A stretch of 64,000 nucleotides of DNA from Fodinicurvata sediminis DSM 21159 (lineage in GTDB: Bacteria > Pseudomonadota > Alphaproteobacteria > Kiloniellales > DSM-21159). The stretch lies in assembly GCF_000420625.1 (NCBI RefSeq), contig NZ_ATVH01000016.1, positions 124,001 to 188,000 of the forward strand, written 5' to 3'. Numbering within the stretch: the stretch's first letter is position 1; every line of letters begins with the position of its first letter. The translations under genes and the position numbers were made by a program. The notes beneath the pieces were generated by a model that saw only the letters and a program-made list of their open reading frames with translations, was not told the origin of the DNA and ran no database searches. This document shows, piece after piece, positions 1 through 64,000 of this stretch.

Positions 1-1935
1 CTCGATCAGGCTCTCGCCTTCGCGCGGATAGGCCCGCGGCCTTTGCCAGAGACCGACCTCGACCATGACAGCGCCGTTCGCCACATGCCAGTCGTGCAGG
101 GGCGTCCGGCGTAACGGGCGAAGGTTCGGCCCGGTCGAGTGACCCGCCAATGCGCCAAGTGACACAGGCGTGTAGGGCGGGCGAAAGCGTGTTGTGCCTG
201 CCACGTCCAGCGGCACGTCCAGCAGCGAAGCCATCATGGCCAGGCCATTGATATTGCTGGTCTTCCCCTGATCACAGGCCATGCCCAGCGTGGTATAGCG
301 CTTCAGGTGCTCGACGGACACGAAGCCTTCCTGATGGGCCAGACGCACATCGCGGGCCGTAACGTCGTGCTGAAGGTCCACGAAAGCCTTGCCCTTGCCG
401 CCCTCGACCTGAAAGAGAAGGCGGGTTGGGCCAGATTTGCGGTTATCCAGTCCTTCCGGTTTTGCCGGGTTGGAATTCGGGGAGCAGCCACAGTCCCGTG
501 CGGCGTCATTGCCGGCCTGTACGCCTTGTTGCCAAGCTTCGGCCAAACTGTCAGCACCGCCAATGGCGCCCGCAGCCTGCCAGTCCTGCAGGGCTTCGCC
601 TGGCATGAACTGTCCGCGTTCCTCGTCATACTGCGGCTTGCCACCGGCCTGGGCTGTCAGGTGAATGACCGGACTCCAGCCACCACTGATGGCCAGGCAA
701 TCGGTGCGGATGCTCTCCTGTTTTCCCTTTGGACGGCCTTGCGCGTCCAGTTCGGTAAGGACTGCCCCTGTCACGGCCTTGCGGCCTTCTGCCGCCAGAA
801 TCGTGCTGCCCGTTCTCAGGGGGATGGACAGGCCTTCCGCTTCGGCAGCCAGATCCGCGGGCGGTTCGCTACGTGCATCGGCCAGGCAGGCAACCTCGAC
901 ACCTGCGCGGGCAAGATCGATGGCCGTGCGATAGCCACTGTCATTGGTGGTGGCGATCACCACCCTGCGGCCCGCGGCAACGGCATGGCGGTTGGTGTAG
1001 CTGCGCACGGCCCCCGACAGCATGACGCCGGGTAAGTCGTTGTTGGCGAAGACCAGCGGGCGCTCCATGGCACCGGTGGCCAGAACGACCCGCCGGGCCT
1101 TTATGGTCCAGTGGCGATGGCGCGGCTGGCCGGCCGGGGGCAGGGGGTGGTGGTCGCTGACACGTTCCACCGCCCCCAGGATATTGTCGTCGTAATAGCC
1201 ATAGACCGTGGTACGGGGCAGGTAGTCCACACGCCCCGTCTCGATCAGTGCCTCGATTTCCCGGCGGGTCCACTCCAGACTTGTCTTCCCATCCAGCTTT
1301 GTGGTTTCGCTCAGTAGGGACCCGCCGGGTACGGGCAACTCGTCGGCAAGTAGAACATGGGCCCCGGCGTCTGCTGCACTGCGCGCGGCCGCCAGTCCGG
1401 CAGCACCGGCGCCGACCACCAGCACATCGCACCAGGCGCGTCGTGCCTCATAGTGGTCCGGGTCGGGCTCCAGGGATGCCTGGCCCATGCCCGCTGCCTT
1501 GCGGATCAGCTTTTCATAGAGCATCCAGGCATGGCGGGTCGGACCCATGAAAGTCTTGTAGTAGAAGCCAGCCACGAAGAAGGGTGAGAGCAGACCGTTC
1601 ATGGCGCCAATGTCGAAATCCAGGCTGGGCCAGCAGTTCTGGCTTTCGGCCGTCAGGCCGTCATAGAGCTCGACACCGGTGGCGCGGCAGTTTGGTTCAT
1701 GACGCGCCCCGTGGCGCAATCCAACAAGAGCATTGGGTTCGTCCGCACCGGCCGCATAGATTCCGCGGCGGCGATGATACTTGAAGCTGCGGGCGACCGT
1801 TTCCTGCCCATTGGCCAGGAGCGCAGAAGCCAGAGTGTCGCCTTCATAGCCGGTCATGGGCCGGCCATCGAAGGTGAAGCGCAGCTTGCGATCCCGATTG
1901 ATCTGGCCGCCGTTGTTCAGGCGAAAGCCGCTCAT
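1..1935 (-). CDS. soxA: Sarcosine oxidase alpha subunit, 3' part cut by window edge
   Basis: This is the large subunit of heterotetrameric sarcosine oxidase, which oxidises sarcosine to glycine and passes the methyl carbon to tetrahydrofolate. About 645 residues are visible from an ATG at 1935. The N-terminus reads MSGFRLNNGG, followed near residue 170 by a Rossmann dinucleotide-binding motif (VVGAGAAGLAAA) and later by ATGAMERPLVF, typical of the family's NAD-binding oxidoreductase half. The C-terminal aminomethyltransferase (GCV_T-like) domain lies mostly beyond position 1. The start overlaps the soxD stop as ATGA (1932-1935), so the two are translationally coupled. A soxG gene would be expected further left, outside the window. 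Confidence 0.93.
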   Translation of the reverse strand, partial: MSGFRLNNGGQINRDRKLRFTFDGRPMTGYEGDTLASALLANGQETVARSFKYHRRRGIYAAGADEPNALVGLRHGARHEPNCRATGVELYDGLTAESQNCWPSLDFDIGAMNGLLSPFFVAGFYYKTFMGPTRHAWMLYEKLIRKAAGMGQASLEPDPDHYEARRAWCDVLVVGAGAAGLAAARSAADAGAHVLLADELPVPGGSLLSETTKLDGKTSLEWTRREIEALIETGRVDYLPRTTVYGYYDDNILGAVERVSDHHPLPPAGQPRHRHWTIKARRVVLATGAMERPLVFANNDLPGVMLSGAVRSYTNRHAVAAGRRVVIATTNDSGYRTAIDLARAGVEVACLADARSEPPADLAAEAEGLSIPLRTGSTILAAEGRKAVTGAVLTELDAQGRPKGKQESIRTDCLAISGGWSPVIHLTAQAGGKPQYDEERGQFMPGEALQDWQAAGAIGGADSLAEAWQQGVQAGNDAARDCGCSPNSNPAKPEGLDNRKSGPTRLLFQVEGGKGKAFVDLQHDVTARDVRLAHQEGFVSVEHLKRYTTLGMACDQGKTSNINGLAMMASLLDVPLDVAGTTRFRPPYTPVSLGALAGHSTGPNLRPLRRTPLHDWHVANGAVMVEVGLWQRPRAYPREGESLIE

Positions 1936-2228
1936 TGCTTGGCCTCCGTACTTTGCGTTCCGGCTTCGCTTGCCCAGGGGCCAGTGGCCTTCACCTGGTG
2001 AATCCTGTGGGTGGTGGTGTCCCGTTCGATCACCAGGAACTGGCGGCAACCGTGGACATGCTGCCAGTATTCGCTGTGCGGGCCGGCCGGATTGCGGCGC
2101 TGGTAGACCGTGTCAGCCCAGCTGTCGATGTCCTGGGTGTCGGGTGTCGGCCAGCTGATCGTGGCATCCCCTTCATAGGTGAATTCCTCAAGGTGCCGAT
2201 GGCCGCAGAATGGGCAGTTGATGTACAT
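1932..2228 (-). CDS. soxD: Sarcosine oxidase delta subunit
   Basis: Small zinc-binding delta subunit (98 residues) of the sarcosine oxidase heterotetramer, with no catalytic role of its own. The start was set at the ATG giving MYINCPFCGHR, because the CPFCG cysteine pair at the very N-terminus is the family hallmark and residues upstream of it do not belong to the family. A later His-x-His/Cys patch (YWQHVHGCRQF) completes the zinc-ligand pattern. The gene lies 50 bp after soxB and overlaps soxA by four bases, the usual soxB-soxD-soxA order. Confidence 0.93.
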   Translation of the reverse strand: MYINCPFCGHRHLEEFTYEGDATISWPTPDTQDIDSWADTVYQRRNPAGPHSEYWQHVHGCRQFLVIERDTTTHRIHQVKATGPWASEAGTQSTEAKQ

Positions 2229-2278
2229 GAGACGATGTCCTGGTTGGTGAAGCCGTCTTGGGTTCGGGTGCAAGCGCG

Positions 2279-3538
2279 TCAGTGCAGTCGCGGCACCGGC
2301 CCGGCTCCTTTCTCGTCAAGCGTTCGCCCCGTTCGGAAGCGGTCGAGCCGGAAAGCGGCATTGAGTTCGTGTGGCTCGTCACGGGCAATGGTATGGGCAA
2401 AGCACCAACCGGAAGCCGGTGTGGCCTTGAAGCCGCCGTAGCACCAGCCGGCGTTGATGTAGAGGCCTTCCTTCGGCGACTTGTCGATGATGGGGCTGCC
2501 ATCCATGGACATGTCCATGACACCGCCCCAGTGCCGCAGTAGCCGCAGGCGCGATAGGTTGGGGAACAGTGCGACAGCCATTGAGGCGACGTCCTGCACG
2601 ATGGGCAGGTTGCCGCGCTGGGCATAGGAATTGTAGCCGTCCAGGTCGCCACCGAAGACCAGTCCACCCTTGTCGGACTGGGAGATGTAGAGGTGACCGG
2701 CGCCGAAAGTGACCACCGTGTCGATAAGCGGCTTCAGGGGTTCGGAAACGAAAGCCTGAAGAACATGACTTTCGATCGGCAGGCGGTCGAAACCGGCCTT
2801 GGCCAGGACACGGCTGGAATTGCCGGCAACGGCAACGCCAACCTTGCCTGCGCGTACCGGTCCCTTGACGGTATCGACCCCGGCAATCTGATCGCCTTCG
2901 AAGAGGAAGCCCGTCACCTCGCAATTCTCGATGATGTCGACACCAAGGGAATCAGCGCCCCGGGCATAGCCCCAAGCCACCGCATCATGCCGGGCTGAAC
3001 CGCCACGTGCCTGAAGCAGGCCGCCTGCGACGGGAAAGCGTGCCTTGTCCGAGACGTCCATGCCCGGAACCATCCGGGCGACCCCCTCGCGGTCGAGCAG
3101 CTCGGCATCTATGCCGTTGACGCGCATGGAGTTTCCGCGCCGCATGTAGCCTTCCAGTTGAGCGGGGGAATGGGCCAGGTTCAGGACGCCGCGCTGGCTG
3201 AACATGACGTTGTAGTTCAGGTCGCGGCTCATGCCCTCCCAGAGTTTCATGCCCCACTCATAGAAACGGTTGTTCTGCGCCAGCAGGTAGTTGGAGCGCA
3301 CGATGGTGGTATTGCGTCCGACATTGCCGCCCCCGATCCAGCCCTTCTCAATGACCGCGACATTCGTGATGCCGTGTTCCTTCGCCAGGTAATAGGCTGT
3401 GGCCAGGCCGTGGCCACCGCCGCCCACGATAATGACGTCATAGTGCGCCTTGGGCTGCGCGATGGCGCGCCAGGTGCGCGTCCAGCCGCGGTGACCCTTC
3501 AGGGCCTGCCGCGCGAGCGAGAAAGCGGAGAAATGCAT
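2279..3538 (-). CDS. soxB: Sarcosine oxidase beta subunit
   Basis: FAD- and FMN-carrying catalytic subunit that oxidises sarcosine in the cytoplasm, producing hydrogen peroxide, glycine and 5,10-methylene-THF when THF is present. The 419 residues match the usual length. An N-terminal dinucleotide fold (VIIVGGGGHGLATAYYLA, near residue 35) binds FAD. The tail contains the conserved GWCYGGFKATPASGW segment. It is the first gene of soxB-soxD-soxA. The 325 bp upstream, shared with a divergent amino-acid ABC operon, holds the promoter and a palindrome at 3627-3641. Confidence 0.95.
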   Translation of the reverse strand: MHFSAFSLARQALKGHRGWTRTWRAIAQPKAHYDVIIVGGGGHGLATAYYLAKEHGITNVAVIEKGWIGGGNVGRNTTIVRSNYLLAQNNRFYEWGMKLWEGMSRDLNYNVMFSQRGVLNLAHSPAQLEGYMRRGNSMRVNGIDAELLDREGVARMVPGMDVSDKARFPVAGGLLQARGGSARHDAVAWGYARGADSLGVDIIENCEVTGFLFEGDQIAGVDTVKGPVRAGKVGVAVAGNSSRVLAKAGFDRLPIESHVLQAFVSEPLKPLIDTVVTFGAGHLYISQSDKGGLVFGGDLDGYNSYAQRGNLPIVQDVASMAVALFPNLSRLRLLRHWGGVMDMSMDGSPIIDKSPKEGLYINAGWCYGGFKATPASGWCFAHTIARDEPHELNAAFRLDRFRTGRTLDEKGAGPVPRLH

Positions 3539-3626
3539 GTCACCCTATCCGGTGTTCGTGGTCTGGCTCTAGATAAGCGCACCCTTGATGATAACGCGAG
3601 ACCCATCGCATTCTTCGTTTGTTTTT

Positions 3627-3641
3627 ATCGATTTTATCGAT
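3627..3641. promoter_or_regulatory. Palindrome in the soxB / amino-acid ABC divergent promoter region
   Basis: Two self-complementary ATCGAT hexamers separated by TTT form a symmetrical 15-bp site. It sits in the 3539-3863 gap between divergently transcribed soxB and the importer operon. The position and symmetry suit a dimeric regulator, but I do not recognise the motif. Otherwise I see no gene in this gap. Confidence 0.35.
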
Positions 3642-3863
3642 GCCAGGTCTTGTCCGAATCCAAAAAGAAGGGCGGGGTGAGCGAACAACTAGCCTATGAA
3701 CAGGCACTTGCCGCCTGTTGCCATGGCCGGCTGCTTTCGGTAAAGACACAGGTTAGTTGTACTTGGCCTGTTGAACTCTCGCCAAGAATCACCCATAGCT
3801 TTAACTTCTCGGATTGTGGCCCGGTTTTCGGGCCTGATCACAAGGAACAGGGAACTATAAATC

Positions 3864-4676
3864 ATGTTCAAGAAATTGCTGACCACTACGGTCATGAGCG
3901 TTGCGGCACTTGGTGTCAGCGCTTCCATCGCCGCCGCGGACGTCCTGGAGGATGTCGAGGAGCGTGGCACCTTGATTGCTGGCGTGAAGGCCGACTATCC
4001 CCCCTTCGGTTATCGCAGCGATGACGGCGATATCGTTGGCTTGGAAATTGATCTGGCCGAGGACATTGCTGAGCGCCTGGGCGTGGATATCGAGCTTGTC
4101 CCGGTTGTTGCCTCGAACCGCATGGAGTTCCTGGACCAGGGCAAGATCGACGTGGTGATCGCCACCATGACGAACACGGAAGAGCGCGAGAAGGTCGTGG
4201 ATTTCGTGGAGCCGGGTCACTATGCTTCGGGCACCAACATCCTGGCCCCCAAGAAGGCAGGCTTTACTGAATGGGGCGATCTGGAAGGCAAGCCGGTCTG
4301 TGGTGTGCAGGGTGCCTTCTACAATCGCCGTACCCAGCAGGAATACGGTGCTGAAATGATTGCCTTCAAGGGCACGGCGGAGGCTTACACAGCGCTTCAG
4401 CAGGGCCGCTGCCTGGCCTTCGTCTATGATGACGCCGCGCTTCTGGGCCAGCTTGATAAGGATGCCTGGTCCGAGTTCGAGATGCCTCTCGAGACCATCG
4501 ACGAATCGCCCTGGGGCATGGCTGTGGCCACTGGCGAGGACAATTTCCGCGAAAAGCTGACGGAGATCGTCATCGACTGGCATGGTTCGGGCAAGATTCT
4601 CGAACTTGAGGAAGAGTACGGCATCAACAACACGCCGTATGCCAAGCGGATGCACGAGGAATACAAGGATAACTGA
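3864..4676 (+). CDS. Amino-acid ABC transporter substrate-binding protein (family 3)
   Basis: Periplasmic receptor of a polar amino-acid importer, 270 residues. Residues 1-25 form a Sec signal peptide ending ASIAAA before DVLEDVEERG. The mature part has the SBP_bac_3 landmarks: GVKADYPPFGY near the N-terminus, then GLEIDLAEDIAERLGV, and the PVVASNRMEFLDQGKIDVV segment of the ligand cleft. It heads an operon with two permeases and an ATPase, separated from the first permease by a hairpin. The ligand cannot be assigned from sequence. Divergence from the sarcosine oxidase operon makes an amino acid or N-methyl amino acid plausible, but that is inference. Confidence 0.9.
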   Translation: MFKKLLTTTVMSVAALGVSASIAAADVLEDVEERGTLIAGVKADYPPFGYRSDDGDIVGLEIDLAEDIAERLGVDIELVPVVASNRMEFLDQGKIDVVIATMTNTEEREKVVDFVEPGHYASGTNILAPKKAGFTEWGDLEGKPVCGVQGAFYNRRTQQEYGAEMIAFKGTAEAYTALQQGRCLAFVYDDAALLGQLDKDAWSEFEMPLETIDESPWGMAVATGEDNFREKLTEIVIDWHGSGKILELEEEYGINNTPYAKRMHEEYKDN

Positions 4677-4694
4677 TATCCTTGGGTCATGATG

Positions 4695-4740
4695 ACGGCG
4701 GGTGAGTCTTGATAGCAGGCTCATCCGCCGTTTTCTTTCC
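4695..4740 (+). terminator. Intercistronic hairpin after the binding-protein gene
   Basis: A 12-bp stem (arms 4695-4706 and 4720-4731, one G-T pair) is followed by a T-rich run, TTTTCTTT. It has the form of an intrinsic terminator. Placed between the binding protein and the first permease, it probably terminates part of the transcription so that the receptor is made in excess, or protects the upstream mRNA. Confidence 0.7.
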
Positions 4741-4780
4741 CAGCTTTTTAAAGGCAGCCAGAGTAAAGCGGTAGACACGC

Positions 4781-5527
4781 GTGGACATCATCTACAGCTG
4801 GTTCCAGCAACTGAATGAGACGACCGGGATCAATCTTCCGGTCTTCTACAATACGTTCGATCGCGAGCGCTTTTTCTCGGGGCTGCTCGTCACCATCCAA
4901 CTCTCCGTCCTCAGCCTGATCGCCTCTGTGGTGATCGGCGTTGTCGGCGCCTGGCTGCAGGGCTCGAAGCTGGTCTGGACGCGGCGAATCGTTCAAGCCT
5001 ATATCCAGTTCTTCCGTAATACGCCACCGCTGGTGCAGATGTATTTCTTCTTCTTCGGGTTGAGTGCGCTTTTGCCGACAGTGGAGAACGAATTCGGCTT
5101 CCAGCAGCCAATACTGGGGTCCTTTGCCTGGGCCTGCATCTCTCTGAGCTTCTTTGCCGGCGCCTTCAATGTCGAGATCTTCCGCTCCGGAATCGAGGCA
5201 GTGCCTGAGACCACACGTGAAGCGGCGGAATCCCTCGGCTACAGCCGCCTTGGCGCCTACATCCATGTGATCCTTCCGTTGGCATTCCGGGTCTGCCTGC
5301 CAGCGCTCAACAACAACCTGGTCAATCTGGTGAAGACGACGACACTGGCCTATGCCATAGCCGTGCCGGAACTGCTGTATGTGTCCGGACAGATCTGGTC
5401 CGACTATGCCAATGTGCCGGAGATGATGACGCTGCTGCTTCTGATCTACGTGGGCCTGGTTGGCATTGTGGTCCTGGGAATGAATCGCTGGGAGCGGGCC
5501 ATGCGCCTGCCGGGATACGGAACATGA
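4781..5527 (+). CDS. Amino-acid ABC transporter permease (HisM/GltJ-like)
   Basis: Inner-membrane subunit of the importer, 248 residues, with the His/Glu/Gln permease pattern. It has several hydrophobic helices, the QFFRNTPPLVQMYF segment typical of the family, and the EAAESLGYS coupling (EAA) loop that contacts the ATPase. The start is a GTG at 4781 with only a weak ribosome-binding site, consistent with dependence on upstream transcription past the 4695-4740 hairpin. It overlaps the second permease by four bases (ATGA). Confidence 0.9.
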   Translation: MDIIYSWFQQLNETTGINLPVFYNTFDRERFFSGLLVTIQLSVLSLIASVVIGVVGAWLQGSKLVWTRRIVQAYIQFFRNTPPLVQMYFFFFGLSALLPTVENEFGFQQPILGSFAWACISLSFFAGAFNVEIFRSGIEAVPETTREAAESLGYSRLGAYIHVILPLAFRVCLPALNNNLVNLVKTTTLAYAIAVPELLYVSGQIWSDYANVPEMMTLLLLIYVGLVGIVVLGMNRWERAMRLPGYGT

Positions 5528-6435
5528 GCGGGTCATCGAACCGGAGACAGCGCCTGCAGGACTCGCTTCGATCCGGAACGGATCTGCCCGTCCTGCTTTC
5601 ACCCGGATCCGCGGTTGCCGGTTCACGTGCCGGCGGGCGCGATGCCCTGGCCCTGCCGCGCGTGAACCTGAAAGCCTGGCACGGCGTTGTGCTGGTGTTG
5701 ATGGTGTTGCTGTCGGCCGGTGTGGCCGAGGCACAGAGCGGCGATGGACGCGAAGGGATCCTCTCGATCCTGATCAAGTGGTCGCCGTTGCTGCTTCAGG
5801 GTTTCGTCTTCAATCTGGTGATCTCAGTCATGTCCATGGCGCTTGGCACAATCAGCGGCGCCTTCCTGGGTCTCATGCAGATATCGCTGCTGCCACAGGT
5901 GCGTTTCGGTAGCTGGTTTGTGACCCAGTTCTTCCGCAACGCGCCCTGGCTGGTGTTGCTGTTCTACGCCATGTTCATGCTGCCTTTCCAGTTCCAGGTG
6001 GCGGGCGTGACCATTCCCTTCCCGGACTGGGTGAAGGCCGTGATCGGACTGAGCCTGCCGGTCATGGCCAACGTATCGGAACTGGTGCGCGGTGCCGTCC
6101 AGTCGATCCCCTCTGGACAGTGGGAAGCCGCAGAATCCCTGGCCTTCACACGCCGCCAGCAGATCTGGCAGATCATCATGCCGCAGTGCGTGAAGCGGAT
6201 GCTGCCGCCCTGGATGAACCTTTACGCAATCCTGACCATGGCGACGGTTCTGGCTTCCATTGTGGGTGTCAACGAGGTGATGACCCTCGCCGACCAGGTG
6301 AAGGCGGCGGAAGGAGGGCGTACGGACCTGTTGGCTCCGCTGTATGGCTATATCCTATTCCTGTTTTTCATCTACTCCTATCCGATTGCGCGCCTGACGG
6401 TACGCCTGGAGCGCAGGTACGCGGTCAAGATCTAG
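5524..6435 (+). CDS. Amino-acid ABC transporter permease with extended N-terminus
   Basis: Second membrane subunit, 303 residues. The permease core begins near residue 80 and carries [14 protein letters not shown] and the [12 protein letters not shown] coupling loop. The first 75 residues are an addition: a polar stretch followed by a hydrophobic segment ([17 protein letters not shown]) that looks like an extra transmembrane helix or a signal-like sequence. Such N-terminal additions occur in some GltK/AapM-like permeases. The start codon overlaps the previous stop (ATGA), so the long form is probably the real product. Confidence 0.88.
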
Positions 6436-6473
6436 GCAGCACAAGCCGGCCAAGGCAAAGAAGGACGTTCCGC

Positions 6474-7229
6474 ATGAGCACAGCAAACTGGACCGAGGAT
6501 CAACCGATTGTCTCGCTGAAGGACGTTCACAAGTCCTTCGGTGACTTCGAGGTCCTCAAGGGCATTTCCTTCGATGTCAAGAAGGGGGAGGTGGTCTGCA
6601 TCATCGGTCCGTCCGGATCGGGAAAGTCCACGCTTATCCGTTGCATCAATGCCCTGACGGAAATCAACAGCGGATCCATCAAGGTCGAGGGGATCGAGGT
6701 CAACGATCCAAACCTGGACAAGCTGGAGCTGCGCAAGCGTGTTGGCATGGTCTTCCAGCAGTACAACCTCTTTCCGCATCGGACCGCCTTGCAGAACATC
6801 ATGATGGCTCCTGTGCAGGTTCTGAAACAACCGAAGCAGGAGGTTGAGGAACGGGCCCATGCGCTGATGAAAAAGGTGCGACTGGACGGCAAGGAAGATG
6901 CCTATCCGGGAGAACTCTCAGGTGGACAGCAGCAGCGTGTGGCGATTGCCCGCTCACTGGCCATGAATCCCCAGGTCATGCTTTTCGACGAGGTGACGGC
7001 GGCCCTGGATCCGGAAACGGTGAAAGAGGTTCTGGCCACCATCAAAGACCTGGCCCAGGAAGGCATGACCTGCATGCTGGTGACCCATGAGATGGGCTTT
7101 GCCAAGGAAGTTGCCGATCACATGTATTTCACGGATCAGGGCGTGATCGTGGAAGATGGTCCACCGGCGGAGTTCTTCGCCAATCCCAGGGACGAACGCA
7201 CCCAGAAGTTCCTGGGCCAGATCATCTGA
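6474..7229 (+). CDS. Amino-acid ABC transporter ATP-binding protein
   Basis: Cytoplasmic ATPase (251 residues) energising the importer. Visible motifs in order are Walker [10 protein letters not shown], the Q-loop in [10 protein letters not shown], the signature LSGGQQQR, Walker [15 protein letters not shown], and the switch histidine in LVTHEMGFA. The ATG at 6474 is preceded by AAGGA at good spacing and gives the standard N-terminus. The 3' end overlaps the convergent thiE gene by eight bases, leaving no room for a terminator between the two operons. Confidence 0.95.
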
Positions 7230-7839
7230 CCGCCTGCAGGAGGGCCCGGGTTGTCTCTGCAGGATCATCGGCGCGCATGACCTCGCCCATCACGGCGATA
7301 CCGATCGCGCCGGCATCCAGGCAGTCGCGGGCATTTGCGGCTGTTATGCCACCCAGAGCCAGGACAGGTGGAGCGATGCCATCTGTCAGCCGCCGCAGGC
7401 CCTCCAGTCCGAGAGCCGGTCCGTAGCCGGGTTTGCTCTGGGTCTCAAAGATGGGGCTCAGCGTGACATAGTCAGCCCCTTCCGCAGCTGCTGCCACGAG
7501 GGTTTCCTTGGAGTGTGCCGATACTCCGATCACGGCGGCGTCTCCCAGGACGGCCCGGGCGTGGGGAATCTCGCTCGTTTGCTGCAAGTGGACACCGGCT
7601 GCGCCGACCTCTGCGGCCAGGCCCCAGTCGCCGTTTATGAGCACCCGGCCCAGATGTGTGCGGGCAAGTTCACAAAGACGTTCCGCCAGCGCCCGCTTCT
7701 CCGGGGTGGGCAGGTCCTTGTCGCGCAGCATGAAGTTGCGAAGACCGGCCGCGAAAGCCCGTTCGGCAACTTGCTCAAGGTCATGCCGGGCCTGATGCCG
7801 ATCGCTGATGACCAGCAGTTCGGGCACCTTACCGACCAT
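7222..7839 (-). CDS. thiE: Thiamine phosphate synthase
   Basis: Joins the hydroxymethylpyrimidine diphosphate and thiazole phosphate moieties of thiamine. The 205 residues form a TIM barrel with recognisable ThiE/TenI signatures: [17 protein letters not shown]-type segment, [15 protein letters not shown] and the phosphate loop [11 protein letters not shown]. The start is ATG at 7839 (an in-frame GTG lies just before it); either way it overlaps the thiG stop. TenI-type thiazole tautomerases share this fold. The position as the last thi gene and the residues argue for ThiE, though TenI cannot be fully excluded. Confidence 0.85.
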
Positions 7840-8612
7840 CACGAGCCGACCAGGCCCATTTGGGGGCTTGAGGCCTTGGCATGCGGACGCTTCGGAATGC
7901 GCCCGGCCAGATGCGCCGCGCGACCGGCTTCGGCGGCATGGCGCACAGCGCGGGCCATGGCCACAGGGTTGCGGGCCCTGGCGACGGCGGTGTTCAACAA
8001 CACGGCATCGCAGCCAAGTTCGAAGGATTGCACTACGTCGGAGGCGGTGCCCAGACCCGCATCGATCACCACCGGCACCTCCGCACGCCTGCAGATCAAT
8101 TCGATGTTGGCGGGGTTTGCAACGCCCATCCCCGAGCCGATCAGGGATCCCATCGGCATCACGGCCGCAGCCCCCAGATCCTCGAGACGTTTGCAGATAA
8201 CCGGGTCGTCATTGCAGTAGGGCAGGACGGTAAAGCCGTCCTTGACCAGTTCGTCGGTTGCCGACAGCAACTGCTCGACATCAGGATATAGCGTTTCCCG
8301 GTCGCCGATGATCTCAAGCTTGAGCCAGTTCGTCTCAAGGGATTCCCGTGCCAGCTGTGCCGTAAGAATGGCATCGCGTTTCGTCTCGCAGCCGGCCGTG
8401 TTGGGCAGGAAGTCATAGCCTTCCAGCAGGTCGACCGGGCTTTCCGCATAGCCTTCCAGGTCCAGCCTGCGGATCGACAGCGTCACCAGTTCGGTTCCGC
8501 TTTCTTCCACGCAATCCAGCATCACCTGCAGGTTGGGATATGCCGAGGTCCCCAGAAAAACGCGACTGGTGAACTGTCGCTCGGCTATGGTCAGGGGTGT
8601 GTCGTTGGACAT
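7839..8612 (-). CDS. thiG: Thiazole synthase
   Basis: Builds the thiazole phosphate ring from deoxyxylulose 5-phosphate, dehydroglycine and ThiS-thiocarboxylate. The 257 residues include the opening [14 protein letters not shown] and the phosphate-binding segments [15 protein letters not shown] and [11 protein letters not shown] that mark ThiG. It stands between thiS (19 bp upstream) and thiE (overlap at the stop codon), consistent with one thi mRNA under the TPP riboswitch. Confidence 0.96.
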
Positions 8613-8631
8613 GATATAGGCTTTCTGCGGC

Positions 8632-8841
8632 TCAACCGCCTGCCAGTGGACGTACGATCTCGATCCGGTCGCCCTCGGCCAGGGACTCGACCGGCCAGCT
8701 GTCGCGCTTCACCAGGGCGCCGTTGCGCGCTATGGCAATTCGTCGTGCCGTCGGGTCGATCCCGCGCTGATGCAGCAGGTCCTTCAGGCTGCCCGGTTCC
8801 ACGCGTGTTTCTTCACCGTTCAGATTGATCGTCAATGACAT
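8632..8841 (-). CDS. thiS: Sulfur carrier protein ThiS
   Basis: A 69-residue ubiquitin-fold sulfur carrier that delivers sulfur as a C-terminal thiocarboxylate for thiazole formation. The decisive features are the beta-grasp start [11 protein letters not shown] and the C-terminal Gly-Gly (RPLAGG) needed for adenylation and thiocarboxylation. It lies 12 bp after thiO and 19 bp before thiG. No ThiF-type activating enzyme is in the window. Confidence 0.95.
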
Positions 8842-8853
8842 GCTTGAACCATC

Positions 8854-10041
8854 CTATTGATATTGCAGATGGGATTTCTTCCTGCGGGCTGACAAGGGCT
8901 TGAAGCGCGCCAGCGTGAAGGGGCGGGCGGCTTCAGGCAGGGCCCCTGTCAGGATTTCCTGGGCAATGCAGTGTCCCGTTACCGGTGCGAGCAGGATGCC
9001 ATTCCTGTGATGGCCGGTTGCCAGATGCAGGCCGGGAACCGGGGTTTCTCCCAGTACGGGCGCGTCGTCACGGCAGCCGGGCCGGAAGCCGCTCCAGCTT
9101 TCGATCAGAGGCAGGTCCTCGATGCCGGGCAGGGCGCGTCGGGCCCCTTCGATCAGCGCATAGATGCCGCCGGCTGTTATGCTGTCGTCGAAACCACGTT
9201 CCTCGACAGTGGCGCCGATGATCAGGCGTCCATCACGGCGCGGGACGCAATAGATCTGCTCAGTCCAGAGAACATGCGCGAGCAAAGATTCTTGTGGCAC
9301 CATCTGCAAGGCGAGGGATTGTCCTTTCAGCGGACGGACCGGTGGTTTGGCGGCATCCGGCAAGCCGGGCAAACCTCGGGTCCAGGCGCCTGCGGCCAGA
9401 ACGAGGGTCTTTGCCTCCAGAACCTCTCCACTGCCAAGCGAGATGCGTTTGCGCGTGGGCTCTGAACAATCCAGGGACGTGACTTCACAGTCTTCTCGCA
9501 GGCGGCCACCGGCATTCAGATAGGCCTGCTTCAGGCTTTCAGCCAGTTGGCGGTTGTCCACCTGGTGATCCTCGGCGCTATAGATGGCGGCGGCCGCACT
9601 TTGTCTCAGGTGGGGCTCGCGTTCGCGCAGTTCGTGACCTTCAAGCCAGGTCAATGGCAGGCCAAGGGATGTCTGGAATTCATGGCGAAAGCGCAGGCGC
9701 TCCACTTCATCCCGGTTGAGCGCCACGACGAGGGTGCCTTCATCCCGATAGTCGGGTCGCAGCCCGCTGCTGGCCTCGAGACGATCCAGGTAGCTGGGCC
9801 AGAGTTGCTGCGCCCAGCGTGTCAGTTGCAGCAGTTGCTCTTCGCCGGGCTCACATTCCGCCGCTGCGGCCAGCATGCCTGCCGCTGCATGCGTGGCTTC
9901 CCTGCCGCAGTGTCCGCGTTCCACAATCGTCACAGCCAGTCCGGCTTCGGCCAGTTCCCAGCCGATGGCAAGGCCACAGACGCCGCCGCCTATGATGACC
10001 GTCTGCTGATCCGTCGTGTTCCTGAAGTTTTCCTGTGCCAC
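8854..10041 (-). CDS. thiO: Glycine oxidase ThiO
   Basis: FAD-dependent amine oxidase that makes dehydroglycine from glycine for thiazole synthesis. The dinucleotide fold VIIGGGVCGLAIGWELA starts near residue 16, and the tail carries the SWSGFRPGCRDDAPVLG and GHHRNGILLAPVTG segments of the DAO family. I chose the GTG at 10041 (395 residues) because GAAGGGAG lies six bases before it. The ATG at 10080 used by a naive call lies inside the TPP aptamer. First gene of thiO-thiS-thiG-thiE. Confidence 0.88.
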   Translation of the reverse strand: MAQENFRNTTDQQTVIIGGGVCGLAIGWELAEAGLAVTIVERGHCGREATHAAAGMLAAAAECEPGEEQLLQLTRWAQQLWPSYLDRLEASSGLRPDYRDEGTLVVALNRDEVERLRFRHEFQTSLGLPLTWLEGHELREREPHLRQSAAAAIYSAEDHQVDNRQLAESLKQAYLNAGGRLREDCEVTSLDCSEPTRKRISLGSGEVLEAKTLVLAAGAWTRGLPGLPDAAKPPVRPLKGQSLALQMVPQESLLAHVLWTEQIYCVPRRDGRLIIGATVEERGFDDSITAGGIYALIEGARRALPGIEDLPLIESWSGFRPGCRDDAPVLGETPVPGLHLATGHHRNGILLAPVTGHCIAQEILTGALPEAARPFTLARFKPLSARRKKSHLQYQ

Positions 10042-10044
10042 GTA

Positions 10045-10118
10045 ACTCCCTTCGCTGGCATGACCCAGTGCAGGTTCCATGGGTGTGATCTCAGCCGCAC
10101 AAGCTGCGGCACCCCAGT
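10045..10118 (-). promoter_or_regulatory. TPP riboswitch (THI element)
   Basis: Read on the minus strand, the segment begins ACTGGGGTGCC, then a short hairpin, then CTGAGA followed by ACCC, then GAACCTG, then TGCCAGCGAAGGGAGT. These are the conserved TPP-aptamer elements in the right order, and the ends (ACT / AGT) can close P1. The terminal GAAGGGAG also serves as the thiO ribosome-binding site, so ligand binding probably blocks translation initiation. It sits immediately before the thi operon. Confidence 0.93.
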
Positions 10119-10182
10119 ATTTCCATGACTCTAAGATGAAGGCGCAGTCTCTGACTTGCAAGGTTTCGAGGTCAGAAATAAC

Positions 10183-10215
10183 ACATTTATAAAATGTTTA
10201 ATATATAATATATTA
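10183..10215. promoter_or_regulatory. Two adjacent AT-rich palindromes between thi and cys operons
   Basis: Positions 10183-10197 form ACATTT-ATA-AAATGT, and positions 10199-10215 form a second symmetric site of 8+1+8 bases made only of A and T. Both lie in a very AT-rich stretch (about 10165-10308) between the thi riboswitch and cysG. They may be operators or promoter elements for either operon; no specific regulator can be named. Confidence 0.4.
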
Positions 10216-10308
10216 TTTCCTAATGTGGAATATGTTGACTCAGCAAATCAAACTGATAAATATAAATGGAGAATTTATTTTATCACATAGATAAAGTGTT
10301 AAATCGCC

Positions 10309-11715
10309 ATGCGATACTTTCCCCTCTTTCACGATCTCCGCAACGCCTCCTGCCTGGTGGTTGGCGGAACCGCAGCGGCGGCGCGCAAGGTGCGGCTTCT
10401 ACAGCGAACTGAGGCGCGAATTCACGTTGTCGCCCCGGAACTGGGTGAAGAGCTTGCCGAAATGGCCGGTACAGGAAACGTCCAATGGCATGCACGCCGT
10501 TTCCGTGCAAAGGACCTGGATGGCGTGAGTCTGGTGATTGCGGCCTCAGGGGACGATCGTGTCGATGGCAGGGTCTCGCGACTGGCCCGGGCGCGCCGAT
10601 TACCGGTCAACCTGGTCGATCGTCCGGCGCAATCGTCGTTCATCGTTCCGGGCATGGTTGACCGGGATCCTGTCACGATTGCCATTGCCAGCGGCGGCAG
10701 TGCACCGGTCCTGGTGCGCCAGTTGCGTGAGCGTATCGAGACGCTTCTGCCGGCACGACTGGGAGACCTGGCGCGCTTTGCCGACCGTTTCCGGCCTGCC
10801 GTGAAGGCCATGATTCCAGGCGAGGATGGCCGCCGGCGCTTCTGGACACGCTTTTTTCGCGGGTCCGTGGCGGAGGCCGTCCTGCAAGGCAATGACCGGA
10901 GCGCTGCAGAGGGAATGTTGACCCTGGTCAATTCCGCTCCGGAAAGCTGGGGAAATCCGCAAGGTTCTGTCGCCCTGGTTGGAAGTGGTCCCGGAGATCC
11001 CGACCTTCTGACTTTCCGGGCGATGCGCCTGATGCAGGAGGCAGACGTGGTGATCCACGACAGGCTGGTCAGCGATGGCATCCTGGACTGTGTCCGGCGT
11101 GATGCCGAACGCATTCCTGTGGGCAAGGCCAAGGGAGCGCACAGCATGTCCCAGGAAGAGATCAACAGGCTTCTCGTGCAGCAGGCGCGCGCGGGCAAGC
11201 AGGTGGTGCGCCTTAAAGGCGGTGACCCCTTCATTTTCGGACGCGGGGGCGAGGAGCAGGCCTATCTTCAGGCGCATGGAATAATGGTCCAGGTCGTGCC
11301 CGGCATCACGGCTGCCACCGGCTGTGCCGCGGCCGCGGGTATCCCCCTGACTCACCGGGACATCGCGTCTGCCGTGACCTTTGCGACCGGGTACAGCGCT
11401 GATGGCCTGCCAGACCTGGATTGGCAGGCTCTGGCCGCCGCCCGTCAGACTCTTGTCATCTACATGGGGCTTTCCAACGGCGAAGAGATTGCCAGGCGGC
11501 TGATGGACAAGGGGCTGTCCGCCAAGACACCGATTGCCGTAGTCGAGAAGGGCAGCCTGCCGGATCAGCGCGTGCTCGGCAGTCACCTGGCCGATCTTGG
11601 TGATCTGCTTCAGCGCGAGAGCGTTCAGGGGCCGGCCGTTCTTATGATTGGCTCTGTCACTGCAAGCGCCCGGAAGCTGGCGCCGGCTGAAGCGACCCTG
11701 GCGCTTGCCGTTTGA
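10309..11715 (+). CDS. cysG: Siroheme synthase, fused dehydrogenase/ferrochelatase and SUMT
   Basis: A 468-residue bifunctional protein making siroheme, the cofactor of sulfite reductase. Residues 1-210 are the precorrin-2 dehydrogenase/sirohydrochlorin ferrochelatase half, with the NAD motif CLVVGGTAAAARK and the SFIVPGMVDRDPV segment. Residues 220-465 are uroporphyrinogen-III C-methyltransferase, with LVGSGPGDPDLLTFRA, the RLKGGDPFIFGRGGEE motif and VVPGITAATGCAAAAGIPLT. It opens the cys cluster and is followed within 17 bp by the DUF2849 gene. Confidence 0.96.
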   Translation: MRYFPLFHDLRNASCLVVGGTAAAARKVRLLQRTEARIHVVAPELGEELAEMAGTGNVQWHARRFRAKDLDGVSLVIAASGDDRVDGRVSRLARARRLPVNLVDRPAQSSFIVPGMVDRDPVTIAIASGGSAPVLVRQLRERIETLLPARLGDLARFADRFRPAVKAMIPGEDGRRRFWTRFFRGSVAEAVLQGNDRSAAEGMLTLVNSAPESWGNPQGSVALVGSGPGDPDLLTFRAMRLMQEADVVIHDRLVSDGILDCVRRDAERIPVGKAKGAHSMSQEEINRLLVQQARAGKQVVRLKGGDPFIFGRGGEEQAYLQAHGIMVQVVPGITAATGCAAAAGIPLTHRDIASAVTFATGYSADGLPDLDWQALAAARQTLVIYMGLSNGEEIARRLMDKGLSAKTPIAVVEKGSLPDQRVLGSHLADLGDLLQRESVQGPAVLMIGSVTASARKLAPAEATLALAV

Positions 11716-11732
11716 ATACGAGGAAAGAAGCA

Positions 11733-12014
11733 ATGACTCTCAAGGCTGTTACAGCAAATCGCCTGCGCGACGGGCGCGTCGTCTATCTCTCCCAATCCGG
11801 AAACTGGTCGCAAAGCCTGGAGGACAGCCGCATTGCCAGGGATGAAACGGAACTCGAGGCCCTGCTGGATCAGGCCGAGGTCAGCGTGCTGCGCAATGAA
11901 GTGGTGGGACCCTATGCCATCGATGTCCTGGAGCAGGACAGCGGTTACCTGACCACGCGCTGCCGCGAGGAGATTCGCTCGACAGGACCAAGCCGAAGGA
12001 CCGACGCAGCCTGA
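11733..12014 (+). CDS. DUF2849 protein of the cys cluster
   Basis: Small cytoplasmic protein (93 residues) matching the DUF2849 family, which in alphaproteobacteria is found between cysG and cysI. Recognisable segments are MTLKAVTANRLRDGRVVYL near the start and GPYAIDVLEQDSG near the end. The ATG at 11733 follows GAGGAAAG. Its role is unknown; conserved linkage suggests an accessory part in sulfite reductase function or maturation. Confidence 0.85.
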   Translation: MTLKAVTANRLRDGRVVYLSQSGNWSQSLEDSRIARDETELEALLDQAEVSVLRNEVVGPYAIDVLEQDSGYLTTRCREEIRSTGPSRRTDAA

Positions 12015-12039
12015 AGGGGCTATAGACCGGAGGAAGACC

Positions 12040-13695
12040 ATGTATCGCTATGACGAATTCGACGAGGCACTGGTACGCGAACGCGTGGCCCAGTTCAGCG
12101 AGCAGGTCCAGCGCCGCCTGAACGGGGAGTTGAGCGAGGACGAATTCAAGCCACTGCGGCTGATGAACGGGCTCTACCTGCAGCTTCATGCCTATATGTT
12201 CCGCATTGCCGTGCCCTACGGAACGCTGTCCTCGAACCAACTGCACAAGTTGGCGCATGTCGCGCGGACCTACGACAAGGGCTACGGACACGTCACGACG
12301 CGCCAGAACATGCAGTTCAACTGGCCGCGCCTGGAGGACGCCCCGGCGATCCTCTCGGAATTGGCGGACGCGCACCTGCATGCCATACAGACCAGCGGCA
12401 ATTGCATACGCAACACCACGGCCGACCAGTATGCCGGCGTTGCGGCGGACGAGATCGCCGATCCGCGTCACTACTGCGAGATCATTCGTCAGTGGTCGAC
12501 CCTGCATCCCGAGTTCTCCTTCCTGCCCCGCAAGTTCAAGATTGCGGTCACCGGTGCAGAGGAGGACCGTGCGGCCCTGCGCACGCACGACATCGGCCTG
12601 CGCATGCGCCGCAACGAGGAGGGAAACCCGGGCTTCGAGGTCATGGTTGGCGGCGGGCTCGGCCGCACGCCGGTGGTGGGTGTGACGATCCGGGATTTCC
12701 TGCCGGAAGAGCATCTGCTGTCTTACCTGGAAGCGATCCTGCGGGTCTATAACCAGCTTGGCCGGCGCGACAATATCCACAAGGCGCGCATCAAGATCCT
12801 GGTACAGTCCGTCGGCCGCGAGGAATTTGCCCGCATGGTCGAGGAGGAATGGGCGCACCTGCGCGATGGCTACCTGACTCTTCCGCAGGAGGAACTGGAC
12901 GCCATCGCCCGTTATTTCGCGCCACCGCCCTACGAGACACTGGAGGACACACCGCCCGAACTGGAACTCTGGCAGAGCACCAGTCCCGGCTTCGGAGCCT
13001 GGATGAACGAGAATGTCGCCGCTCACAAACAGCCCGGCTACGCCATCGTGAACGTCTCGCTGAAGCCGGAAGGCGGTGTGCCGGGGGATATCACGGCGAA
13101 ACAGATGGAGGTGGTTGCCGATCTGGCCGAGCGCTACAGCTTTTCCGAGGTTCGTGCGACGCACGAACAGAACCTGGTTCTTCCCTATGTACGCAAGCTG
13201 GACCTGATGGCGGTCTGGCAGGAGCTGCAGCAGGCCGGTCTGGCGACGGCGAACATCGGGCTGATCAGCGACATGATCTGCTGCCCCGGCCTGGATTACT
13301 GCAATTTGGCCAATGCCCGCTCGATCCCCGTGGCGCAGGAGATCAGCGAACGCTTCGCCGATCTCTCCCGCCAGCGCGACATCGGGCCCCTGAAGATCAA
13401 GATGTCCGGCTGCATCAATGCATGCGGCCACCATCATGTCGGCCACATCGGAATTCTCGGAGTCGATAAGAAGGGCCAGGAATACTACCAGATCACCCTG
13501 GGTGGTAGCGCCGAGAACGAGACCACGCTGGGGAACATCATCGGGCCGGCTTTCAGTGCTGATGAAGTCGGTGATGCGATGGAAACCATCGTCGAGACCT
13601 ACCTGACTATCCGTGAGGAAGGCGAGAGTTTCCTGGAGACCTATCGCCGTGTCGGACAGCAGCCTTTCAAGGAGACGCTTTATGCCGCTCATTAA
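12040..13695 (+). CDS. cysI: Sulfite reductase hemoprotein (siroheme, 4Fe-4S)
   Basis: Reduces sulfite to sulfide with six electrons in the cytoplasm; 551 residues. Both halves of the nitrite/sulfite reductase duplication are visible. The siroheme/4Fe-4S ligands are in CCPGLDYC (near residues 413-419) and GCINACGHH (near 457-461). The anion-binding segment GYGHVTTRQNMQF is near residue 85. No CysJ flavoprotein accompanies it. The ferredoxin and ferredoxin reductase at 15324-16699 are the likely electron source. A nitrite reductase role is formally possible, but the cys neighbours argue against it. Confidence 0.92.
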   Translation: MYRYDEFDEALVRERVAQFSEQVQRRLNGELSEDEFKPLRLMNGLYLQLHAYMFRIAVPYGTLSSNQLHKLAHVARTYDKGYGHVTTRQNMQFNWPRLEDAPAILSELADAHLHAIQTSGNCIRNTTADQYAGVAADEIADPRHYCEIIRQWSTLHPEFSFLPRKFKIAVTGAEEDRAALRTHDIGLRMRRNEEGNPGFEVMVGGGLGRTPVVGVTIRDFLPEEHLLSYLEAILRVYNQLGRRDNIHKARIKILVQSVGREEFARMVEEEWAHLRDGYLTLPQEELDAIARYFAPPPYETLEDTPPELELWQSTSPGFGAWMNENVAAHKQPGYAIVNVSLKPEGGVPGDITAKQMEVVADLAERYSFSEVRATHEQNLVLPYVRKLDLMAVWQELQQAGLATANIGLISDMICCPGLDYCNLANARSIPVAQEISERFADLSRQRDIGPLKIKMSGCINACGHHHVGHIGILGVDKKGQEYYQITLGGSAENETTLGNIIGPAFSADEVGDAMETIVETYLTIREEGESFLETYRRVGQQPFKETLYAAH

Positions 13696-14188
13696 GAATG
13701 GACAGCTGGTTATAGACCCCTGGCGGGCCATCGGTGACGAGGACTCTCTGCCTGAAGATGTGCATGCGATCATCTCCCTGGAACGCTGGCAGGAGGACAA
13801 GGAAGGCTTGAAGGTCCGGACGGCTGGGCTTGGCCTGCAGCTGCGCAGCGATCAGTCCCCCCAGCAAGTGGAGGCGGACTTGCCGTCGTTCTCGCTGATT
13901 GCCCTGGAATTCCCGAAGTTCACGGACGGCCGGGCCTATTCCTATGCCCGGTTGCTGCGCGAACGCTACGGGTTTTCCGGTGAACTGCGAGCCGTGGGGA
14001 ATGTTTTGCGCGACCAGCTTCTTTTCATGCAGCGCTGTGGCTTCGATGCCTTCGAGTTGCCGGAGGGTGCGCCGGTGGAGGCTTGGCTCAAGGCGCTGGA
14101 CGACTTTTCGGTCTGGTACCAGCCGGCAACGGACAATCGCGCTCCGGTGTCGTCCCTGCGGCGGCGTTTGCGAGTGGCGGCGGAGTAG
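13682..14188 (+). CDS. DUF934 protein of the cys cluster
   Basis: A 168-residue cytoplasmic protein of family DUF934, typically encoded between cysI and cysH in proteobacteria. The start at 13682 gives MPLIKNGQLV and overlaps cysI by 14 bases, so translation is probably coupled. A conserved core reads FTDGRAYSYARLLRER with GELRAVGNVLRDQL shortly after. The biochemical role is not established; linkage points to a helper function for sulfite or APS reduction. Confidence 0.88.
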   Translation: MPLIKNGQLVIDPWRAIGDEDSLPEDVHAIISLERWQEDKEGLKVRTAGLGLQLRSDQSPQQVEADLPSFSLIALEFPKFTDGRAYSYARLLRERYGFSGELRAVGNVLRDQLLFMQRCGFDAFELPEGAPVEAWLKALDDFSVWYQPATDNRAPVSSLRRRLRVAAE

Positions 14189-14200
14189 GAGAAATAAGAG

Positions 14201-14950
14201 ATGCAGGACCTGTCGACAGCCTCGCGTCCGGACGCCCTTCCAGACACGGCGGACCCCATGTTTCACGCCATGCAACTGGAAGCGGAGACGCATGAATTCT
14301 ATGCTCTGGAACTGCTGGATCATCTGATCCACGGTGTCTTCCCCGGACGTATTGCACTGGTCTCATCTTTCGGAGCGGAATCCGCCGTCCTCCTGGATAT
14401 GGTGGCTCAGGTGAATCGGCACATTCCCGTGATCTTCCTGGAGACGGGAAAGCATTTCACGGAAACACTGATGTATCGTGATCGTCTGACCAGCCGGCTG
14501 GGACTAACCGATGTACGCGATATCACGCCCGAGGAAGACGACTTGCAGGCCTCGGATTCCGACGGCACGCTCTGGCGGCATTCACCGGATCGTTGCTGTC
14601 ATATCCGCAAGGTTCTGCCTCTGGAGCGGGCTCTTGAAGGGTTTGACGCCTGGATCACGGGGCGCAAGCGCTATCAGGGCGGTGAACGTGCACGCTTGCC
14701 GCGTGTTGAAGCGGCAGAAGGCCGTATCAAGGTCAATCCGCTAACAGACTGGTCGCTGCGTGAGATTCGCAATGTCTTCAAGGCGCGCGACCTTCCGGCG
14801 CACCCTCTGACGAAAGTTGGTTACCCCTCCATAGGCTGCGCACCCTGCACGAATCCAGTGATTTCCGAAGAAATTTCTCGTGCCGGACGGTGGCATGGCC
14901 TGGGCAAGACCGAGTGCGGAATACACAAGCCGGTGCCGCCCACGGAATGA
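14201..14950 (+). CDS. cysH: Adenylylsulfate (APS) reductase
   Basis: Thioredoxin-dependent reductase releasing sulfite from activated sulfate; 249 residues. The substrate loop is LVSSFGAESAVLLDM. The paired cysteines Cys132-Cys133 (DRCCHIRK) and Cys213-x2-Cys216 (GCAPC) provide 4Fe-4S ligands. These mark the APS-reducing type rather than the cluster-free PAPS reductase of enterobacteria. The catalytic cysteine is in ECGIH near the C-terminus. cysDN genes that would make APS are not in the window. Confidence 0.93.
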   Translation: MQDLSTASRPDALPDTADPMFHAMQLEAETHEFYALELLDHLIHGVFPGRIALVSSFGAESAVLLDMVAQVNRHIPVIFLETGKHFTETLMYRDRLTSRLGLTDVRDITPEEDDLQASDSDGTLWRHSPDRCCHIRKVLPLERALEGFDAWITGRKRYQGGERARLPRVEAAEGRIKVNPLTDWSLREIRNVFKARDLPAHPLTKVGYPSIGCAPCTNPVISEEISRAGRWHGLGKTECGIHKPVPPTE

Positions 14951-16699
<1,749 letters not shown>

Positions 16700-16903
16700 G
16701 GCACTTCCAATGGCAACTGCCTGCGTGCGGCGCATGGCTGTTGCCCGCTTGTGACGCTTCCCAGCCACCTTTTTTCCGACAAGAATATACCTTCAGTAAT
16801 GCAGGTTTCTGCGGCCACCCGATTTCCGGGTGGTCGCACTTGCTTGTGTCCAACCGGATGCAGTCCTGCGGGCCGGTTCACATTTGGATATTTGTCGGAA
16901 GAT

Positions 16904-18109
16904 ATGTCAGCTGTCGCAGAGGAGAGTACGAAGGTTCGCGCCAAACCCCCAATCGGCATCCTGATTGCGGCAAGTGCCATCGGACCGCTCGCGCTCAATA
17001 TCTTCATTCCCTCGATGCCGGGGCTGCAGCATACCTTTTCCGCGGATTATGCCACAGTCCAGCTGACCCTGACTCTCTACCTGATTGGCCTGGCGGTCAG
17101 CCAATTGTTGTATGGTCCCCTGTCGGATCGCTACGGCCGTCGGCCGCTGCTTTTGGGCGGTCTCGGACTTTTCGTGCTGGCCAGCCTGGCCTGTTCGCTG
17201 GCGACCTCCATTGAAGGCTTGATCGTTGCCCGTGTCCTGCAGGCCGTCGGCGGTTGTTCTGGTATCGTCCTGGGGCGCGCGATCGTTCGCGACCTTTACG
17301 AGCGGGACAAGGCGGCCAGCATGATCGGCTATATCACCATGGCCTGGGTGCTGGCGCCCATGGTGGCGCCCCTGATCGGTGGAATCCTGGACACCTGGTA
17401 CGGCTGGCAGGCCAGTTTCTATTTTCTGGTGATTGCCGGAGCTCTGGTCTTCCTGGCCTGCCTGCGCTGGCTGCACGAAACCCATTTCGATCGGCATAAC
17501 ACCAGCGGCCTGCGCGGCTTCGTGGCAGGCTTTCCCATCCTGCTGAGGCGGCGCGAATTCCTGTCTTACGCATTGCAGCTGTCCTTCAACAGCGGTGTCT
17601 TCTTCTCGTTCCTGGCGGGAGCACCCTATGTCATGACCGAGACACTGGGGCGCAGCCCCGTGGAGTACGGCATCTATTTTGCTTTGGTCTCGCTGGGCTA
17701 CATGGCCGGCAATGGTCTGGCGGGGCGCTATTCGGTGCAGCGCGGAATCGATTCCATGATCCTTATGGGACTTGCCGCCACGCTGATCGGGACGGCCATC
17801 ATGATGGCCTTCGTGGTGGCCGGTGTCCTGCATCCGCTGACAATCTTCGTGCCCATGCTGCTCTGTTCCTTGGGCAACGGACTCTCCATTCCCAATGGTC
17901 TTGCTGGCGCCATCAGCGTCCGACCGGATATGGCCGGGGTCGGTTCCGGCCTTGCGGGTTTCATCCAGATGTCACTGGGCGCCATGATATCCCAACTCGT
18001 GGGCTTCCTTCAGGATGGGGCTGTCTATCCACTGTTCGTCATCATGTTGACCAGCGCGGCACTGGCCTGTGTGGCGAATTTCTTCGGGCGGACAGCGCCG
18101 ACCCGCTGA
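16904..18109 (+). CDS. Bcr/CflA-type multidrug efflux MFS transporter
   Basis: A 401-residue proton-driven exporter of the DHA1 subfamily with about twelve hydrophobic helices. The signatures are ALNIFIPSMPGLQ in helix 1, GPLSDRYGRRPLLLGG in the loop after helix 2, and the RVLQAVGGCSG motif of drug/H+ antiporters. The start at 16904 has GGAAG upstream; longer upstream frames add a non-hydrophobic tail foreign to the family. It stands alone and converges on the phosphatase gene. The substrate cannot be predicted. Confidence 0.9.
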   Translation: MSAVAEESTKVRAKPPIGILIAASAIGPLALNIFIPSMPGLQHTFSADYATVQLTLTLYLIGLAVSQLLYGPLSDRYGRRPLLLGGLGLFVLASLACSLATSIEGLIVARVLQAVGGCSGIVLGRAIVRDLYERDKAASMIGYITMAWVLAPMVAPLIGGILDTWYGWQASFYFLVIAGALVFLACLRWLHETHFDRHNTSGLRGFVAGFPILLRRREFLSYALQLSFNSGVFFSFLAGAPYVMTETLGRSPVEYGIYFALVSLGYMAGNGLAGRYSVQRGIDSMILMGLAATLIGTAIMMAFVVAGVLHPLTIFVPMLLCSLGNGLSIPNGLAGAISVRPDMAGVGSGLAGFIQMSLGAMISQLVGFLQDGAVYPLFVIMLTSAALACVANFFGRTAPTR

Positions 18110-18132
18110 TTGAGAGGGGCAGAGATGTCCGC

Positions 18133-18894
18133 TCAAGCCGCACAGCCGTATCCACGATCCATTCTGATGGGTTCGATGGGCTGAACGCGCCCTTTTTCAT
18201 TGGTGGCATGGAAGGAAGCGGCGCCCGTCGATGGCTCCAGCACCATCAAGCTGAGCACGCCCGTGGCAAAGGCGCCCGTGTCCATGGAGATGCGGTTCTC
18301 GGTAATGACCGGGCAGGGCGGGTCGATCATGGGCGTGTGACCATGCACGACGATATGGGAAAGCGGGCCCTTATGATTGAGAAAGGGCCCCCGGATCCAG
18401 ATGCAGTCCTCTGGCCTCTGTTCGGGAATTGGACGGCTGGGATCAACGCCGGCATGAACGAAGGTGTAGTTGCCCTCGGTTTCCTGGATCGAGGCATTGC
18501 GCAGCATGGCATGATGATGGGCATAGGCTTCGGCAACGATTGTCCGGACCGCTTCCGGTTCGCTTGACGCAAAACCATAGGAGTCCAGCGTTTCGCTGCC
18601 ACCATTCATCAGCCAGGTGGGATCCGGTACGCCCTGTTCAAAGAATTCCAGAAGCCAGCTGTCGTGGTTGCCTAGGATCAGGCGTGAGCGGGGCCAAGCC
18701 ACCAGGGCGTCGTGCACCAGGTCCATCGCCCGCCGGTTCTCCGGGCCGCGGTCCACGATGTCACCCAGGAAAATCACCTTGGGCCGGCCGCCTTGCCGCA
18801 CTGCGTGGTCATCCACGAAATCCAGGAGCCTTTTCAGCAGACCTGCATGGCCGTGAACGTCACCAATGGCATAGATCAGGCTGTTGTCTGTCAC
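18133..18894 (-). CDS. Metallophosphatase, PPP family
   Basis: Cytoplasmic phosphatase of about 253 residues with the full dinuclear metal motif set: GDVHG near residue 12, FLGDIVDRGP, LGNHD, and later HAG and VHGHTP. These fit the bacterial PPP-type serine/threonine or ApaH-like phosphatases. The start is a GTG at 18894 with GAGGAG upstream; an ATG further out (18966) would overlap the divergent gene. The substrate (phosphoprotein or diadenosine polyphosphate) is not determinable. Confidence 0.87.
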   Translation of the reverse strand: MTDNSLIYAIGDVHGHAGLLKRLLDFVDDHAVRQGGRPKVIFLGDIVDRGPENRRAMDLVHDALVAWPRSRLILGNHDSWLLEFFEQGVPDPTWLMNGGSETLDSYGFASSEPEAVRTIVAEAYAHHHAMLRNASIQETEGNYTFVHAGVDPSRPIPEQRPEDCIWIRGPFLNHKGPLSHIVVHGHTPMIDPPCPVITENRISMDTGAFATGVLSLMVLEPSTGAASFHATNEKGRVQPIEPIRMDRGYGCAA

Positions 18895-18966
18895 GGGTTG
18901 CTCCTCGCCTTGGCAGGAGGTGCTTGCCGCAGGGCGGGTGTGCACCAGTTTGATGACAGGACTCAT

Positions 18967-19584
18967 ATGGGATTGAATAAGCCGATGTGCAGGCTGACGA
19001 GTGTCCTTTGCTTTCTGAGCCTGGCTCTGATGGTTGCGCTGGCGACTACCATGCCGACGCATGCGCAGGAGGACGATGAAGGCTCATGGGCGCTGCTGCA
19101 AAGCGGAAACGCGGTTGCCCTTATGCGCCATGCCCTGGCGCCTGGTACCGGCGATCCACCCGGCTTCGAGCTGGGGGACTGCAGCACGCAGCGCACCCTC
19201 TCGGAAGAAGGCCGCCAGCAGGCCCGGGCCCTGGGGGAGCTTTTCCGTGCGCAGGGGATCAGCAAGGCCGACGTGCGCTCAAGCCGTTGGTGCCGTAGCC
19301 TGGAGACTGCGGAACTGCTGGAACTCGGCGAGGTCAGAAAAGCGCCGTTCCTGGATTCCTTCTTCCGCAACCGCGAGCGAGGTGTGGAACAGACCGAGGC
19401 GGCTCGAACGTTCATTCGTGCACATCTCGATCGGGGCGAAAGGCCGCTCGTCCTGGTCACGCACCAGGTCAACATCACGGCTCTGAGCGGTGTCTACCCC
19501 GCTTCTGGGGAGGTTGTTCTGCTCCGTCAGGATCCGGACAGTCCCGACCTGAAGGTGGAGGGGCGTATAAAGCAGGACTTCTGA
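18967..19584 (+). CDS. Secreted histidine phosphatase superfamily protein
   Basis: A 205-residue protein exported by a Sec signal (hydrophobic core, cleavage likely after THA). The mature domain begins with the phosphohistidine motif, here LMRHALAPG rather than the classic RHG. It has SSRWCRSLETAELL for the second arginine, and VLVTHQVNITAL for the second catalytic histidine. All four core residues are present, so activity is plausible; the substrate is unknown. The ATG at 18967 has AGGA seven bases upstream. Confidence 0.85.
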   Translation: MGLNKPMCRLTSVLCFLSLALMVALATTMPTHAQEDDEGSWALLQSGNAVALMRHALAPGTGDPPGFELGDCSTQRTLSEEGRQQARALGELFRAQGISKADVRSSRWCRSLETAELLELGEVRKAPFLDSFFRNRERGVEQTEAARTFIRAHLDRGERPLVLVTHQVNITALSGVYPASGEVVLLRQDPDSPDLKVEGRIKQDF

Positions 19585-19588
19585 AGTC

Positions 19589-20062
19589 TCAACCCGTTTT
19601 GCCGCCCCGCAGTTTTGCGATCGCCTCACAGACTGCCTCGAAGGGCAGCAAAGCCGATCCATGGCGGTGACGCATGTCGATGGCAGGTAACAGCAGTTCC
19701 AGATCCTTCCAGTCTCCCTGTGGCGCATCTGCTTTCTGTTTCAGCATCTGGCGCACCTGTTCGCTGATACGCTCGGCTTCGGCAAAGGACTTTCCCGGAA
19801 GCTGCCGTGCCAGCACCGCGGTTCCCAGCTGCCCAAGGGAGCAGGCCCTAACGGCGTAGCCGATATCCGTGACGGTTTCTCCATCGACCGCTAGGTCAAG
19901 CGTCATGGTGCTGCCGCAGATCGGGCTGCGCTGTTCCACGGTGACATCGGGCCGCTCAAGAGGACGGTCATGCTCCACCTCGCGTGTCAGCTCATGCAGC
20001 CGCTTGCTGTAGAGTTCCAGCAGATCATCATCCAAGGGGGCGCTCACACTGCTCTCCGCCAT
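19589..20062 (-). CDS. Iron-sulfur cluster assembly scaffold-like protein
   Basis: A 157-residue IscU/SufU-fold protein. Cys49 (SPICGSTMTLDL) and Cys74 (VRACSLGQL) match two cluster-ligand positions of IscU. The third site reads as a His-rich RHRHGSALLPF segment, with a further cysteine at 145. This pattern is seen in a subgroup annotated as scaffold proteins in alphaproteobacteria. It is not next to isc or suf genes, so its role in cluster assembly is inferred from family only. Confidence 0.82.
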   Translation of the reverse strand: MAESSVSAPLDDDLLELYSKRLHELTREVEHDRPLERPDVTVEQRSPICGSTMTLDLAVDGETVTDIGYAVRACSLGQLGTAVLARQLPGKSFAEAERISEQVRQMLKQKADAPQGDWKDLELLLPAIDMRHRHGSALLPFEAVCEAIAKLRGGKTG

Positions 20063-20152
20063 GTTCCGGCAATCATTTCTGACCTCTAAGGTATTCAGCC
20101 CTTCACCGGCTCGACAAGGGAAAGTTCCGGTGGATTGCCGGTTTCCCAGCCG

Positions 20153-21283
20153 TTACTCAGCGGGTACAAGCCTCAGGATCTCGGCATCTGAGTCGTCGAT
20201 CACGACGTATAGGTACCCTTCCGGGCCACTACGGACATCCCGGATCCGCTGGCCGCGATCCTCCAGCAGCCGTTCCTCGTCAACGATTTCCTCGCCCTCG
20301 ATTTCCAGGCGGGTCAGGTGGGTCATGGCAAGCGCGCCGACAAAGAGGTCGCCGCGCCATTCGGGAAAGTGGTCTCCGTCATAGAAAGCCATGCCCGAGG
20401 GCGCGATCGAAGGTGTCCAGTGGAGCAGTGGCTGCTCCATGCCCTCCTTCTCGGTGCCTTCACCGATGGTGCCGCCGGAATAGGCCATACCATAGGTGAT
20501 GACCGGCCAGCCGTAATTCAGGCCCTTCTCGGGGATATTGAGCTCGTCGCCCCCTCTGGGGCCATGTTCATGCTCCCACAGCACGCCGGTTTCGGGATGC
20601 AGGGTAAGGCCCTGCGGGTTGCGGTGGCCGTACGAGAAGATCTCGGGCCGAGCATCGTCTCGGTCGGTGAAGGGGTTGCCTTCGGGAATGCTGCCGTCGT
20701 CGTGCAGACGAATCAGCGAGCCGGCGTGATCATCGATATCCTGGGCCCGGTCTTTCTCGCCGCGATCGCCCACCGTGATGAAGAGGTAGCCATCGCGGTC
20801 AAAGGCCAGACGCGAGCCGAAGTGCCGTGTCGCTCCCGAGAAAGGCTCCGCCGTGAAAATCCGCTCCAGGTTCTCCAGGCGATCGTCTTCGAAGCGCGCG
20901 CGGCTGACCGCCGTGGTCATGCCGTTCCCACCGGAAATGGAATGACTGATGTAGATCAGGCGATTGTTTTCGAAATCGGGATGTAGCGCGATGTCCAGAA
21001 GGCCGCCTTGGCCGCGTGCGGCAACATCGGGCGTGCCCGGAACGAGATCAGGGACCAAGGTGCCATCGCTTTCCAGGATGCGCAGGCGTCCCGGACGCTC
21101 CGTCACGAGCATGCGGCCGTCCGGCAGGAAAGCCAGGGCCCAAGGGTGTTCGAGACCTTCCGTGAAGGTCTGGACCTGGAACTCGGCCTGCTGTGTTGAA
21201 TGCCTGTCCTGGGCAAGAGATGCAGGCGCCAGGACCATGCCGGCCAGAAGTGCGGGGATCAGGGGACGGAATGATTTCTTCAT
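20153..21283 (-). CDS. PQQ-dependent aldose sugar dehydrogenase (YliI-like)
   Basis: Periplasmic beta-propeller enzyme (376 residues) oxidising aldoses with pyrroloquinoline quinone. A signal peptide ends near SLAQ at residue 25. Family landmarks are LEHPWALAFLPDGRMLVTER, GQGGLLDIALHPDF, GHRNPQGLTLHP and WEHEHGPRGGDELN. The ATG at 21283 directly precedes the signal peptide. No PQQ biosynthesis genes are in view. The gene is divergent from pntAA. Confidence 0.9.
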   Translation of the reverse strand: MKKSFRPLIPALLAGMVLAPASLAQDRHSTQQAEFQVQTFTEGLEHPWALAFLPDGRMLVTERPGRLRILESDGTLVPDLVPGTPDVAARGQGGLLDIALHPDFENNRLIYISHSISGGNGMTTAVSRARFEDDRLENLERIFTAEPFSGATRHFGSRLAFDRDGYLFITVGDRGEKDRAQDIDDHAGSLIRLHDDGSIPEGNPFTDRDDARPEIFSYGHRNPQGLTLHPETGVLWEHEHGPRGGDELNIPEKGLNYGWPVITYGMAYSGGTIGEGTEKEGMEQPLLHWTPSIAPSGMAFYDGDHFPEWRGDLFVGALAMTHLTRLEIEGEEIVDEERLLEDRGQRIRDVRSGPEGYLYVVIDDSDAEILRLVPAE

Positions 21284-21520
21284 GGGCCTGTCCATTCTTG
21301 TCTGAAAGCGCTCTACGCGCTGCTTGGGCGCAGCGGACAAGGAATTTCGATCTGAGTCTAATCTGGTATGATCTCCCATTCTTGCCAGGGTTATCTTGTG
21401 CGTTGGTAGGTGGTTCGCGATCTGCAGCCCCTTGTACTGAAACCACTGGCGGGGCATGCTGTCTTAATACTTGTATGGTGCCGGGCCCCATTCCCGGCCC
21501 GGTCAACAGGGGGGCAAGAG

Positions 21521-22717
21521 ATGAAAGTCGCGGTTGCCAAGGAGCGACAGACAGGAGAGGCGCGCGTTGCCGCGACTCCCGACAGCGTGAAGAAAATGGT
21601 GTCGCTGGGTATGTCTGTCGTTGTCGAAAGCGGTGCCGGCAGCGGGGCCAGCCTGAACGACACGGCCTACAAGGAGGCCGGCGCCGAGATTGCCAAATCC
21701 GGGAAGACACTGCTGTCCGATGCCGATGTGGTGTTGCGTGTTGCGCGCCCTGAGGCTGACGAGGTCTCGGCCTGTCCCAAGGGCACCTTGCTGATCGGAC
21801 AGATGAGCCCCTATCAGGACCAGCCCGAGCTCGAGAAGCTGATCGATCAGGGTCTGACGGTCTTTTCTCTGGAGTTCCTGCCGCGCATCAGTCGCGCCCA
21901 GGCCATGGACACCCTGTCCTCCCAGGCCAATCTGGCCGGCTACAAGGCGGTCATCGATGCCGCCGCCGAGTACGGACGGGCCCTGCCGATGATGATGACG
22001 GCCGCTGGCCGCATCAATCCTGCCAAGGTTTTGATTATGGGCGCTGGCGTGGCGGGCCTCCAGGCGATTGCTACGGCACGGCGTCTGGGGGGGCGTGTCT
22101 ATGCCACGGATGTTCGTCCTGCCGCCAAGGAGCAGGTCGAATCCCTCGGGGCCGAATTCGTTGCCGTTGAGGACGAGGAGTTCAGGGCGGCCGAGACGGC
22201 CGGCGGCTATGCCAAGGAGATGTCGGACAGTTACAAGAAGAAGCAGGCGGAACTGATCGCCGAGACCATTGCCGACATGGACCTGGTCATCACAACGGCG
22301 CAGATTCCAGGCCGACCGGCGCCGCGCCTGATCGATGAGGCCATGGTGAAGTCCATGCGACCCGGCTCGATCATCTTTGACCTCGCGGCCGAGGGCGGAG
22401 GTAACTGTGCACTGACCCAGCCAGGCAAGCTGGCAACCAAGCATGGTATAAAGATCATGGGCTACTTGAATGTGCCCTCGCGCCTGGCAGCCGATGCCTC
22501 GATGCTCTACGCCAACAACCTCTTCAACTTTCTTTCCCTGCTCTATGACAAGGAAAGCAAGGCCTTGAAGATCGATTGGGACGACGAGATCGTGAAGGGC
22601 ACCTTGCTCGGACGGGATGGCAAGGCCGTGCATTCCGCGTTGACCGGAAAGGCGACAGAACCGGACCAAGCCGCCGACAGCAAGCAGACTTCGGAAGAGG
22701 GGAAGGCCAATGGCTGA
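21521..22717 (+). CDS. pntAA: NAD(P) transhydrogenase subunit alpha, part 1
   Basis: Soluble NAD(H)-binding domain I of proton-translocating transhydrogenase, 398 residues. It opens [18 protein letters not shown] and has the RQD-loop region and the dinucleotide fold [21 protein letters not shown] near residue 170. The ATG at 21521 follows a purine-rich AGGGGGGCAAGAG. It is the first of three genes (pntAA, pntAB, pntB), the split form known from Rhodospirillum. pntAA overlaps pntAB by eight bases. Confidence 0.95.
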
Positions 22718-23126
22718 GGAAAAACTTGTCGATCAGGCCATGGACCTGGCCAATCGCGCGAGCGAGCTTTCCAAGGATATTGCGGCCCTCGGACAGGACG
22801 CCAGCCGCATGGCTGTGGAAAGCACAGGCGGCGCGGGCGGTACTTCAACGCTCGTGGTCGGGTTGACGGTCTTCGTGCTGGCAGTCTTCGTCGGTTACCA
22901 TGTGGTTTGGCGTGTAACGCCGGCTTTGCACTCGCCGCTGATGGGCGTCACCAATGCCATTTCCTCGGTGATCATCGTTGGCGCGTTGATCGCCGCTGGG
23001 ACGGGGGATTACGGCTTCAGCGAGATCATGGGCTTCATCGCCGTGATGCTGGCCAGCGTGAACATCTTCGGCGGGTTCATCGTGACCCATCGCATGCTGT
23101 CCATGTTCAAGAAAAAGCAGAAATAG
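22710..23126 (+). CDS. pntAB: NAD(P) transhydrogenase subunit alpha, part 2
   Basis: Membrane part of the alpha subunit, 138 residues. After a polar N-terminus it has three to four hydrophobic helices; the conserved [15 protein letters not shown] and [25 protein letters not shown] segments form part of the proton channel. It overlaps pntAA and lies 15 bp before pntB. Confidence 0.95.
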
Positions 23127-23141
23127 GCAGGGGAAAAGACA

Positions 23142-24533
23142 ATGGACAAGGATTTCGCCGCCCTGCTGTATCTCGTGGCTTCGGTTTGCTTCATCCTCGC
23201 ACTGCGGGGGCTGGCGCATCCCGAATCCAGCCGCAACGGCCTGCGGTTCGGTATGGCCGGCATGGCGATTGCCGTGCTGACCACGCTGTTCGTCGTCCCT
23301 GAGGTCAACTTCCTGTTGATCCTGGCGGGCGTGGCTGTTGGCGGCACCATCGGCACGGTGATCGCGCTGCGCATCCAGATGACGGCCCTGCCGCAGCTGG
23401 TGGCAGCCTTCCACTCACTGGTCGGCCTGGCTGCCGTCCTCGTGGCCCTGGCCGCCTTCTACGACCCGGCGGCCTACGGCATCGGATCGCCCGGGGACAT
23501 CAAGGTCAGTTCCCTGATCGAGATGTCCATCGGCACCGCAATCGGCGCCATCACCTTCACCGGCTCCATCGTGGCCTTCGGCAAGCTGCAGGGGCTGGTC
23601 AGCGGCAAGCCGGTGTCCTTCCCCATGCAGCATTGGCTGAACCTGGGGCTGGGTATCATGACGGTTCTGCTGGTTGTCTGGGTCTGCGTGACCCAGGCGG
23701 AACTGCCGTTCTGGCTGATTATCCTGGTGACCCTGGCACTGGGCATCCTGATCATCATTCCCATCGGCGGGGCCGACATGCCGGTGGTGATCTCCATGCT
23801 CAATTCCTATTCCGGCTGGGCGGCCTGCGGGATCGGTTTCACCCTGGAAAACAACCTGCTGATCATCACCGGCGCCTTGGTGGGTGCTGCGGGTGCCATC
23901 CTCAGCTACATCATGTGCAAGGGCATGAACCGCTCCTTCTTCTCGGTCATACTCGGCGGTTTCGGCGGTGAATCGGCCGCTGGCGGCAGCGATGACATGG
24001 ACCGGACCTATCGCCAGGGGGCAGCCGATGACGCCGCCTTCCTGATGCGCAACGCGGACAAGGTCATCATCGTGCCGGGTTATGGCATGGCGGTGGCCCA
24101 GGCCCAGCATGCCCTGCGCGAGATGGTCGACCTGCTGAAGGCGGAAGACGTCGAGGTGAAGTACGCCATTCACCCTGTGGCCGGCCGCATGCCGGGCCAC
24201 ATGAACGTCCTGCTGGCCGAGGCCAATGTGCCTTATGACGAGGTCTTCGAGATGGACGAGATCAACCGCGAATTCGGCGAGACGGACGTGGCCTTCGTGA
24301 TCGGCGCCAACGATGTCACCAACCCCTCGGCCAAGACCGATCCATCCTCGCCCATCTACGGTATGCCTGTGCTGGATGTGGAGAAGGCGCAGAACGTGCT
24401 GTTCGTGAAGCGTTCCATGTCCACGGGCTATGCCGGCGTCGACAACCCTCTGTTCTACATGGACCAGACCATGATGCTGCTGGATGATGCCAAGAAGATG
24501 TGCGAGCACATCGTCAAGGCGCTGGAGCAATAG
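23142..24533 (+). CDS. pntB: NAD(P) transhydrogenase subunit beta
   Basis: Beta subunit (463 residues) with an N-terminal membrane domain of about nine helices and a C-terminal NADP(H)-binding domain III. The domain III motif VIIVPGYGMAVAQAQHA lies near residue 310, and VIGANDVTNPSAKTDPSSPI near 390. The complex uses the proton gradient to reduce NADP+ with NADH and so supplies NADPH for biosynthesis and sulfur assimilation. Confidence 0.97.
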   Translation: MDKDFAALLYLVASVCFILALRGLAHPESSRNGLRFGMAGMAIAVLTTLFVVPEVNFLLILAGVAVGGTIGTVIALRIQMTALPQLVAAFHSLVGLAAVLVALAAFYDPAAYGIGSPGDIKVSSLIEMSIGTAIGAITFTGSIVAFGKLQGLVSGKPVSFPMQHWLNLGLGIMTVLLVVWVCVTQAELPFWLIILVTLALGILIIIPIGGADMPVVISMLNSYSGWAACGIGFTLENNLLIITGALVGAAGAILSYIMCKGMNRSFFSVILGGFGGESAAGGSDDMDRTYRQGAADDAAFLMRNADKVIIVPGYGMAVAQAQHALREMVDLLKAEDVEVKYAIHPVAGRMPGHMNVLLAEANVPYDEVFEMDEINREFGETDVAFVIGANDVTNPSAKTDPSSPIYGMPVLDVEKAQNVLFVKRSMSTGYAGVDNPLFYMDQTMMLLDDAKKMCEHIVKALEQ

Positions 24534-24553
24534 ACGCTTCAATTCAAAGCGTC
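24533..24553. terminator. Short hairpin between convergent pntB and DUF3137 genes
   Basis: A 7-bp perfect stem (24533-24539 with 24547-24553) begins at the last base of the pntB stop codon. There is no T-run on either strand, so it is a weak terminator candidate, perhaps acting with Rho. Confidence 0.3.
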
Positions 24554-24567
24554 CGCTCCAGAACGGG

Positions 24568-25542
24568 TCAGGCGCGGAACGGGGTGGTTTTAAGAAGGTA
24601 ACGGACCGACTGCAGTATACGCGTGAGGCGCTGATCCCACAGATCGGTCAGCGCCTCCGGCGTCCTGGGAGCCGTGAGCGGATGCGGAGCGCGCACAAGC
24701 GGTGATCTGCGATCCACGATCAGATAGAAGGTCTCGTTATTCACTCCGGCCGCTACTGCCTTTTCCCTCATGTTGCTTGTCAAAAGTCCACAGAGGATGC
24801 TTGCGAACGTGGTAGTATCAAGACGCCGTCCTTCGGCTCGACCTATGCCTTCCAGCGCAGTCAGCACCTCAGGTGTGATCCAGGTTCTTGCTTTTTCGGG
24901 AGCATCCGACCGTATCGTGTAGGAATGCGTTTGCGCGAGCTCGCGCATGGGACTGCGCCGTACCTTGGTCCACAGCTTCTGCAGCAGCCGACGCATGAAT
25001 GAGCTGCGCGCGCGCACTGTCGCCGTTATTCCGGTCGTCTGTGGTAGATCAAAACAGAACAAAAGCCCCTTGAACACCACGCGACGTCCGGTTCCCCCTG
25101 TCTGGGTCAAAGTCAAGTCAAACAGTCTGGTTGGTACACCGTCCAGCGAACCGGTCAGTCCGACTGAGACATCGAACCTGTTGTAGTCGGGAAGCAATTC
25201 CAGTTTGTTGGCACCGGCCAGTGCGACCGATGCGTTGCCATCCAGATCGAGAGACTGCAGGTCCGTCAATGTCCAGGCGGCCGGCAGGCCCCTCTTAATG
25301 ACCTGTTCGCGCCAGGCCGTTGGTCCGGCAATCACAATCAGATAGGCCGGCACACCAAGGAACAATGCTGTCAAAACGACAAGCCCGCCCAGGTCCTTGA
25401 TGCCATCGACGCGAACAGCCAGAAGGTATAGTGGGCCGGCTGCAATCAGGCCGGCTACCAGCAGACGCTTAGCCATACGGCGCAGCTCTCGCCGCCGATG
25501 GGGGCCCAGCAGTTGTGCCAGGTCGGTCGTCTGCTCTATCAT
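24568..25542 (-). CDS. DUF3137 membrane protein
   Basis: A 324-residue protein with two hydrophobic helices near residues 30-75 and a long cytoplasmic or periplasmic tail. The segment RRVVFKGLLFCFDLP resembles the core of the DUF3137 family, whose function is unknown. The tail repeats short amphipathic stretches ending in TTPFRA. The start at 25542 (MIEQTTDL) was preferred because sequence upstream overlaps the preceding gene. It is co-directional with the small secreted protein upstream, 35 bp away, so the two probably form a pair. Confidence 0.68.
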   Translation of the reverse strand: MIEQTTDLAQLLGPHRRRELRRMAKRLLVAGLIAAGPLYLLAVRVDGIKDLGGLVVLTALFLGVPAYLIVIAGPTAWREQVIKRGLPAAWTLTDLQSLDLDGNASVALAGANKLELLPDYNRFDVSVGLTGSLDGVPTRLFDLTLTQTGGTGRRVVFKGLLFCFDLPQTTGITATVRARSSFMRRLLQKLWTKVRRSPMRELAQTHSYTIRSDAPEKARTWITPEVLTALEGIGRAEGRRLDTTTFASILCGLLTSNMREKAVAAGVNNETFYLIVDRRSPLVRAPHPLTAPRTPEALTDLWDQRLTRILQSVRYLLKTTPFRA

Positions 25543-25577
25543 TTCAGGTTCATCATCTTTCAATTCCTTGCGTCTGC

Positions 25578-26123
25578 TCAATCCCCAGCGATGAAGCCGG
25601 TCCAGGTTCCATCCGCACGGACCGTCAAGCGATAGCCCGTATAACCGATCTCCGCGGCCTGTCTGTTCCAATCCTCGCGCGTCATAAGCAGGCTGACGTC
25701 AGCGGCCTGGTTCGGGGTCAGTTGCTCGAAGGGCTGTGCAGGCATGTTGGCGATGTAGGGCCACACGAAGGCACCATCCGGTGTGCGTGCCGCGGGAAGC
25801 GCGAGTACCTGTGCCAGCGCGCGCAGTACCGACCGTCCACCTTGACGGTCGGCAAGCCGCTGCCAGTAGGCAATCGGGTCTGAGGCGACAGCATAGCTGA
25901 ACTGGAAGTATTCGGCCTTTTCAAGGATTGGCCGCAAGGCTTGTAGGTCGCCGGCTTGCGCGGCCTTCAGCAGCTTGCTGCGAGTCTGTGCCACGGGTGC
26001 CGGTAGGTCGACCGGCTGGTAAAGGGTGCTTGACCGCTGGTCTGCCACCCCATGGGCACATGCTGCCGCCAGAATAGCCAAGATAACCCCGGAGCCAATG
26101 CCAATCATTCTCCATCTTTGCAT
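25578..26123 (-). CDS. Hypothetical exported protein, possible lipoprotein
   Basis: A 181-residue protein I do not recognise. It starts with a hydrophobic signal (IGIGSGVILAILAAACAHG); the cysteine after LAAA could be lipidated, although the lipobox is imperfect. The remainder is rich in short alpha-helical stretches (TRSKLLKAAQAGDLQALRPIL, reminiscent of an ankyrin-like turn). It precedes the DUF3137 gene on the same strand and faces a divergent secreted-protein gene across an AT-rich gap. Confidence 0.6.
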   Translation of the reverse strand: MQRWRMIGIGSGVILAILAAACAHGVADQRSSTLYQPVDLPAPVAQTRSKLLKAAQAGDLQALRPILEKAEYFQFSYAVASDPIAYWQRLADRQGGRSVLRALAQVLALPAARTPDGAFVWPYIANMPAQPFEQLTPNQAADVSLLMTREDWNRQAAEIGYTGYRLTVRADGTWTGFIAGD

Positions 26124-26370
26124 ACTATCCCCGTAATGATGGGTTCTCCATTAATGGAATATTATTATTATTATATTACAGATACCATGGATTCTGATAC
26201 GTATTTATGTAAAGGTAAACAAATTCGGTGTATGGGGAGCTGAAAACAAAGAATAAACGATGAACTTAAGTTGCCACATACTAGGGATAGCTGGGCACGC
26301 GCCTCTACACCGGAGCGATGCCATGCTTGGCACCGGCCAATACCGACAGGGGCAAGGAGGCACAAAGGGA
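26124..26370. promoter_or_regulatory. AT-rich divergent promoter region
   Basis: This 247-bp gap is far richer in A and T than its surroundings and contains a run of TTA/ATT triplets around 26158-26175. It separates the divergent 25578-26123 and 26371-28080 genes and probably carries promoters for both. No operator symmetry or RNA element is convincing. Confidence 0.45.
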
Positions 26371-28080
26371 ATGCAACGAATATTCAAACCTGGATTAGCG
26401 GGCGCTCTTGTGCTCGCCGCCACCATGGTACTCGGACCTGTGGCCCATGCTGCGAACTGCACCACCGGAGCCAGGGCAGCTGCGGATATCTGGAAGGAAT
26501 ACGACAAGATTGCCAAGAGTGCCGGCTGCGCTGTCGGTACGGCCGGGGCGGCGATCCTGAGTGCCGGCGCGACACTGCCGCAGTCTGCCCAGATCTATAA
26601 GCAGTGCTTCGAGCAAGCGGACAAGATCGACCAGACCAGCCGCAAGATGATCGCCCAGTGGAACAAGCTGAACAAGAATGGTTGGGGCACGATTGGTCCG
26701 CGGGAACTGCGCGTCGGCGGCAGCTATGAAGGCAATATCAAGTCCCAGTTCACGCGCATGTTCATCAGTTCGTCACCGATCGCCGAACCCTTCGTCAAGC
26801 TTCGTATCAAGAAACGGGACGAGCGCGCCAACAAGGGCAAAACCCGCGTGACGGTTTGCTCGTATCCGCCCGGAGGGCCTGGTCACGGTGTCGAGGGCAA
26901 GAAGATCTGGAGCTTTACCATTGCCCCCGGCCGGCAGAACCAGGGCAAGGTTTGGCAGCGCGCCTTTGCCATACCCGGTAATGTGCTGACGGTTGCCTTC
27001 AAGGGACAGAGCGCGGTCAAGGCGATGAAGTACAGACTGGAGGCCGACCGCATCGGGGCCGACCACACTGTATTGATTGCCAGCAGTGATGTTTCCGGAT
27101 CAACTGGTTACGACCTGTCTGTCTCCGACTACCTGGAGCCTGTCGCCGGTACGATTGCGGGCTATTACGCCAGCGTCGATTCCAACGACAGTCGCTCGCG
27201 CAGACGTGCGCGCGGAACTGTCGGTAGCGGCAATGATGCCTACCGTGTTGTCGGCCGGGTGAATGACGTGCAGCTGGACGATCCAAATGCCGCCAATGTT
27301 CTGATCGATGGTAAGCCGCGTGGCAGTGGAGGCCAGCAGGACAATTCTGTCGGTCGTGTCTCGGGTGTTCCCAAGAAAAGCGAAGCTCAGCAGCCCACTG
27401 GAATGGCAGGTGGCTCGAGCCCCAATACCGACAGCGACCATTTTGCCGGCACTTGGGACAGCTCATACGGGGAACTGCAGCTGCATCGGATCGGCCGGTA
27501 CCTGGTAGGTGACTACGCGAGCCAAGGAATCATCGCGGGCAAGGTGACTGATGGCTGCGTCGCGGGTGTCTTCACCAATGGTGGTCGGAACGGCGTGTTC
27601 CGCTGGAAGACTTCCGGAAACGGTCAATTCAATGGCCGCTGGGGTTGGAGCGGTCAAGGGCTGAGCGATTCCTGGAGTGGCCAGCGCACCGGACCGGCTC
27701 CGGACAGGCTGAACAATTTTGCGCGTGGACAAGGAACAACACAGACCATGCAGCAAGACAGAACGGTCTATGACGGCCAGTACAACAGCAATTACGGCCC
27801 CATCACGTTGCTCTCCCGTGATCTCTTCATGGTCGGCGATTACGCCGACAAAGGTATCATGGCCGGCATGTGGGATGGTAACGGCTTTGTTGGGCGCTTT
27901 ACCAACGGTTCTCGGACCGGCTGGTTCGACCTCGAGTTCTTCTCCAAGACCGGCGATTTCCGCAAAGGCCAGTGGGGCTGGGTGGACAACGATAACAGTG
28001 GCAGCTGGACGTTGTCGCAAACCGCCAGTGGCACCTTGCCTGACTTCGGCTCGCTGCCTTCGAGTGTAAGCTGCCGCTAA
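26371..28080 (+). CDS. Secreted protein with a duplicated C-terminal beta module
   Basis: A 569-residue exported protein of unknown function. The signal peptide ends at AHA before NCTTG. Residues 30-340 are unfamiliar and contain several cysteines. Residues about 390-470 and 490-555 are two copies of one module. Shared features are G-[TQ]-[WY]-[DN]-S/N-YG, VGDYA-x-x-GI-x-AG, G-x-F-TNG-x-R-x-G-x-F, G-[RQ]-WGW and a closing SW. The final residues (SLPSSVSCR) add a lone cysteine. AAGGAGG lies upstream of the ATG at 26371. Aromatic-Gly repeats of this kind suggest ligand or surface binding, but no function can be claimed. Confidence 0.8.
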   Translation: MQRIFKPGLAGALVLAATMVLGPVAHAANCTTGARAAADIWKEYDKIAKSAGCAVGTAGAAILSAGATLPQSAQIYKQCFEQADKIDQTSRKMIAQWNKLNKNGWGTIGPRELRVGGSYEGNIKSQFTRMFISSSPIAEPFVKLRIKKRDERANKGKTRVTVCSYPPGGPGHGVEGKKIWSFTIAPGRQNQGKVWQRAFAIPGNVLTVAFKGQSAVKAMKYRLEADRIGADHTVLIASSDVSGSTGYDLSVSDYLEPVAGTIAGYYASVDSNDSRSRRRARGTVGSGNDAYRVVGRVNDVQLDDPNAANVLIDGKPRGSGGQQDNSVGRVSGVPKKSEAQQPTGMAGGSSPNTDSDHFAGTWDSSYGELQLHRIGRYLVGDYASQGIIAGKVTDGCVAGVFTNGGRNGVFRWKTSGNGQFNGRWGWSGQGLSDSWSGQRTGPAPDRLNNFARGQGTTQTMQQDRTVYDGQYNSNYGPITLLSRDLFMVGDYADKGIMAGMWDGNGFVGRFTNGSRTGWFDLEFFSKTGDFRKGQWGWVDNDNSGSWTLSQTASGTLPDFGSLPSSVSCR

Positions 28081-28082
28081 AG

Positions 28083-28120
28083 ATATCCTCCCGGTGCAGC
28101 TTCCCTGCACTGGGAGATAT
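28083..28120 (+). terminator. Long hairpin after the secreted repeat protein
   Basis: A 16-bp stem with one bulged C and one G-T pair begins three bases after the stop codon. It lacks a strong T-run, so it may act as a weak terminator or 3' stabiliser. The rest of the gap to 28264 shows nothing further. Confidence 0.5.
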
Positions 28121-28263
28121 GGCTCCCACCCGGGGAACCCTCTCGGATGACGATCTTCATGGATCCAGCATGTCCCAAGAACCTGATTTCTGATGCTTCA
28201 ATCGGACTCCTGCTCAGGGATCTGCATTCAAATAGCGGAGACTCCATCGAGGATCATCCGCTC

Positions 28264-28815
28264 TCAAAGCTGCTTGTAGAGGATGGTGGCGGGGTCCAGG
28301 CGGTCTTCGTGCGGGTCTCGGGCATAGGCGGGAATGGCGCCCAGGTCGATAAAGCCCAGTGAGAGGTAGAGTTGCTCGGCTGCGCTTCCGGTGGTGGTGT
28401 CCAGAGTGATCAGGCTGCGCCCCAGGCGGCGTGCCTGGGTTTCGGCTTCCTGCATCAACCGGCGGGCCGTGCCGCGTCCGCGATGGTCGGGGTGGACCAT
28501 CAGCTTGGTGATTTCCGCTCTGTGAACCTGATTGGGTGGCATGTCGCAGTCCAACTGGACCGTACCGACCAGTTGCGCGGTGTCTGATGACCTATATGTC
28601 CTGGCGACAAACAGGAAGCGTTGTTGCGTGCCCAGGGCCGGCATGATCCGGTCGCGCCAGAAAGCGCACGCATCATCGACACTGAAAGGCAGGATGAAGT
28701 TGATGTTTGCACCGTCATGGACACAGGCATGCAGCAGCGTCGCCAGCTCCTGCAGGTTGTCTGCTAGCTCATCCTTCGTCAGGCGGTCCAGAGTCACGGA
28801 GGATGTTTCTTGCAT
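28264..28815 (-). CDS. GNAT family N-acetyltransferase
   Basis: A 183-residue cytoplasmic acetyl-CoA-dependent acetyltransferase. The acetyl-CoA loop is HPDHRGRGTARRLM, preceded by the strand EITKLMV, and followed by LDTTTGSAAEQLYLSLGF. The ATG at 28815 lies 11 bp after the XRE gene stop and has AAGGGG upstream. It is the second gene of an operon with a cupin-type regulator, a pairing that suggests the regulator and acetyltransferase share a small-molecule ligand. The acceptor is unknown. Confidence 0.88.
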   Translation of the reverse strand: MQETSSVTLDRLTKDELADNLQELATLLHACVHDGANINFILPFSVDDACAFWRDRIMPALGTQQRFLFVARTYRSSDTAQLVGTVQLDCDMPPNQVHRAEITKLMVHPDHRGRGTARRLMQEAETQARRLGRSLITLDTTTGSAAEQLYLSLGFIDLGAIPAYARDPHEDRLDPATILYKQL

Positions 28816-28826
28816 GGTCGTACCCC

Positions 28827-29387
28827 TTATACCGTGAACAAGACATAGCGGGCCACGCTGTCCGGCCCCGTGTGAAACAGGCTGGGGCCTGACAGGCGAT
28901 AGCGCAGGCAATCCCCGGCGCGTAGATGGTGGGTTTGATCATTGATCGTGATGTTCAGCGTGCCTTCGAGCAGTAAAAGGTGATGCTCGAGGCCTTCACG
29001 CGGAGGCCTGTCGTAGGCGATGCTTTGATTGGGCTGGATTTCCGCCTCGATGGCTTCACCGGCCAGCGGCTGGGCCGGCGGCGAGATTGTGCGTCTGGTA
29101 AAGCCTGAGTGTGGGTCGTTCCAGACTTTCTGCTGCGCGCGTTTGATCAAGGGAGTGTAGGCGTCGTCCTCGACCAGGTGGATCAGGCGCGACAGGGTCA
29201 GGCCGTAAACGGAACAGAGGCGCCCCAGAATATTGGCTGTCGGGCTGACCTCGCTGTTCTCGATTCGGGAAAGGGAGGCGCGACTGATACCGCTCTCTCG
29301 GGCCAATCGATCGAGCGACCAGTCATGTGCCAGACGCAGGCTCTTCAGGTGGGCAGCAAGGCGATCATCGATACATATCTCGCTCAT
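28827..29387 (-). CDS. XRE-family regulator with C-terminal cupin domain
   Basis: A 186-residue regulator. Residues 10-65 form a helix-turn-helix (LARESGISRASLSRIENSEV) of the XRE type. Residues 105-186 form a cupin sensor fold with LLLLEGTLNITI and RAGDCLRYRLSGPSLF. Such proteins usually repress or activate their own operon in response to a ligand. Here the start codon lies within a copy of CTCATATATG that is repeated in the perfect palindrome just upstream, strongly suggesting autoregulation. Confidence 0.9.
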   Translation of the reverse strand: MSEICIDDRLAAHLKSLRLAHDWSLDRLARESGISRASLSRIENSEVSPTANILGRLCSVYGLTLSRLIHLVEDDAYTPLIKRAQQKVWNDPHSGFTRRTISPPAQPLAGEAIEAEIQPNQSIAYDRPPREGLEHHLLLLEGTLNITINDQTHHLRAGDCLRYRLSGPSLFHTGPDSVARYVLFTV

Positions 29388-29416
29388 ATATGGAAATAAT
29401 TCTCATATATGAGAAT
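29383..29416. promoter_or_regulatory. Operator of the XRE-GNAT operon
   Basis: Positions 29399-29416 form a perfect 18-bp palindrome, ATTCTCATATATGAGAAT. The half-element CTCATATATG occurs again at 29383-29392, 19 bp away, overlapping the XRE start codon. Two copies on the same face of the helix would allow cooperative binding. By position it is the autoregulatory site of the XRE-cupin protein. Confidence 0.7.
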
Positions 29417-29472
29417 ATGTCAAGATTTTCGAATACAATTGCCTGAATATGGTACTGCGTCAAAAACACAAG

Positions 29473-29505
29473 AAAAGCGCAGCCCGACAACCGAGCTGCG
29501 CTTTT
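29473..29505 (-). terminator. Terminator after rpsU
   Basis: A perfect 11-bp stem (AAAAGCGCAGC with its complement) with an 11-base loop, followed on the minus strand by TTTTCTTGTG. It lies 36 bases beyond the rpsU stop and ends that transcript. Confidence 0.85.
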
Positions 29506-29541
29506 CAAGAGAAATGTTCGAGCCTCTGGTAGAGGAGAGGC

Positions 29542-29745
29542 CTAGAAGCCCTCGCGTTCCATGCGCTTGCGGAGAAGCTTGCGATAGCGGCGCACGGCTT
29601 CGGCGCGCTCACGCTTGCGCTTCTCGGATGGCTTTTCGAAATGGCGACGCAATTTCATTTCACGGAAGACGCCTTCGCGCTGCAGCTTCTTCTTGAGTGC
29701 GCGCAGGGCCTGATCGACGTTGTTATCGCGGACGTGTACTTGCAC
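29542..29745 (-). CDS. rpsU: 30S ribosomal protein S21
   Basis: Small basic ribosomal protein of 67 residues, involved in translation initiation. The sequence follows the S21 consensus: [20 protein letters not shown], then [21 protein letters not shown], and a basic tail. The start is a GTG at 29745 (S21 proteins normally begin just before this VxV strand), with AGGAGG eleven bases upstream. The leader contains a strong hairpin with a U-run. It is divergent from def and coq9. Confidence 0.96.
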
Positions 29746-29774
29746 GGAAGCTCGAACCTCCTGATCTCTTGAAC

Positions 29775-29816
29775 AAAAACAACCGTTCCGCAACGCTCAC
29801 CGTTGCGGAGCCGGTT
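29775..29816 (-). promoter_or_regulatory. Terminator-like hairpin in the rpsU leader
   Basis: On the minus strand, AACCG and CGGTT flank a perfect 8-bp stem (CCGCAACG with CGTTGCGG, 29788-29795 and 29801-29808), and the structure is followed by GTTTTTG. This is the shape of an intrinsic terminator, placed about 30 bases before the rpsU start with no gene upstream on that strand. It may attenuate rpsU transcription. Confidence 0.6.
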
Positions 29817-29909
29817 CAATAGCACGGCTCGGTTCCTGTGAAAAGAACCTATCTGCCATCTGCAGACGCAATCTTTACGCCCGCAGACAATTCATACATA
29901 CAACAGGTC

Positions 29910-30443
29910 ATGGCTGTTCTCAAGATCCTGCGGATGGGACATCCGTTACTGGCACAGAAGGCGCAGGCCGTTCAGGACCTGCAAGCTGCCGAAGTGCAAC
30001 GCCTGATCGCGGACATGAGGGATACCCTCCTGTGCGAGGGAGGCAGCGGGCTTGCGGCGCCCCAGGTTGGAACTACGCTGCGCCTAATTGTCTATCGCGT
30101 TCCAGGCCGTCATCTAAAAAAGGCCTCTCGGGGCGGTGGAGGCGATATGCGTGTTCTGGCCAACCCCTCGATCGAGCCCCTGGGGGACGAGAAGGAACCT
30201 GGATGGGAAGCCTGCCTATCACTGCCTGGCCTTGTGGGCGAGGTCTGGCGCTACAAACAGGTGTCCTGTCGCTATTATGATGAGTTGGGAAAGCTGCATA
30301 CGCACCAAGCCGAGGGATTCGAAGCCCGAATCCTTCAGCATGAGTGCGACCATCTCGACGGCGTGCTCTATGCGCATCATATAGATACCATGAGGAAGCT
30401 CATCTATTCCTCGGAACTGCACCATCAGGGAGCGGACGCGTGA
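29910..30443 (+). CDS. def: Peptide deformylase
   Basis: Metalloenzyme removing the N-formyl group from nascent proteins; 177 residues. The three motifs are GSGLAAPQVG, EACLSLPG and QHECDHLDG (HExxH-type metal site). Motif II normally reads EGCLS; the Gly-to-Ala change here is notable but keeps the metal-binding Cys. The start at 29910 gives the usual MAVLKILRMGHP. It is followed by coq9 with a four-base overlap and may be one of several deformylases in the genome. Confidence 0.9.
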   Translation: MAVLKILRMGHPLLAQKAQAVQDLQAAEVQRLIADMRDTLLCEGGSGLAAPQVGTTLRLIVYRVPGRHLKKASRGGGGDMRVLANPSIEPLGDEKEPGWEACLSLPGLVGEVWRYKQVSCRYYDELGKLHTHQAEGFEARILQHECDHLDGVLYAHHIDTMRKLIYSSELHHQGADA

Positions 30444-31150
30444 GTGAAGAAGCCAGGGATGAAAACGAGGCACTGGAAGCGTTGAGGGCGCAACTGCTTG
30501 AAGCGGCCCTGCCTCACGTGCCCTTTGACGGTTGGGGTGAAACGGCCCTGCTGGCCGCAGGGCGGGAGCTTGGCCTGGACACGGTTCTGGTCCTGAATGC
30601 TTTTCCCGATCCGGGAAGGGGCCTGATCGAGGCCTACAATCATCGAATCGACCTGGAAATGCTGGAGCGCTTCGATGAAGAGATACCCCGGGACTCCAAG
30701 GTCCGCGATAAGATAGCCGCCCTGGTGCGCCTGCGTCTTGAATTGCTGGAACAAGACAAGGAAGCCGTGCGTCGCGGTGCCGCGTTCCTGTCGCTGCCTT
30801 TCAATGCCGGCCTGGCTTCGCGCCTGCTTTGGCGGACCGTGGACATCATGTGGTATGCCGCCGGCGATACGGCCACGGATTACAACTACTACAGCAAGCG
30901 CGCGCTTCTGTACGGAGTCTATTCTTCAACCTTCCTATACTGGTTGAATGATCGTTCGGATAATCACGAAGCGACCTGGGCCTTCCTGGAACGGCGGATC
31001 GATGAAGTCCTGAAAGTCGGAGGCCGCATTGGCAAGACCATGTCGCGCTTCATGTCCTTGCCGGACCGAATGATGGGTAAGCAAAAGAGTGACAGCCTGA
31101 CAGGCAGGCTGACGCGCCGCAAAGGACGTTTCACACCCCGCGGTTACTGA
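30440..31150 (+). CDS. COQ9-family protein
   Basis: A 236-residue homologue of mitochondrial COQ9, a lipid-binding helper of ubiquinone biosynthesis, also known in bacteria as the rpsU-divergently-transcribed protein, which fits its place here. Family segments visible are PFDGWGETALLAAGRELGL, DIMWYAAGDTATDYNYYSKR and the C-terminal FMSLPDRM region. The start is a GTG at 30440 overlapping the def stop. Other ubiquinone genes are not in the window. Confidence 0.92.
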   Translation: MSEEARDENEALEALRAQLLEAALPHVPFDGWGETALLAAGRELGLDTVLVLNAFPDPGRGLIEAYNHRIDLEMLERFDEEIPRDSKVRDKIAALVRLRLELLEQDKEAVRRGAAFLSLPFNAGLASRLLWRTVDIMWYAAGDTATDYNYYSKRALLYGVYSSTFLYWLNDRSDNHEATWAFLERRIDEVLKVGGRIGKTMSRFMSLPDRMMGKQKSDSLTGRLTRRKGRFTPRGY

Positions 31151-31177
31151 CTGCTCTGCCCCAGAGACAGGCGGCCG

Positions 31178-31639
31178 TCAGGCCAGTTTGCCAAGCAGGC
31201 GGATGAACGCATCCTGTTCTTCCTTCTGTAAGGGGGACAGGACTTCGTGATTCACGCGAGAGGCGGCCTCGATCAGGCTTTCTGACAGTTCTCGGCCGCT
31301 ACCTGTCAGTTCCAGAACCATCCGCCGCCGATCCAGAGGATCGGGTTTGCGATCTATGAAGCCCCGGGCTGCGAGGCGCTGGACCACCCCCTGTATGGTG
31401 GCGGGATCCATGGCCGTTTCACGGCCAAGCTGGTTCTGGGACAGCCGCTGTTTCTCGCGCAGCCGCGTCAGTGCAAAGTACTGCGCGGGCGTCAACTCGT
31501 ATTGGGCCAGCTGCCCTTGGAAAAGCGAAGAGGCGCGCTGATGGGCGCGACGTAGAAGATGTGCAATCTGTTCGTCGAGCTGGAAGCCGTTCCCTTCAGC
31601 GCAAGGGGAACGGGATCTGTCTGTCATGACTTCGGGCAT
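31178..31639 (-). CDS. MarR-family transcriptional regulator
   Basis: A 153-residue winged-helix regulator. The MarR core is clear: LTPAQYFALTRLREKQRLSQNQLGRE, the recognition helix DPATIQGVVQRLAARG, and the wing DRRRMVLELTGSG. It is divergent from the glutamine amidotransferase operon (260 bp gap), which it may control, and convergent with coq9. Confidence 0.92.
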   Translation of the reverse strand: MPEVMTDRSRSPCAEGNGFQLDEQIAHLLRRAHQRASSLFQGQLAQYELTPAQYFALTRLREKQRLSQNQLGRETAMDPATIQGVVQRLAARGFIDRKPDPLDRRRMVLELTGSGRELSESLIEAASRVNHEVLSPLQKEEQDAFIRLLGKLA

Positions 31640-31898
31640 TCGGACCTCTGATTAAAGGTTGGCGATCATGCCCTCCGCCGAATTCTTGCCGCTTCTTCCG
31701 GCGGCCAGGTCAGCAACGATTTCAAGGCAGCATATGCGCTTCTGTCCCTTGCGTCCATGCTCCCTGAAAATTGGATCTGTAAATCGTGCAGGGCGGCCTT
31801 TCGCATGCTGCGGCCAGTCTTTGCTTGTCCTTGCGCCGCGCGTCTGCACACTGCTTGTCGGCAGCACGGTCGACTTTTCCTTTTTCAGGTTGTTTCAG

Positions 31899-32621
31899 AT
31901 GAAGCCAAAAGTACTACAGATCAGACATATGCCGGGCGAGCGCAACGATCGGATCAGCGCCGATCTGCTGCGCCGCGGCTTCGAGCTGGATACGCGCTGG
32001 ATTGCCGAGGGCCATGAACTGCCCAAGGAGACAGAGCCCTATGCGGCCACTGTGATCTATGGCGGTGCGCAGATGGTCGATCAGGTCAATGAACTGGATT
32101 ATCTGGGCCGGGAAATCGATTGGATTCTGCGCTGGATGAAGACAGACAAGCCCATGCTGGGAATCTGTCTGGGGGCCCAGATGATTGCCCATGCTCTGGG
32201 GGGCAGGGTTGGACCGCATGCGGAGGAGAAGGCGGAGATCGGCTTTGTCCCGATCGAACCCACGGAAGCGGGACAAGATCTGATGCCCGAGGAGATGATG
32301 GTCTTCCACTGGCACCTCCAAGGCTTCGAGACACCACCGGGCAGTGAACAGCTGGCACGTGGCCCTGTGTTCGAGCATCAGGCCTTTCGCCATGGAGAAT
32401 CTGTCTATGGCTTGCAGTTTCACCCCGAGGTGACGCGCGACATTCAGGCCCAGTGGCTCGAGGCCGGCGCGCACATGCTGGAAATACCGGGGGCCCAGTC
32501 ACGCGAGGCACAGCTGGCTGCCACGGAACGCCACCTGGATCCGTTGGGGGAATGGCTGTGCGGGTTCCTGGATGTTTGGACCGGCCATCAGGCAGTTAAA
32601 CCAGCGCGCCAGGTTTCATGA
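31899..32621 (+). CDS. Class I glutamine amidotransferase-like protein
   Basis: A 240-residue cytoplasmic protein with a GuaA/GATase1 fold. The nucleophile elbow is GICLGAQ, and the partner histidine and glutamate lie in QFHPEV, so the triad looks intact and hydrolysis of an amide or gamma-glutamyl bond is plausible. The start was placed at the ATG giving MKPKVLQIRHMPGE. It overlaps the next gene, a racemase homologue without catalytic cysteines, by four bases; a linked function is likely but unknown. Confidence 0.88.
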   Translation: MKPKVLQIRHMPGERNDRISADLLRRGFELDTRWIAEGHELPKETEPYAATVIYGGAQMVDQVNELDYLGREIDWILRWMKTDKPMLGICLGAQMIAHALGGRVGPHAEEKAEIGFVPIEPTEAGQDLMPEEMMVFHWHLQGFETPPGSEQLARGPVFEHQAFRHGESVYGLQFHPEVTRDIQAQWLEAGAHMLEIPGAQSREAQLAATERHLDPLGEWLCGFLDVWTGHQAVKPARQVS

Positions 32622-33493
32622 GGCAGCCCATGCCGTCGTTACGCCTTTTGCTTTTGGATTCCGGCGTCGGCGGCCTCTCTGTCCTGAAGGAGCTAAACAA
32701 GGCACTTCCCCAGGCTGAGGTCATCTATATGGCCGATACGGCCGCTTTTCCGCACAGCGACCAGAACGAGGCTACGCTGGCGGATCGAATGAAAGCCTTG
32801 ATCGGTGGCTTCGCTGAAACCGGGCAACCCGACATGGTGGTCGTGACGGGAAGCACCGCCAGCAGTCTGGTGCTGGGAAGCCTGCAGGACCATTTTCCGT
32901 TTCCTTTGATCGGATGCCGCCCGGCTCTTGAGAGCGGCATCGAAATGACCGGTCGTTCGTGCGTCGGGCTGTTGGAAACAGAGGCCACGCTTGGACTACG
33001 AGCCCGCCGTGCGTGGATGGATCGGGTTGCGGCAAGCTGCAAGGTGGTACGTGTGGGGGCAAGGCATCTGGCCGCACTGGCCGAGCGCCGTTTTCGCGGT
33101 CTGCCCGTTGATCAGGCTGTCCTGGCCCAGGAAACCGGTGGGCTCTTTCTTGGAGAAGAGTCGCCGACTCCCGATACCGTGGTCCTGGGCTCTTCGCATT
33201 ACTGGTTCCTTCTCGAGGAACTGCGCCGTCTGGGGCCACCGGGAACCCTGTGGCTGGAACCCGGTCTTGAACTGGCGCAGCGTGTTGTGGCGCAAGCCGG
33301 AACCATTGCGCTGCCGGAAAGGCGGCCGCCACTGAATGGTGGCAATCTGGCGGTCTTCTCACGGCTGTCGCCGCAGGATCGACGCAGCGTGGCGCGTGGT
33401 TGCGCGGCATTCGGACTGGAGCGTGTGTTCAGCCTAGACCCCCTGTCCAAAGACGGGCGCGCGCGGTTATCGGGCCTGCTATCGCAGGCGTAA
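32618..33493 (+). CDS. Glutamate racemase homologue lacking both catalytic cysteines
   Basis: A 291-residue MurI/Asp-Glu racemase fold protein. It begins with the family motif DSGVGGLSVLKEL and has YMADTAAFP, matching the glutamate-racemase opening. The two catalytic cysteines are missing: the ACNTAS site reads TGSTAS (Gly78) and the LGCTHY site reads LGSSHY (Ser192). It therefore cannot be a normal cysteine-dependent racemase. It is the second gene of a pair with a glutamine amidotransferase. A regulatory, sugar-binding or non-racemase role is possible; nothing in the sequence decides. Confidence 0.85.
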   Translation: MRQPMPSLRLLLLDSGVGGLSVLKELNKALPQAEVIYMADTAAFPHSDQNEATLADRMKALIGGFAETGQPDMVVVTGSTASSLVLGSLQDHFPFPLIGCRPALESGIEMTGRSCVGLLETEATLGLRARRAWMDRVAASCKVVRVGARHLAALAERRFRGLPVDQAVLAQETGGLFLGEESPTPDTVVLGSSHYWFLLEELRRLGPPGTLWLEPGLELAQRVVAQAGTIALPERRPPLNGGNLAVFSRLSPQDRRSVARGCAAFGLERVFSLDPLSKDGRARLSGLLSQA

Positions 33494-33551
33494 CGGATAA
33501 CGCGTTGCGTCCAGGCAATCGCTGGGGCACCTTTCGAGCGGTTTCCACTGA

Positions 33552-34496
33552 GTGAGTAACTGGCGCGTGATCACTGTTCTGCCCTTCGTTCGTTCCTTTC
33601 ACAGCGTTTGGCTTGTAACTGGACTTCTGTTGGCCCTGACAGCCTGTGCCGGGCCGAAACCGTCCCCAGAGCCGGCCCCTGAACGCTATCCACCGATCAG
33701 CTATCCCTATCAGGCCAAGGAACGCATTCTTTCGATTGCTTATCGTGAGTGGCTGGAGTTCCGGCGTCCGGTGCTGGATCAGACCGGGACAGAGGAACGG
33801 CAATTGCGTAAGGGCTACGAGGAGGGTGATCCCGAGGTCTTCCCACACCTTCAGGCCTATTGGAATGCGGTGCGCGCGGACTATGCAGGCTACGTCCGAC
33901 AGCAGCGGGACCGCCACCGTGCCGGGGTGCGAACGGGTTTGTGGCAGGGTGAACCCTGGTCCGCCGCCTTCATTTCCTATGTCATGCGTTCGGCCGGGAT
34001 CGACCTGGATGACTTTGAATGGGACGCAGGCCATCGCAACTACGTGGATGCTGCCATTCGCAGTGAACGACGCTACGGTCGGGACAGCGTGTTCCTGCCC
34101 CATGAAATCACCGATTACGCTCCGCGCGTAGGAGACCTTGTCTGTTCGGATCGCAGCCTGCCGGCGGAGCAGCGCATACGCAGCCTGGCTGAACGCGAGG
34201 CCGAGTTGGGCGGATCGCGTGGTATGCATTGCGATATCGTCGTGCAGACAGAACCTGGCAGGATTGCCGTGATCGGGGGAAATGTGCGCGATGCGGTCAC
34301 ACTGTCCTACCTACCCGTGAACGCCCGGGGGCAGCTTATCCCCTGGCAACCGGAGGATGGGCCGGAAATCCGGACCTTCTTCACTGTCCTGCAGACCAAC
34401 ATTCCCGATCCGCCAGGCGGCTTTCCCGTGCCGCGTGGCTTGCGCGAGGCCGAAAGGCTGTTACGCGATCAAGAAGGGAATACGGCATCTGGCTGA
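33552..34496 (+). CDS. DUF2272 lipoprotein
   Basis: A 314-residue secreted lipoprotein. The lipobox is LTAC at about residue 32, after a hydrophobic stretch. The mature part matches DUF2272: WQGEPWSAAFISYVMRSAGI, GDLVCSDRS, and the CDIVV/GGNVRDAV segments, which resemble the NlpC/P60-CHAP fold with Cys and His placed for catalysis. A peptidoglycan hydrolase role is plausible by fold. The start is a GTG at 33552. Confidence 0.84.
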   Translation: MSNWRVITVLPFVRSFHSVWLVTGLLLALTACAGPKPSPEPAPERYPPISYPYQAKERILSIAYREWLEFRRPVLDQTGTEERQLRKGYEEGDPEVFPHLQAYWNAVRADYAGYVRQQRDRHRAGVRTGLWQGEPWSAAFISYVMRSAGIDLDDFEWDAGHRNYVDAAIRSERRYGRDSVFLPHEITDYAPRVGDLVCSDRSLPAEQRIRSLAEREAELGGSRGMHCDIVVQTEPGRIAVIGGNVRDAVTLSYLPVNARGQLIPWQPEDGPEIRTFFTVLQTNIPDPPGGFPVPRGLREAERLLRDQEGNTASG

Positions 34497-34610
34497 AACC
34501 GCTCCGTGGCGCAATTCGTGCGCTCGCTGTCGATCCTGGAACAGTGATCGGGCAGGGCGAACGCTAGCGTCCAGCGGAAAATTGCAAGAATCCGGAAGGG
34601 GATAGCCCAG

Positions 34611-36284
34611 ATGCCGAAGAGTGATATCGAAATTGCCCGCGAAGCCTCGATCCGCCCGATTATCGAAGTGGGCGAGAAGCTGGGCATCCCGCAGGAGCAG
34701 GTGCTTCAGTACGGTCCCTACAAGGGCAAGGTGTCCTTCGACTTCATTCGTTCGATCCAGGACCGGCAAGACGGTCGCCTGATCCTTGTGACCGCCATAA
34801 CCCCGACCCCGGCCGGTGAGGGCAAGACCACGACGACAGTCGGACTTGGCGATGGACTCAACAAGATCGGCAAGAACGCATCGATCTGTCTGCGCGAGCC
34901 TTCCATGGGTCCCTGCTTCGGCATGAAAGGGGGCGCAGCAGGGGGCGGTTACGCCCAGGTCGTGCCCATGGAGGATATCAACCTGCATTTCACGGGCGAT
35001 TTCCATGCCATCGGAATAGCCCACAACCTGCTATCCGCCCTGATCGACAATCACATCTACTGGGGCAACGAACTTGGCATCGACAGCCGCCGGGTGGCCT
35101 GGCGGCGCGTGGTCGACATGAACGACCGCTCGCTGCGCCAGATCGTTTCTTCTCTGGGCGGTGTTGCCAATGGGTTCTCGCGTGAAGATGGCTTCGATAT
35201 TGTGGTGGCTTCGGAGGTCATGGCCATCTTCTGCCTGGCCAGCGACCTGGAGGACCTGACCGAGCGTCTGGGCAAGATCGTGGTCGCCTATACCCGCGAC
35301 AAGAAGCCGGTGCTGGCACGTGACCTGAAGGCCGAAGGCCCCATGGCCGTGCTGCTGCGCGATGCCATCGCCCCCAATCTGGTCCAGACGCTTGAGAACA
35401 ACCCCGCCTTCATCCATGGCGGTCCCTTTGCCAACATTGCCCATGGCTGCAACTCGGTGATTGCCACCAGGACGGCGTTGAAGCTGTCCGATTACGTGGT
35501 CACCGAAGCCGGCTTCGGGGCCGATCTGGGGGCCGAGAAATTCTTCGACATCAAATGCCGCAAGGCCGGATTGAAACCCAATGCCGCCGTGATCGTGGCC
35601 ACGGTCCGCGCCCTCAAGATGCATGGCGGTGTGGGCAAGGACGACCTGGGCAAGGAGAATGTCGAGGCGGTCAAGAAGGGGTGTTCGAACCTGGCCCGAC
35701 ACATCCGCAACGTGAAGGCCTTCGGCGTACCAGCTGTCGTGGCCATCAACCGTTTCATCACGGACACCGATGCCGAGGTCGAGGCCGTGCAGTCCGTGGC
35801 ACAGGAACTGGGCTCGAAAGCCATTCTCTGCACGCACTGGGCCGAGGGCTCGGCAGGGACCGAGGAACTGGCACATCACGTCGTGGACCTGGTCGAAAGC
35901 GGCGTCGACCAGTTTGCACCTCTCTATGATGATGACATGCCCCTCTGGGACAAGATTCATACCATTGCGACGCACCTTTATGGGGCGCATGATATCCAGG
36001 CGGACAAGTCGGTGCGCAACCGAATCAAGGAACTGCAGGATACTGGCTACGGGCACCTGCCGATCTGCATGGCGAAGACGCAGTACTCCTTTTCCACGGA
36101 TGCCAATCTGAAGGGTGCGCCTTCAGGACATTCCGTAACGGTTCGTGAGGTGCGCCTTTCGGCCGGGGCCGAGTTCGTCGTCGCCGTCTGCGGGGATATC
36201 ATGACCATGCCGGGCCTGCCACGCGTGCCGGCGGCCAATAACATAAAGCTTGATTCGGAAGGCCGGATCGAAGGGCTTTTCTGA
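34611..36284 (+). CDS. fhs: Formate--tetrahydrofolate ligase
   Basis: ATP-dependent synthesis of 10-formyl-THF from formate; 557 residues, normal for the family. The P-loop [20 protein letters not shown] is near residue 65, followed by [20 protein letters not shown] and [12 protein letters not shown]. The ATG at 34611 has GGAAGGGG upstream. It feeds the same one-carbon pool that the sarcosine oxidase operon of this window serves. No obvious THF riboswitch is seen upstream. Confidence 0.97.
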
Positions 36285-36298
36285 CCCCTTTGCGTGCC

Positions 36299-36329
36299 TG
36301 CCTGATCGGCGCTGGCCGTCGATCAGGCA
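36299..36329 (+). terminator. Hairpin after fhs
   Basis: A perfect 9-bp stem (TGCCTGATC with its complement) with a 13-base loop, 14 bases after the fhs stop. The following sequence is only weakly T-rich, so this is a possible terminator. Confidence 0.45.
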
Positions 36330-36385
36330 TTGCGTCCGCAACAGCTTGCGTGTATTTGATATGTATGGTCAAGAAGGGGGCTTCT

Positions 36386-37006
36386 ATGATAGGACATATC
36401 AAAGCTGTAGCCTGCGCGGTCATCGGGGGTGCCTGGCTTGCTTTGGCTTCGGTTGCGACAGCCGAGGACGCAACCCAGACAGCAGCCAAGACCGATGGAA
36501 CGGGCCTGGAAGTCCACGCCGTCATCATGGAAGGCGCCGGTGCGATATCCAAGGATGTTTCCTTCAGCCTGCACAGCGCCACCAGGAGCGGAAATCGCAA
36601 GCTGGAAGCTTCTGGCACGGGTGGCCAGGCCGTTCTTGAAGCACCGCCGGGCGATTACATCCTGACGACGGTTTACGGTGCCACCACGCGAAAGCAGAAT
36701 GTGCGTATCGACGAGGATGGATCGCACCATGTCGTCAACCTGGACGCCGGTGAGATCACCCTGGATGTAATTCGCGGCGTTGGTGAGCCTTCGGTCACCA
36801 AGCCGATCGAATGGAAGATCATGACGTACGGCAAGAACAGCAACGGGAATCGAAAGGTTCTCTATGAGGAAACGGCCGTCAAACCCTTCCTCGTATTGCC
36901 GGAAGGCTGGTACGTCGTACATGCCATCAATGAAGGCGAATTGATCAAGCATACCATCGAGGTGACGAGTGGTGTGCGTTATGATTACACCCTTGTACAC
37001 TACTAG
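36386..37006 (+). CDS. Secreted protein with an internal beta repeat
   Basis: A 206-residue exported protein of unknown function. The signal peptide ends near VATAED. The mature part contains two similar units, about residues 55-110 and 130-195. Each has an NRK turn, a P-G-x-Y/W strand (PPGDYIL and PEGWYVV) and a TxxxV strand, like tandem beta-sandwich folds. The start at 36386 has GAAGGGGG five bases upstream; an alternative ATG at 36365 would place residues before the signal. A terminator follows. Confidence 0.75.
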   Translation: MIGHIKAVACAVIGGAWLALASVATAEDATQTAAKTDGTGLEVHAVIMEGAGAISKDVSFSLHSATRSGNRKLEASGTGGQAVLEAPPGDYILTTVYGATTRKQNVRIDEDGSHHVVNLDAGEITLDVIRGVGEPSVTKPIEWKIMTYGKNSNGNRKVLYEETAVKPFLVLPEGWYVVHAINEGELIKHTIEVTSGVRYDYTLVHY

Positions 37007-37050
37007 GCGGCCGGCCTGATTTCGTTCAGGCCAAGAGAAGAATTGATCGA

Positions 37051-37086
37051 GGGCTCATTCCTGAATTCGGGATGGGCCCTTTGTTT
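37051..37086 (+). terminator. Intrinsic terminator
   Basis: Stem GGGCTCATTCC / GGGATGGGCCC (two imperfect pairs), loop TGAATTC, then TTTGTTTT. A smaller perfect 7-bp hairpin (37013-37032) precedes it. Together they end the transcript of the 36386-37006 gene. Confidence 0.75.
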
Positions 37087-37208
37087 TGCGCAACTTACGG
37101 CGTACCATTTTTGACCCAGCCGATTTTCTTGATTCCCCAGAAAAAACGAACCACTTGCCCTAAAATCGAACCCATTAAAATTCATCAATTCACATGGGGT
37201 AAAGAGCA

Positions 37209-37385
37209 ATGCTTGAATGGGCTATAGTTTTCTTCGTTGTCGCCATCATTGCCGCTGTTTTTGGTTTTGGTGGAATTGCAAGTGCGGCAGCCGGGATTGC
37301 CAAAATACTCTTCTTCATCTTCCTGGTGCTTTTCCTGATTGCCGTTATCAGCGGGTTGGCCGGTGCTGCGGTTGTCATCCCCTGA
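37209..37385 (+). CDS. DUF1328 small membrane protein
   Basis: A 58-residue, two-helix inner-membrane protein. [20 protein letters not shown] followed by [20 protein letters not shown] matches the YtjA/DUF1328 family closely. These proteins are usually stress-induced, and their function is unknown. It starts a small group of envelope genes (DUF883 and a YqjE-like protein follow) that resembles stress-response clusters in proteobacteria. Confidence 0.92.
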
Positions 37386-37480
37386 CAGTGAGGGCAGGCT
37401 AGGACTGGCGAAGTCGGGATAGCATTCCCACATCATAAGGGTTGCAAGGCGCAGACTCATAAAACGGAAAGGATATAACC

Positions 37481-37795
37481 GTGGCAAATCAAAGCGTGGA
37501 CAAGGAAACCGAGAACCTGAAATCGGAATTGGACAATCTTCGCAAGGACCTCGGGAAGTTGAGTGAACAGGTCAGCAAGACGGCTGGCGCTGGGGCCCGC
37601 GCTGCTTCGGATGAAACGCGCGCGGAGATCAACCGCCTGCGCGGTGAGTTGAATCGCCTGGCCGGTTACGCATCCGACCACGGCAAGGCCGGCGTTGACA
37701 CGGTTCACCAGCAGGTGGAGCGCCATCCCTTGGCAAGCCTCGCGACGGCCTTTGGCGTCGGTTTCGTGCTTGGCAAGCTCCTGGATCGTCGCTGA
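37481..37795 (+). CDS. DUF883 (YqjD/ElaB-like) protein
   Basis: A 104-residue protein with a long charged helix and heptad-like coiled coil (residues 5-75), followed by one C-terminal hydrophobic helix (PLASLATAFGVGFVLGKLL), the ElaB/YqjD layout. Homologues anchor ribosomes at the inner membrane in stationary phase. The start is a GTG at 37481. It is followed by a YqjE-like gene, as in the E. coli yqjD-yqjE order. Confidence 0.88.
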   Translation: MANQSVDKETENLKSELDNLRKDLGKLSEQVSKTAGAGARAASDETRAEINRLRGELNRLAGYASDHGKAGVDTVHQQVERHPLASLATAFGVGFVLGKLLDRR

Positions 37796-37848
37796 GCGCT
37801 TTTTCCGAGTTCGGCCATCCAAGGCCATGTAAGGCAGGGGGTGCTCAA

Positions 37849-38289
37849 TTGATCGAAGAGCTACGCAGTCTAGCGGCGCGTTTCGCGGCCGCACTCTTCC
37901 TGATGAGTCTTGCGGTCCTGGCCTTGCTGGGCGCCGCGATATGGGGGGCATTCGCCCTCTATCTCCGCTTGGAAGAGATCATGGATGCTGCGTCCGCGGC
38001 AGCTATCACGGGAGGCGTGGTGCTTCTCGTAGCAGCTGTCCTGGCGGGTATTGCCTGCCTTGTCCTGCGAAAATCCGGCTCGTCCGGCCCCAAGCAACCT
38101 GCCGTGGATCCGGCAAGTGGCCTTCCTCTTGGCAAGAACTCACCTCTGAAGGACCTCCCATTGCCAGGCCGACCCTGGGAAAGGGTCTATGCCGGTCTGA
38201 TTGCCGGTTTCTGTCTGGGCGCTTCGCCTGAATTGAGGCGCTCGCTCAGCAAGATCATAGAGGATTATACCCGGCCTCCCCCTTCCTGA
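37849..38289 (+). CDS. YqjE-like (phage-holin-superfamily) membrane protein
   Basis: A 146-residue protein with two strong hydrophobic helices near residues 10-40 and 50-75, then a polar tail with a Pro-rich end. Families of this shape are annotated phage holin superfamily 6 or YqjE. The start is a TTG at 37849, because an in-frame ATG is lacking and a GTG at 37841 runs into a stop. It ends just before the bidirectional terminator. Confidence 0.78.
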   Translation: MIEELRSLAARFAAALFLMSLAVLALLGAAIWGAFALYLRLEEIMDAASAAAITGGVVLLVAAVLAGIACLVLRKSGSSGPKQPAVDPASGLPLGKNSPLKDLPLPGRPWERVYAGLIAGFCLGASPELRRSLSKIIEDYTRPPPS

Positions 38290-38314
38290 AGTGGAGACTG
38301 GAAGATCAGAATTG

Positions 38315-38347
38315 AAAAACGGCGCGCCTTCCTGGCGCGCCGTTTTT
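38315..38347. terminator. Bidirectional terminator
   Basis: Perfect 14-bp stem (AAAAACGGCGCGCC with its complement) and a five-base loop, with A-run and T-run on the outer sides. It serves both the YqjE-like gene and the convergent chemoreceptor gene. Confidence 0.92.
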
Positions 38348-38382
38348 CGGGTCAGGCCTGACCGACCCAGCGGTTCCGCCGT

Positions 38383-39732
38383 TCAGGCGGCACGCATCTT
38401 GTCGAGAAAACTCTGAACTTCTTCTCTCAGCCTGTTCGTTTGTTCCGTCAGGCCTTCGGTCGACTGGAGAACATCGTTGCCCATTCGTCCTGTCTTGTCG
38501 GCGGCGTCCTGAACCTGCGCGATCACTGAATCCACCTGCTGGGTTCCGCTGGCCGCCTCGTTGACGCTGCGTGAGATCTCGCTTGTGGCCGCAGACTGTT
38601 CCTCAGCGGCCGAAGCGATCGAGGATATCATCTCGTCAATGCCGGTGATGCTTTCGCTGATCTTGCGGATGGCGTCGACGGCTTCCGTCGTGACACCCTG
38701 CATGTCCGAGATCTGCTGAGAAATCTCCTCGGTCGCCTTGGCGGTCTGGTTGGCCAGGTTCTTCACTTCACTTGCCACCACGGCAAAGCCCTTGCCGGCC
38801 TCGCCGGCCCGCGCCGCCTCGATGGTGGCGTTCAGCGCCAGCAGGTTCGTCTGCTCGGCAATGTCCTGGATCAGCTTCACAACGTCGCCGATCTTCTCGG
38901 CTGCTGCGGACAGACTGGTCACGGTCGAGTTGGTCTGTTCCGCTTCTGTTACCGCTTCGCGCGCCATGCGGTTGGAGGATTCCAACTGCTGATTGATTTC
39001 CTGGATTGAGCTTGAAAGCTCATCCGCTGCCGAGGCGACAGTCTGTACACTGGTGCTGGCCTGACGTGAGGCTGAGCTGACGGATAGAGCCTGACTGTTG
39101 GTGTCTTCGGCAATCTGTGAGAGTGTTTGTGCACTTTCGTGCATGCGTGACGCATCGGAGGCAATGGAACTGCCCAGTGTTCCAACACTGCCTTCCAAGC
39201 CTTGAGCGAGCTCTTCCAGAGTCTCCTGCTTTTCTTTCTTCAACACTTCTGAATAAACAGAAATGGCAAGGTCCATATCCAGCAGGGCCGCCTTGTTGAT
39301 GGCCTGCAGGGCGGCACTGCGCAGCGCGCTCATCTGTTTTGCCTGCCAGCGGCCGTTGTAGTGTTCGCTCAGCACCTCGAGGAAGCGGTTGGTGAGAAAG
39401 CTGTAGCCACCAATGTACAAGGAAGGCGTCAGGCCGATGCGAGCGTGGGCCGCGCCAATTCGGCGCGCGGATTCATAGTAATCCTGATTGAAATTGGCGG
39501 AGAGAATCTGGTGCCAGTGCTTGACCTGCAGCTCACGTGCACGTTTGCGCGCCTCATCTGAGGCAAACAGACGATTGGTTTCCTCGTAGTTTGCCAGATG
39601 GCCGTAAAAAGCTTCCATGATACGCGGCAACTCCGCCTCGATGACGGGCTTGATACGACGCAGAGATGATATGGCGTCCTGGTCGAGCTGGAAAAAGTCG
39701 AGGCGTCTTTCTAGGGACAAGTCGTCCGACAT
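38383..39732 (-). CDS. Globin-coupled methyl-accepting chemotaxis protein
   Basis: A 449-residue soluble chemoreceptor. Residues 10-165 form a protoglobin sensor with the proximal heme histidine at His96 ([11 protein letters not shown]) and the LYIGGYSFL helix. There is no transmembrane segment. Residues about 190-445 are the signalling coiled coil, whose hairpin tip is [19 protein letters not shown]. By analogy with HemAT it probably senses oxygen and signals through CheA/CheW. No che genes are nearby; it lies between stress genes and glmU. Confidence 0.92.
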
Positions 39733-39978
39733 GCAGCGAAGCTCCTGGATAAAGTTTTCTGATAGCCGTTAGTTGGCATGCACTTGCTGCCGGACAATAC
39801 GGGAAAGGTGTTAAGAGAGCCTTTATGGCTCAGGCATGATTCGGCCAGCTTAGCATCGCTCCTCCGCTGCACGCTCTGCTCACGGCATTGCCACAAAGAC
39901 TTGCGATTGTCTGCGGTCCGAGGACGCGGTAAGCCTGTGCTATCTGCGATACCGGAGTTGCACGACAGGAATGTGGAG

Positions 39979-41334
39979 ATGAGCGGGGGAGCTACCCTGA
40001 ATGTGGTGATACTGGCGGCCGGTCAGGGAACGCGCATGCGTTCTGCCAAGCCCAAGGTGCTGCACGAAGTTGCGGGCCTGGCGATGGTGCAGCATGTCCT
40101 GAACGCGGCCGAGGCACTTGAGCCCAGTCGCGTTGTGGTGGTGGTGGGCCCTGACATGCCGCAGCTTGCCGAGGCCGTTGCACCCTGGCCTGTCGCCGTG
40201 CAGCAGCAGCGCTTGGGCACCGCGGATGCCGTTCGCGCGGCGGCACCGCTTCTTGAGGGTGTGGACGAGACGGGGGACCTTCTGATTCTCTATGGGGACG
40301 GGCCCTTGATTACGGCCGAAACGCTTCGGGCGCTCCAGGAGCAGAAGAAGTCAAGCGGGGCCGATCTTGTCTGGCTGGGCTTCAAGCCTCCCGATCCGAC
40401 GGGCTATGGCCGCCTGTTGCTGGCTGAGGACGGGACGCTTGAAGGTATCGTCGAGGAAAAGGATGCCACGGCCGAACAGAAGCGCATCAGCTCGTGTTGG
40501 GCCGGATACCTGCTGGGCAATGCCCGGGTCATGCTCGATCTGCTCGAGGCGGTCGACAACGACAATGCCAAGAGGGAATACTATCTGACAGATCTCGTGC
40601 GGCTTGGGCGGGCGACAGGTAAGGTTTCCCGCATCAGTGAATGTGGGGTGGATGAGGTTACCGGCGTCAATTCCCGCAGCGAACTGGCCCAGGCCGAACG
40701 ACTGATGCAGGAGCGCCTGCGCCGCCGGGCTATGGAGCAGGGCGTGACCCTCATCGATCCGGATACGGTCTGGCTGTCGCATGATACCCAGCTTGCTGCC
40801 GATGTGGTTATCCATCCCAACGTCGTTTTCGGCCCTGGGGTCCGTGTGGCCGAGGGGGCCGAGATCCTGAGTTTCTCTCATCTGGAAGGCGCGAAAGTTG
40901 CCAAGGACGCGCGTATCGGCCCCTATGCGCGGTTGCGCCCCGGCAGTCACATCGGTGAAAAGGCGCGCGTGGGCAACTTCGTGGAGATCAAGGCCTCTCG
41001 GCTAGAGGCCGGGGCCAAGGCCAATCACCTGAGCTATATTGGTGATGCCACAGTCGGTGAAGGCGCGAACATCGGGGCCGGTACCATTACCTGCAACTAC
41101 GATGGCTATGGCAAGCATCACAGCGATATCGGGGCCGGTGCTTTCATCGGCTCGAACACGGCTCTGGTCGCGCCCGTGCGTATCGGGGCGAATGCAATCG
41201 TGGGCGCCGGCTCGACCATAACGAGGGATGTTCCCGATGACGCCCTTGGCCTTACACGTGCAGAACAGTCAGTGCGCCCCGATGCAGCCGCCCGCTTTCG
41301 GGCGCAGCGCAAGAAAAGCAAGGAGAAATCCTGA
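39979..41334 (+). CDS. glmU: Bifunctional GlmU, UDP-GlcNAc synthesis
   Basis: A 451-residue two-domain enzyme making UDP-N-acetylglucosamine for peptidoglycan and LPS. The uridyltransferase half starts VVILAAGQGTRMRSAKPKVL and has GYGRLLL. The acetyltransferase half is a left-handed beta helix with hexapeptide repeats, ending GANAIVGAGSTITRDVPDDAL. The start at 39979 (MSGGATLN) gives the standard N-terminus. It shares one base with the glmS start, so both are co-expressed. Confidence 0.96.
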   Translation: MSGGATLNVVILAAGQGTRMRSAKPKVLHEVAGLAMVQHVLNAAEALEPSRVVVVVGPDMPQLAEAVAPWPVAVQQQRLGTADAVRAAAPLLEGVDETGDLLILYGDGPLITAETLRALQEQKKSSGADLVWLGFKPPDPTGYGRLLLAEDGTLEGIVEEKDATAEQKRISSCWAGYLLGNARVMLDLLEAVDNDNAKREYYLTDLVRLGRATGKVSRISECGVDEVTGVNSRSELAQAERLMQERLRRRAMEQGVTLIDPDTVWLSHDTQLAADVVIHPNVVFGPGVRVAEGAEILSFSHLEGAKVAKDARIGPYARLRPGSHIGEKARVGNFVEIKASRLEAGAKANHLSYIGDATVGEGANIGAGTITCNYDGYGKHHSDIGAGAFIGSNTALVAPVRIGANAIVGAGSTITRDVPDDALGLTRAEQSVRPDAAARFRAQRKKSKEKS

Positions 41335-43157
41335 TGTGCGGTATTATTGGTATCCTGGGCCAGAAAGCGGTCACGCCTCTTCTTGTGGATGGCCTTAAGC
41401 GCTTGGAGTACCGCGGCTATGATTCGGCCGGCATCGCCACGCTGCGCAACGGCCAGATCGACCGCAGACGGGCCGAGGGGAAGATCGTCAACCTTGAAGC
41501 CGTGATCGAGAGAGAGCCGCTGGAGGGGACCGTGGGCATCGGGCATACTCGCTGGGCCACCCATGGACGTCCCACCGAGGTGAACGCCCACCCCCATGCC
41601 AACAGTGAAGTGGCCGTGGTACACAACGGCATCATCGAGAACTTCCGCGCGCTCAGGAAGGAATTGGAGGCGGCCGGCCACAGCTTCGAAACCGAAACCG
41701 ATACCGAAGTGATCGTCCATCTGATCACGGATTACCTGAGAAGCCAGAAAAGCCCCGAGGAAGCCGTGGCAGCAACCCTGAAACGGCTGCATGGCGCCTT
41801 CGCGGTGGCCATCGTCTTCGCGGGCCGGCACGACCTGATGATCGGGGCCCGGCGCGGCAGCCCCCTGGCGTTGGGCTATGGCAATGGCGAGCTCTACCTG
41901 GGCTCGGATTCCCTGGCGCTGGCGCCGCTGACGGACCAGATCTGCTTCCTGGAGGAAGGGGACTGGGTCGTCCTGAAAGGCGGGGAGGCCCGCATCTTCG
42001 ACCAGGACGATTCCCCGGTTGAGCGCCCTGTGACACGCACGGTCATGTCCGGCGCCATGATCGGTAAGGGCTCGTACCGGCACTTCATGCAGAAGGAAAT
42101 CTTCGAGCAGCCGGTTGTCATAGGGGACACGCTGCAAAGCTATGTGGATCCCTTGAGTCGCCGGGTCACCCTGCCGGAGTTGCCCTTTGACTTTGCCCGG
42201 ATTCCCCGCCTGACGGCCAGTGCCTGCGGAACCGCATTCTATGCGGGCATGGTCGGCAGGTACTGGTTCGAACAGGTCGCGCGCCTGCCCATGGATATCG
42301 ATATTGCAAGCGAGTTCCGTTATCGCGAGGCGCCGCTGCCCGAGAACGGCGCCGCACTTTTCATCTCCCAGTCAGGCGAGACCATCGATACCCTCTCGGC
42401 CCTGCGCTACACGCGCACCCAGAAGCAGCATATCCTGTCCATCGTCAATCAGCAGGAAAGTGCAATTGCACGGGAATCCGACGCGGTCATGAAGACCCTG
42501 GCCGGACCCGAGATCGGGGTGGCCTCGACCAAGGCCTTTACCACGCAGCTTGTGGTCCTGGCCTGCCTGGCCCTGGCCGCCGGGCGCGCGCGGGGCTGCC
42601 TGTCGGCCGAGGCGGAGGCCGAGTTGACCTCGGCGCTCATCGAGGTGCCGGCGCAGGCTTCCTATTTCCTGGAACGTGAAGCCCAGCTGATCGACATTGC
42701 GAACGAGATGGCCGAGGCCAGCGATATTCTCTATATGGGCCGCGGCAGCATGTATCCTCTGGCGCTCGAAGGAGCGCTGAAGTTCAAGGAGATCAGTTAC
42801 CTGCATGCCGAGGGCTATGCTGCCGGCGAATTGAAGCACGGGGCCATGGCGCTGATCGACGAGCATGTCCCCATCGTGGTCTGTGCGTCGAGCGGACCCC
42901 TGTTCGACAAAACGGCCGGCAACATCCAGGAGGTGATTGCCCGCGGCGGGCGCGTGGTTCTGATTTCTGACGAGCAGGGCATCGACGCCATCGGCGAAGG
43001 CGTGACCCATGCGGTTCAGGTGCCGGAGGTGTCGCCCTTCGTGGCCCCGATCCTCTATGCCCTGCCGCTGCAGCTGCTGGCCTATCACACGGCCGTCATC
43101 AAGGGCACGGACGTGGACCAGCCGCGTAACCTGGCCAAGAGTGTGACGGTGGAATGA
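41334..43157 (+). CDS. glmS: Glucosamine-6-phosphate synthase
   Basis: Makes glucosamine 6-phosphate from fructose 6-phosphate and glutamine; 607 residues. The N-terminal nucleophile begins directly at CGIIGI after the initiator Met, followed by the GATase motif HTRWATHG. Two SIS sugar-isomerase domains follow (SACGTAFYAG, SQSGETIDTL and GRGSMYPLALEGALKFKE), and the C-terminus is KSVTVE. No glmS ribozyme is present, as expected outside Gram-positives. Confidence 0.97.
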   Translation: MCGIIGILGQKAVTPLLVDGLKRLEYRGYDSAGIATLRNGQIDRRRAEGKIVNLEAVIEREPLEGTVGIGHTRWATHGRPTEVNAHPHANSEVAVVHNGIIENFRALRKELEAAGHSFETETDTEVIVHLITDYLRSQKSPEEAVAATLKRLHGAFAVAIVFAGRHDLMIGARRGSPLALGYGNGELYLGSDSLALAPLTDQICFLEEGDWVVLKGGEARIFDQDDSPVERPVTRTVMSGAMIGKGSYRHFMQKEIFEQPVVIGDTLQSYVDPLSRRVTLPELPFDFARIPRLTASACGTAFYAGMVGRYWFEQVARLPMDIDIASEFRYREAPLPENGAALFISQSGETIDTLSALRYTRTQKQHILSIVNQQESAIARESDAVMKTLAGPEIGVASTKAFTTQLVVLACLALAAGRARGCLSAEAEAELTSALIEVPAQASYFLEREAQLIDIANEMAEASDILYMGRGSMYPLALEGALKFKEISYLHAEGYAAGELKHGAMALIDEHVPIVVCASSGPLFDKTAGNIQEVIARGGRVVLISDEQGIDAIGEGVTHAVQVPEVSPFVAPILYALPLQLLAYHTAVIKGTDVDQPRNLAKSVTVE

Positions 43158-43179
43158 GGTCGGGTTACAGGTGTGGGCA

Positions 43180-43196
43180 TTGCTGCCTGGCAGCAA
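43180..43196. repeat. Perfect 17-bp palindrome between glmS and fumC
   Basis: TTGCTGCC-T-GGCAGCAA. It lies 22 bp after glmS and about 50 bp before fumC. There is no T-run, so it may be an operator or a weak 3' hairpin. Confidence 0.4.
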
Positions 43197-43247
43197 CGTG
43201 GTAAAACCACCTCCGAATATTGAGTGCCGACTATCCGGAGAATACAG

Positions 43248-44654
43248 ATGTCCGCTGGCGAAGAAACGCGTATCGAAACCGATTCCATGGGTGAGCTGGC
43301 CGTTCCGGCCGACCGCTACTGGGGAGCGCAGACGCAGCGTTCGCTCCAGAATTTCCGTATCGGAGGTGAGAGGATGCCCGAAGGTGTCGTGCGCGCCTTC
43401 GGAATCCAGAAGCTGGCCGCAGCCCGCACCAACATGAAGCTGGGGGTGATGGATGCTAAGATCGGCGAGGCGCTCTGCCAGGCGGCGGAGGAGGTTGCAG
43501 CCGGCAAGCTGATGGATCACTTCCCGCTGGTGGTCTGGCAGACCGGGTCGGGTACCCAGACCAACATGAACAGCAACGAGGTGATCGCAGGCCGCGCCAA
43601 CGAGATCCTGACCGGCAAGCGTGGCGGCAAGGAACCTGTGCATCCCAACGACCATGTGAACATGGGGCAGTCTTCCAACGACTCCTTCCCGACGGTCATG
43701 CACATTGCCGGCGTCATGGCGTTGGTCGACACGACCCTGCCCAAGCTGCGCCGCCTGCAGGAGGGCCTGGAAGCCAAGTCGAAGGCCTTTGATCAGGTTA
43801 TCAAGATCGGCCGTACGCACCTGATGGATGCAACACCGCTGACCCTGGGCCAGGAGTTTTCCGGCTATGCACAGCAGGTGAAGTACACCATCGCGCGTAT
43901 CGAGGGCACGCTGGATCGCTTACTGGAACTGGCGCAAGGCGGCACGGCCGTTGGCACCGGCCTGAACTCCATCGAAGGCTTTGCTGAATCATTCGCTTCA
44001 GAAGTGGCTTCGATCACGGGGCAGCCTTTCGTCACGGCGGCCAACAAGTTCGAGGCTCTGGCCGCTCATGACGCCGTGGTCGAGGCGTCCGGAGCGCTCA
44101 ACTCGGCAGCTGTCTCGCTGATGAAGATCGCCAACGACATTCGCATGCTGGGCTCGGGCCCACGCTGCGGGTTTGCCGAATTGCTGCTGCCGGCCAACGA
44201 GCCTGGCTCCTCCATTATGCCGGGCAAGGTCAACCCCACCCAGGCCGAGGCGCTCACCATGGTCTGTGCCCAGGTGATGGGCAACCACACCACGGCCAGC
44301 GTGGCGGGGTCGAACGGCCACTTCGAATTGAACGTCTTCAAGCCGGTCCTGATCTACAGCCTGCTTCAATCGGCACAGCTGATCGGAGACGGCGCCGAAT
44401 CCTTCCTGGACAACTGCATTGCCGGCATCGAGGCGGACGAAAAGCGCATCGAGGACCTGATGTACCAGTCCCTGATGCTGGTGACGGCCTTGAATCCGCA
44501 CATCGGTTACGACAATGCCGCCAAGGTGGCCAAGAAGGCCTATGCCGAGAACAAGACTCTAAAGGACGCCACTGTCGAACTGGACATGCTGACGGCCGAG
44601 CAGTTCGACGAATGGGTGCGACCCGAGAACATGATCGGCCCCCGCCAAGCCTGA
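43248..44654 (+). CDS. fumC: Fumarase, class II
   Basis: Oxygen-stable fumarase of the TCA cycle, interconverting fumarate and malate; 468 residues. The signature [16 protein letters not shown] is near residue 320, and [14 protein letters not shown] is the substrate region near residue 100. The start at 43248 ([10 protein letters not shown]) has GGAG upstream. The enzyme is the iron-free homotetrameric type. It is a single gene, ending just before the RHH protein. Confidence 0.97.
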
Positions 44655-44714
44655 TCCGGACGTTCCCAGATCTGGCCAGACGCTCCATGAGGCGTACAGA
44701 TGTGAGACGCACGG

Positions 44715-45008
44715 ATGGATGAAGACGGTGGCATTCGGAAGCGTTCGGTGACCTTGGCGGGTCACCGGACCTCCATCTCGCTCGAGGAGATCTTCTGGCG
44801 TCAACTCAAACAGGCGGCGGAAGACGAGGGAGTTTCTCTGGCGGCATTGGTGGCGCGTATAGACCTGCAGCGCCTGGAGGGGGAACAAGCCGAGTCCAAT
44901 GCCGATGCATCACGCCGGCCGGCCGTTGGCCTGTCGTCTGCCCTGCGGGTTTACGTGGTCCAGCGGCTCTGCCGGCAAATGAGGGAGAGGACCGGCGAGG
45001 GGACGTGA
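44715..45008 (+). CDS. Ribbon-helix-helix domain protein (RHH_4)
   Basis: A 97-residue putative DNA-binding protein. Residues 8-50 form the ribbon and helices: KRSVTLAGHRTSISLEEIFW, then AAEDEGVSLAALVARID; the C-terminal LSSALRVYVVQRL completes the alphaproteobacterial RHH_4 family. It probably binds DNA as a dimer, with an unknown target. It follows fumC and converges on the AsmA gene. Confidence 0.85.
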   Translation: MDEDGGIRKRSVTLAGHRTSISLEEIFWRQLKQAAEDEGVSLAALVARIDLQRLEGEQAESNADASRRPAVGLSSALRVYVVQRLCRQMRERTGEGT

Positions 45009-45015
45009 AGGCGCA

Positions 45016-48000
45016 TCACTGCGTTGCGTTAGCAGCCTCGTTCTGAATCGTATTACCTCTGAGATTCTGCCCGAACCTCTCCCAACTGTGGTCAGGTGCA
45101 CCTAGCGGGCCGGTGATCTCCAGCTCTGAGGCGGGTGTATCCTCACCTTTCTCATAGAGTTGGGCCAGCGCCTGTATCCGGCGGCGTGGGAGGTCGGCCA
45201 GCAGGCCACTCAACGCAAGGCGTCGCCGTGGTCCCTGGAATTGTAGATTGTCACTGGTCAGGCGGCCTGATTCGATGCGGATCTGACCGTCCACTGAAGC
45301 CGGCAGTTCCACGAGACGGAACAGACGTTCCATCCCGCCTGCTTGCCCTTCAGGTTCGGGGTCCGTGCCATTATTTTGCGACTTATCCTGTGGCAGGCGA
45401 CCGGAGAGCTCCATTTCCCCCGAAAGGTTACGCACCATGCGAGAGATGGATTCCCCCTCCGTTGTCAGGGACAGGGGCAGGTCGAATGTGCCGTCGGCGG
45501 GAAAGCTGCCCAGCAGGGCCTTGGCGAAATACCCCATCGGCATATCCTTGAGCGCGCCATTCAAGCTGGCCTGATAGCTGCCGATGGCGTCGCCTATCAG
45601 GCTGCCATTTGCCGCGAAGGTTCCGCCCAGTACGCGGCCTCCCAGGGCCTCGACCTGCAGTTCGCTGTCCTCCAGAGCCATTGAAAGGGTCAGGTTTTCA
45701 AGAGACTCCCAAGCCGTGTCCAGGTGATCCAGGGACAGATCGAGGCGCCCTTGGAGTGCCCTCGTGAAAGTCAGGGGCAAGGGGCGCTCGTAGGTGTCAT
45801 TCCCGGAAGGCAGGAAGGCGCCCAGATCTCCCAGGGAAAGTCGTTGTCCCCGCACTTCGAGGTTCATCTCGGGGCGCCGGCGAGAGAAGATCCATTCGCC
45901 TGCCAGATCCAGCGGATCTCCAGCCAGGGAGAGTTGGCCTTCCGGTAGCTCGATGGCACGTGGCGAGGCCGTGGCCTGACCACTTGCCAGCAGTGACGGC
46001 AAGTTCTTGTCTGGCTGGCCCAGCAGTCCTGGCAGGACTGCTGACTCCTGTGGGTGCTGGAAGTCGAACCGAAACTCGGTTACCGGGTAGCCGATATCGA
46101 GATCCTCGGTCGTGCCTTCCAATTCCAGTTGCGCTCCGGCGCTTTCCAGTCGCGTGTCGTATGCCCAGGTCCCCTGGTTGAGAGAAAAGTCACTGGTGGC
46201 ATGCAGTTCAGGCAGGCGGCGCAGGACATCGTCCTCTGACAGGTCCAGCCAATCGCCAAGCTGTGGTCCCGAGAGCCCGTCCAGGTCCAGCTTGCCATTG
46301 GACAGCCCCATGCCGGTTTCGTCCTTAGTCACCAGTCCTGCCAGGAAAAGCGAGGCATTTGCCAGATCCATGTCGCTGTTGACGGAAAGGGAATTCAGTG
46401 GGCCGTCAAGTATCCCGCTGGCATGAACAGGCCCCAGCCTCTGGAAATAGGCTGTGAAGGGCAGGTCCATTCGGCCGGCAAAGCGTCCAGGGTTCTGCAA
46501 GGTCAGATCAAACTGCATGCCGATCAGCTGGGGCGTGGACTCCAGCCTGTCCATACGGCCCGACAAGCTGGCTTCCAGGCTGTTGAGGTTGCCAACCTCA
46601 AGTCTGTCGAGGGTCAACTCACCCCCTTGGAGGCGACCGCTGAGTTGCAGTCCGGATAGCCGTTGGCCCAAATAGGTCAGGCGCTGTGCCTTCAGATCAA
46701 GATTGGCGTCGAAGCGCGTGAGCATTTGTCCGAGCGAAGACAGCTCCTCCAGCGCGCCACGGTTTGTATCACCTTCGCGATCCGGAGACCCATTGCGGGA
46801 CAGGTAGCCATCAAGGTTCAGGCGGTCGACTTCCAGACCCAACCCCAGACCGAGGCGTTCCCGCAGGGCAATGGCAACACCACCCGTAAAACTGCTGACA
46901 TCCAGATCAAGTTCCAGATCGGTCAATTGAAGCAGATCATTGCTGTATTGGAAGCCAGAGTTCAGCTTGGCGTGGCGCAGGCGTTCCCCAGGCACGGAAT
47001 CGGTATCCAGTGACAGCCAGTTCAGGAACTGGCGCAGATTGCCGGTCTCCCCCTGGATGTTCCCATCAAATCCCACGCCCTGTTCGCCGGGGGCCAGCGT
47101 ACCGCTCAAGTGAAGGCGGGTGCCTCCCGGAGCCGAGGCCTGCAAGCGCTCGACCAGGGCGGAACCGGGGGCCAGCGTTGCGTCCAAACGCAGATCCTGG
47201 ACCAGATCATCCCTCATGCCGAGACTGTCCAGATTGATGCGAACCCGCCCGTCAATGTTCCGTTCCAGGAGTCCAGCCAGCAGTTCCCGCCCGCGCCCCT
47301 CAAGCCTTTCCTGCCAGGCCGGAAACTCTATGCGCCGGATGTCCAGCTGCAGGTCTACGGCAGGAATTGCTGAAAACCGGATCTGTGCCTGGCCCGTGGC
47401 ATCCACGCCTGCCAGGCGCAGGCGCCCGTCCGTCACCTCCATCTCGACGAAATCGCTTTCGATCCTGCTTTCCAGATTAAATGGTAAGTCGGCGCTGCTG
47501 TCCGGAGGCGCACTTCCAAGCAAGCCTTCCAGGCTGTTGCCCTGCAGGTTCAGTTGCGCGGACAGGCGTGTCTCGTTGTCGGCAAAGGTGGCATTGCCGC
47601 GAAGGCGTCCCTCGGATTCTCCAAGCCCGGCACTGGACCAGGACAGATCAAAGGCGCGTTGCTGTCCCGTGCTGGCTGCGCCGATTGCAAGAGATGCCTG
47701 GTGGCTGTGCTCTTGCCAGCGGCCTTCGCCCTCGAAGCGCAAAGGTGTGCCGCCTTCCGGAACGCGTGTCGTCATGTGGATTTGGTCGGCCAGTATGTAT
47801 GGTTCTTCCTCGGAACCCACCAGCAGGATTTCGCCTTGCGATATCTCGAGCTGGAGCGGAGCCAGGCTTTCAAGCTTGTTCAGCCAGGTTTCGGTGTTGG
47901 CCAGATCCTGCCCGACTTTACCGGTTTCGGGTGAGACCAGGATCAGGCGCGGCTGGCTGAGGGAGGCCCGTTCCAGACCGGATTCACCGGATATCAGGGC

Positions 48001-48285
48001 CGTCAGCGAGATGTCCAGCTGGGCGCTGGGAATGTCCATGCGTGGGTGACTTTCCGGGCCGCCCTGGGTTGGATCGATTCGCACATCTGCCAGCTGCAGG
48101 CTAGGCCTTGGCAGCAACGAGAAGGAAACGTCCCCGGATATGGTGACGCCTGCATCCAAGTTCTCTGCCAGCTCGGCCGCGATGGCCTGCTTGCGCGCCT
48201 CTTCATCAATCACGAAAGGTGCCGCTACGGCGCCCGCCAGCACAAGGCCGCCGATGACCGCAAGACACCACAAGACAGTCTTCAA
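45016..48285 (-). CDS. AsmA-family envelope protein
   Basis: A 1089-residue protein anchored by one N-terminal helix (VLWCLAVIGGLVLAGAVAAPF) with a large periplasmic part. The opening, including SGDVSFSLLPRPSLQLADVRI, matches the AsmA domain; the C-terminal AsmA-like region carries GGRVLGGTFAANGSL. Family members take part in outer-membrane assembly and lipid transport between membranes. The start is a TTG at 48285, with GGGA and AGGA upstream; no ATG sits near the helix. A longer frame upstream lacks the family and crosses into the divergent promoter. Confidence 0.88.
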   Translation of the reverse strand: MKTVLWCLAVIGGLVLAGAVAAPFVIDEEARKQAIAAELAENLDAGVTISGDVSFSLLPRPSLQLADVRIDPTQGGPESHPRMDIPSAQLDISLTALISGESGLERASLSQPRLILVSPETGKVGQDLANTETWLNKLESLAPLQLEISQGEILLVGSEEEPYILADQIHMTTRVPEGGTPLRFEGEGRWQEHSHQASLAIGAASTGQQRAFDLSWSSAGLGESEGRLRGNATFADNETRLSAQLNLQGNSLEGLLGSAPPDSSADLPFNLESRIESDFVEMEVTDGRLRLAGVDATGQAQIRFSAIPAVDLQLDIRRIEFPAWQERLEGRGRELLAGLLERNIDGRVRINLDSLGMRDDLVQDLRLDATLAPGSALVERLQASAPGGTRLHLSGTLAPGEQGVGFDGNIQGETGNLRQFLNWLSLDTDSVPGERLRHAKLNSGFQYSNDLLQLTDLELDLDVSSFTGGVAIALRERLGLGLGLEVDRLNLDGYLSRNGSPDREGDTNRGALEELSSLGQMLTRFDANLDLKAQRLTYLGQRLSGLQLSGRLQGGELTLDRLEVGNLNSLEASLSGRMDRLESTPQLIGMQFDLTLQNPGRFAGRMDLPFTAYFQRLGPVHASGILDGPLNSLSVNSDMDLANASLFLAGLVTKDETGMGLSNGKLDLDGLSGPQLGDWLDLSEDDVLRRLPELHATSDFSLNQGTWAYDTRLESAGAQLELEGTTEDLDIGYPVTEFRFDFQHPQESAVLPGLLGQPDKNLPSLLASGQATASPRAIELPEGQLSLAGDPLDLAGEWIFSRRRPEMNLEVRGQRLSLGDLGAFLPSGNDTYERPLPLTFTRALQGRLDLSLDHLDTAWESLENLTLSMALEDSELQVEALGGRVLGGTFAANGSLIGDAIGSYQASLNGALKDMPMGYFAKALLGSFPADGTFDLPLSLTTEGESISRMVRNLSGEMELSGRLPQDKSQNNGTDPEPEGQAGGMERLFRLVELPASVDGQIRIESGRLTSDNLQFQGPRRRLALSGLLADLPRRRIQALAQLYEKGEDTPASELEITGPLGAPDHSWERFGQNLRGNTIQNEAANATQ

Positions 48286-48456
48286 GTTCCTATTCCCGTA
48301 ATCCCCCTCAGCCCCGTCAACCGGGCCCCCAATGCGGCACAGGGTAGTGTTTCCCCCTGTTCGAGGCAAACGCAAGCATGCGTGAAGCCTGTCCTTTTCA
48401 GTCTGGAAGCTTTTGCTTAAGAAATTGCTGCGGCGTTTTGGAAAGGGGAGCTCAGA

Positions 48457-49062
48457 ATGAATAAATTGGCTGAGAGGATCAGGCTGGATGTACTGACAGG
48501 TGATGACCTTGAACGGCATCTCTGGGATCTGGCCCAGTTGCGGATCGAGGTTTTCCGCGAATACCCCTATCTATACATCGGTTCGATGGAGTACGAGGCT
48601 CGCTACTTGCGCGCCTATCAGGAGGCCGAGGAAAGCGTCATCATCGGTGCCTTCGATGGCGAACGTCTGATTGGCGCGGCCACAGGCTTGCCCCTTTTGG
48701 AGGAGCCGCCAACCATGACCGAACCGTTCCGGGCAAAGGGACTCGAGCCGGAGCAGTTCTTCTATTTCGGAGAATCCGTCCTTCAGGAGAGTTATCGGGG
48801 CCTGGGAATCGGGGTGCGCTTCTTCCATGAGCGGGAAGCCTATGCCCGCTCGCTGAACCGTTTTGCGTACTGCTGCTTCTGCGCGGTCGAGCGGCCCGCG
48901 GATGATCCACGCCGTCCAGCGGATTATCGATCCCTGGACGGCTTCTGGAACAATCGGGGGTATCGGAAAGTCGAAGATATGACCGTCAGCCTGTCCTGGC
49001 AGGACGCGGATGAAGCCGCGGAAAGCCTGAAGCCCATGAGTGTGTGGATGAAGGCGCTTTAG
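48457..49062 (+). CDS. GNAT family N-acetyltransferase
   Basis: A 201-residue acetyltransferase. The acetyl-CoA loop is degenerate but recognisable in VLQESYRGLGIGVRFFHERE. A strand FREYPYLYIGSMEYEARYL precedes it. It ends with the RGYRKVEDMTV strand. The substrate is unknown. It is divergent from the AsmA gene and convergent with the nitrilase. Confidence 0.82.
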   Translation: MNKLAERIRLDVLTGDDLERHLWDLAQLRIEVFREYPYLYIGSMEYEARYLRAYQEAEESVIIGAFDGERLIGAATGLPLLEEPPTMTEPFRAKGLEPEQFFYFGESVLQESYRGLGIGVRFFHEREAYARSLNRFAYCCFCAVERPADDPRRPADYRSLDGFWNNRGYRKVEDMTVSLSWQDADEAAESLKPMSVWMKAL

Positions 49063-49084
49063 CAACCCGCTCCAGCGGGTTTTC

Positions 49085-49963
49085 TCAAGGGTGCCGGTTC
49101 AGACTGTCTGGCACACCCACAAGATCGGCCAGGCGGTGACCTTCACGCAGCAGCAGGGACAGGTTGGAATCCCGTACCGTGGGCAGCAGGTAGCGCGCCT
49201 TGCGGATGCGGTCATAATCCAGATTGGCCGTGATCATCTCTTCGCCGTTACCCGCCTGGGCCAGGATTCGCCCGAAAGGGTCGATGATGCGTGAGCCACC
49301 CCAGAAGCTGAGCTTGCCTTCCCGGCCCACGCGATTGGTCATGACCAGCGGCATACCATAGGTCATGCCATAGAAGCGGGCGGCAATATCCCAACCCGCA
49401 GGATTGTCGAAATCGCCGCCAACGGCTTCCACGGCCGATGATATGGGGGCGAACATCACCGTAGCTCCATGCAGGGCGGCCAGGTGCACAAGGGGCGGAT
49501 TCCAGAGGTCGGCGCAGATCAGGATCGAGCCGCGCCATTTGGCATCGCTGTGATGTGCCGGGAAGGTATCCACATAGCGTCCCGGCGCAAAATGCTTCCC
49601 GTCCTCCAGGTTGCCGTAGGTCGCCAGATTGACCTTTCGGTGCAGGAACAGTCGCTTGCCCTGACGTACAGCTATGGATGAGTTATAGAACTGGGCCGCC
49701 GGGCCTTCCTCGATCAAACCGAATACGGTGCACATCTCGCCACTGGCATCGGCCAGTTTCTGGACGATTTCATCCTCGCGATGTCGGGAGACATCCAGGG
49801 TTTCCGTCCCGGCAGAGTGGCCTGTGAGGGACATTTCAGGGAACAGCAGGACGTCGTTTCCCTCCGCTCGCGCCTTGTGAATGTACTCCAGATGCTTGTC
49901 CAGATTGACGGAGGGGTCTCCGGGGATGCTCTCTGTCTGTGCGGCAGCCACTTTCAGGTTCAT
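49085..49963 (-). CDS. Carbon-nitrogen hydrolase (nitrilase superfamily)
   Basis: A 292-residue cytoplasmic amidase-type enzyme. The Glu-Lys-Cys triad is visible: LLFPEMSLTG (Glu), LHRKVNLATYG (Lys) and ILICADLWNPP (Cys). It belongs to the branch resembling NAD synthase-associated or aliphatic amidases rather than true nitrilases. It is located after the betaine-type importer on the same strand but beyond its terminator, so it is probably transcribed separately. Confidence 0.88.
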   Translation of the reverse strand: MNLKVAAAQTESIPGDPSVNLDKHLEYIHKARAEGNDVLLFPEMSLTGHSAGTETLDVSRHREDEIVQKLADASGEMCTVFGLIEEGPAAQFYNSSIAVRQGKRLFLHRKVNLATYGNLEDGKHFAPGRYVDTFPAHHSDAKWRGSILICADLWNPPLVHLAALHGATVMFAPISSAVEAVGGDFDNPAGWDIAARFYGMTYGMPLVMTNRVGREGKLSFWGGSRIIDPFGRILAQAGNGEEMITANLDYDRIRKARYLLPTVRDSNLSLLLREGHRLADLVGVPDSLNRHP

Positions 49964-49996
49964 GGCACCTATCTCCTGCGCCGGCTTGGGGGGTTA

Positions 49997-50036
49997 AATA
50001 AAAACGCCGGGCACCGGCAAAAGCCGGGCCCGGCGT
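49997..50036 (-). terminator. Terminator of the osmolyte importer operon
   Basis: On the minus strand, a 9-bp GC stem (ACGCCGGGC with its complement, enclosing a smaller inner hairpin) is followed by TTTTTATTT. It lies 20 bases after the binding-protein stop and isolates the operon from the nitrilase gene. Confidence 0.9.
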
Positions 50037-50055
50037 GTGGGGAGGAGGGCCCGAT

Positions 50056-50943
50056 TCAGATCAGGCCTTCTTCCTTCAGGTAGCTTTCGGAGACGTCCTC
50101 GATTGTTTCACGCTCCACATCAACGCGTGCGTTGAGGCTCTGCATGACATCGTCGGTCAGCTTGCCCGAAAGTTCGTTCAGGATGCCCTCCAATTCGGGG
50201 TTGGCGTCCAGCGTTTCCGTTCGGATGACCGGGGTCAGGGCATAGTCCGGGAAGAAATCCTTGTCATCTTCCAGCACCACGAAGTCGAAGGCGGCAATTC
50301 GACCATCCGTGGCGAAGACCAGTCCAACCTCGACCTGTTCTTCGTTGAGCGCCTGATAGGTCAGGCCGGATTCCATGGTCTTCAGGTTTCCGCGTGGATA
50401 GTTGAAGTCATATTCCTCCTGAAGTCCTATCAGGCCATCCGGACGCCGCGGGAACTCGGCGTTGACGGCGAAGTCCAGTTCCGCTCCGTCATTGATCTTT
50501 GCGGCCAGATCACTGATCGAGGATATGCCGCGTTCTTCGGCATCGGCCTCGCGCATGGCCAGGGCATAGGTATTGTTGGCGTCCGAGGGCTGCAGCCAGG
50601 TCAGGCCCTGTTCGGCATCCAGCTCCGAGACGCGCTCATAGGTTTCCTCTGGGCTCAGGCGCTCCTCGACACCGTTGTAGGTGATCAGGGACGTGCCCGT
50701 GTATTCCCAGTAAAGGTCGATCTGACCGTTTTCCTGCGCGGAGCGCAGGGCCGTACTGCCCAGCCCGTCGCGCTTGTCGACGTCATAACCATTGGCTTCC
50801 AGCAGCTGTGTGGTCATCTCAGCCATTAACAGCTGTTCGGTGAAGTTCTTTCCGCCGACCACGATCTCCTGGGCCTGAGCGGCCAGGGGCAGGGCAGTGA
50901 CGGCGCCGGCCAGAGCCAGGCCCTTGATTAGATTGCGAAACAT
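50056..50943 (-). CDS. Glycine betaine/choline-type ABC transporter binding protein
   Basis: Periplasmic receptor of 295 residues in the OpuBC/OsmF (OpuAC) family. The signal peptide ends AAQAQ. The mature start EIVVGGKNFTEQLLMAEMTT is the family's ligand pocket opening, and LYWEYTGT plus FATDGRIAAF are also diagnostic. Likely ligands are glycine betaine, choline or related solutes such as DMSP; the sequence alone does not decide. It is the last gene of the importer operon. Confidence 0.92.
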   Translation of the reverse strand: MFRNLIKGLALAGAVTALPLAAQAQEIVVGGKNFTEQLLMAEMTTQLLEANGYDVDKRDGLGSTALRSAQENGQIDLYWEYTGTSLITYNGVEERLSPEETYERVSELDAEQGLTWLQPSDANNTYALAMREADAEERGISSISDLAAKINDGAELDFAVNAEFPRRPDGLIGLQEEYDFNYPRGNLKTMESGLTYQALNEEQVEVGLVFATDGRIAAFDFVVLEDDKDFFPDYALTPVIRTETLDANPELEGILNELSGKLTDDVMQSLNARVDVERETIEDVSESYLKEEGLI

Positions 50944-51037
50944 CTCTGTTCTCCTTTGGTTTTGTGGTTCGGGCCGCCCCCGGATCTAAGAGACCGACCT
51001 TTATTGCTACTCCGCCCGCAGCTTGCTCCACAGGCGG

Positions 51038-51793
51038 TCAACGCAAGGGATTCACACCGCGTGGAATGGCCCAGAGCTGTATCTGGGACACGATGAAATC
51101 CACGACGACAGCCAGGAACGCAGTTGCCACCGCGCCGGCCAGCATCATCCCGGTATCGTTCAGGGCAATGCCCGTGAAGATCAGCTCTCCAAGACCTCCG
51201 CCGCCGATCAGGAAGGCCAGCGGTACGGTGCCCACATTGATCGCCAAGGCTGTGCGGATACCGGCAAAGATCACGAAGAGCGCGTTGGGCAGCTCGACCT
51301 TGAAGAGGATGCGCGCGGGGCCCATGCCGACGCCCCGGGCTGCCTCGATCAGCGCGGGCTGCACGCCCTTCAGGCCGATATAGGTGTTGCGTACGATCGG
51401 CAGCAAGGAAACGAGCCAGAGTCCGAAGATCGACGGTGTTGTCCCGATTCCCAGAAAGCTCATGGACAGGGCCAGGACTGCCAGGGTGGGAATCGTCGCG
51501 CCGATGTTCAGGCCCTGCATCAGCGTTTCGGAGATGTGGCGCATTGAAGGGCGGGAAAGCCAAATGCCAAGCGGCACGCCGGTCAAGACTGCTAGGCCAC
51601 CGGATATGAGCACCAGTGTGATATGCTGTCCGGTCAGGTACTCGATGTCCGGCCAGTACAGCATGATGTCCTGAAGCCATCCGGTTTCGGAGACGATCAG
51701 CCCCAGGGCAAAGGCCAGCACGAGCAGCAGTCTTCGCCCGATCTTCCCGACCCAGGCGCCAGTCTTGCTGCCTATGGTGTTGGTGCTTGCCAT
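51038..51793 (-). CDS. Osmolyte ABC transporter permease (OpuB/OsmW-like)
   Basis: A 251-residue permease with an extended N-terminus and six hydrophobic segments. The coupling loop is EAARGVGMGPARILFKVELPNAL, and the FLIGGGGLGELIFTGIALND segment is typical of OpuB-type permeases. It starts one base within the stop of the ATPase gene (TGATG) and precedes the binding-protein gene by 94 bp. Confidence 0.9.
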   Translation of the reverse strand: MASTNTIGSKTGAWVGKIGRRLLLVLAFALGLIVSETGWLQDIMLYWPDIEYLTGQHITLVLISGGLAVLTGVPLGIWLSRPSMRHISETLMQGLNIGATIPTLAVLALSMSFLGIGTTPSIFGLWLVSLLPIVRNTYIGLKGVQPALIEAARGVGMGPARILFKVELPNALFVIFAGIRTALAINVGTVPLAFLIGGGGLGELIFTGIALNDTGMMLAGAVATAFLAVVVDFIVSQIQLWAIPRGVNPLR

Positions 51794-52941
51794 CAGCCTG
51801 TCGCGGCCCCCTGGCCCTCGACAGCTTCGTCGCGGTAGGTCTCGCCCAGCAGGTGCGTGATGCCTTTCAGACTGATGTAGCCCTTGTAGAAACCCTCACT
51901 GTCCACGCAGGCAAGCCAGCTCAGATCATGGGCGAACATGGCCGAAACCGCGGAACGCAGATCGGCATCGATGTCGATGGTTGTGGGCAGGGAGGAGCGA
52001 TGCTCGTTGACCCGGCCCTTCTTGCCCTCGATCTCGGACAGGCGCAGGCAGCCCCGGGCGCGTCCCTGCGGGCCGACCATGACGATCGAGATGTGACCGT
52101 TCTCCTTCATCAGGGCAACCGCATCTTCGAGCGTGTTTTCGGCCCGTACGATGGGCGGATTGTGCTCCATGGCATTGCGTACCTTGATCAGGCCCAGACG
52201 CTTGAGCGTACGGTCCGAGCCCACGAAGTCCGCAATGAAGGAATTCTTCGGATGGGCCAGAACATTGTCGGGGGTATCCGACTGGATCAGCTTACCATCG
52301 CGGAAGATGGCGATACGGTCGCCCATCTTGACCGCTTCGTCGATGTCATGGCTGACGAAAAGGATCGTCTTGCGCATGCTTTCCTGAAGCTTGAGGAACT
52401 CATCCTGGATCACTTCGCGATTGATCGGATCGATGGCCCCGAAGGGCTCGTCCATCAACATGACTGGGGGGTCAGCGGCCAGGGCACGTGCCACGCCGAC
52501 ACGCTGCTGCTGGCCCCCGGAAAGTTCCTTGGGGTAGCGCTTGAGGAAGCTGTCCGGGTCGAGCGCCACCATCTCCATCAGTTCACGGGCACGCTTGCGC
52601 GACTTTTCCCTGGTCCAGCCCAGCAGGTCCGGAACAACGCAGACGTTTTCCTCGACCGTCATGTTGGGAAACAGCCCGATCTGCTGGATGACGTAGCCGA
52701 TATTCCGCCGCAGCTGAACCTCGTGATAATCATCTGTGTCCTTGCCCTCGATGAAGATCTTGCCCGAAGACTTGGAAATGATGCGGTTGATCATCTTCAG
52801 CGTTGTCGTCTTGCCGCAGCCGGAGGGGCCCAGCAGGACGCAGATTTCGCCTTCCGGTACTTCCAGGGAAACATGATCGACAGCGGTCACTGGCCCATTC
52901 GGCGTGTCGAAAACCTTGGTCAGCTTGTCCAGTGTAATCAC
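51793..52941 (-). CDS. Osmolyte ABC transporter ATPase with CBS domains
   Basis: A 382-residue ATPase. The NBD has [15 protein letters not shown] (Walker A), [16 protein letters not shown] (signature) and [12 protein letters not shown] (Walker B). Residues about 255-375 form tandem CBS domains, which in OpuA-type importers sense ionic strength or nucleotides to switch transport under salt stress. The start is a GTG at 52941. It is the second gene of the four-gene operon. Confidence 0.95.
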
Positions 52942-52964
52942 GAGTGCGATACCTCCTGGGTCCT

Positions 52965-53615
52965 TTAAGTGCGCAGGCCGGCTGGACTGAGCCTCTTGTT
53001 CAGCCAGAGCAGGGCGAAGTCCGCTATGATTGCCAGGATGCTCACGGCCAGGGCACCGGTGATCAGCTGGCGCGGATCGGTCTGTGAGATCCCGCGACTG
53101 ATGAAGGTACCCAGGCCGCCCGCCCCGATGTACGCCGCAATGGCCATGATGCCGATATTCATCACCACGGCGATGCGAACGCCGGTAATGATGATCGGAA
53201 CGGCAATGGGTATCTCCACGCGGCGCAGGCGCTGGACGCCCGTCATGCCCATGCCGCGCGCGGCTTCACGCAAGGCGGGGTCCACATTGTTGATGGCCGT
53301 ATAAGTGTTGCGGATAATCGGCAGTTGGGAATAGAGCATGACCGCGATGATCGCGGGCACGTAGCCAATGCCGTGACCAAACGGAGACAGCAGGGGAATC
53401 ATGATGCCGAAGAGTGCGATCGAAGGGATCGTCATGATGATACTGGCGATATAGAGCACCGTGTCGGCCACGCGCCGATTCTGTGTAATGGCGATACCGA
53501 TGGGCACACCGGTCACGATGGCCATGCCTACGGCAATGGCGACCAGCACCGTGTGTTCCACGGTTCGCTCAATCAACACATCCCAGTTGGAAATAATGAA
53601 GTTGATTACTTCCAA
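52965..53615 (-). CDS. Osmolyte ABC transporter permease
   Basis: A 216-residue permease with about five helices, the coupling loop LREAARGMGMTGVQRLRRVEIPI and AYIGAGGLGTFISRGISQTD, again of the OpuB/OsmY-like kind. The start is a TTG at 53615, with AGG seven bases before it. It is the first gene of the operon. A hairpin (53640-53655) lies in the presumed leader. Confidence 0.9.
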   Translation of the reverse strand: MEVINFIISNWDVLIERTVEHTVLVAIAVGMAIVTGVPIGIAITQNRRVADTVLYIASIIMTIPSIALFGIMIPLLSPFGHGIGYVPAIIAVMLYSQLPIIRNTYTAINNVDPALREAARGMGMTGVQRLRRVEIPIAVPIIITGVRIAVVMNIGIMAIAAYIGAGGLGTFISRGISQTDPRQLITGALAVSILAIIADFALLWLNKRLSPAGLRT

Positions 53616-53639
53616 GTAAGCCTACCGGTTCTTCAGTCA

Positions 53640-53655
53640 CGGTGCTCAGGCACCG
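53640..53655. promoter_or_regulatory. Hairpin in the leader of the osmolyte importer operon
   Basis: A 6-bp GC-rich stem (CGGTGC with GCACCG) and a four-base loop, 24 bases before the TTG start, read within the 204-bp gap between the importer operon and lysR. The remainder of the gap is AT-rich, with TAATATCTATTTATAAATG-like sequence that probably holds the promoter. Confidence 0.4.
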
Positions 53656-53819
53656 ATTTTGTTATGTCGATATATACGAAACGCTATCCTATTAATAAAT
53701 AAAGTTCAGGGAAATATAATATCTATTTATAAATGTAATAGCAGCTATTGCAGCTACGTTTCTGGCGGACTGGCTGAAAATCTTGCCATGGATGAAGCCA
53801 AGTGCAGCCTGGTTCCAGG

Positions 53820-54719
53820 TTACTTTCTGTTGTCAGCGGCACTTGCGGTTTCCGTCACAGACGGTGAAGGCGCATGGTGTTGAACAACGGTGTCCGCGAT
53901 CATGTCAGCCAGTGTATCCAGGGCCAGGGAGGTGCCCGCTGGAGAGCGATGCAGTTCGACGACGGCGGGTTTCAGGGGCGGCAAGCCGGCGGTATCCTCC
54001 AGCGCGATGCAGCCTTCGGGAATGGAGCGGTCGGCCTTGATGGAGACGGCCAGGCCAGCGGTTAGGGCCAGGTTGATCCCGGTTGGACTCTGGCTGGTCC
54101 AGGCGATCCGCCAGCGTTTTCCGGCTTTTGAAAGTAGGGACAAGGCCTGGGCGCGATAGACGCAGCCTTCAGGATTGAGGGCGAGGGGAATGGGATTCAT
54201 GCGATTGACCTTCAGGTCTGGCGAAGCGACCCAGACCAGGGGCTGGGTGGCCACCGGTGTGCCGGTCGGCGTGGCCCGATGCCGAATGCAGAGCACCATG
54301 TCCAGAAGGCCATCCTGTAGTGCAGCCACCAGTTCGGTGCTCTGGTCGCAGGTGATTTCGATCTGCACATCGGGAAAGGTCTCGGTGAAGGGCGCCAGGA
54401 TATTCGGCAGGTAGGCTTGGGCCTGTTCGTCGGTGATGCCAAAACGGATCGTCTCGCTGCTGTTGCGCTGGCCGACGGCAAGCTGAGCCTCTTCCTGCAG
54501 GCGCAGCATTCGCCGCGCATAGGGCAGGAAGGTTGCCCCAGCGGGCGTCAAGGCCACCGAGCGACTGGTTCGCTGGAGCAGGGAATCATTCAGTTGGTCT
54601 TCCAGTCGCTTGATCTGAAGGCTGACGGCCGATTGCGTGCGGTTCAGCGACTTCGCTGCGGCACTGAAACCGCCGCTTTCCGCGACGGCAACGAAGGTGC
54701 GCAAGAGTTCAATGTCCAT
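53820..54719 (-). CDS. LysR-family transcriptional regulator
   Basis: A 299-residue regulator. The HTH is FSAAAKSLNRTQSAVSLQIKRLE at residues 18-40. The effector domain begins near residue 90 (IRFGITDEQAQAYLPNIL). It is divergent from the dioxygenase/M24 gene pair, with an operator-like inverted repeat between them, so it most likely controls that pair and itself. The effector is unknown; it could be a compatible solute or product of its breakdown. Confidence 0.92.
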   Translation of the reverse strand: MDIELLRTFVAVAESGGFSAAAKSLNRTQSAVSLQIKRLEDQLNDSLLQRTSRSVALTPAGATFLPYARRMLRLQEEAQLAVGQRNSSETIRFGITDEQAQAYLPNILAPFTETFPDVQIEITCDQSTELVAALQDGLLDMVLCIRHRATPTGTPVATQPLVWVASPDLKVNRMNPIPLALNPEGCVYRAQALSLLSKAGKRWRIAWTSQSPTGINLALTAGLAVSIKADRSIPEGCIALEDTAGLPPLKPAVVELHRSPAGTSLALDTLADMIADTVVQHHAPSPSVTETASAADNRK

Positions 54720-54743
54720 GCCGTGCTGGTCCTATGGCCTCTT

Positions 54744-54799
54744 ATCAATCATGAATCTCAATTGATCTTATAGTAACAAATCGTTTCTGTAATCAATTG
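54744..54799. promoter_or_regulatory. Inverted repeats in the lysR / dioxygenase promoter region
   Basis: CAATTGAT (54759-54766) and ATCAATTG (54792-54799) form an 8-bp inverted repeat with a 25-base spacer; a further ATCAAT is at 54744-54749. Multiple ATCAAT/ATTGAT elements spaced like this suit LysR tetramer binding. They lie in the 159-bp divergent promoter region. Confidence 0.6.
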
Positions 54800-54878
54800 C
54801 GGCTGCCTATACTTCCTGCAAGTCATCTTCAGGCCATACAGCAGAGGAGCTGCCGGCCAACCCGGCAGAAACATCGAG

Positions 54879-55775
54879 ATGCTTGCCAATGATTCTTCCG
54901 TAACCCCGCAGCCTGCAGCCAGTCATGAGGATATGCCGGTCGTCGACCTGGACAGCTATCCCATCGATCGGCTGGACAGCCCCGAGGGACAGGACCTGCT
55001 GCACCGCATCCGCGGCGAGTTGGCCCAGACGGGCTGTGCCATCCTGCGTGGATTCGTACGTGAAGACCTGCTTTCCCGTATCCGTCAGGAAAGCGACGCC
55101 TTGGCGCCGCAGGCGCATATCAACGACACCCAGACCAACCCCTACAGCTCGGATGGCGACCCTTCTTTGCCGGCCGATCATCCGCGGAATATCTTCATGG
55201 ACCGTTCCAACGGCTTCGTCGGCGGGGATCTGATCGGCCAGGAGACCGCCATTCGCCGTCTCTATCACGACAAAAGCGTGCAGGACTTTCTGGCGCGTGT
55301 GCTGGATATCGATGAACTTCATGAATATGCCGACCCCCTGGGCGGGCTGGTCATCAACGTGCTCAAGCCCGGCTGCCAGCATCCCTGGCACTACGACACC
55401 AACGAGTTCGTGGTCTCGATGTTGACCAAGGAACCGGAAGGCGGCGGCCTGTTCGAATACTGCCCGCAGATCCGTTCGCCCGAGAGTGAGAATTACGAGG
55501 CGGTCAGCCATGTCCTGCAGGGCGATCAAACGCGGGTTCATACGCTGGAGTTGCGTCCTGGCGACCTGCAGATCTTCTACGGTCGCTATTCACTGCACCG
55601 GGTCAGCCGCGTGGAAGGCCAGCAGGACCGCCATACGGTGATCTTCAGCTATGCGCGCGAGCCTGGCATGATCGCGCGTGCCGAACGCACACGGCGCATC
55701 TTCGGGCGCGTTGCACCGATCCATGAACAGCAGGCCAGCGAAGGTCCCGCCCGCAGCGACAATCTCCAGGACTGA
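54879..55775 (+). CDS. Fe(II)/2-oxoglutarate dioxygenase, BesD/HalD-related fold
   Basis: A 298-residue non-heme iron oxygenase. The metal-binding facial triad reads His171-x-Asp173 (HPWHYDTNEF) and His240 (YSLHRVSRV). The segment EFVVSMLTKEPEGGGLFEYCP resembles the BesD/HalD halogenase family. Halogenases replace the Asp by Gly; here Asp173 is kept, so hydroxylation or demethylation is expected. It lies six bases before the DddP-like gene and divergent from lysR. The substrate could be an imported osmolyte or amino acid, but this is inference. Confidence 0.85.
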   Translation: MLANDSSVTPQPAASHEDMPVVDLDSYPIDRLDSPEGQDLLHRIRGELAQTGCAILRGFVREDLLSRIRQESDALAPQAHINDTQTNPYSSDGDPSLPADHPRNIFMDRSNGFVGGDLIGQETAIRRLYHDKSVQDFLARVLDIDELHEYADPLGGLVINVLKPGCQHPWHYDTNEFVVSMLTKEPEGGGLFEYCPQIRSPESENYEAVSHVLQGDQTRVHTLELRPGDLQIFYGRYSLHRVSRVEGQQDRHTVIFSYAREPGMIARAERTRRIFGRVAPIHEQQASEGPARSDNLQD

Positions 55776-55781
55776 TTCCCG

Positions 55782-57065
55782 ATGAACGAGTCTTCCCATA
55801 GGACCTTTTCCACCGACCGCCCGGACCGCCCCCCAGTGGTGTCCAGCACCACGCCCGAGCTGGGCGATTCCATACCCACGGCCTTCGATCCCCTGCGCCT
55901 GCGCGCGGAGCGATTGGCTCGGCTACGCGCCATGATGGCCGAGCAGGGCTATGCCGCCGTGGTGCTGTTCGATCCCAACAACCAGCGCTATGCCACCGGT
56001 TCGCGCAACATGTTCGGTTATTTCCTGCGCAATTCCACGCGCTACATCTATGTGCCGCTGGAGGGGCCGGTGATCCTCTTCGAGTATCCGGGCAGCGCGC
56101 ATGTTTCCACCTGGCTTGAAACCATCGACGACCACCGCACGTCCAAGGTGGTCTGGTCCTCAGTGAACCAGCGCGATGGTACCTCGGCCCAGCCCTTCGC
56201 CCAGGAGATCGCCGCCCTTTTGCGCGAGCACAGCGGTGGTGATGGCTTGGTGGGCGTGGATCGCTGCTCGCACATCCTGGCCCTGGCGCTGGAGGCCGAA
56301 GGTTTGGCCGTCCGGGACTGCCAGCAGGATGTCCTGCACTGCCGCCGAATCAAGACGCGGGACGAGATCGCCTGCCTGGCCCAGAGCATGGCGGCCAGCG
56401 AAGCCTCGGTCGCGGCCGTGGAAGCTGCGATCCAGCCGGGCGTCAGCGAGACGGACCTTTTTGCCACGATGTACGGCAATGTCATCGCCCAGGGTGGTGA
56501 GTTCATCGAGACACGTCTCTTGTCTTCGGGCCCGCGCACAAACCCCTGGTTCAACGAAGCCAGCGGGCGTCTGCTGCGGCCGGGCGAACTGGTGGCGCTG
56601 GACACCGACACCATCGGCTGCCACGGCTATTACTCGGATTTCTCGCGCAGCTTCTTCTGCGGCCCGGGCCGGCCCACGGGCTATCAGCAGAGCCTCTACC
56701 AGATGGCCTGGGAGCAGGTGCAGCACAATATCGACCTGCTGCGCCCGGGGCTCAGCTATCGCGAGCTGTCCGAGAACTCCTGGCCTATCCCTGAACGCTT
56801 CTTCGACCGACGCTATCCCTCGGTGATCCATGGGGTAGGCATGCACGGCGAAACGCCGCTGGTCGCTCATCCCACGGATTTCGACGCCTTCTCGGGCGAC
56901 GGCATCCTGGAGCCCGGCATGGTGGTCTCTGTCGAGAGCTACATCGGCGAGGTGGACGGCCCCGAAGGCGTGAAGCTGGAGGAAGAGGTGGTCATCACCG
57001 AGACCGGCGCCCAGCTCATCTCGTGCTATCCCTTCGACGAGGCGTTGCTGGGCCGGCAGGTGTGA
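55782..57065 (+). CDS. M24 metallopeptidase-fold enzyme, DddP-like
   Basis: A 427-residue protein of the creatinase/aminopeptidase fold. The metal ligands are Asp274, Asp276, Asp286, His350, Glu385 and Glu400. The segments ETRLLSSGPRTNPWF and DTDTIGCHGYYSDFSRSF resemble the DMSP lyase DddP, with ligand spacing identical to the DddP pattern I remember (295, 297, 307, 371, 406, 421). Tyr345 matches its Tyr366, but the position of its catalytic Asp377 is Gly356 here. It is therefore a DddP-like enzyme of uncertain reaction. It is cotranscribed with the dioxygenase. Confidence 0.86.
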   Translation: MNESSHRTFSTDRPDRPPVVSSTTPELGDSIPTAFDPLRLRAERLARLRAMMAEQGYAAVVLFDPNNQRYATGSRNMFGYFLRNSTRYIYVPLEGPVILFEYPGSAHVSTWLETIDDHRTSKVVWSSVNQRDGTSAQPFAQEIAALLREHSGGDGLVGVDRCSHILALALEAEGLAVRDCQQDVLHCRRIKTRDEIACLAQSMAASEASVAAVEAAIQPGVSETDLFATMYGNVIAQGGEFIETRLLSSGPRTNPWFNEASGRLLRPGELVALDTDTIGCHGYYSDFSRSFFCGPGRPTGYQQSLYQMAWEQVQHNIDLLRPGLSYRELSENSWPIPERFFDRRYPSVIHGVGMHGETPLVAHPTDFDAFSGDGILEPGMVVSVESYIGEVDGPEGVKLEEEVVITETGAQLISCYPFDEALLGRQV

Positions 57066-57116
57066 TTGAACTGAATAGGGTCTGAACCAGCCTTCCTGCT
57101 GTTTCTGAAGTGACCC

Positions 57117-57147
57117 CTGCCTTCACACGGCAGGGGTTGCTAGTTCA
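57117..57147 (+). repeat. Inverted fragment of tRNA-Val(CAC)
   Basis: These 31 bases match the intact tRNA-Val at 57759-57833 from the anticodon stem through the T-loop: 21 consecutive identical bases, then GCT and GTTCA with two mismatches in total. The fragment reads on the plus strand, opposite to the intact gene. It also forms a 9-bp hairpin (57113-57137) that could act as a terminator of the M24 gene. The matching D-arm and acceptor ends are missing, so this is a remnant, not a tRNA. Confidence 0.75.
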
Positions 57148-57167
57148 TTGATCAAAATTATTTCATC

Positions 57168-57638
57168 TCATTCATGATCCGGATGCTGGCGGCTGGCATA
57201 GGTCTTGAGGACCTCAGGTGGCGTCGTGGCTTCTGTCGTCGAGCGGGGGAGCTGGTCGATCAAGTCGATCCAGGACAGGCGTCCTTCACAGCCGACCTCC
57301 TCTTCTGGCTGGACAAGGTTCGGCTCATCCAGGCTGGCGAGGGTGATGTCGAGCTTGTCCGAGCCGACATAGCGAAAGTGCAGTGGTGTACCACAGGTGC
57401 TGCAGAAACCGCGCTCGACGGCTTCGGACGACCTGAACCAGGAGGGTTCTTCGCGGGTCCAGGCGAAATCGTGCATGGCCACTTCGGCGAATGCCATGAA
57501 GGGCGCTCCAGAGGCTTTCTGGCACATGCGGCAATGACAGACGTGTGGCCGTTGCGGGCTTGCGAAAAGCCGGTAGCGGACCTTTCCGCACTGGCAGCCG
57601 CCGGTAAGTGGGTCCTGTTTCAAGTTGCGCCCGTCCAT
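57168..57638 (-). CDS. GFA-family (glutathione-dependent formaldehyde-activating) protein
   Basis: A 156-residue zinc protein of the GFA/CENP-V fold. Zinc ligands are CQCGKVRY, CHCRMCQ and FCSTCGTPL. Family members are annotated as formaldehyde-glutathione condensing enzymes, although many bind zinc without proven activity. The start at 57638 (MDGRNLKQD) has GAGG five bases upstream. It sits between the intact tRNA-Val and the inverted tRNA fragment. Formaldehyde from sarcosine or demethylation could be its substrate, but this is speculation. Confidence 0.86.
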   Translation of the reverse strand: MDGRNLKQDPLTGGCQCGKVRYRLFASPQRPHVCHCRMCQKASGAPFMAFAEVAMHDFAWTREEPSWFRSSEAVERGFCSTCGTPLHFRYVGSDKLDITLASLDEPNLVQPEEEVGCEGRLSWIDLIDQLPRSTTEATTPPEVLKTYASRQHPDHE

Positions 57639-57758
57639 TGTCGCCTCACCCGTTTCCGCTCGAGCTATCAATAGTATACAGCTGCACACTCTGGATCAGG
57701 TGAACCACGAAGCATGGTTCATTCTAGCCGGCCTGCATATTCAAGTCATTGTCTTGAA

Positions 57759-57833
57759 TGGTGGGCGCGGCTGGGATTGAACCAGCGACCCCTGCCGTGT
57801 GAAGGCAGTGCTCTCCCGCTGAGCTACGCGCCC
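57759..57833 (-). tRNA. tRNA-Val (CAC), CCA encoded
   Basis: On the minus strand the 7-bp acceptor stem GGGCGCG/CGCGCCC closes the cloverleaf. The D-arm contains AGCTCAGCGGGAGAGC, the anticodon loop is TTCACAC (anticodon CAC), and the T-loop is GGTTCAATCC. The 3' end is ACCA with CCA in the genome. A 7-bp hairpin (about 57739-57759) follows the 3' end. A partial inverted copy lies at 57117-57147. Confidence 0.96.
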
Positions 57834-57893
57834 TATAAGATAGGATGGGGCTGTTTAATGGCGCCGTTGCTGGCTGTCAAGGCGCGCGGCCGC

Positions 57894-58454
57894 CTACTCG
57901 CCGGCGGCTGGCGCATGGGGGCGCATCTTCAGTTTCAGCTCGACGATCTTGCGCATGCTCAGCCCGGTGATCTCGGCGATTTCGGACAGCGGGAGGGCGG
58001 TTTCCCGGATCAGGGCCCGGGCAAAGTCCTTGCGCGGGCGCTGACGCGTGCTGCTGCGATGATTGCCGGCACGCCACAGCCGTTCGGTGCGGCGTTGCTG
58101 CTCTTCGGCCTCCTGCTGCTTCTGGACCTCCTCACGCCGCTTCTGGCGCATGCGGCTGGCCGCAGCGTCATAGGCATAGGCGGCATAGGTGCGCCACATC
58201 CAAGCCTGGTTGGCGCGGCGCTTTCTTGCATCTGCCTCGCGGTCCTCGCGGGCGCGCTGTTCCACAGGATCGTCCTCGAAGCTGTCCTGGCGGCAGGCGC
58301 GGGCGGCTTCTTCGAGATCCATATTGAGCGAAGACGCAAGACGCTTCGCCGCTTCCAGCGCAGCCGATCGCTCCCCCTCATAGGGACTTTCGGACGCGAG
58401 GGTCAGCAGCTTGCGAAATCTTTCGCGTTTGTCGGTTGTGAAGCTTTCACTCAT
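57894..58454 (-). CDS. DUF2786-like protein with C-terminal HTH
   Basis: A 186-residue charged protein. The first 50 residues (RKLLTLASESPYEGERSAAL and AAKRLASSLNMDLEEA) resemble DUF2786. A long charged coiled coil follows (residues 65-140, rich in Arg, Glu and Gln). The last 35 residues contain a possible helix-turn-helix (LSEIAEITGLSMRKIVELK). A DNA- or RNA-associated role is likely, but nothing specific is known. It stands alone between tRNA-Val and the SDR gene. Confidence 0.72.
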   Translation of the reverse strand: MSESFTTDKRERFRKLLTLASESPYEGERSAALEAAKRLASSLNMDLEEAARACRQDSFEDDPVEQRAREDREADARKRRANQAWMWRTYAAYAYDAAASRMRQKRREEVQKQQEAEEQQRRTERLWRAGNHRSSTRQRPRKDFARALIRETALPLSEIAEITGLSMRKIVELKLKMRPHAPAAGE

Positions 58455-58614
58455 CGTAGGCTCAGTTTAACCCGAATGGCCCGGTGGGCTGCAACAGGCA
58501 TGCATGTCGTGGGTAACGGACCGGCAGAGCTGTCGCGGCAGAAGTGTTGAGACTGCGGCCCGAGCGTGGCAGCGTGCCTTCCCGTACAACAGAACAACTG
58601 AAGGATAAACACCC

Positions 58615-59391
58615 ATGCGTCTTGAGAACAAAGTCGCTCTCATAACCGGGGCCGCAGCCGGCATTGGTCTGGCCTGCGCCAGGAGCCTGGCCAAGGAAGG
58701 GGCCAAGGTTGTCATGGCCGACGTGGCGGCCGAGCGCGGCGAGGCCGCTGCCGAGTCGATCCGTGGTGATGGCGGAGAAGCCATTTTCGTCACTTGCGAT
58801 GTCGGTGACAAGGCAGAGGTCGAGGCGCTGGTGGCGCGCGCGGTCGAAGCCTTCGGCAAGCTGGATATCGCTATTGCCAATGCCGGAATCGTTCATGCCT
58901 GCGATTTCCTTGAGCTGGAGGAAGAGGACTGGGATCGCGTCCTGCGCGTGAACCTGAAGGGCGTCTTTCTGACCGGCCAGGCCGCGGCCCGCCAGATGGT
59001 GAAACAGGGGACCGCGGGCACAATCATCAACATGTCCTCGGTCAATGGTGTCATGGCGATTCCCACTATCACCCCCTATGTGGTCTCCAAGGGCGGCGTG
59101 AACCAGCTGACCAAGTCGATGGCCCTGTCGCTGGCCGACAAGAACATTCGCGTGAACGCCATCGGACCGGGTTCGATCCATACCGAAGTCTTCGAAGCCG
59201 TCGCCAACGATCCGGCCAAAATGGAGGGTATCCTGTCGCGCACGCCGATGGGCCGCGTCGGGGATCCCTCGGAAATCGGTTCGGTCGCCGTCTTCCTGGC
59301 GAGCGAAGAGTCCAGTTACATTACTGGCCAGACCATCTATCCCGATGGCGGTCGCCTGGCGCTGAATTACACTGTGCCGGTCAAGAAATAG
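58615..59391 (+). CDS. Short-chain dehydrogenase/reductase
   Basis: A 258-residue classical SDR. The cofactor motif is ITGAAAGIGLACA (Gly-rich, NAD(H) likely because of the Asp in VVMADV), then NAG, the catalytic SSV with Tyr-x3-Lys (YVVSKGG), and PGSIHTE. The substrate is unknown. AAGGAT precedes the ATG. A strong bidirectional hairpin follows the stop. Confidence 0.9.
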   Translation: MRLENKVALITGAAAGIGLACARSLAKEGAKVVMADVAAERGEAAAESIRGDGGEAIFVTCDVGDKAEVEALVARAVEAFGKLDIAIANAGIVHACDFLELEEEDWDRVLRVNLKGVFLTGQAAARQMVKQGTAGTIINMSSVNGVMAIPTITPYVVSKGGVNQLTKSMALSLADKNIRVNAIGPGSIHTEVFEAVANDPAKMEGILSRTPMGRVGDPSEIGSVAVFLASEESSYITGQTIYPDGGRLALNYTVPVKK

Positions 59392-59413
59392 ACCGCAAAC
59401 ATATTGCGAAAAG

Positions 59414-59448
59414 CAGGAAGGGCGGCCCTTTGAAGGCCGCCCTTCCTG
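59414..59448. terminator. Bidirectional terminator after the SDR gene
   Basis: Perfect 14-bp stem (CAGGAAGGGCGGCC with its complement) and a seven-base loop. The flanks have only modest A/T runs. It lies between convergent SDR and trcR genes and probably serves both. Confidence 0.75.
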
Positions 59449-59472
59449 ATTCAGCCATAGAGGCTCTGCGCC

Positions 59473-60120
59473 TTATTCAGGCAGCTTGAATATACTGTAG
59501 TCGTGACGGTTGGCATCATCGCTCTCGGCTGGCTCTTCCTGACCTTCGGCTTCGAAGGGTTCCACCGCCTTCGGCACGCTCTTGCCGCTGCGCGCGGCGT
59601 CCTTCTGTGCCTTCTCGATCATGGCATTCAGCTCTGACTGAGTGCAGAGGCCAAGCAGGACAGGATCCTTCGGACGGATGTTCGAGGCATTCCAGTGGCT
59701 GCGGTCACGAATGGACTGGATCGTGGTCTTGGTCGTGCCGATCAGCTTGACGATCTGGCTGTCCTTCAGTTCCGGATGATTGCGCAGGAGCCATGCGATG
59801 GCGTCGGGCTTGTCCTGGCGCTTGGCCACCGGCGTGTAACGCGGACCCTTGGAACGCTTGGAAGGTTTGGGCAGGTCCTGAACCAGCATGCGCAGGCGCC
59901 GCTTGGGGTCCTGCTGCGCCAGTTCGATCTCTTCCTTGGTCAGCTGGCTGTTGGCCACAGGGTCCAGGCCCTGGATTCCGGCCGCGACCTCGCCATCGGC
60001 AATTCCCTGGATCTCCAACTTGTGAAGGCCACAGAAGTCGGCAATCTGCTCGAAGGTCAGACTGGTATTCTCAATCAGCCAGACCGCCGTGGCTTTTGGC
60101 ATAAGGGGCTGTTGCTGCAT
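59473..60120 (-). CDS. trcR: Cell cycle transcriptional regulator TrcR (DUF1013)
   Basis: A 215-residue DNA-binding protein of the alphaproteobacterial TrcR family. Landmarks are MPKATAVWLIENTSLTFEQI, DFCGLHKLEIQGIADGEV and AIAWLLRNHPELKDSQIVKLI with GTTKTTIQSIRDRSHW. The start at 60120 gives MQQQPLMPK, with GAAGGAGAG upstream. TrcR is a regulator described in Rhodobacter and Caulobacter relatives and linked to the CtrA cell-cycle circuit. It is conserved across the class and is a good lineage marker. Confidence 0.93.
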   Translation of the reverse strand: MQQQPLMPKATAVWLIENTSLTFEQIADFCGLHKLEIQGIADGEVAAGIQGLDPVANSQLTKEEIELAQQDPKRRLRMLVQDLPKPSKRSKGPRYTPVAKRQDKPDAIAWLLRNHPELKDSQIVKLIGTTKTTIQSIRDRSHWNASNIRPKDPVLLGLCTQSELNAMIEKAQKDAARSGKSVPKAVEPFEAEGQEEPAESDDANRHDYSIFKLPE

Positions 60121-60274
60121 AAAAACTCTCCTTCGACAACGAAGCTGGTGCCCTCCGTCGCCGCATCGCCCCGAAGGCGACGTTTTCAAGGTGTCAGGAA
60201 ACTTCTACACTGCGGTATATAGAACGCCCTATCCGATGGTAAAAGCCCTAAAACACACTTGAGGATGCAGAATC

Positions 60275-61300
60275 TCAGCTTTCGCTTCGGACAGAGAGCA
60301 TGATCTTGCCGATATGCGTGCTGGATTCCATGAGGGCATGGGCCTCACTGGCCTGTGCCAATGGGAAACTGCGATGGATGACCGGTTTCACGCGCCCCTG
60401 CTCCAGCAGGGGCCAGACACGGCTTTGCAGTGCGGCGGCAATGGCGGCCTTGAAGGTCACATCACGTGCACGCAAGGTTGAGCCGGTGATCGTGAGGCGT
60501 TTCATCATCACTTTTCCAAAGTTCACCTCGGCCTTCGGTCCACCAAGAAAGGCGATGAAGACCAGCCTGCCTTCGGGTTTCAGGCAGTTGATGTTGCGCG
60601 GAATATAGCTGCCGCCAACCATGTCCAGAACGACATCGACACCTTCCTTGTCGGTTTCCTGCTTGATGACCTCGACGAAGTCCTCGCTTCGATAGTTGAT
60701 CGCCTTCTTCGCGCCCAGTTCCTCGCAGAAGCGGCATTTCTCCTCACTGCCGGCAGTTACGTAGACTTCGGCCCCGAAGGCCGATGCCAACTGTATGGCT
60801 GTGGTCCCAATCCCAGAAGAGCCGCCATGTACCAGGAGTTTCTGTCCGGGTTCCAGGCCGCCGCGGTCGAAAACATTGGACCAGACCGTGAAGAAGGTTT
60901 CGGGCAGGGCCGCCCCTTCGAGGAGGGAGAGGCCCTTTGGAATCGGCAGGCATTGCGCCGCCGGGGCAACGCAATATTCGGCATAGCCGCCGCCGGTCAC
61001 CAGTGCACAGACCTGGTCCCCGATCCGGAAGGACTCGACGCCCTCGCCGCAGGCGACAATGCGGCCCGACATTTCCAGACCGGGCAGGTCGGATGCGCCA
61101 GGAGGAGGGGCATAGGCGCCCTGGCGCTGCATGACGTCCGGGCGATTGACGCCGGCTGCGTCCACTTCGATCAGCACTTCGCCCTGACCGGGCTGGGGTA
61201 CGGGGCGCTGCGTTGCCTGCAAGGCTTCGGGCCCGCCCGGCTCTGCAATTTCGACGGCGTTCATCTGGGCGGGTATCTGGATCTGAGTGGAGTCTGTCAT
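60275..61300 (-). CDS. NAD(P)H quinone oxidoreductase, zinc-less MDR (PIG3/QOR-like)
   Basis: A 341-residue medium-chain dehydrogenase/reductase. The opening MNAVEIAEPGGPEAL and the cofactor fold LLVHGGSSGIGTTAIQLASAFG fit the TP53I3-like quinone oxidoreductases. No structural or catalytic zinc cysteines are seen. It probably reduces quinones or enals with NADPH. It is a single gene with its own ribosome-binding site (AGGGAG), divergent from the DUF1192 gene. Confidence 0.9.
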   Translation of the reverse strand: MTDSTQIQIPAQMNAVEIAEPGGPEALQATQRPVPQPGQGEVLIEVDAAGVNRPDVMQRQGAYAPPPGASDLPGLEMSGRIVACGEGVESFRIGDQVCALVTGGGYAEYCVAPAAQCLPIPKGLSLLEGAALPETFFTVWSNVFDRGGLEPGQKLLVHGGSSGIGTTAIQLASAFGAEVYVTAGSEEKCRFCEELGAKKAINYRSEDFVEVIKQETDKEGVDVVLDMVGGSYIPRNINCLKPEGRLVFIAFLGGPKAEVNFGKVMMKRLTITGSTLRARDVTFKAAIAAALQSRVWPLLEQGRVKPVIHRSFPLAQASEAHALMESSTHIGKIMLSVRSES

Positions 61301-61406
61301 CTTTGGTCTGGCTCCCTGCTGGAGTCTCCTCCATTGAAGAGAAACACGGTTCTGTGTTGAAATCGATCAGGCTTCGAGGTGGTGGTCAATGGTTTGGAGA
61401 TGAAGG

Positions 61407-61595
61407 ATGGAGATGGATCCGGAAGAAGAGGTGCCGCGGCGCAGCTTACCTGTCGGACGCGATCTGGAATTGATGGGCATCGCTGAGCTCAAGGATTATC
61501 TTACTGAGCTTGAAGCGGAAATGGAGCGAGTCAAGGAGAAGATCTCCGCCAAGGGTTCGCATCTCAGTGCAGCGGCCGAACTGTTCAAGACCTGA
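61407..61595 (+). CDS. DUF1192 family small protein
   Basis: A 62-residue acidic protein. The pattern LELMGIAELKDYLTELEAEM followed by ERVKEKISAKGSHLSAAAELF is diagnostic of DUF1192, a coiled-coil protein typical of alphaproteobacteria. Function unknown. Its 3' end overlaps the convergent small membrane protein gene by 11 bases. Confidence 0.9.
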   Translation: MEMDPEEEVPRRSLPVGRDLELMGIAELKDYLTELEAEMERVKEKISAKGSHLSAAAELFKT

Positions 61596-61809
61596 CACGC
61601 GGGGTTCTTTCCCGAGCCTTCATGAAGAGCAGCCAGCCCAGCGGGCCGGCCAGGAGCACTAGAACCAGCCAGCCCAGGCGGGGACTCAGCGGGCAGCCCG
61701 CTCCCTGCGGGGCACGCCAGGGACCGCCCCTTGAAGACAGCGTCACATGGACGAGCGGCAGCAGCCAGCCGAGCGTCAGTATCGTCCAGGCAACCAGACT
61801 TTCCATCAT
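61585..61809 (-). CDS. Small two-helix membrane protein
   Basis: A 74-residue hypothetical protein with two hydrophobic helices (LVAWTILTLGWLLPLVHVTL and LGWLVLVLLAGPLGWLLFM) and a basic end. The layout recalls phospholipase-D nuclease N-terminal (PLDc_N) modules, but the resemblance is too weak to name it. It is divergent from the hydroxybutyrate dehydrogenase gene. Hydrophobic ordering and a clean frame support reality; there is no family match. Confidence 0.5.
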   Translation of the reverse strand: MMESLVAWTILTLGWLLPLVHVTLSSRGGPWRAPQGAGCPLSPRLGWLVLVLLAGPLGWLLFMKARERTPRVRS

Positions 61810-61914
61810 GACAACAGGATGACTCTTTCCTTCGTCCTTGACCAGAGCCCGTCGAGAAGGCTGTTCTGGTTCTGACCTTCAAGCGAGCAAGGACAGTCAG
61901 GAAAGGAGTGACGC

Positions 61915-62697
61915 GTGGTTAAGGGCAAGACAGTGCTGGTAACCGGTTCCACCAGTGGCATCGGCAAGGGAATTGCCGAGGCATTCGCCATGGAGGGAGC
62001 CAATATCGTTCTCAACGGATTTGGTGACCCGCAGGAAATCGAGAAGCTGCAAGCGGACTTGCGGTCACGCCACGGCATGGCCGTCGGATACGAGGACACG
62101 GACCTTACGGATGGCGAGGCGATCGAGGAGATGATGCGCCGTGTCGAAGCCGATTTCGGTGGCGTGGACATCCTGGTGAACAATGCCGGTATTCAGCATG
62201 TGGATTCCCTGGAAGACTTCCCGCCAGAGAAATGGGATACAGTCCTCTCGCTCAATCTGTCATCCGTATTCCATACCACCCGGCTGGTGCTGCCCTACAT
62301 GCGCAGCCAGGGCTGGGGACGAATCATCAACATAGCCTCTGCCCATGGCCTCGTAGCGTCCGAGAAGAAATCCGCCTATGTAGCTGCCAAACACGGCGTC
62401 ATGGGGTTGACCAAGGTGACAGCCCTGGAAACGGCCAACAGCGGAATTACCTGCAATGCCATCTGTCCGGGCTGGGTGCTGACCCCCCTGGTACAGAAGC
62501 AGGTGGATGCCATTGCGGAAAAGCAGGATGTCGACCAGGAGGAAGCCAAGAAGATCCTCCTGTCCGAGAAGATGCCGCATCATCAGTTCGTGACTGTCGA
62601 ACAGCTTGGGGCAACGGCCCTGTACCTCTGTTCGCCGGCGGCCGACACCATGACGGGTGTACCCGTGACCCTGGACGGAGGGTGGACGGCGCGCTGA
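61915..62697 (+). CDS. bdhA: 3-hydroxybutyrate dehydrogenase
   Basis: A 260-residue SDR that interconverts D-3-hydroxybutyrate and acetoacetate during PHB or ketone-body use. Features are VLVTGSTSGIGKGIAEAFA, NNAGIQHVDSLEDFP and the catalytic YVAAKHG, plus ICPGWVLTPLVQKQV, typical of BdhA. GTG start at 61915. No other PHB genes are in the window. Confidence 0.93.
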   Translation: MVKGKTVLVTGSTSGIGKGIAEAFAMEGANIVLNGFGDPQEIEKLQADLRSRHGMAVGYEDTDLTDGEAIEEMMRRVEADFGGVDILVNNAGIQHVDSLEDFPPEKWDTVLSLNLSSVFHTTRLVLPYMRSQGWGRIINIASAHGLVASEKKSAYVAAKHGVMGLTKVTALETANSGITCNAICPGWVLTPLVQKQVDAIAEKQDVDQEEAKKILLSEKMPHHQFVTVEQLGATALYLCSPAADTMTGVPVTLDGGWTAR

Positions 62698-62726
62698 ACC
62701 AGGCCGGGGCTCATAGGATCGGTCTT

Positions 62727-63425
62727 TCAGTAGTGGATTTCCATAAGCAGTCCGCGCTGGTCTCGTTCCGTGGATCCTGTGGGCACCCGCCGCCCTTTTC
62801 CGGAGGCATGCCAGGCGGCCGCCAGGGCGCAGGCCGCCGCGTCGAGAAAGTCATCCATGGCCGCCAGCTTGCGCGGCAGGTGGGGCAGGCTCTCCCCGAC
62901 GCCCGTCATGCCCGCCTCTGCCAGCAGGTCCAGGCGCTTGTGCTGTCCGGCAGCAGTTTTCTTGCCGGCCACCGCTTGCCAGTCATTCAGGCGGTGGAAA
63001 ACCAGTTCAGGATGAGCCTCGATGACCTGTGCCTGGCGCGCGGGTGTCAGAATCGCGTCAAGGCTGCGCAGCGCCGGGTGGAGGTTCCAGGCCTGCTTGC
63101 TCAAGCCGTGTCCATCCTCCCGGGCCAGCCGATTGGCCTGTGTAAAGGTGTTGCACTCAAGCAGGGGGCGTCTTAGGTCCAGAAAGATTCGGCTGCGCAG
63201 ACGACCGGGCAGCAATGCGCGGGCCTCCAGGTCGCATTGCCGTCGGCCGTGATTCGGCAGGCCGATGGGCATGTCGACGGCGAGCATGGCGAATCGATCC
63301 GGCAGGTCGTTCGGCAAGTCCGTTAGAAGTTCAAACTTCAAGTTTCTCTGTTCATTGTCGAAGCAGCAGAGAATCCACCCGCCACGACAGCCATCAAGGC
63401 CAGCATATCTGCTGTCTTTGATCAT
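62727..63425 (-). CDS. DUF429 family protein
   Basis: A 232-residue protein opening YAGLDGCRGGW, the DUF429 signature of a predicted RNase-H-like nuclease. Further acidic strands read LAVDMPIGLP and EAHPELVFHRL. The ATG at 63425 follows an in-frame GTG. It is a single gene with no clear operon partner, and the biochemical function is unproven. Confidence 0.87.
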   Translation of the reverse strand: MIKDSRYAGLDGCRGGWILCCFDNEQRNLKFELLTDLPNDLPDRFAMLAVDMPIGLPNHGRRQCDLEARALLPGRLRSRIFLDLRRPLLECNTFTQANRLAREDGHGLSKQAWNLHPALRSLDAILTPARQAQVIEAHPELVFHRLNDWQAVAGKKTAAGQHKRLDLLAEAGMTGVGESLPHLPRKLAAMDDFLDAAACALAAAWHASGKGRRVPTGSTERDQRGLLMEIHY

Positions 63426-63452
63426 CACTTTGTGTTAACCTTATCTTAGTAT

Positions 63453-63567
63453 TGTTGTTGCAGTATGGATATCGCAAGCGGGATCCGGCCAATAGTATTT
63501 CCGCTTATCATTCTTCGATTGCGAGTCTCCCTGTGCAACTTGCCGCCGATCCTTTCGGCGGCATTTT
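63453..63567 (+). ncRNA. Possible small RNA with an orphan terminator
   Basis: TTGATC (63418-63423) and TTATCT (63441-63446) are 17 bases apart and could form a promoter. About 100 bases on, a perfect 7-bp GC stem (63542-63548 with 63556-63562) is followed by ATTTTCTTT, a terminator form reading on the plus strand where no gene ends. No conserved RNA family is recognised. In the rest of 63430-63755 I see no gene I can support. Confidence 0.25.
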
Positions 63568-63748
63568 CTTTGGTTGCAGCCGTTCGCTTTCAACCCTGCG
63601 CCTTCTGCCAGTTCTACTGTTCCCCCAAGAATTCGTTGCATGCAGTCTGAGTCTGTCTGCGATGAGTCGAATGCAATCTTAAGGCTTGATTCTTTGCCTC
63701 GGTTGTCTTTAGGGTTCGTTTCCAGGCAAGTTGCACAGGGCAAGGCTT

Positions 63749-63791
63749 AAAAGAAGAGGGCCGCAGGTCTCCGACGAGACCTGCGGCCCTC
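63749..63791 (-). terminator. Terminator of the dipeptide permease gene
   Basis: A perfect 16-bp stem (arms 63756-63771 and 63776-63791) with a four-base loop. On the minus strand it is followed by TTCTTTT. It lies about 55 bases after the permease stop. Confidence 0.92.
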
Positions 63792-63844
63792 ATAAATTTC
63801 AAAGCCTTGCCCCTTGCCTTGCACTTCCCCTGGAAGGTCCCCGC

Positions 63845-64000
63845 TCAACGGCGTGACCTTCCCGCGCGCGGGTCCAGAGCGTCCTGCAGGCCATCCCCCA
63901 GAAAATTGAAGGAAATGACCGTCAGAAAGATCAGCAGGCCCGGCCAGATGGCCAGCAAGGGAGCCTGCCAGATGAGTTCCTGGGCCCCGGTCAGCATATT
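63845..64000 (-). CDS. Peptide/nickel-type ABC transporter permease (DppC-like), C-terminal end
   Basis: Only the last 51 residues are visible. They include LIWQAPLLAIWPGLLIFLTV and SFNFLGDGLQDALDPR, the signature tail of OppC/DppC permeases. The stop is at 63845-63847 and a strong terminator follows, so this is probably the last gene of its operon. The rest lies beyond 64000. Confidence 0.9.
   Translation of the reverse strand, partial: NMLTGAQELIWQAPLLAIWPGLLIFLTVISFNFLGDGLQDALDPRAGRSRR

Follow-up and report, generated by a model that had tools for sequence, protein, structure and literature searches.

A MurI-like protein of Fodinicurvata without either catalytic cysteine: a possible pseudo-racemase seen in a single genus

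Both catalytic cysteines of the glutamate racemase MurI are replaced in a full-length MurI-like protein encoded by Fodinicurvata sediminis, and comparison of one species pair indicates that the gene has been under purifying selection since they were lost. As far as seen, this putative pseudo-racemase is restricted to one genus, and the best reading of the evidence, to which we would give an even chance, is that it has a non-catalytic or moonlighting role. A descendant of MurI that appears to have given up the cysteine mechanism and yet is selected represents a natural case of separation of function, and lets one ask what MurI does besides providing D-glutamate, the question of gyrase included.

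The MurI-like gene and its relatives

The window, by which we mean the whole stretch of 64,000 nucleotides analysed here, is part of contig C16 of the 3.69 Mb genome of F. sediminis DSM 21159. The features of concern are the following.

31178..31639, minus strand: MarR-family regulator, divergent from the GATase (profile match)
31899..32621, plus strand: class-I glutamine amidotransferase (GATase), with a four-base overlap with the MurI-like gene (PRK06490; start ATG at 31899 by inspection)
32618..33493, plus strand: MurI-like protein P0001, 291 aa, without both catalytic cysteines (open reading frame and homology)
32849..32851, plus strand: codon 78 (Gly), first catalytic cysteine site, VVTGSTAS for VVACNTAS (alignment to MurI)
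33191..33193, plus strand: codon 192 (Ser), second catalytic cysteine site, LGSSHYW for LGCTHYP (alignment to MurI)
33552..34496, plus strand: DUF2272 protein with a lipoprotein-like start, the latter by inspection (profile match)

The MurI-like frame opens with ATG and has zero internal stops. Both homology and fold place its product with MurI: among solved structures the best match is E. coli MurI (2jfn; E 2.8e-33, 118.7 bits, phmmer against PDB chains), and MurI structures match its AlphaFold2 model, with 2jfn again at the top at a TM-score of 0.66 to a model of low confidence (mean pLDDT 64.3, pTM 0.65, six-row alignment). On the NCBIfam models for glutamate racemase it falls short of both cut-offs, with 136 bits against 408 for PRK00865 and 118.3 bits against 146.65 for TIGR00067, the TIGR00067 cut-off being a weak test that is exceeded in only 15 of 59 genomes of the order, and Pfam PF01177 (Asp/Glu racemase superfamily) reaches 19.3 bits against a gathering score of 31. 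There were zero matches to phage families, the 38 plasmid records with homologues are every one below 60% identity, and the three distant MurI found on viral contigs all possess both cysteines.

In a tree of 84 rows, the Fodinicurvata pair (100*) is nested among the E. coli-type MurI, its stem measuring 2.35 changes per site and its tips 0.12 and 0.21; the closest of the remaining rows stand at a distance of about 3.5, and the fork is drawn open. The order contains two MurI types that are very far apart, and both can be found within a single family (G007 as against G002, G005 and G009), a pattern suggestive of replacement or transfer.

Loss of both catalytic cysteines

Upon alignment to 2jfn, VVTGSTAS falls on VVACNTAS and VVLGSSHYW on VVLGCTHFP, which puts Gly78 and Ser192 at the cysteine positions and bears out the preliminary description, in which a full-length MurI homologue with these two replacements was reported. 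An alignment of 82 comparison MurI, gathered by searching the order, the class and the phylum, shows Cys at the two positions in every one of them, with Asn following the first and Thr following the second, and a motif check of four more outside that alignment found both cysteines in each, such that 86 of 86 inspected proteins keep the pair. This sample took at most 30 matches per wide search from longer match lists (64 of 385 class genomes and 154 of 398 phylum genomes); L046, L047 and L049, which repeat L006, L007 and L008, were left out of the counts, and the remaining order loci repeat genomes already counted. Two of the comparison proteins read SCTH at the second motif, and the alignment shows both cysteines to be present in them. 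The window protein thus has neither the cysteine pair of MurI nor the one catalytic cysteine that single-cysteine relatives retain.

The same two losses are present in Fodinicurvata fenggangensis DSM 21160 (locus L031), where the local gene order is as in the window; because they are common to both species, they would predate the species split. A sequencing error at the cysteine codons, named beforehand as grounds for refutation, was considered and discarded as very unlikely because the congener shows the identical pair of losses. None of the papers listed from the literature searched, which covered few of the subscription journals, describes a cysteine-free MurI in its title or at the start of its abstract.

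Supply of D-glutamate

A second MurI in the window genome was considered and rejected, no other TIGR00067 match being present there; F. fenggangensis has no other match either. Two other Asp/Glu-racemase-family matches occur in the window genome, and neither matches TIGR00067. At locus L001 (contig C17), the gene at 1462-2199 belongs to the Asp/Glu racemase family and has both cysteines; it overlaps a gene at 2196-3209, which we take to be a PLP-dependent D-cysteine-desulfhydrase-like gene. In the order, TIGR00067 finds a match in 40 of 59 genomes and none in 19, and 6 of the 12 family genomes are without one, including four whose completeness is 96% or more. The D-amino-acid transaminase model TIGR01121 has a match in all 12 family genomes (E 8.8e-72 or better) and in 58 of the 59 order genomes, above cut-off in 6; it is a loose marker, as it also matches 12 of 14 control genomes, above cut-off in 1. 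The transaminase of the window genome scores 402.7 bits with PRK06680 (cut-off 320) and falls just short with TIGR01121 (274.0 bits against 277.45), and the F. fenggangensis match to the latter scores 274.1 bits.

Because MurI matches are patchy and transaminase matches are found throughout, MurI, and racemisation with it, looks dispensable in the family as judged by these profiles. The D-amino-acid transaminase reaction yields D-glutamate (PMC8788868; PMC5885031), and from this known reaction we infer that the window species may obtain its D-glutamate by transamination. Given the 19 order genomes without a MurI match and the 58 with a transaminase match, transamination may often be the supply of D-glutamate in this order. 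That MurI matches come and go here while the transaminase match stays bears on the standing of MurI as a universal drug target.

Selection, and the copy in the congener

The gene was compared between the window and F. fenggangensis by the Nei-Gojobori method, with the two frame segments kept apart and for this one species pair. We observe a dN/dS of 0.143 for residues 1-178 (bootstrap 0.088-0.223) and 0.140 for residues 175-283 (bootstrap 0.069-0.254), values which fall inside the range of 12 neighbouring genes, from 0 (rpsU) to 0.274 (GNAT); substitutions at codon positions 1, 2 and 3 number 47, 20 and 111 over 283 codons. With the segments read in their own frames, the congener gene has zero stops in these 283 codons, and a simple neutral simulation gave a mean of 7.8 stops if all of the change is placed in one lineage and 4.2 with half of it, the probability of none then being 0.016. 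For this species pair, the substitution pattern argues that the gene is under purifying selection since the loss of the cysteines.

The preliminary description had the frame intact with no sign of decay, which is true of the window genome but not of F. fenggangensis, where a frameshift at about residue 178 breaks the gene in two (L031:6001-6875; G001 contig C8, 7972-8837). Nucleotide alignment traces the frameshift to one base next to a short run of G, the coding sequence being otherwise collinear. G001, the only other Fodinicurvata genome compared, is identical to L031 over 6 kb, and because the two may be one assembly, a draft-assembly error is possible. Both halves of the frameshifted gene still show purifying selection.

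It is because of this frameshift that the main rival of the pseudo-racemase reading is that of a gene on its way out, in which racemisation became redundant, the cysteines were lost and the protein is now disappearing. Such a course is unlikely in our estimation. The frameshift, the absence of a MurI match from half of the family genomes, the transaminase matches in both species and the long stem are all consistent with it, and if the frameshift is real, the function would be dispensable in F. fenggangensis, which would count against a pseudo-racemase. However, the losses precede the species split, and because dN/dS has since been about 0.14 in both halves of the gene, with no stops, simple decay does not appear to have followed them; the frameshift itself amounts to one indel in two identical sources.

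Conserved residues and the substrate pocket

Among 54 E. coli-type sequences, 47 columns are at least 90% conserved, and the MurI-like protein keeps 29 of these (D14, S15, D40, P45, T80, T121, T124, E156 and H194 among them) and changes 18 (H46, S47, T77, G78, S79, S192, S193, W196 and ten more). The conserved Asn has become Ser, PYG has become PHS, and CTH has become SSH. Seven of the residues kept, D14, S15, D40, T80, T121, E156 and H194, are kept by the F. fenggangensis protein as well, while Ser193 is Pro in that species. A redesign specific to the pocket was considered and rejected, as changes are not enriched there (6 of 14 conserved columns as against 12 of 33 elsewhere, Fisher p 0.75, for a set of pocket residues chosen by ourselves), and the derived residues common to both species (14 of 18) are no more than the 80% background. 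This want of statistical support for a specific redesign likewise counts against the pseudo-racemase reading.

One may nonetheless conceive of a repurposed enzyme, in which Asp14, Asp40, Glu156 and His194 would stand in for the cysteines and carry out, for instance, proton transfer, decarboxylation or hydrolysis with a glutamate-like acid as the substrate. The seven residues kept in both species speak for this, and the residues of MurI that take part in proton transfer also include an Asp. One study names S8, T72, E150 and H183 among the proton-transfer residues of MurI (PMC6927343), and superfamily members with fewer cysteines are described in two others (PMC12576825, PMC12661438). Those precedents each keep one cysteine, however, Ser193 and the PYG motif have not been preserved, and the neighbourhood suggests no substrate. 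No replacement acid/base pair is demonstrable from the sequence of the protein, though several accessory residues are kept. On balance, we regard such repurposing as rather improbable. That the protein, by way of the kept Asp, Glu and His and with no catalytic Cys, converts a glutamate-like acid in some other reaction we regard as doubtful indeed; we know of no cysteine-free catalyst in the Asp/Glu racemase superfamily, none appearing among the papers listed, and the MurI-like enzyme would be the first. Because one-cysteine relatives exist, new chemistry in this protein is possible but unsupported.

The GATase and other neighbours

The best NCBIfam model on the GATase, PRK06490, scores 229.2 bits, below its cut-off of 339. 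Its membership of the family is evident from PF00117 (63.8 bits against 22.8) and from the motifs GICLGAQ and FHPEV, which we take to be the class-I nucleophile and His-Glu motifs. The four-base overlap described earlier is confirmed: the ATG of the MurI-like gene lies at 32618-32620 and the TGA of the GATase at 32619-32621, and in F. fenggangensis the MurI-like gene begins with GTG at 6001 and the GATase ends at 6004. In the window, the row runs from the GATase to the MurI-like gene and then to the DUF2272 gene, whose product presumably resembles wall hydrolases of the NlpC/CHAP type; a DUF2272 protein with a lipoprotein-like start thus adjoins a relative of a cell-wall enzyme. Some 6 kb further downstream than the MurI-like gene, at 39778-43157, lie what we take to be glmU and glmS, genes for the UDP-GlcNAc precursor.

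In the flanks of the GATase in 18 relatives (1.5 to 7 kb on each side), there is no match to the MurI-like protein. In one of these, G006, DUF2272 comes straight after the GATase, with fhs and ORF36383 further on and no intervening MurI; G010, which belongs to that genus too, has a DUF2272 match starting about 1.4 kb past its GATase, and the other 16 of the 18 have no DUF2272 match within these flanks. Several family members have MarR no more than a few kb from the GATase, and in G009 and G005 the genes for MarR, GATase, fhs and ORF36383 lie close together. A GATase match occurs in 53 of the 59 order genomes, and outside the two Fodinicurvata genomes none of the 59 has a GATase adjoining a MurI match (contig places judged by eye and limited by contig ends), the next closest pair being about 52 kb apart, in G053; nor, by eye, is a GATase found within 1.5 kb of the two-cysteine MurI of G002, G005 or G009. 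Because relatives keep the GATase without an adjoining MurI, the overlap would be a genus-level arrangement and weak evidence for shared chemistry, and the GATase appears to be an older neighbour of the gene and at most a putative partner.

It is therefore very unlikely that the MurI-like protein is a partner or sensor of the adjacent GATase, as in the control of glutamine hydrolysis by glutamate; the overlap is indeed present in both species, but the distribution given above, and the far slower evolution of the GATase (dN/dS 0.043, with 0.109 for DUF2272, against 0.14), tell against it. The functional non-racemase tied to glutamine that had been proposed is hence retained in its first part, a cysteine-free protein under selection, and not in its link to glutamine chemistry, and the close homologues that might lack the cysteines and keep the GATase neighbour are represented by the congener, which does both, but not by the relatives, in which the GATase has no MurI beside it.

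A role without racemisation

Racemisation by the known mechanism would be implausible without the two proton-transfer cysteines, and it is scarcely credible that the protein continues to racemise glutamate with serine or some other group in their place. Its fold persists, as do several accessory residues, but besides losing both cysteines it has altered the conserved Asn, the second Thr and the Tyr-Gly of PYG.

For the pseudo-racemase, we would postulate the following course. Some ancestor of Fodinicurvata would have been able to make D-glutamate through its D-amino-acid transaminase, and an ordinary E. coli-type MurI may have come to sit there between the GATase and DUF2272. Freed from this duty, MurI would have lost the two cysteines and part of its substrate pocket, losses that the sequence itself displays, while the fold and several pocket residues were kept and came under the purifying selection seen in the one species pair. 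Most likely, the protein would now work through the binding of a ligand or of a partner protein, and the most concrete known precedent is the restraint of gyrase by some MurI.

Comparison with known systems

The nearest known system is E. coli-type MurI (2jfn; PRK00865, TIGR00067), with which the MurI-like protein has in common near full-length similarity, the DSGVGGLSV start, the fold and the Asp, Ser, Thr, Glu and His of the pocket, and from which it differs in the two cysteines, the three motif changes and its low TIGR00067 score. In the same superfamily, arylmalonate decarboxylase has Gly74 with Cys188 (PMC12576825) and EcL-DER has Thr83 with Cys197 (PMC12661438). Each has a non-cysteine residue at one catalytic site, which in arylmalonate decarboxylase is a Gly at the first site as in the MurI-like protein, but each retains one cysteine where the MurI-like protein has none.

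The MurD2/MurL pathway is another bacterial route without MurI (PMC8788868). The window genome differs in that it has a D-amino-acid transaminase and in that one of its six MurD matches lies above the MurD cut-off; inspection by eye of the dcw stretches listed for it found no obvious extra gene for MurL.

As to gyrase, the title of a primary paper states that inhibition by MurI is uncoupled from racemisation. In a review, the MurI of E. coli, B. subtilis and mycobacteria are described as inhibiting gyrase in a manner not coupled to racemisation, the E. coli protein doing so in the presence of UDP-MurNAc-L-Ala (PMC10886550). These gyrase-inhibiting proteins are active racemases, and for the MurI-like protein they serve as a precedent but not as evidence.
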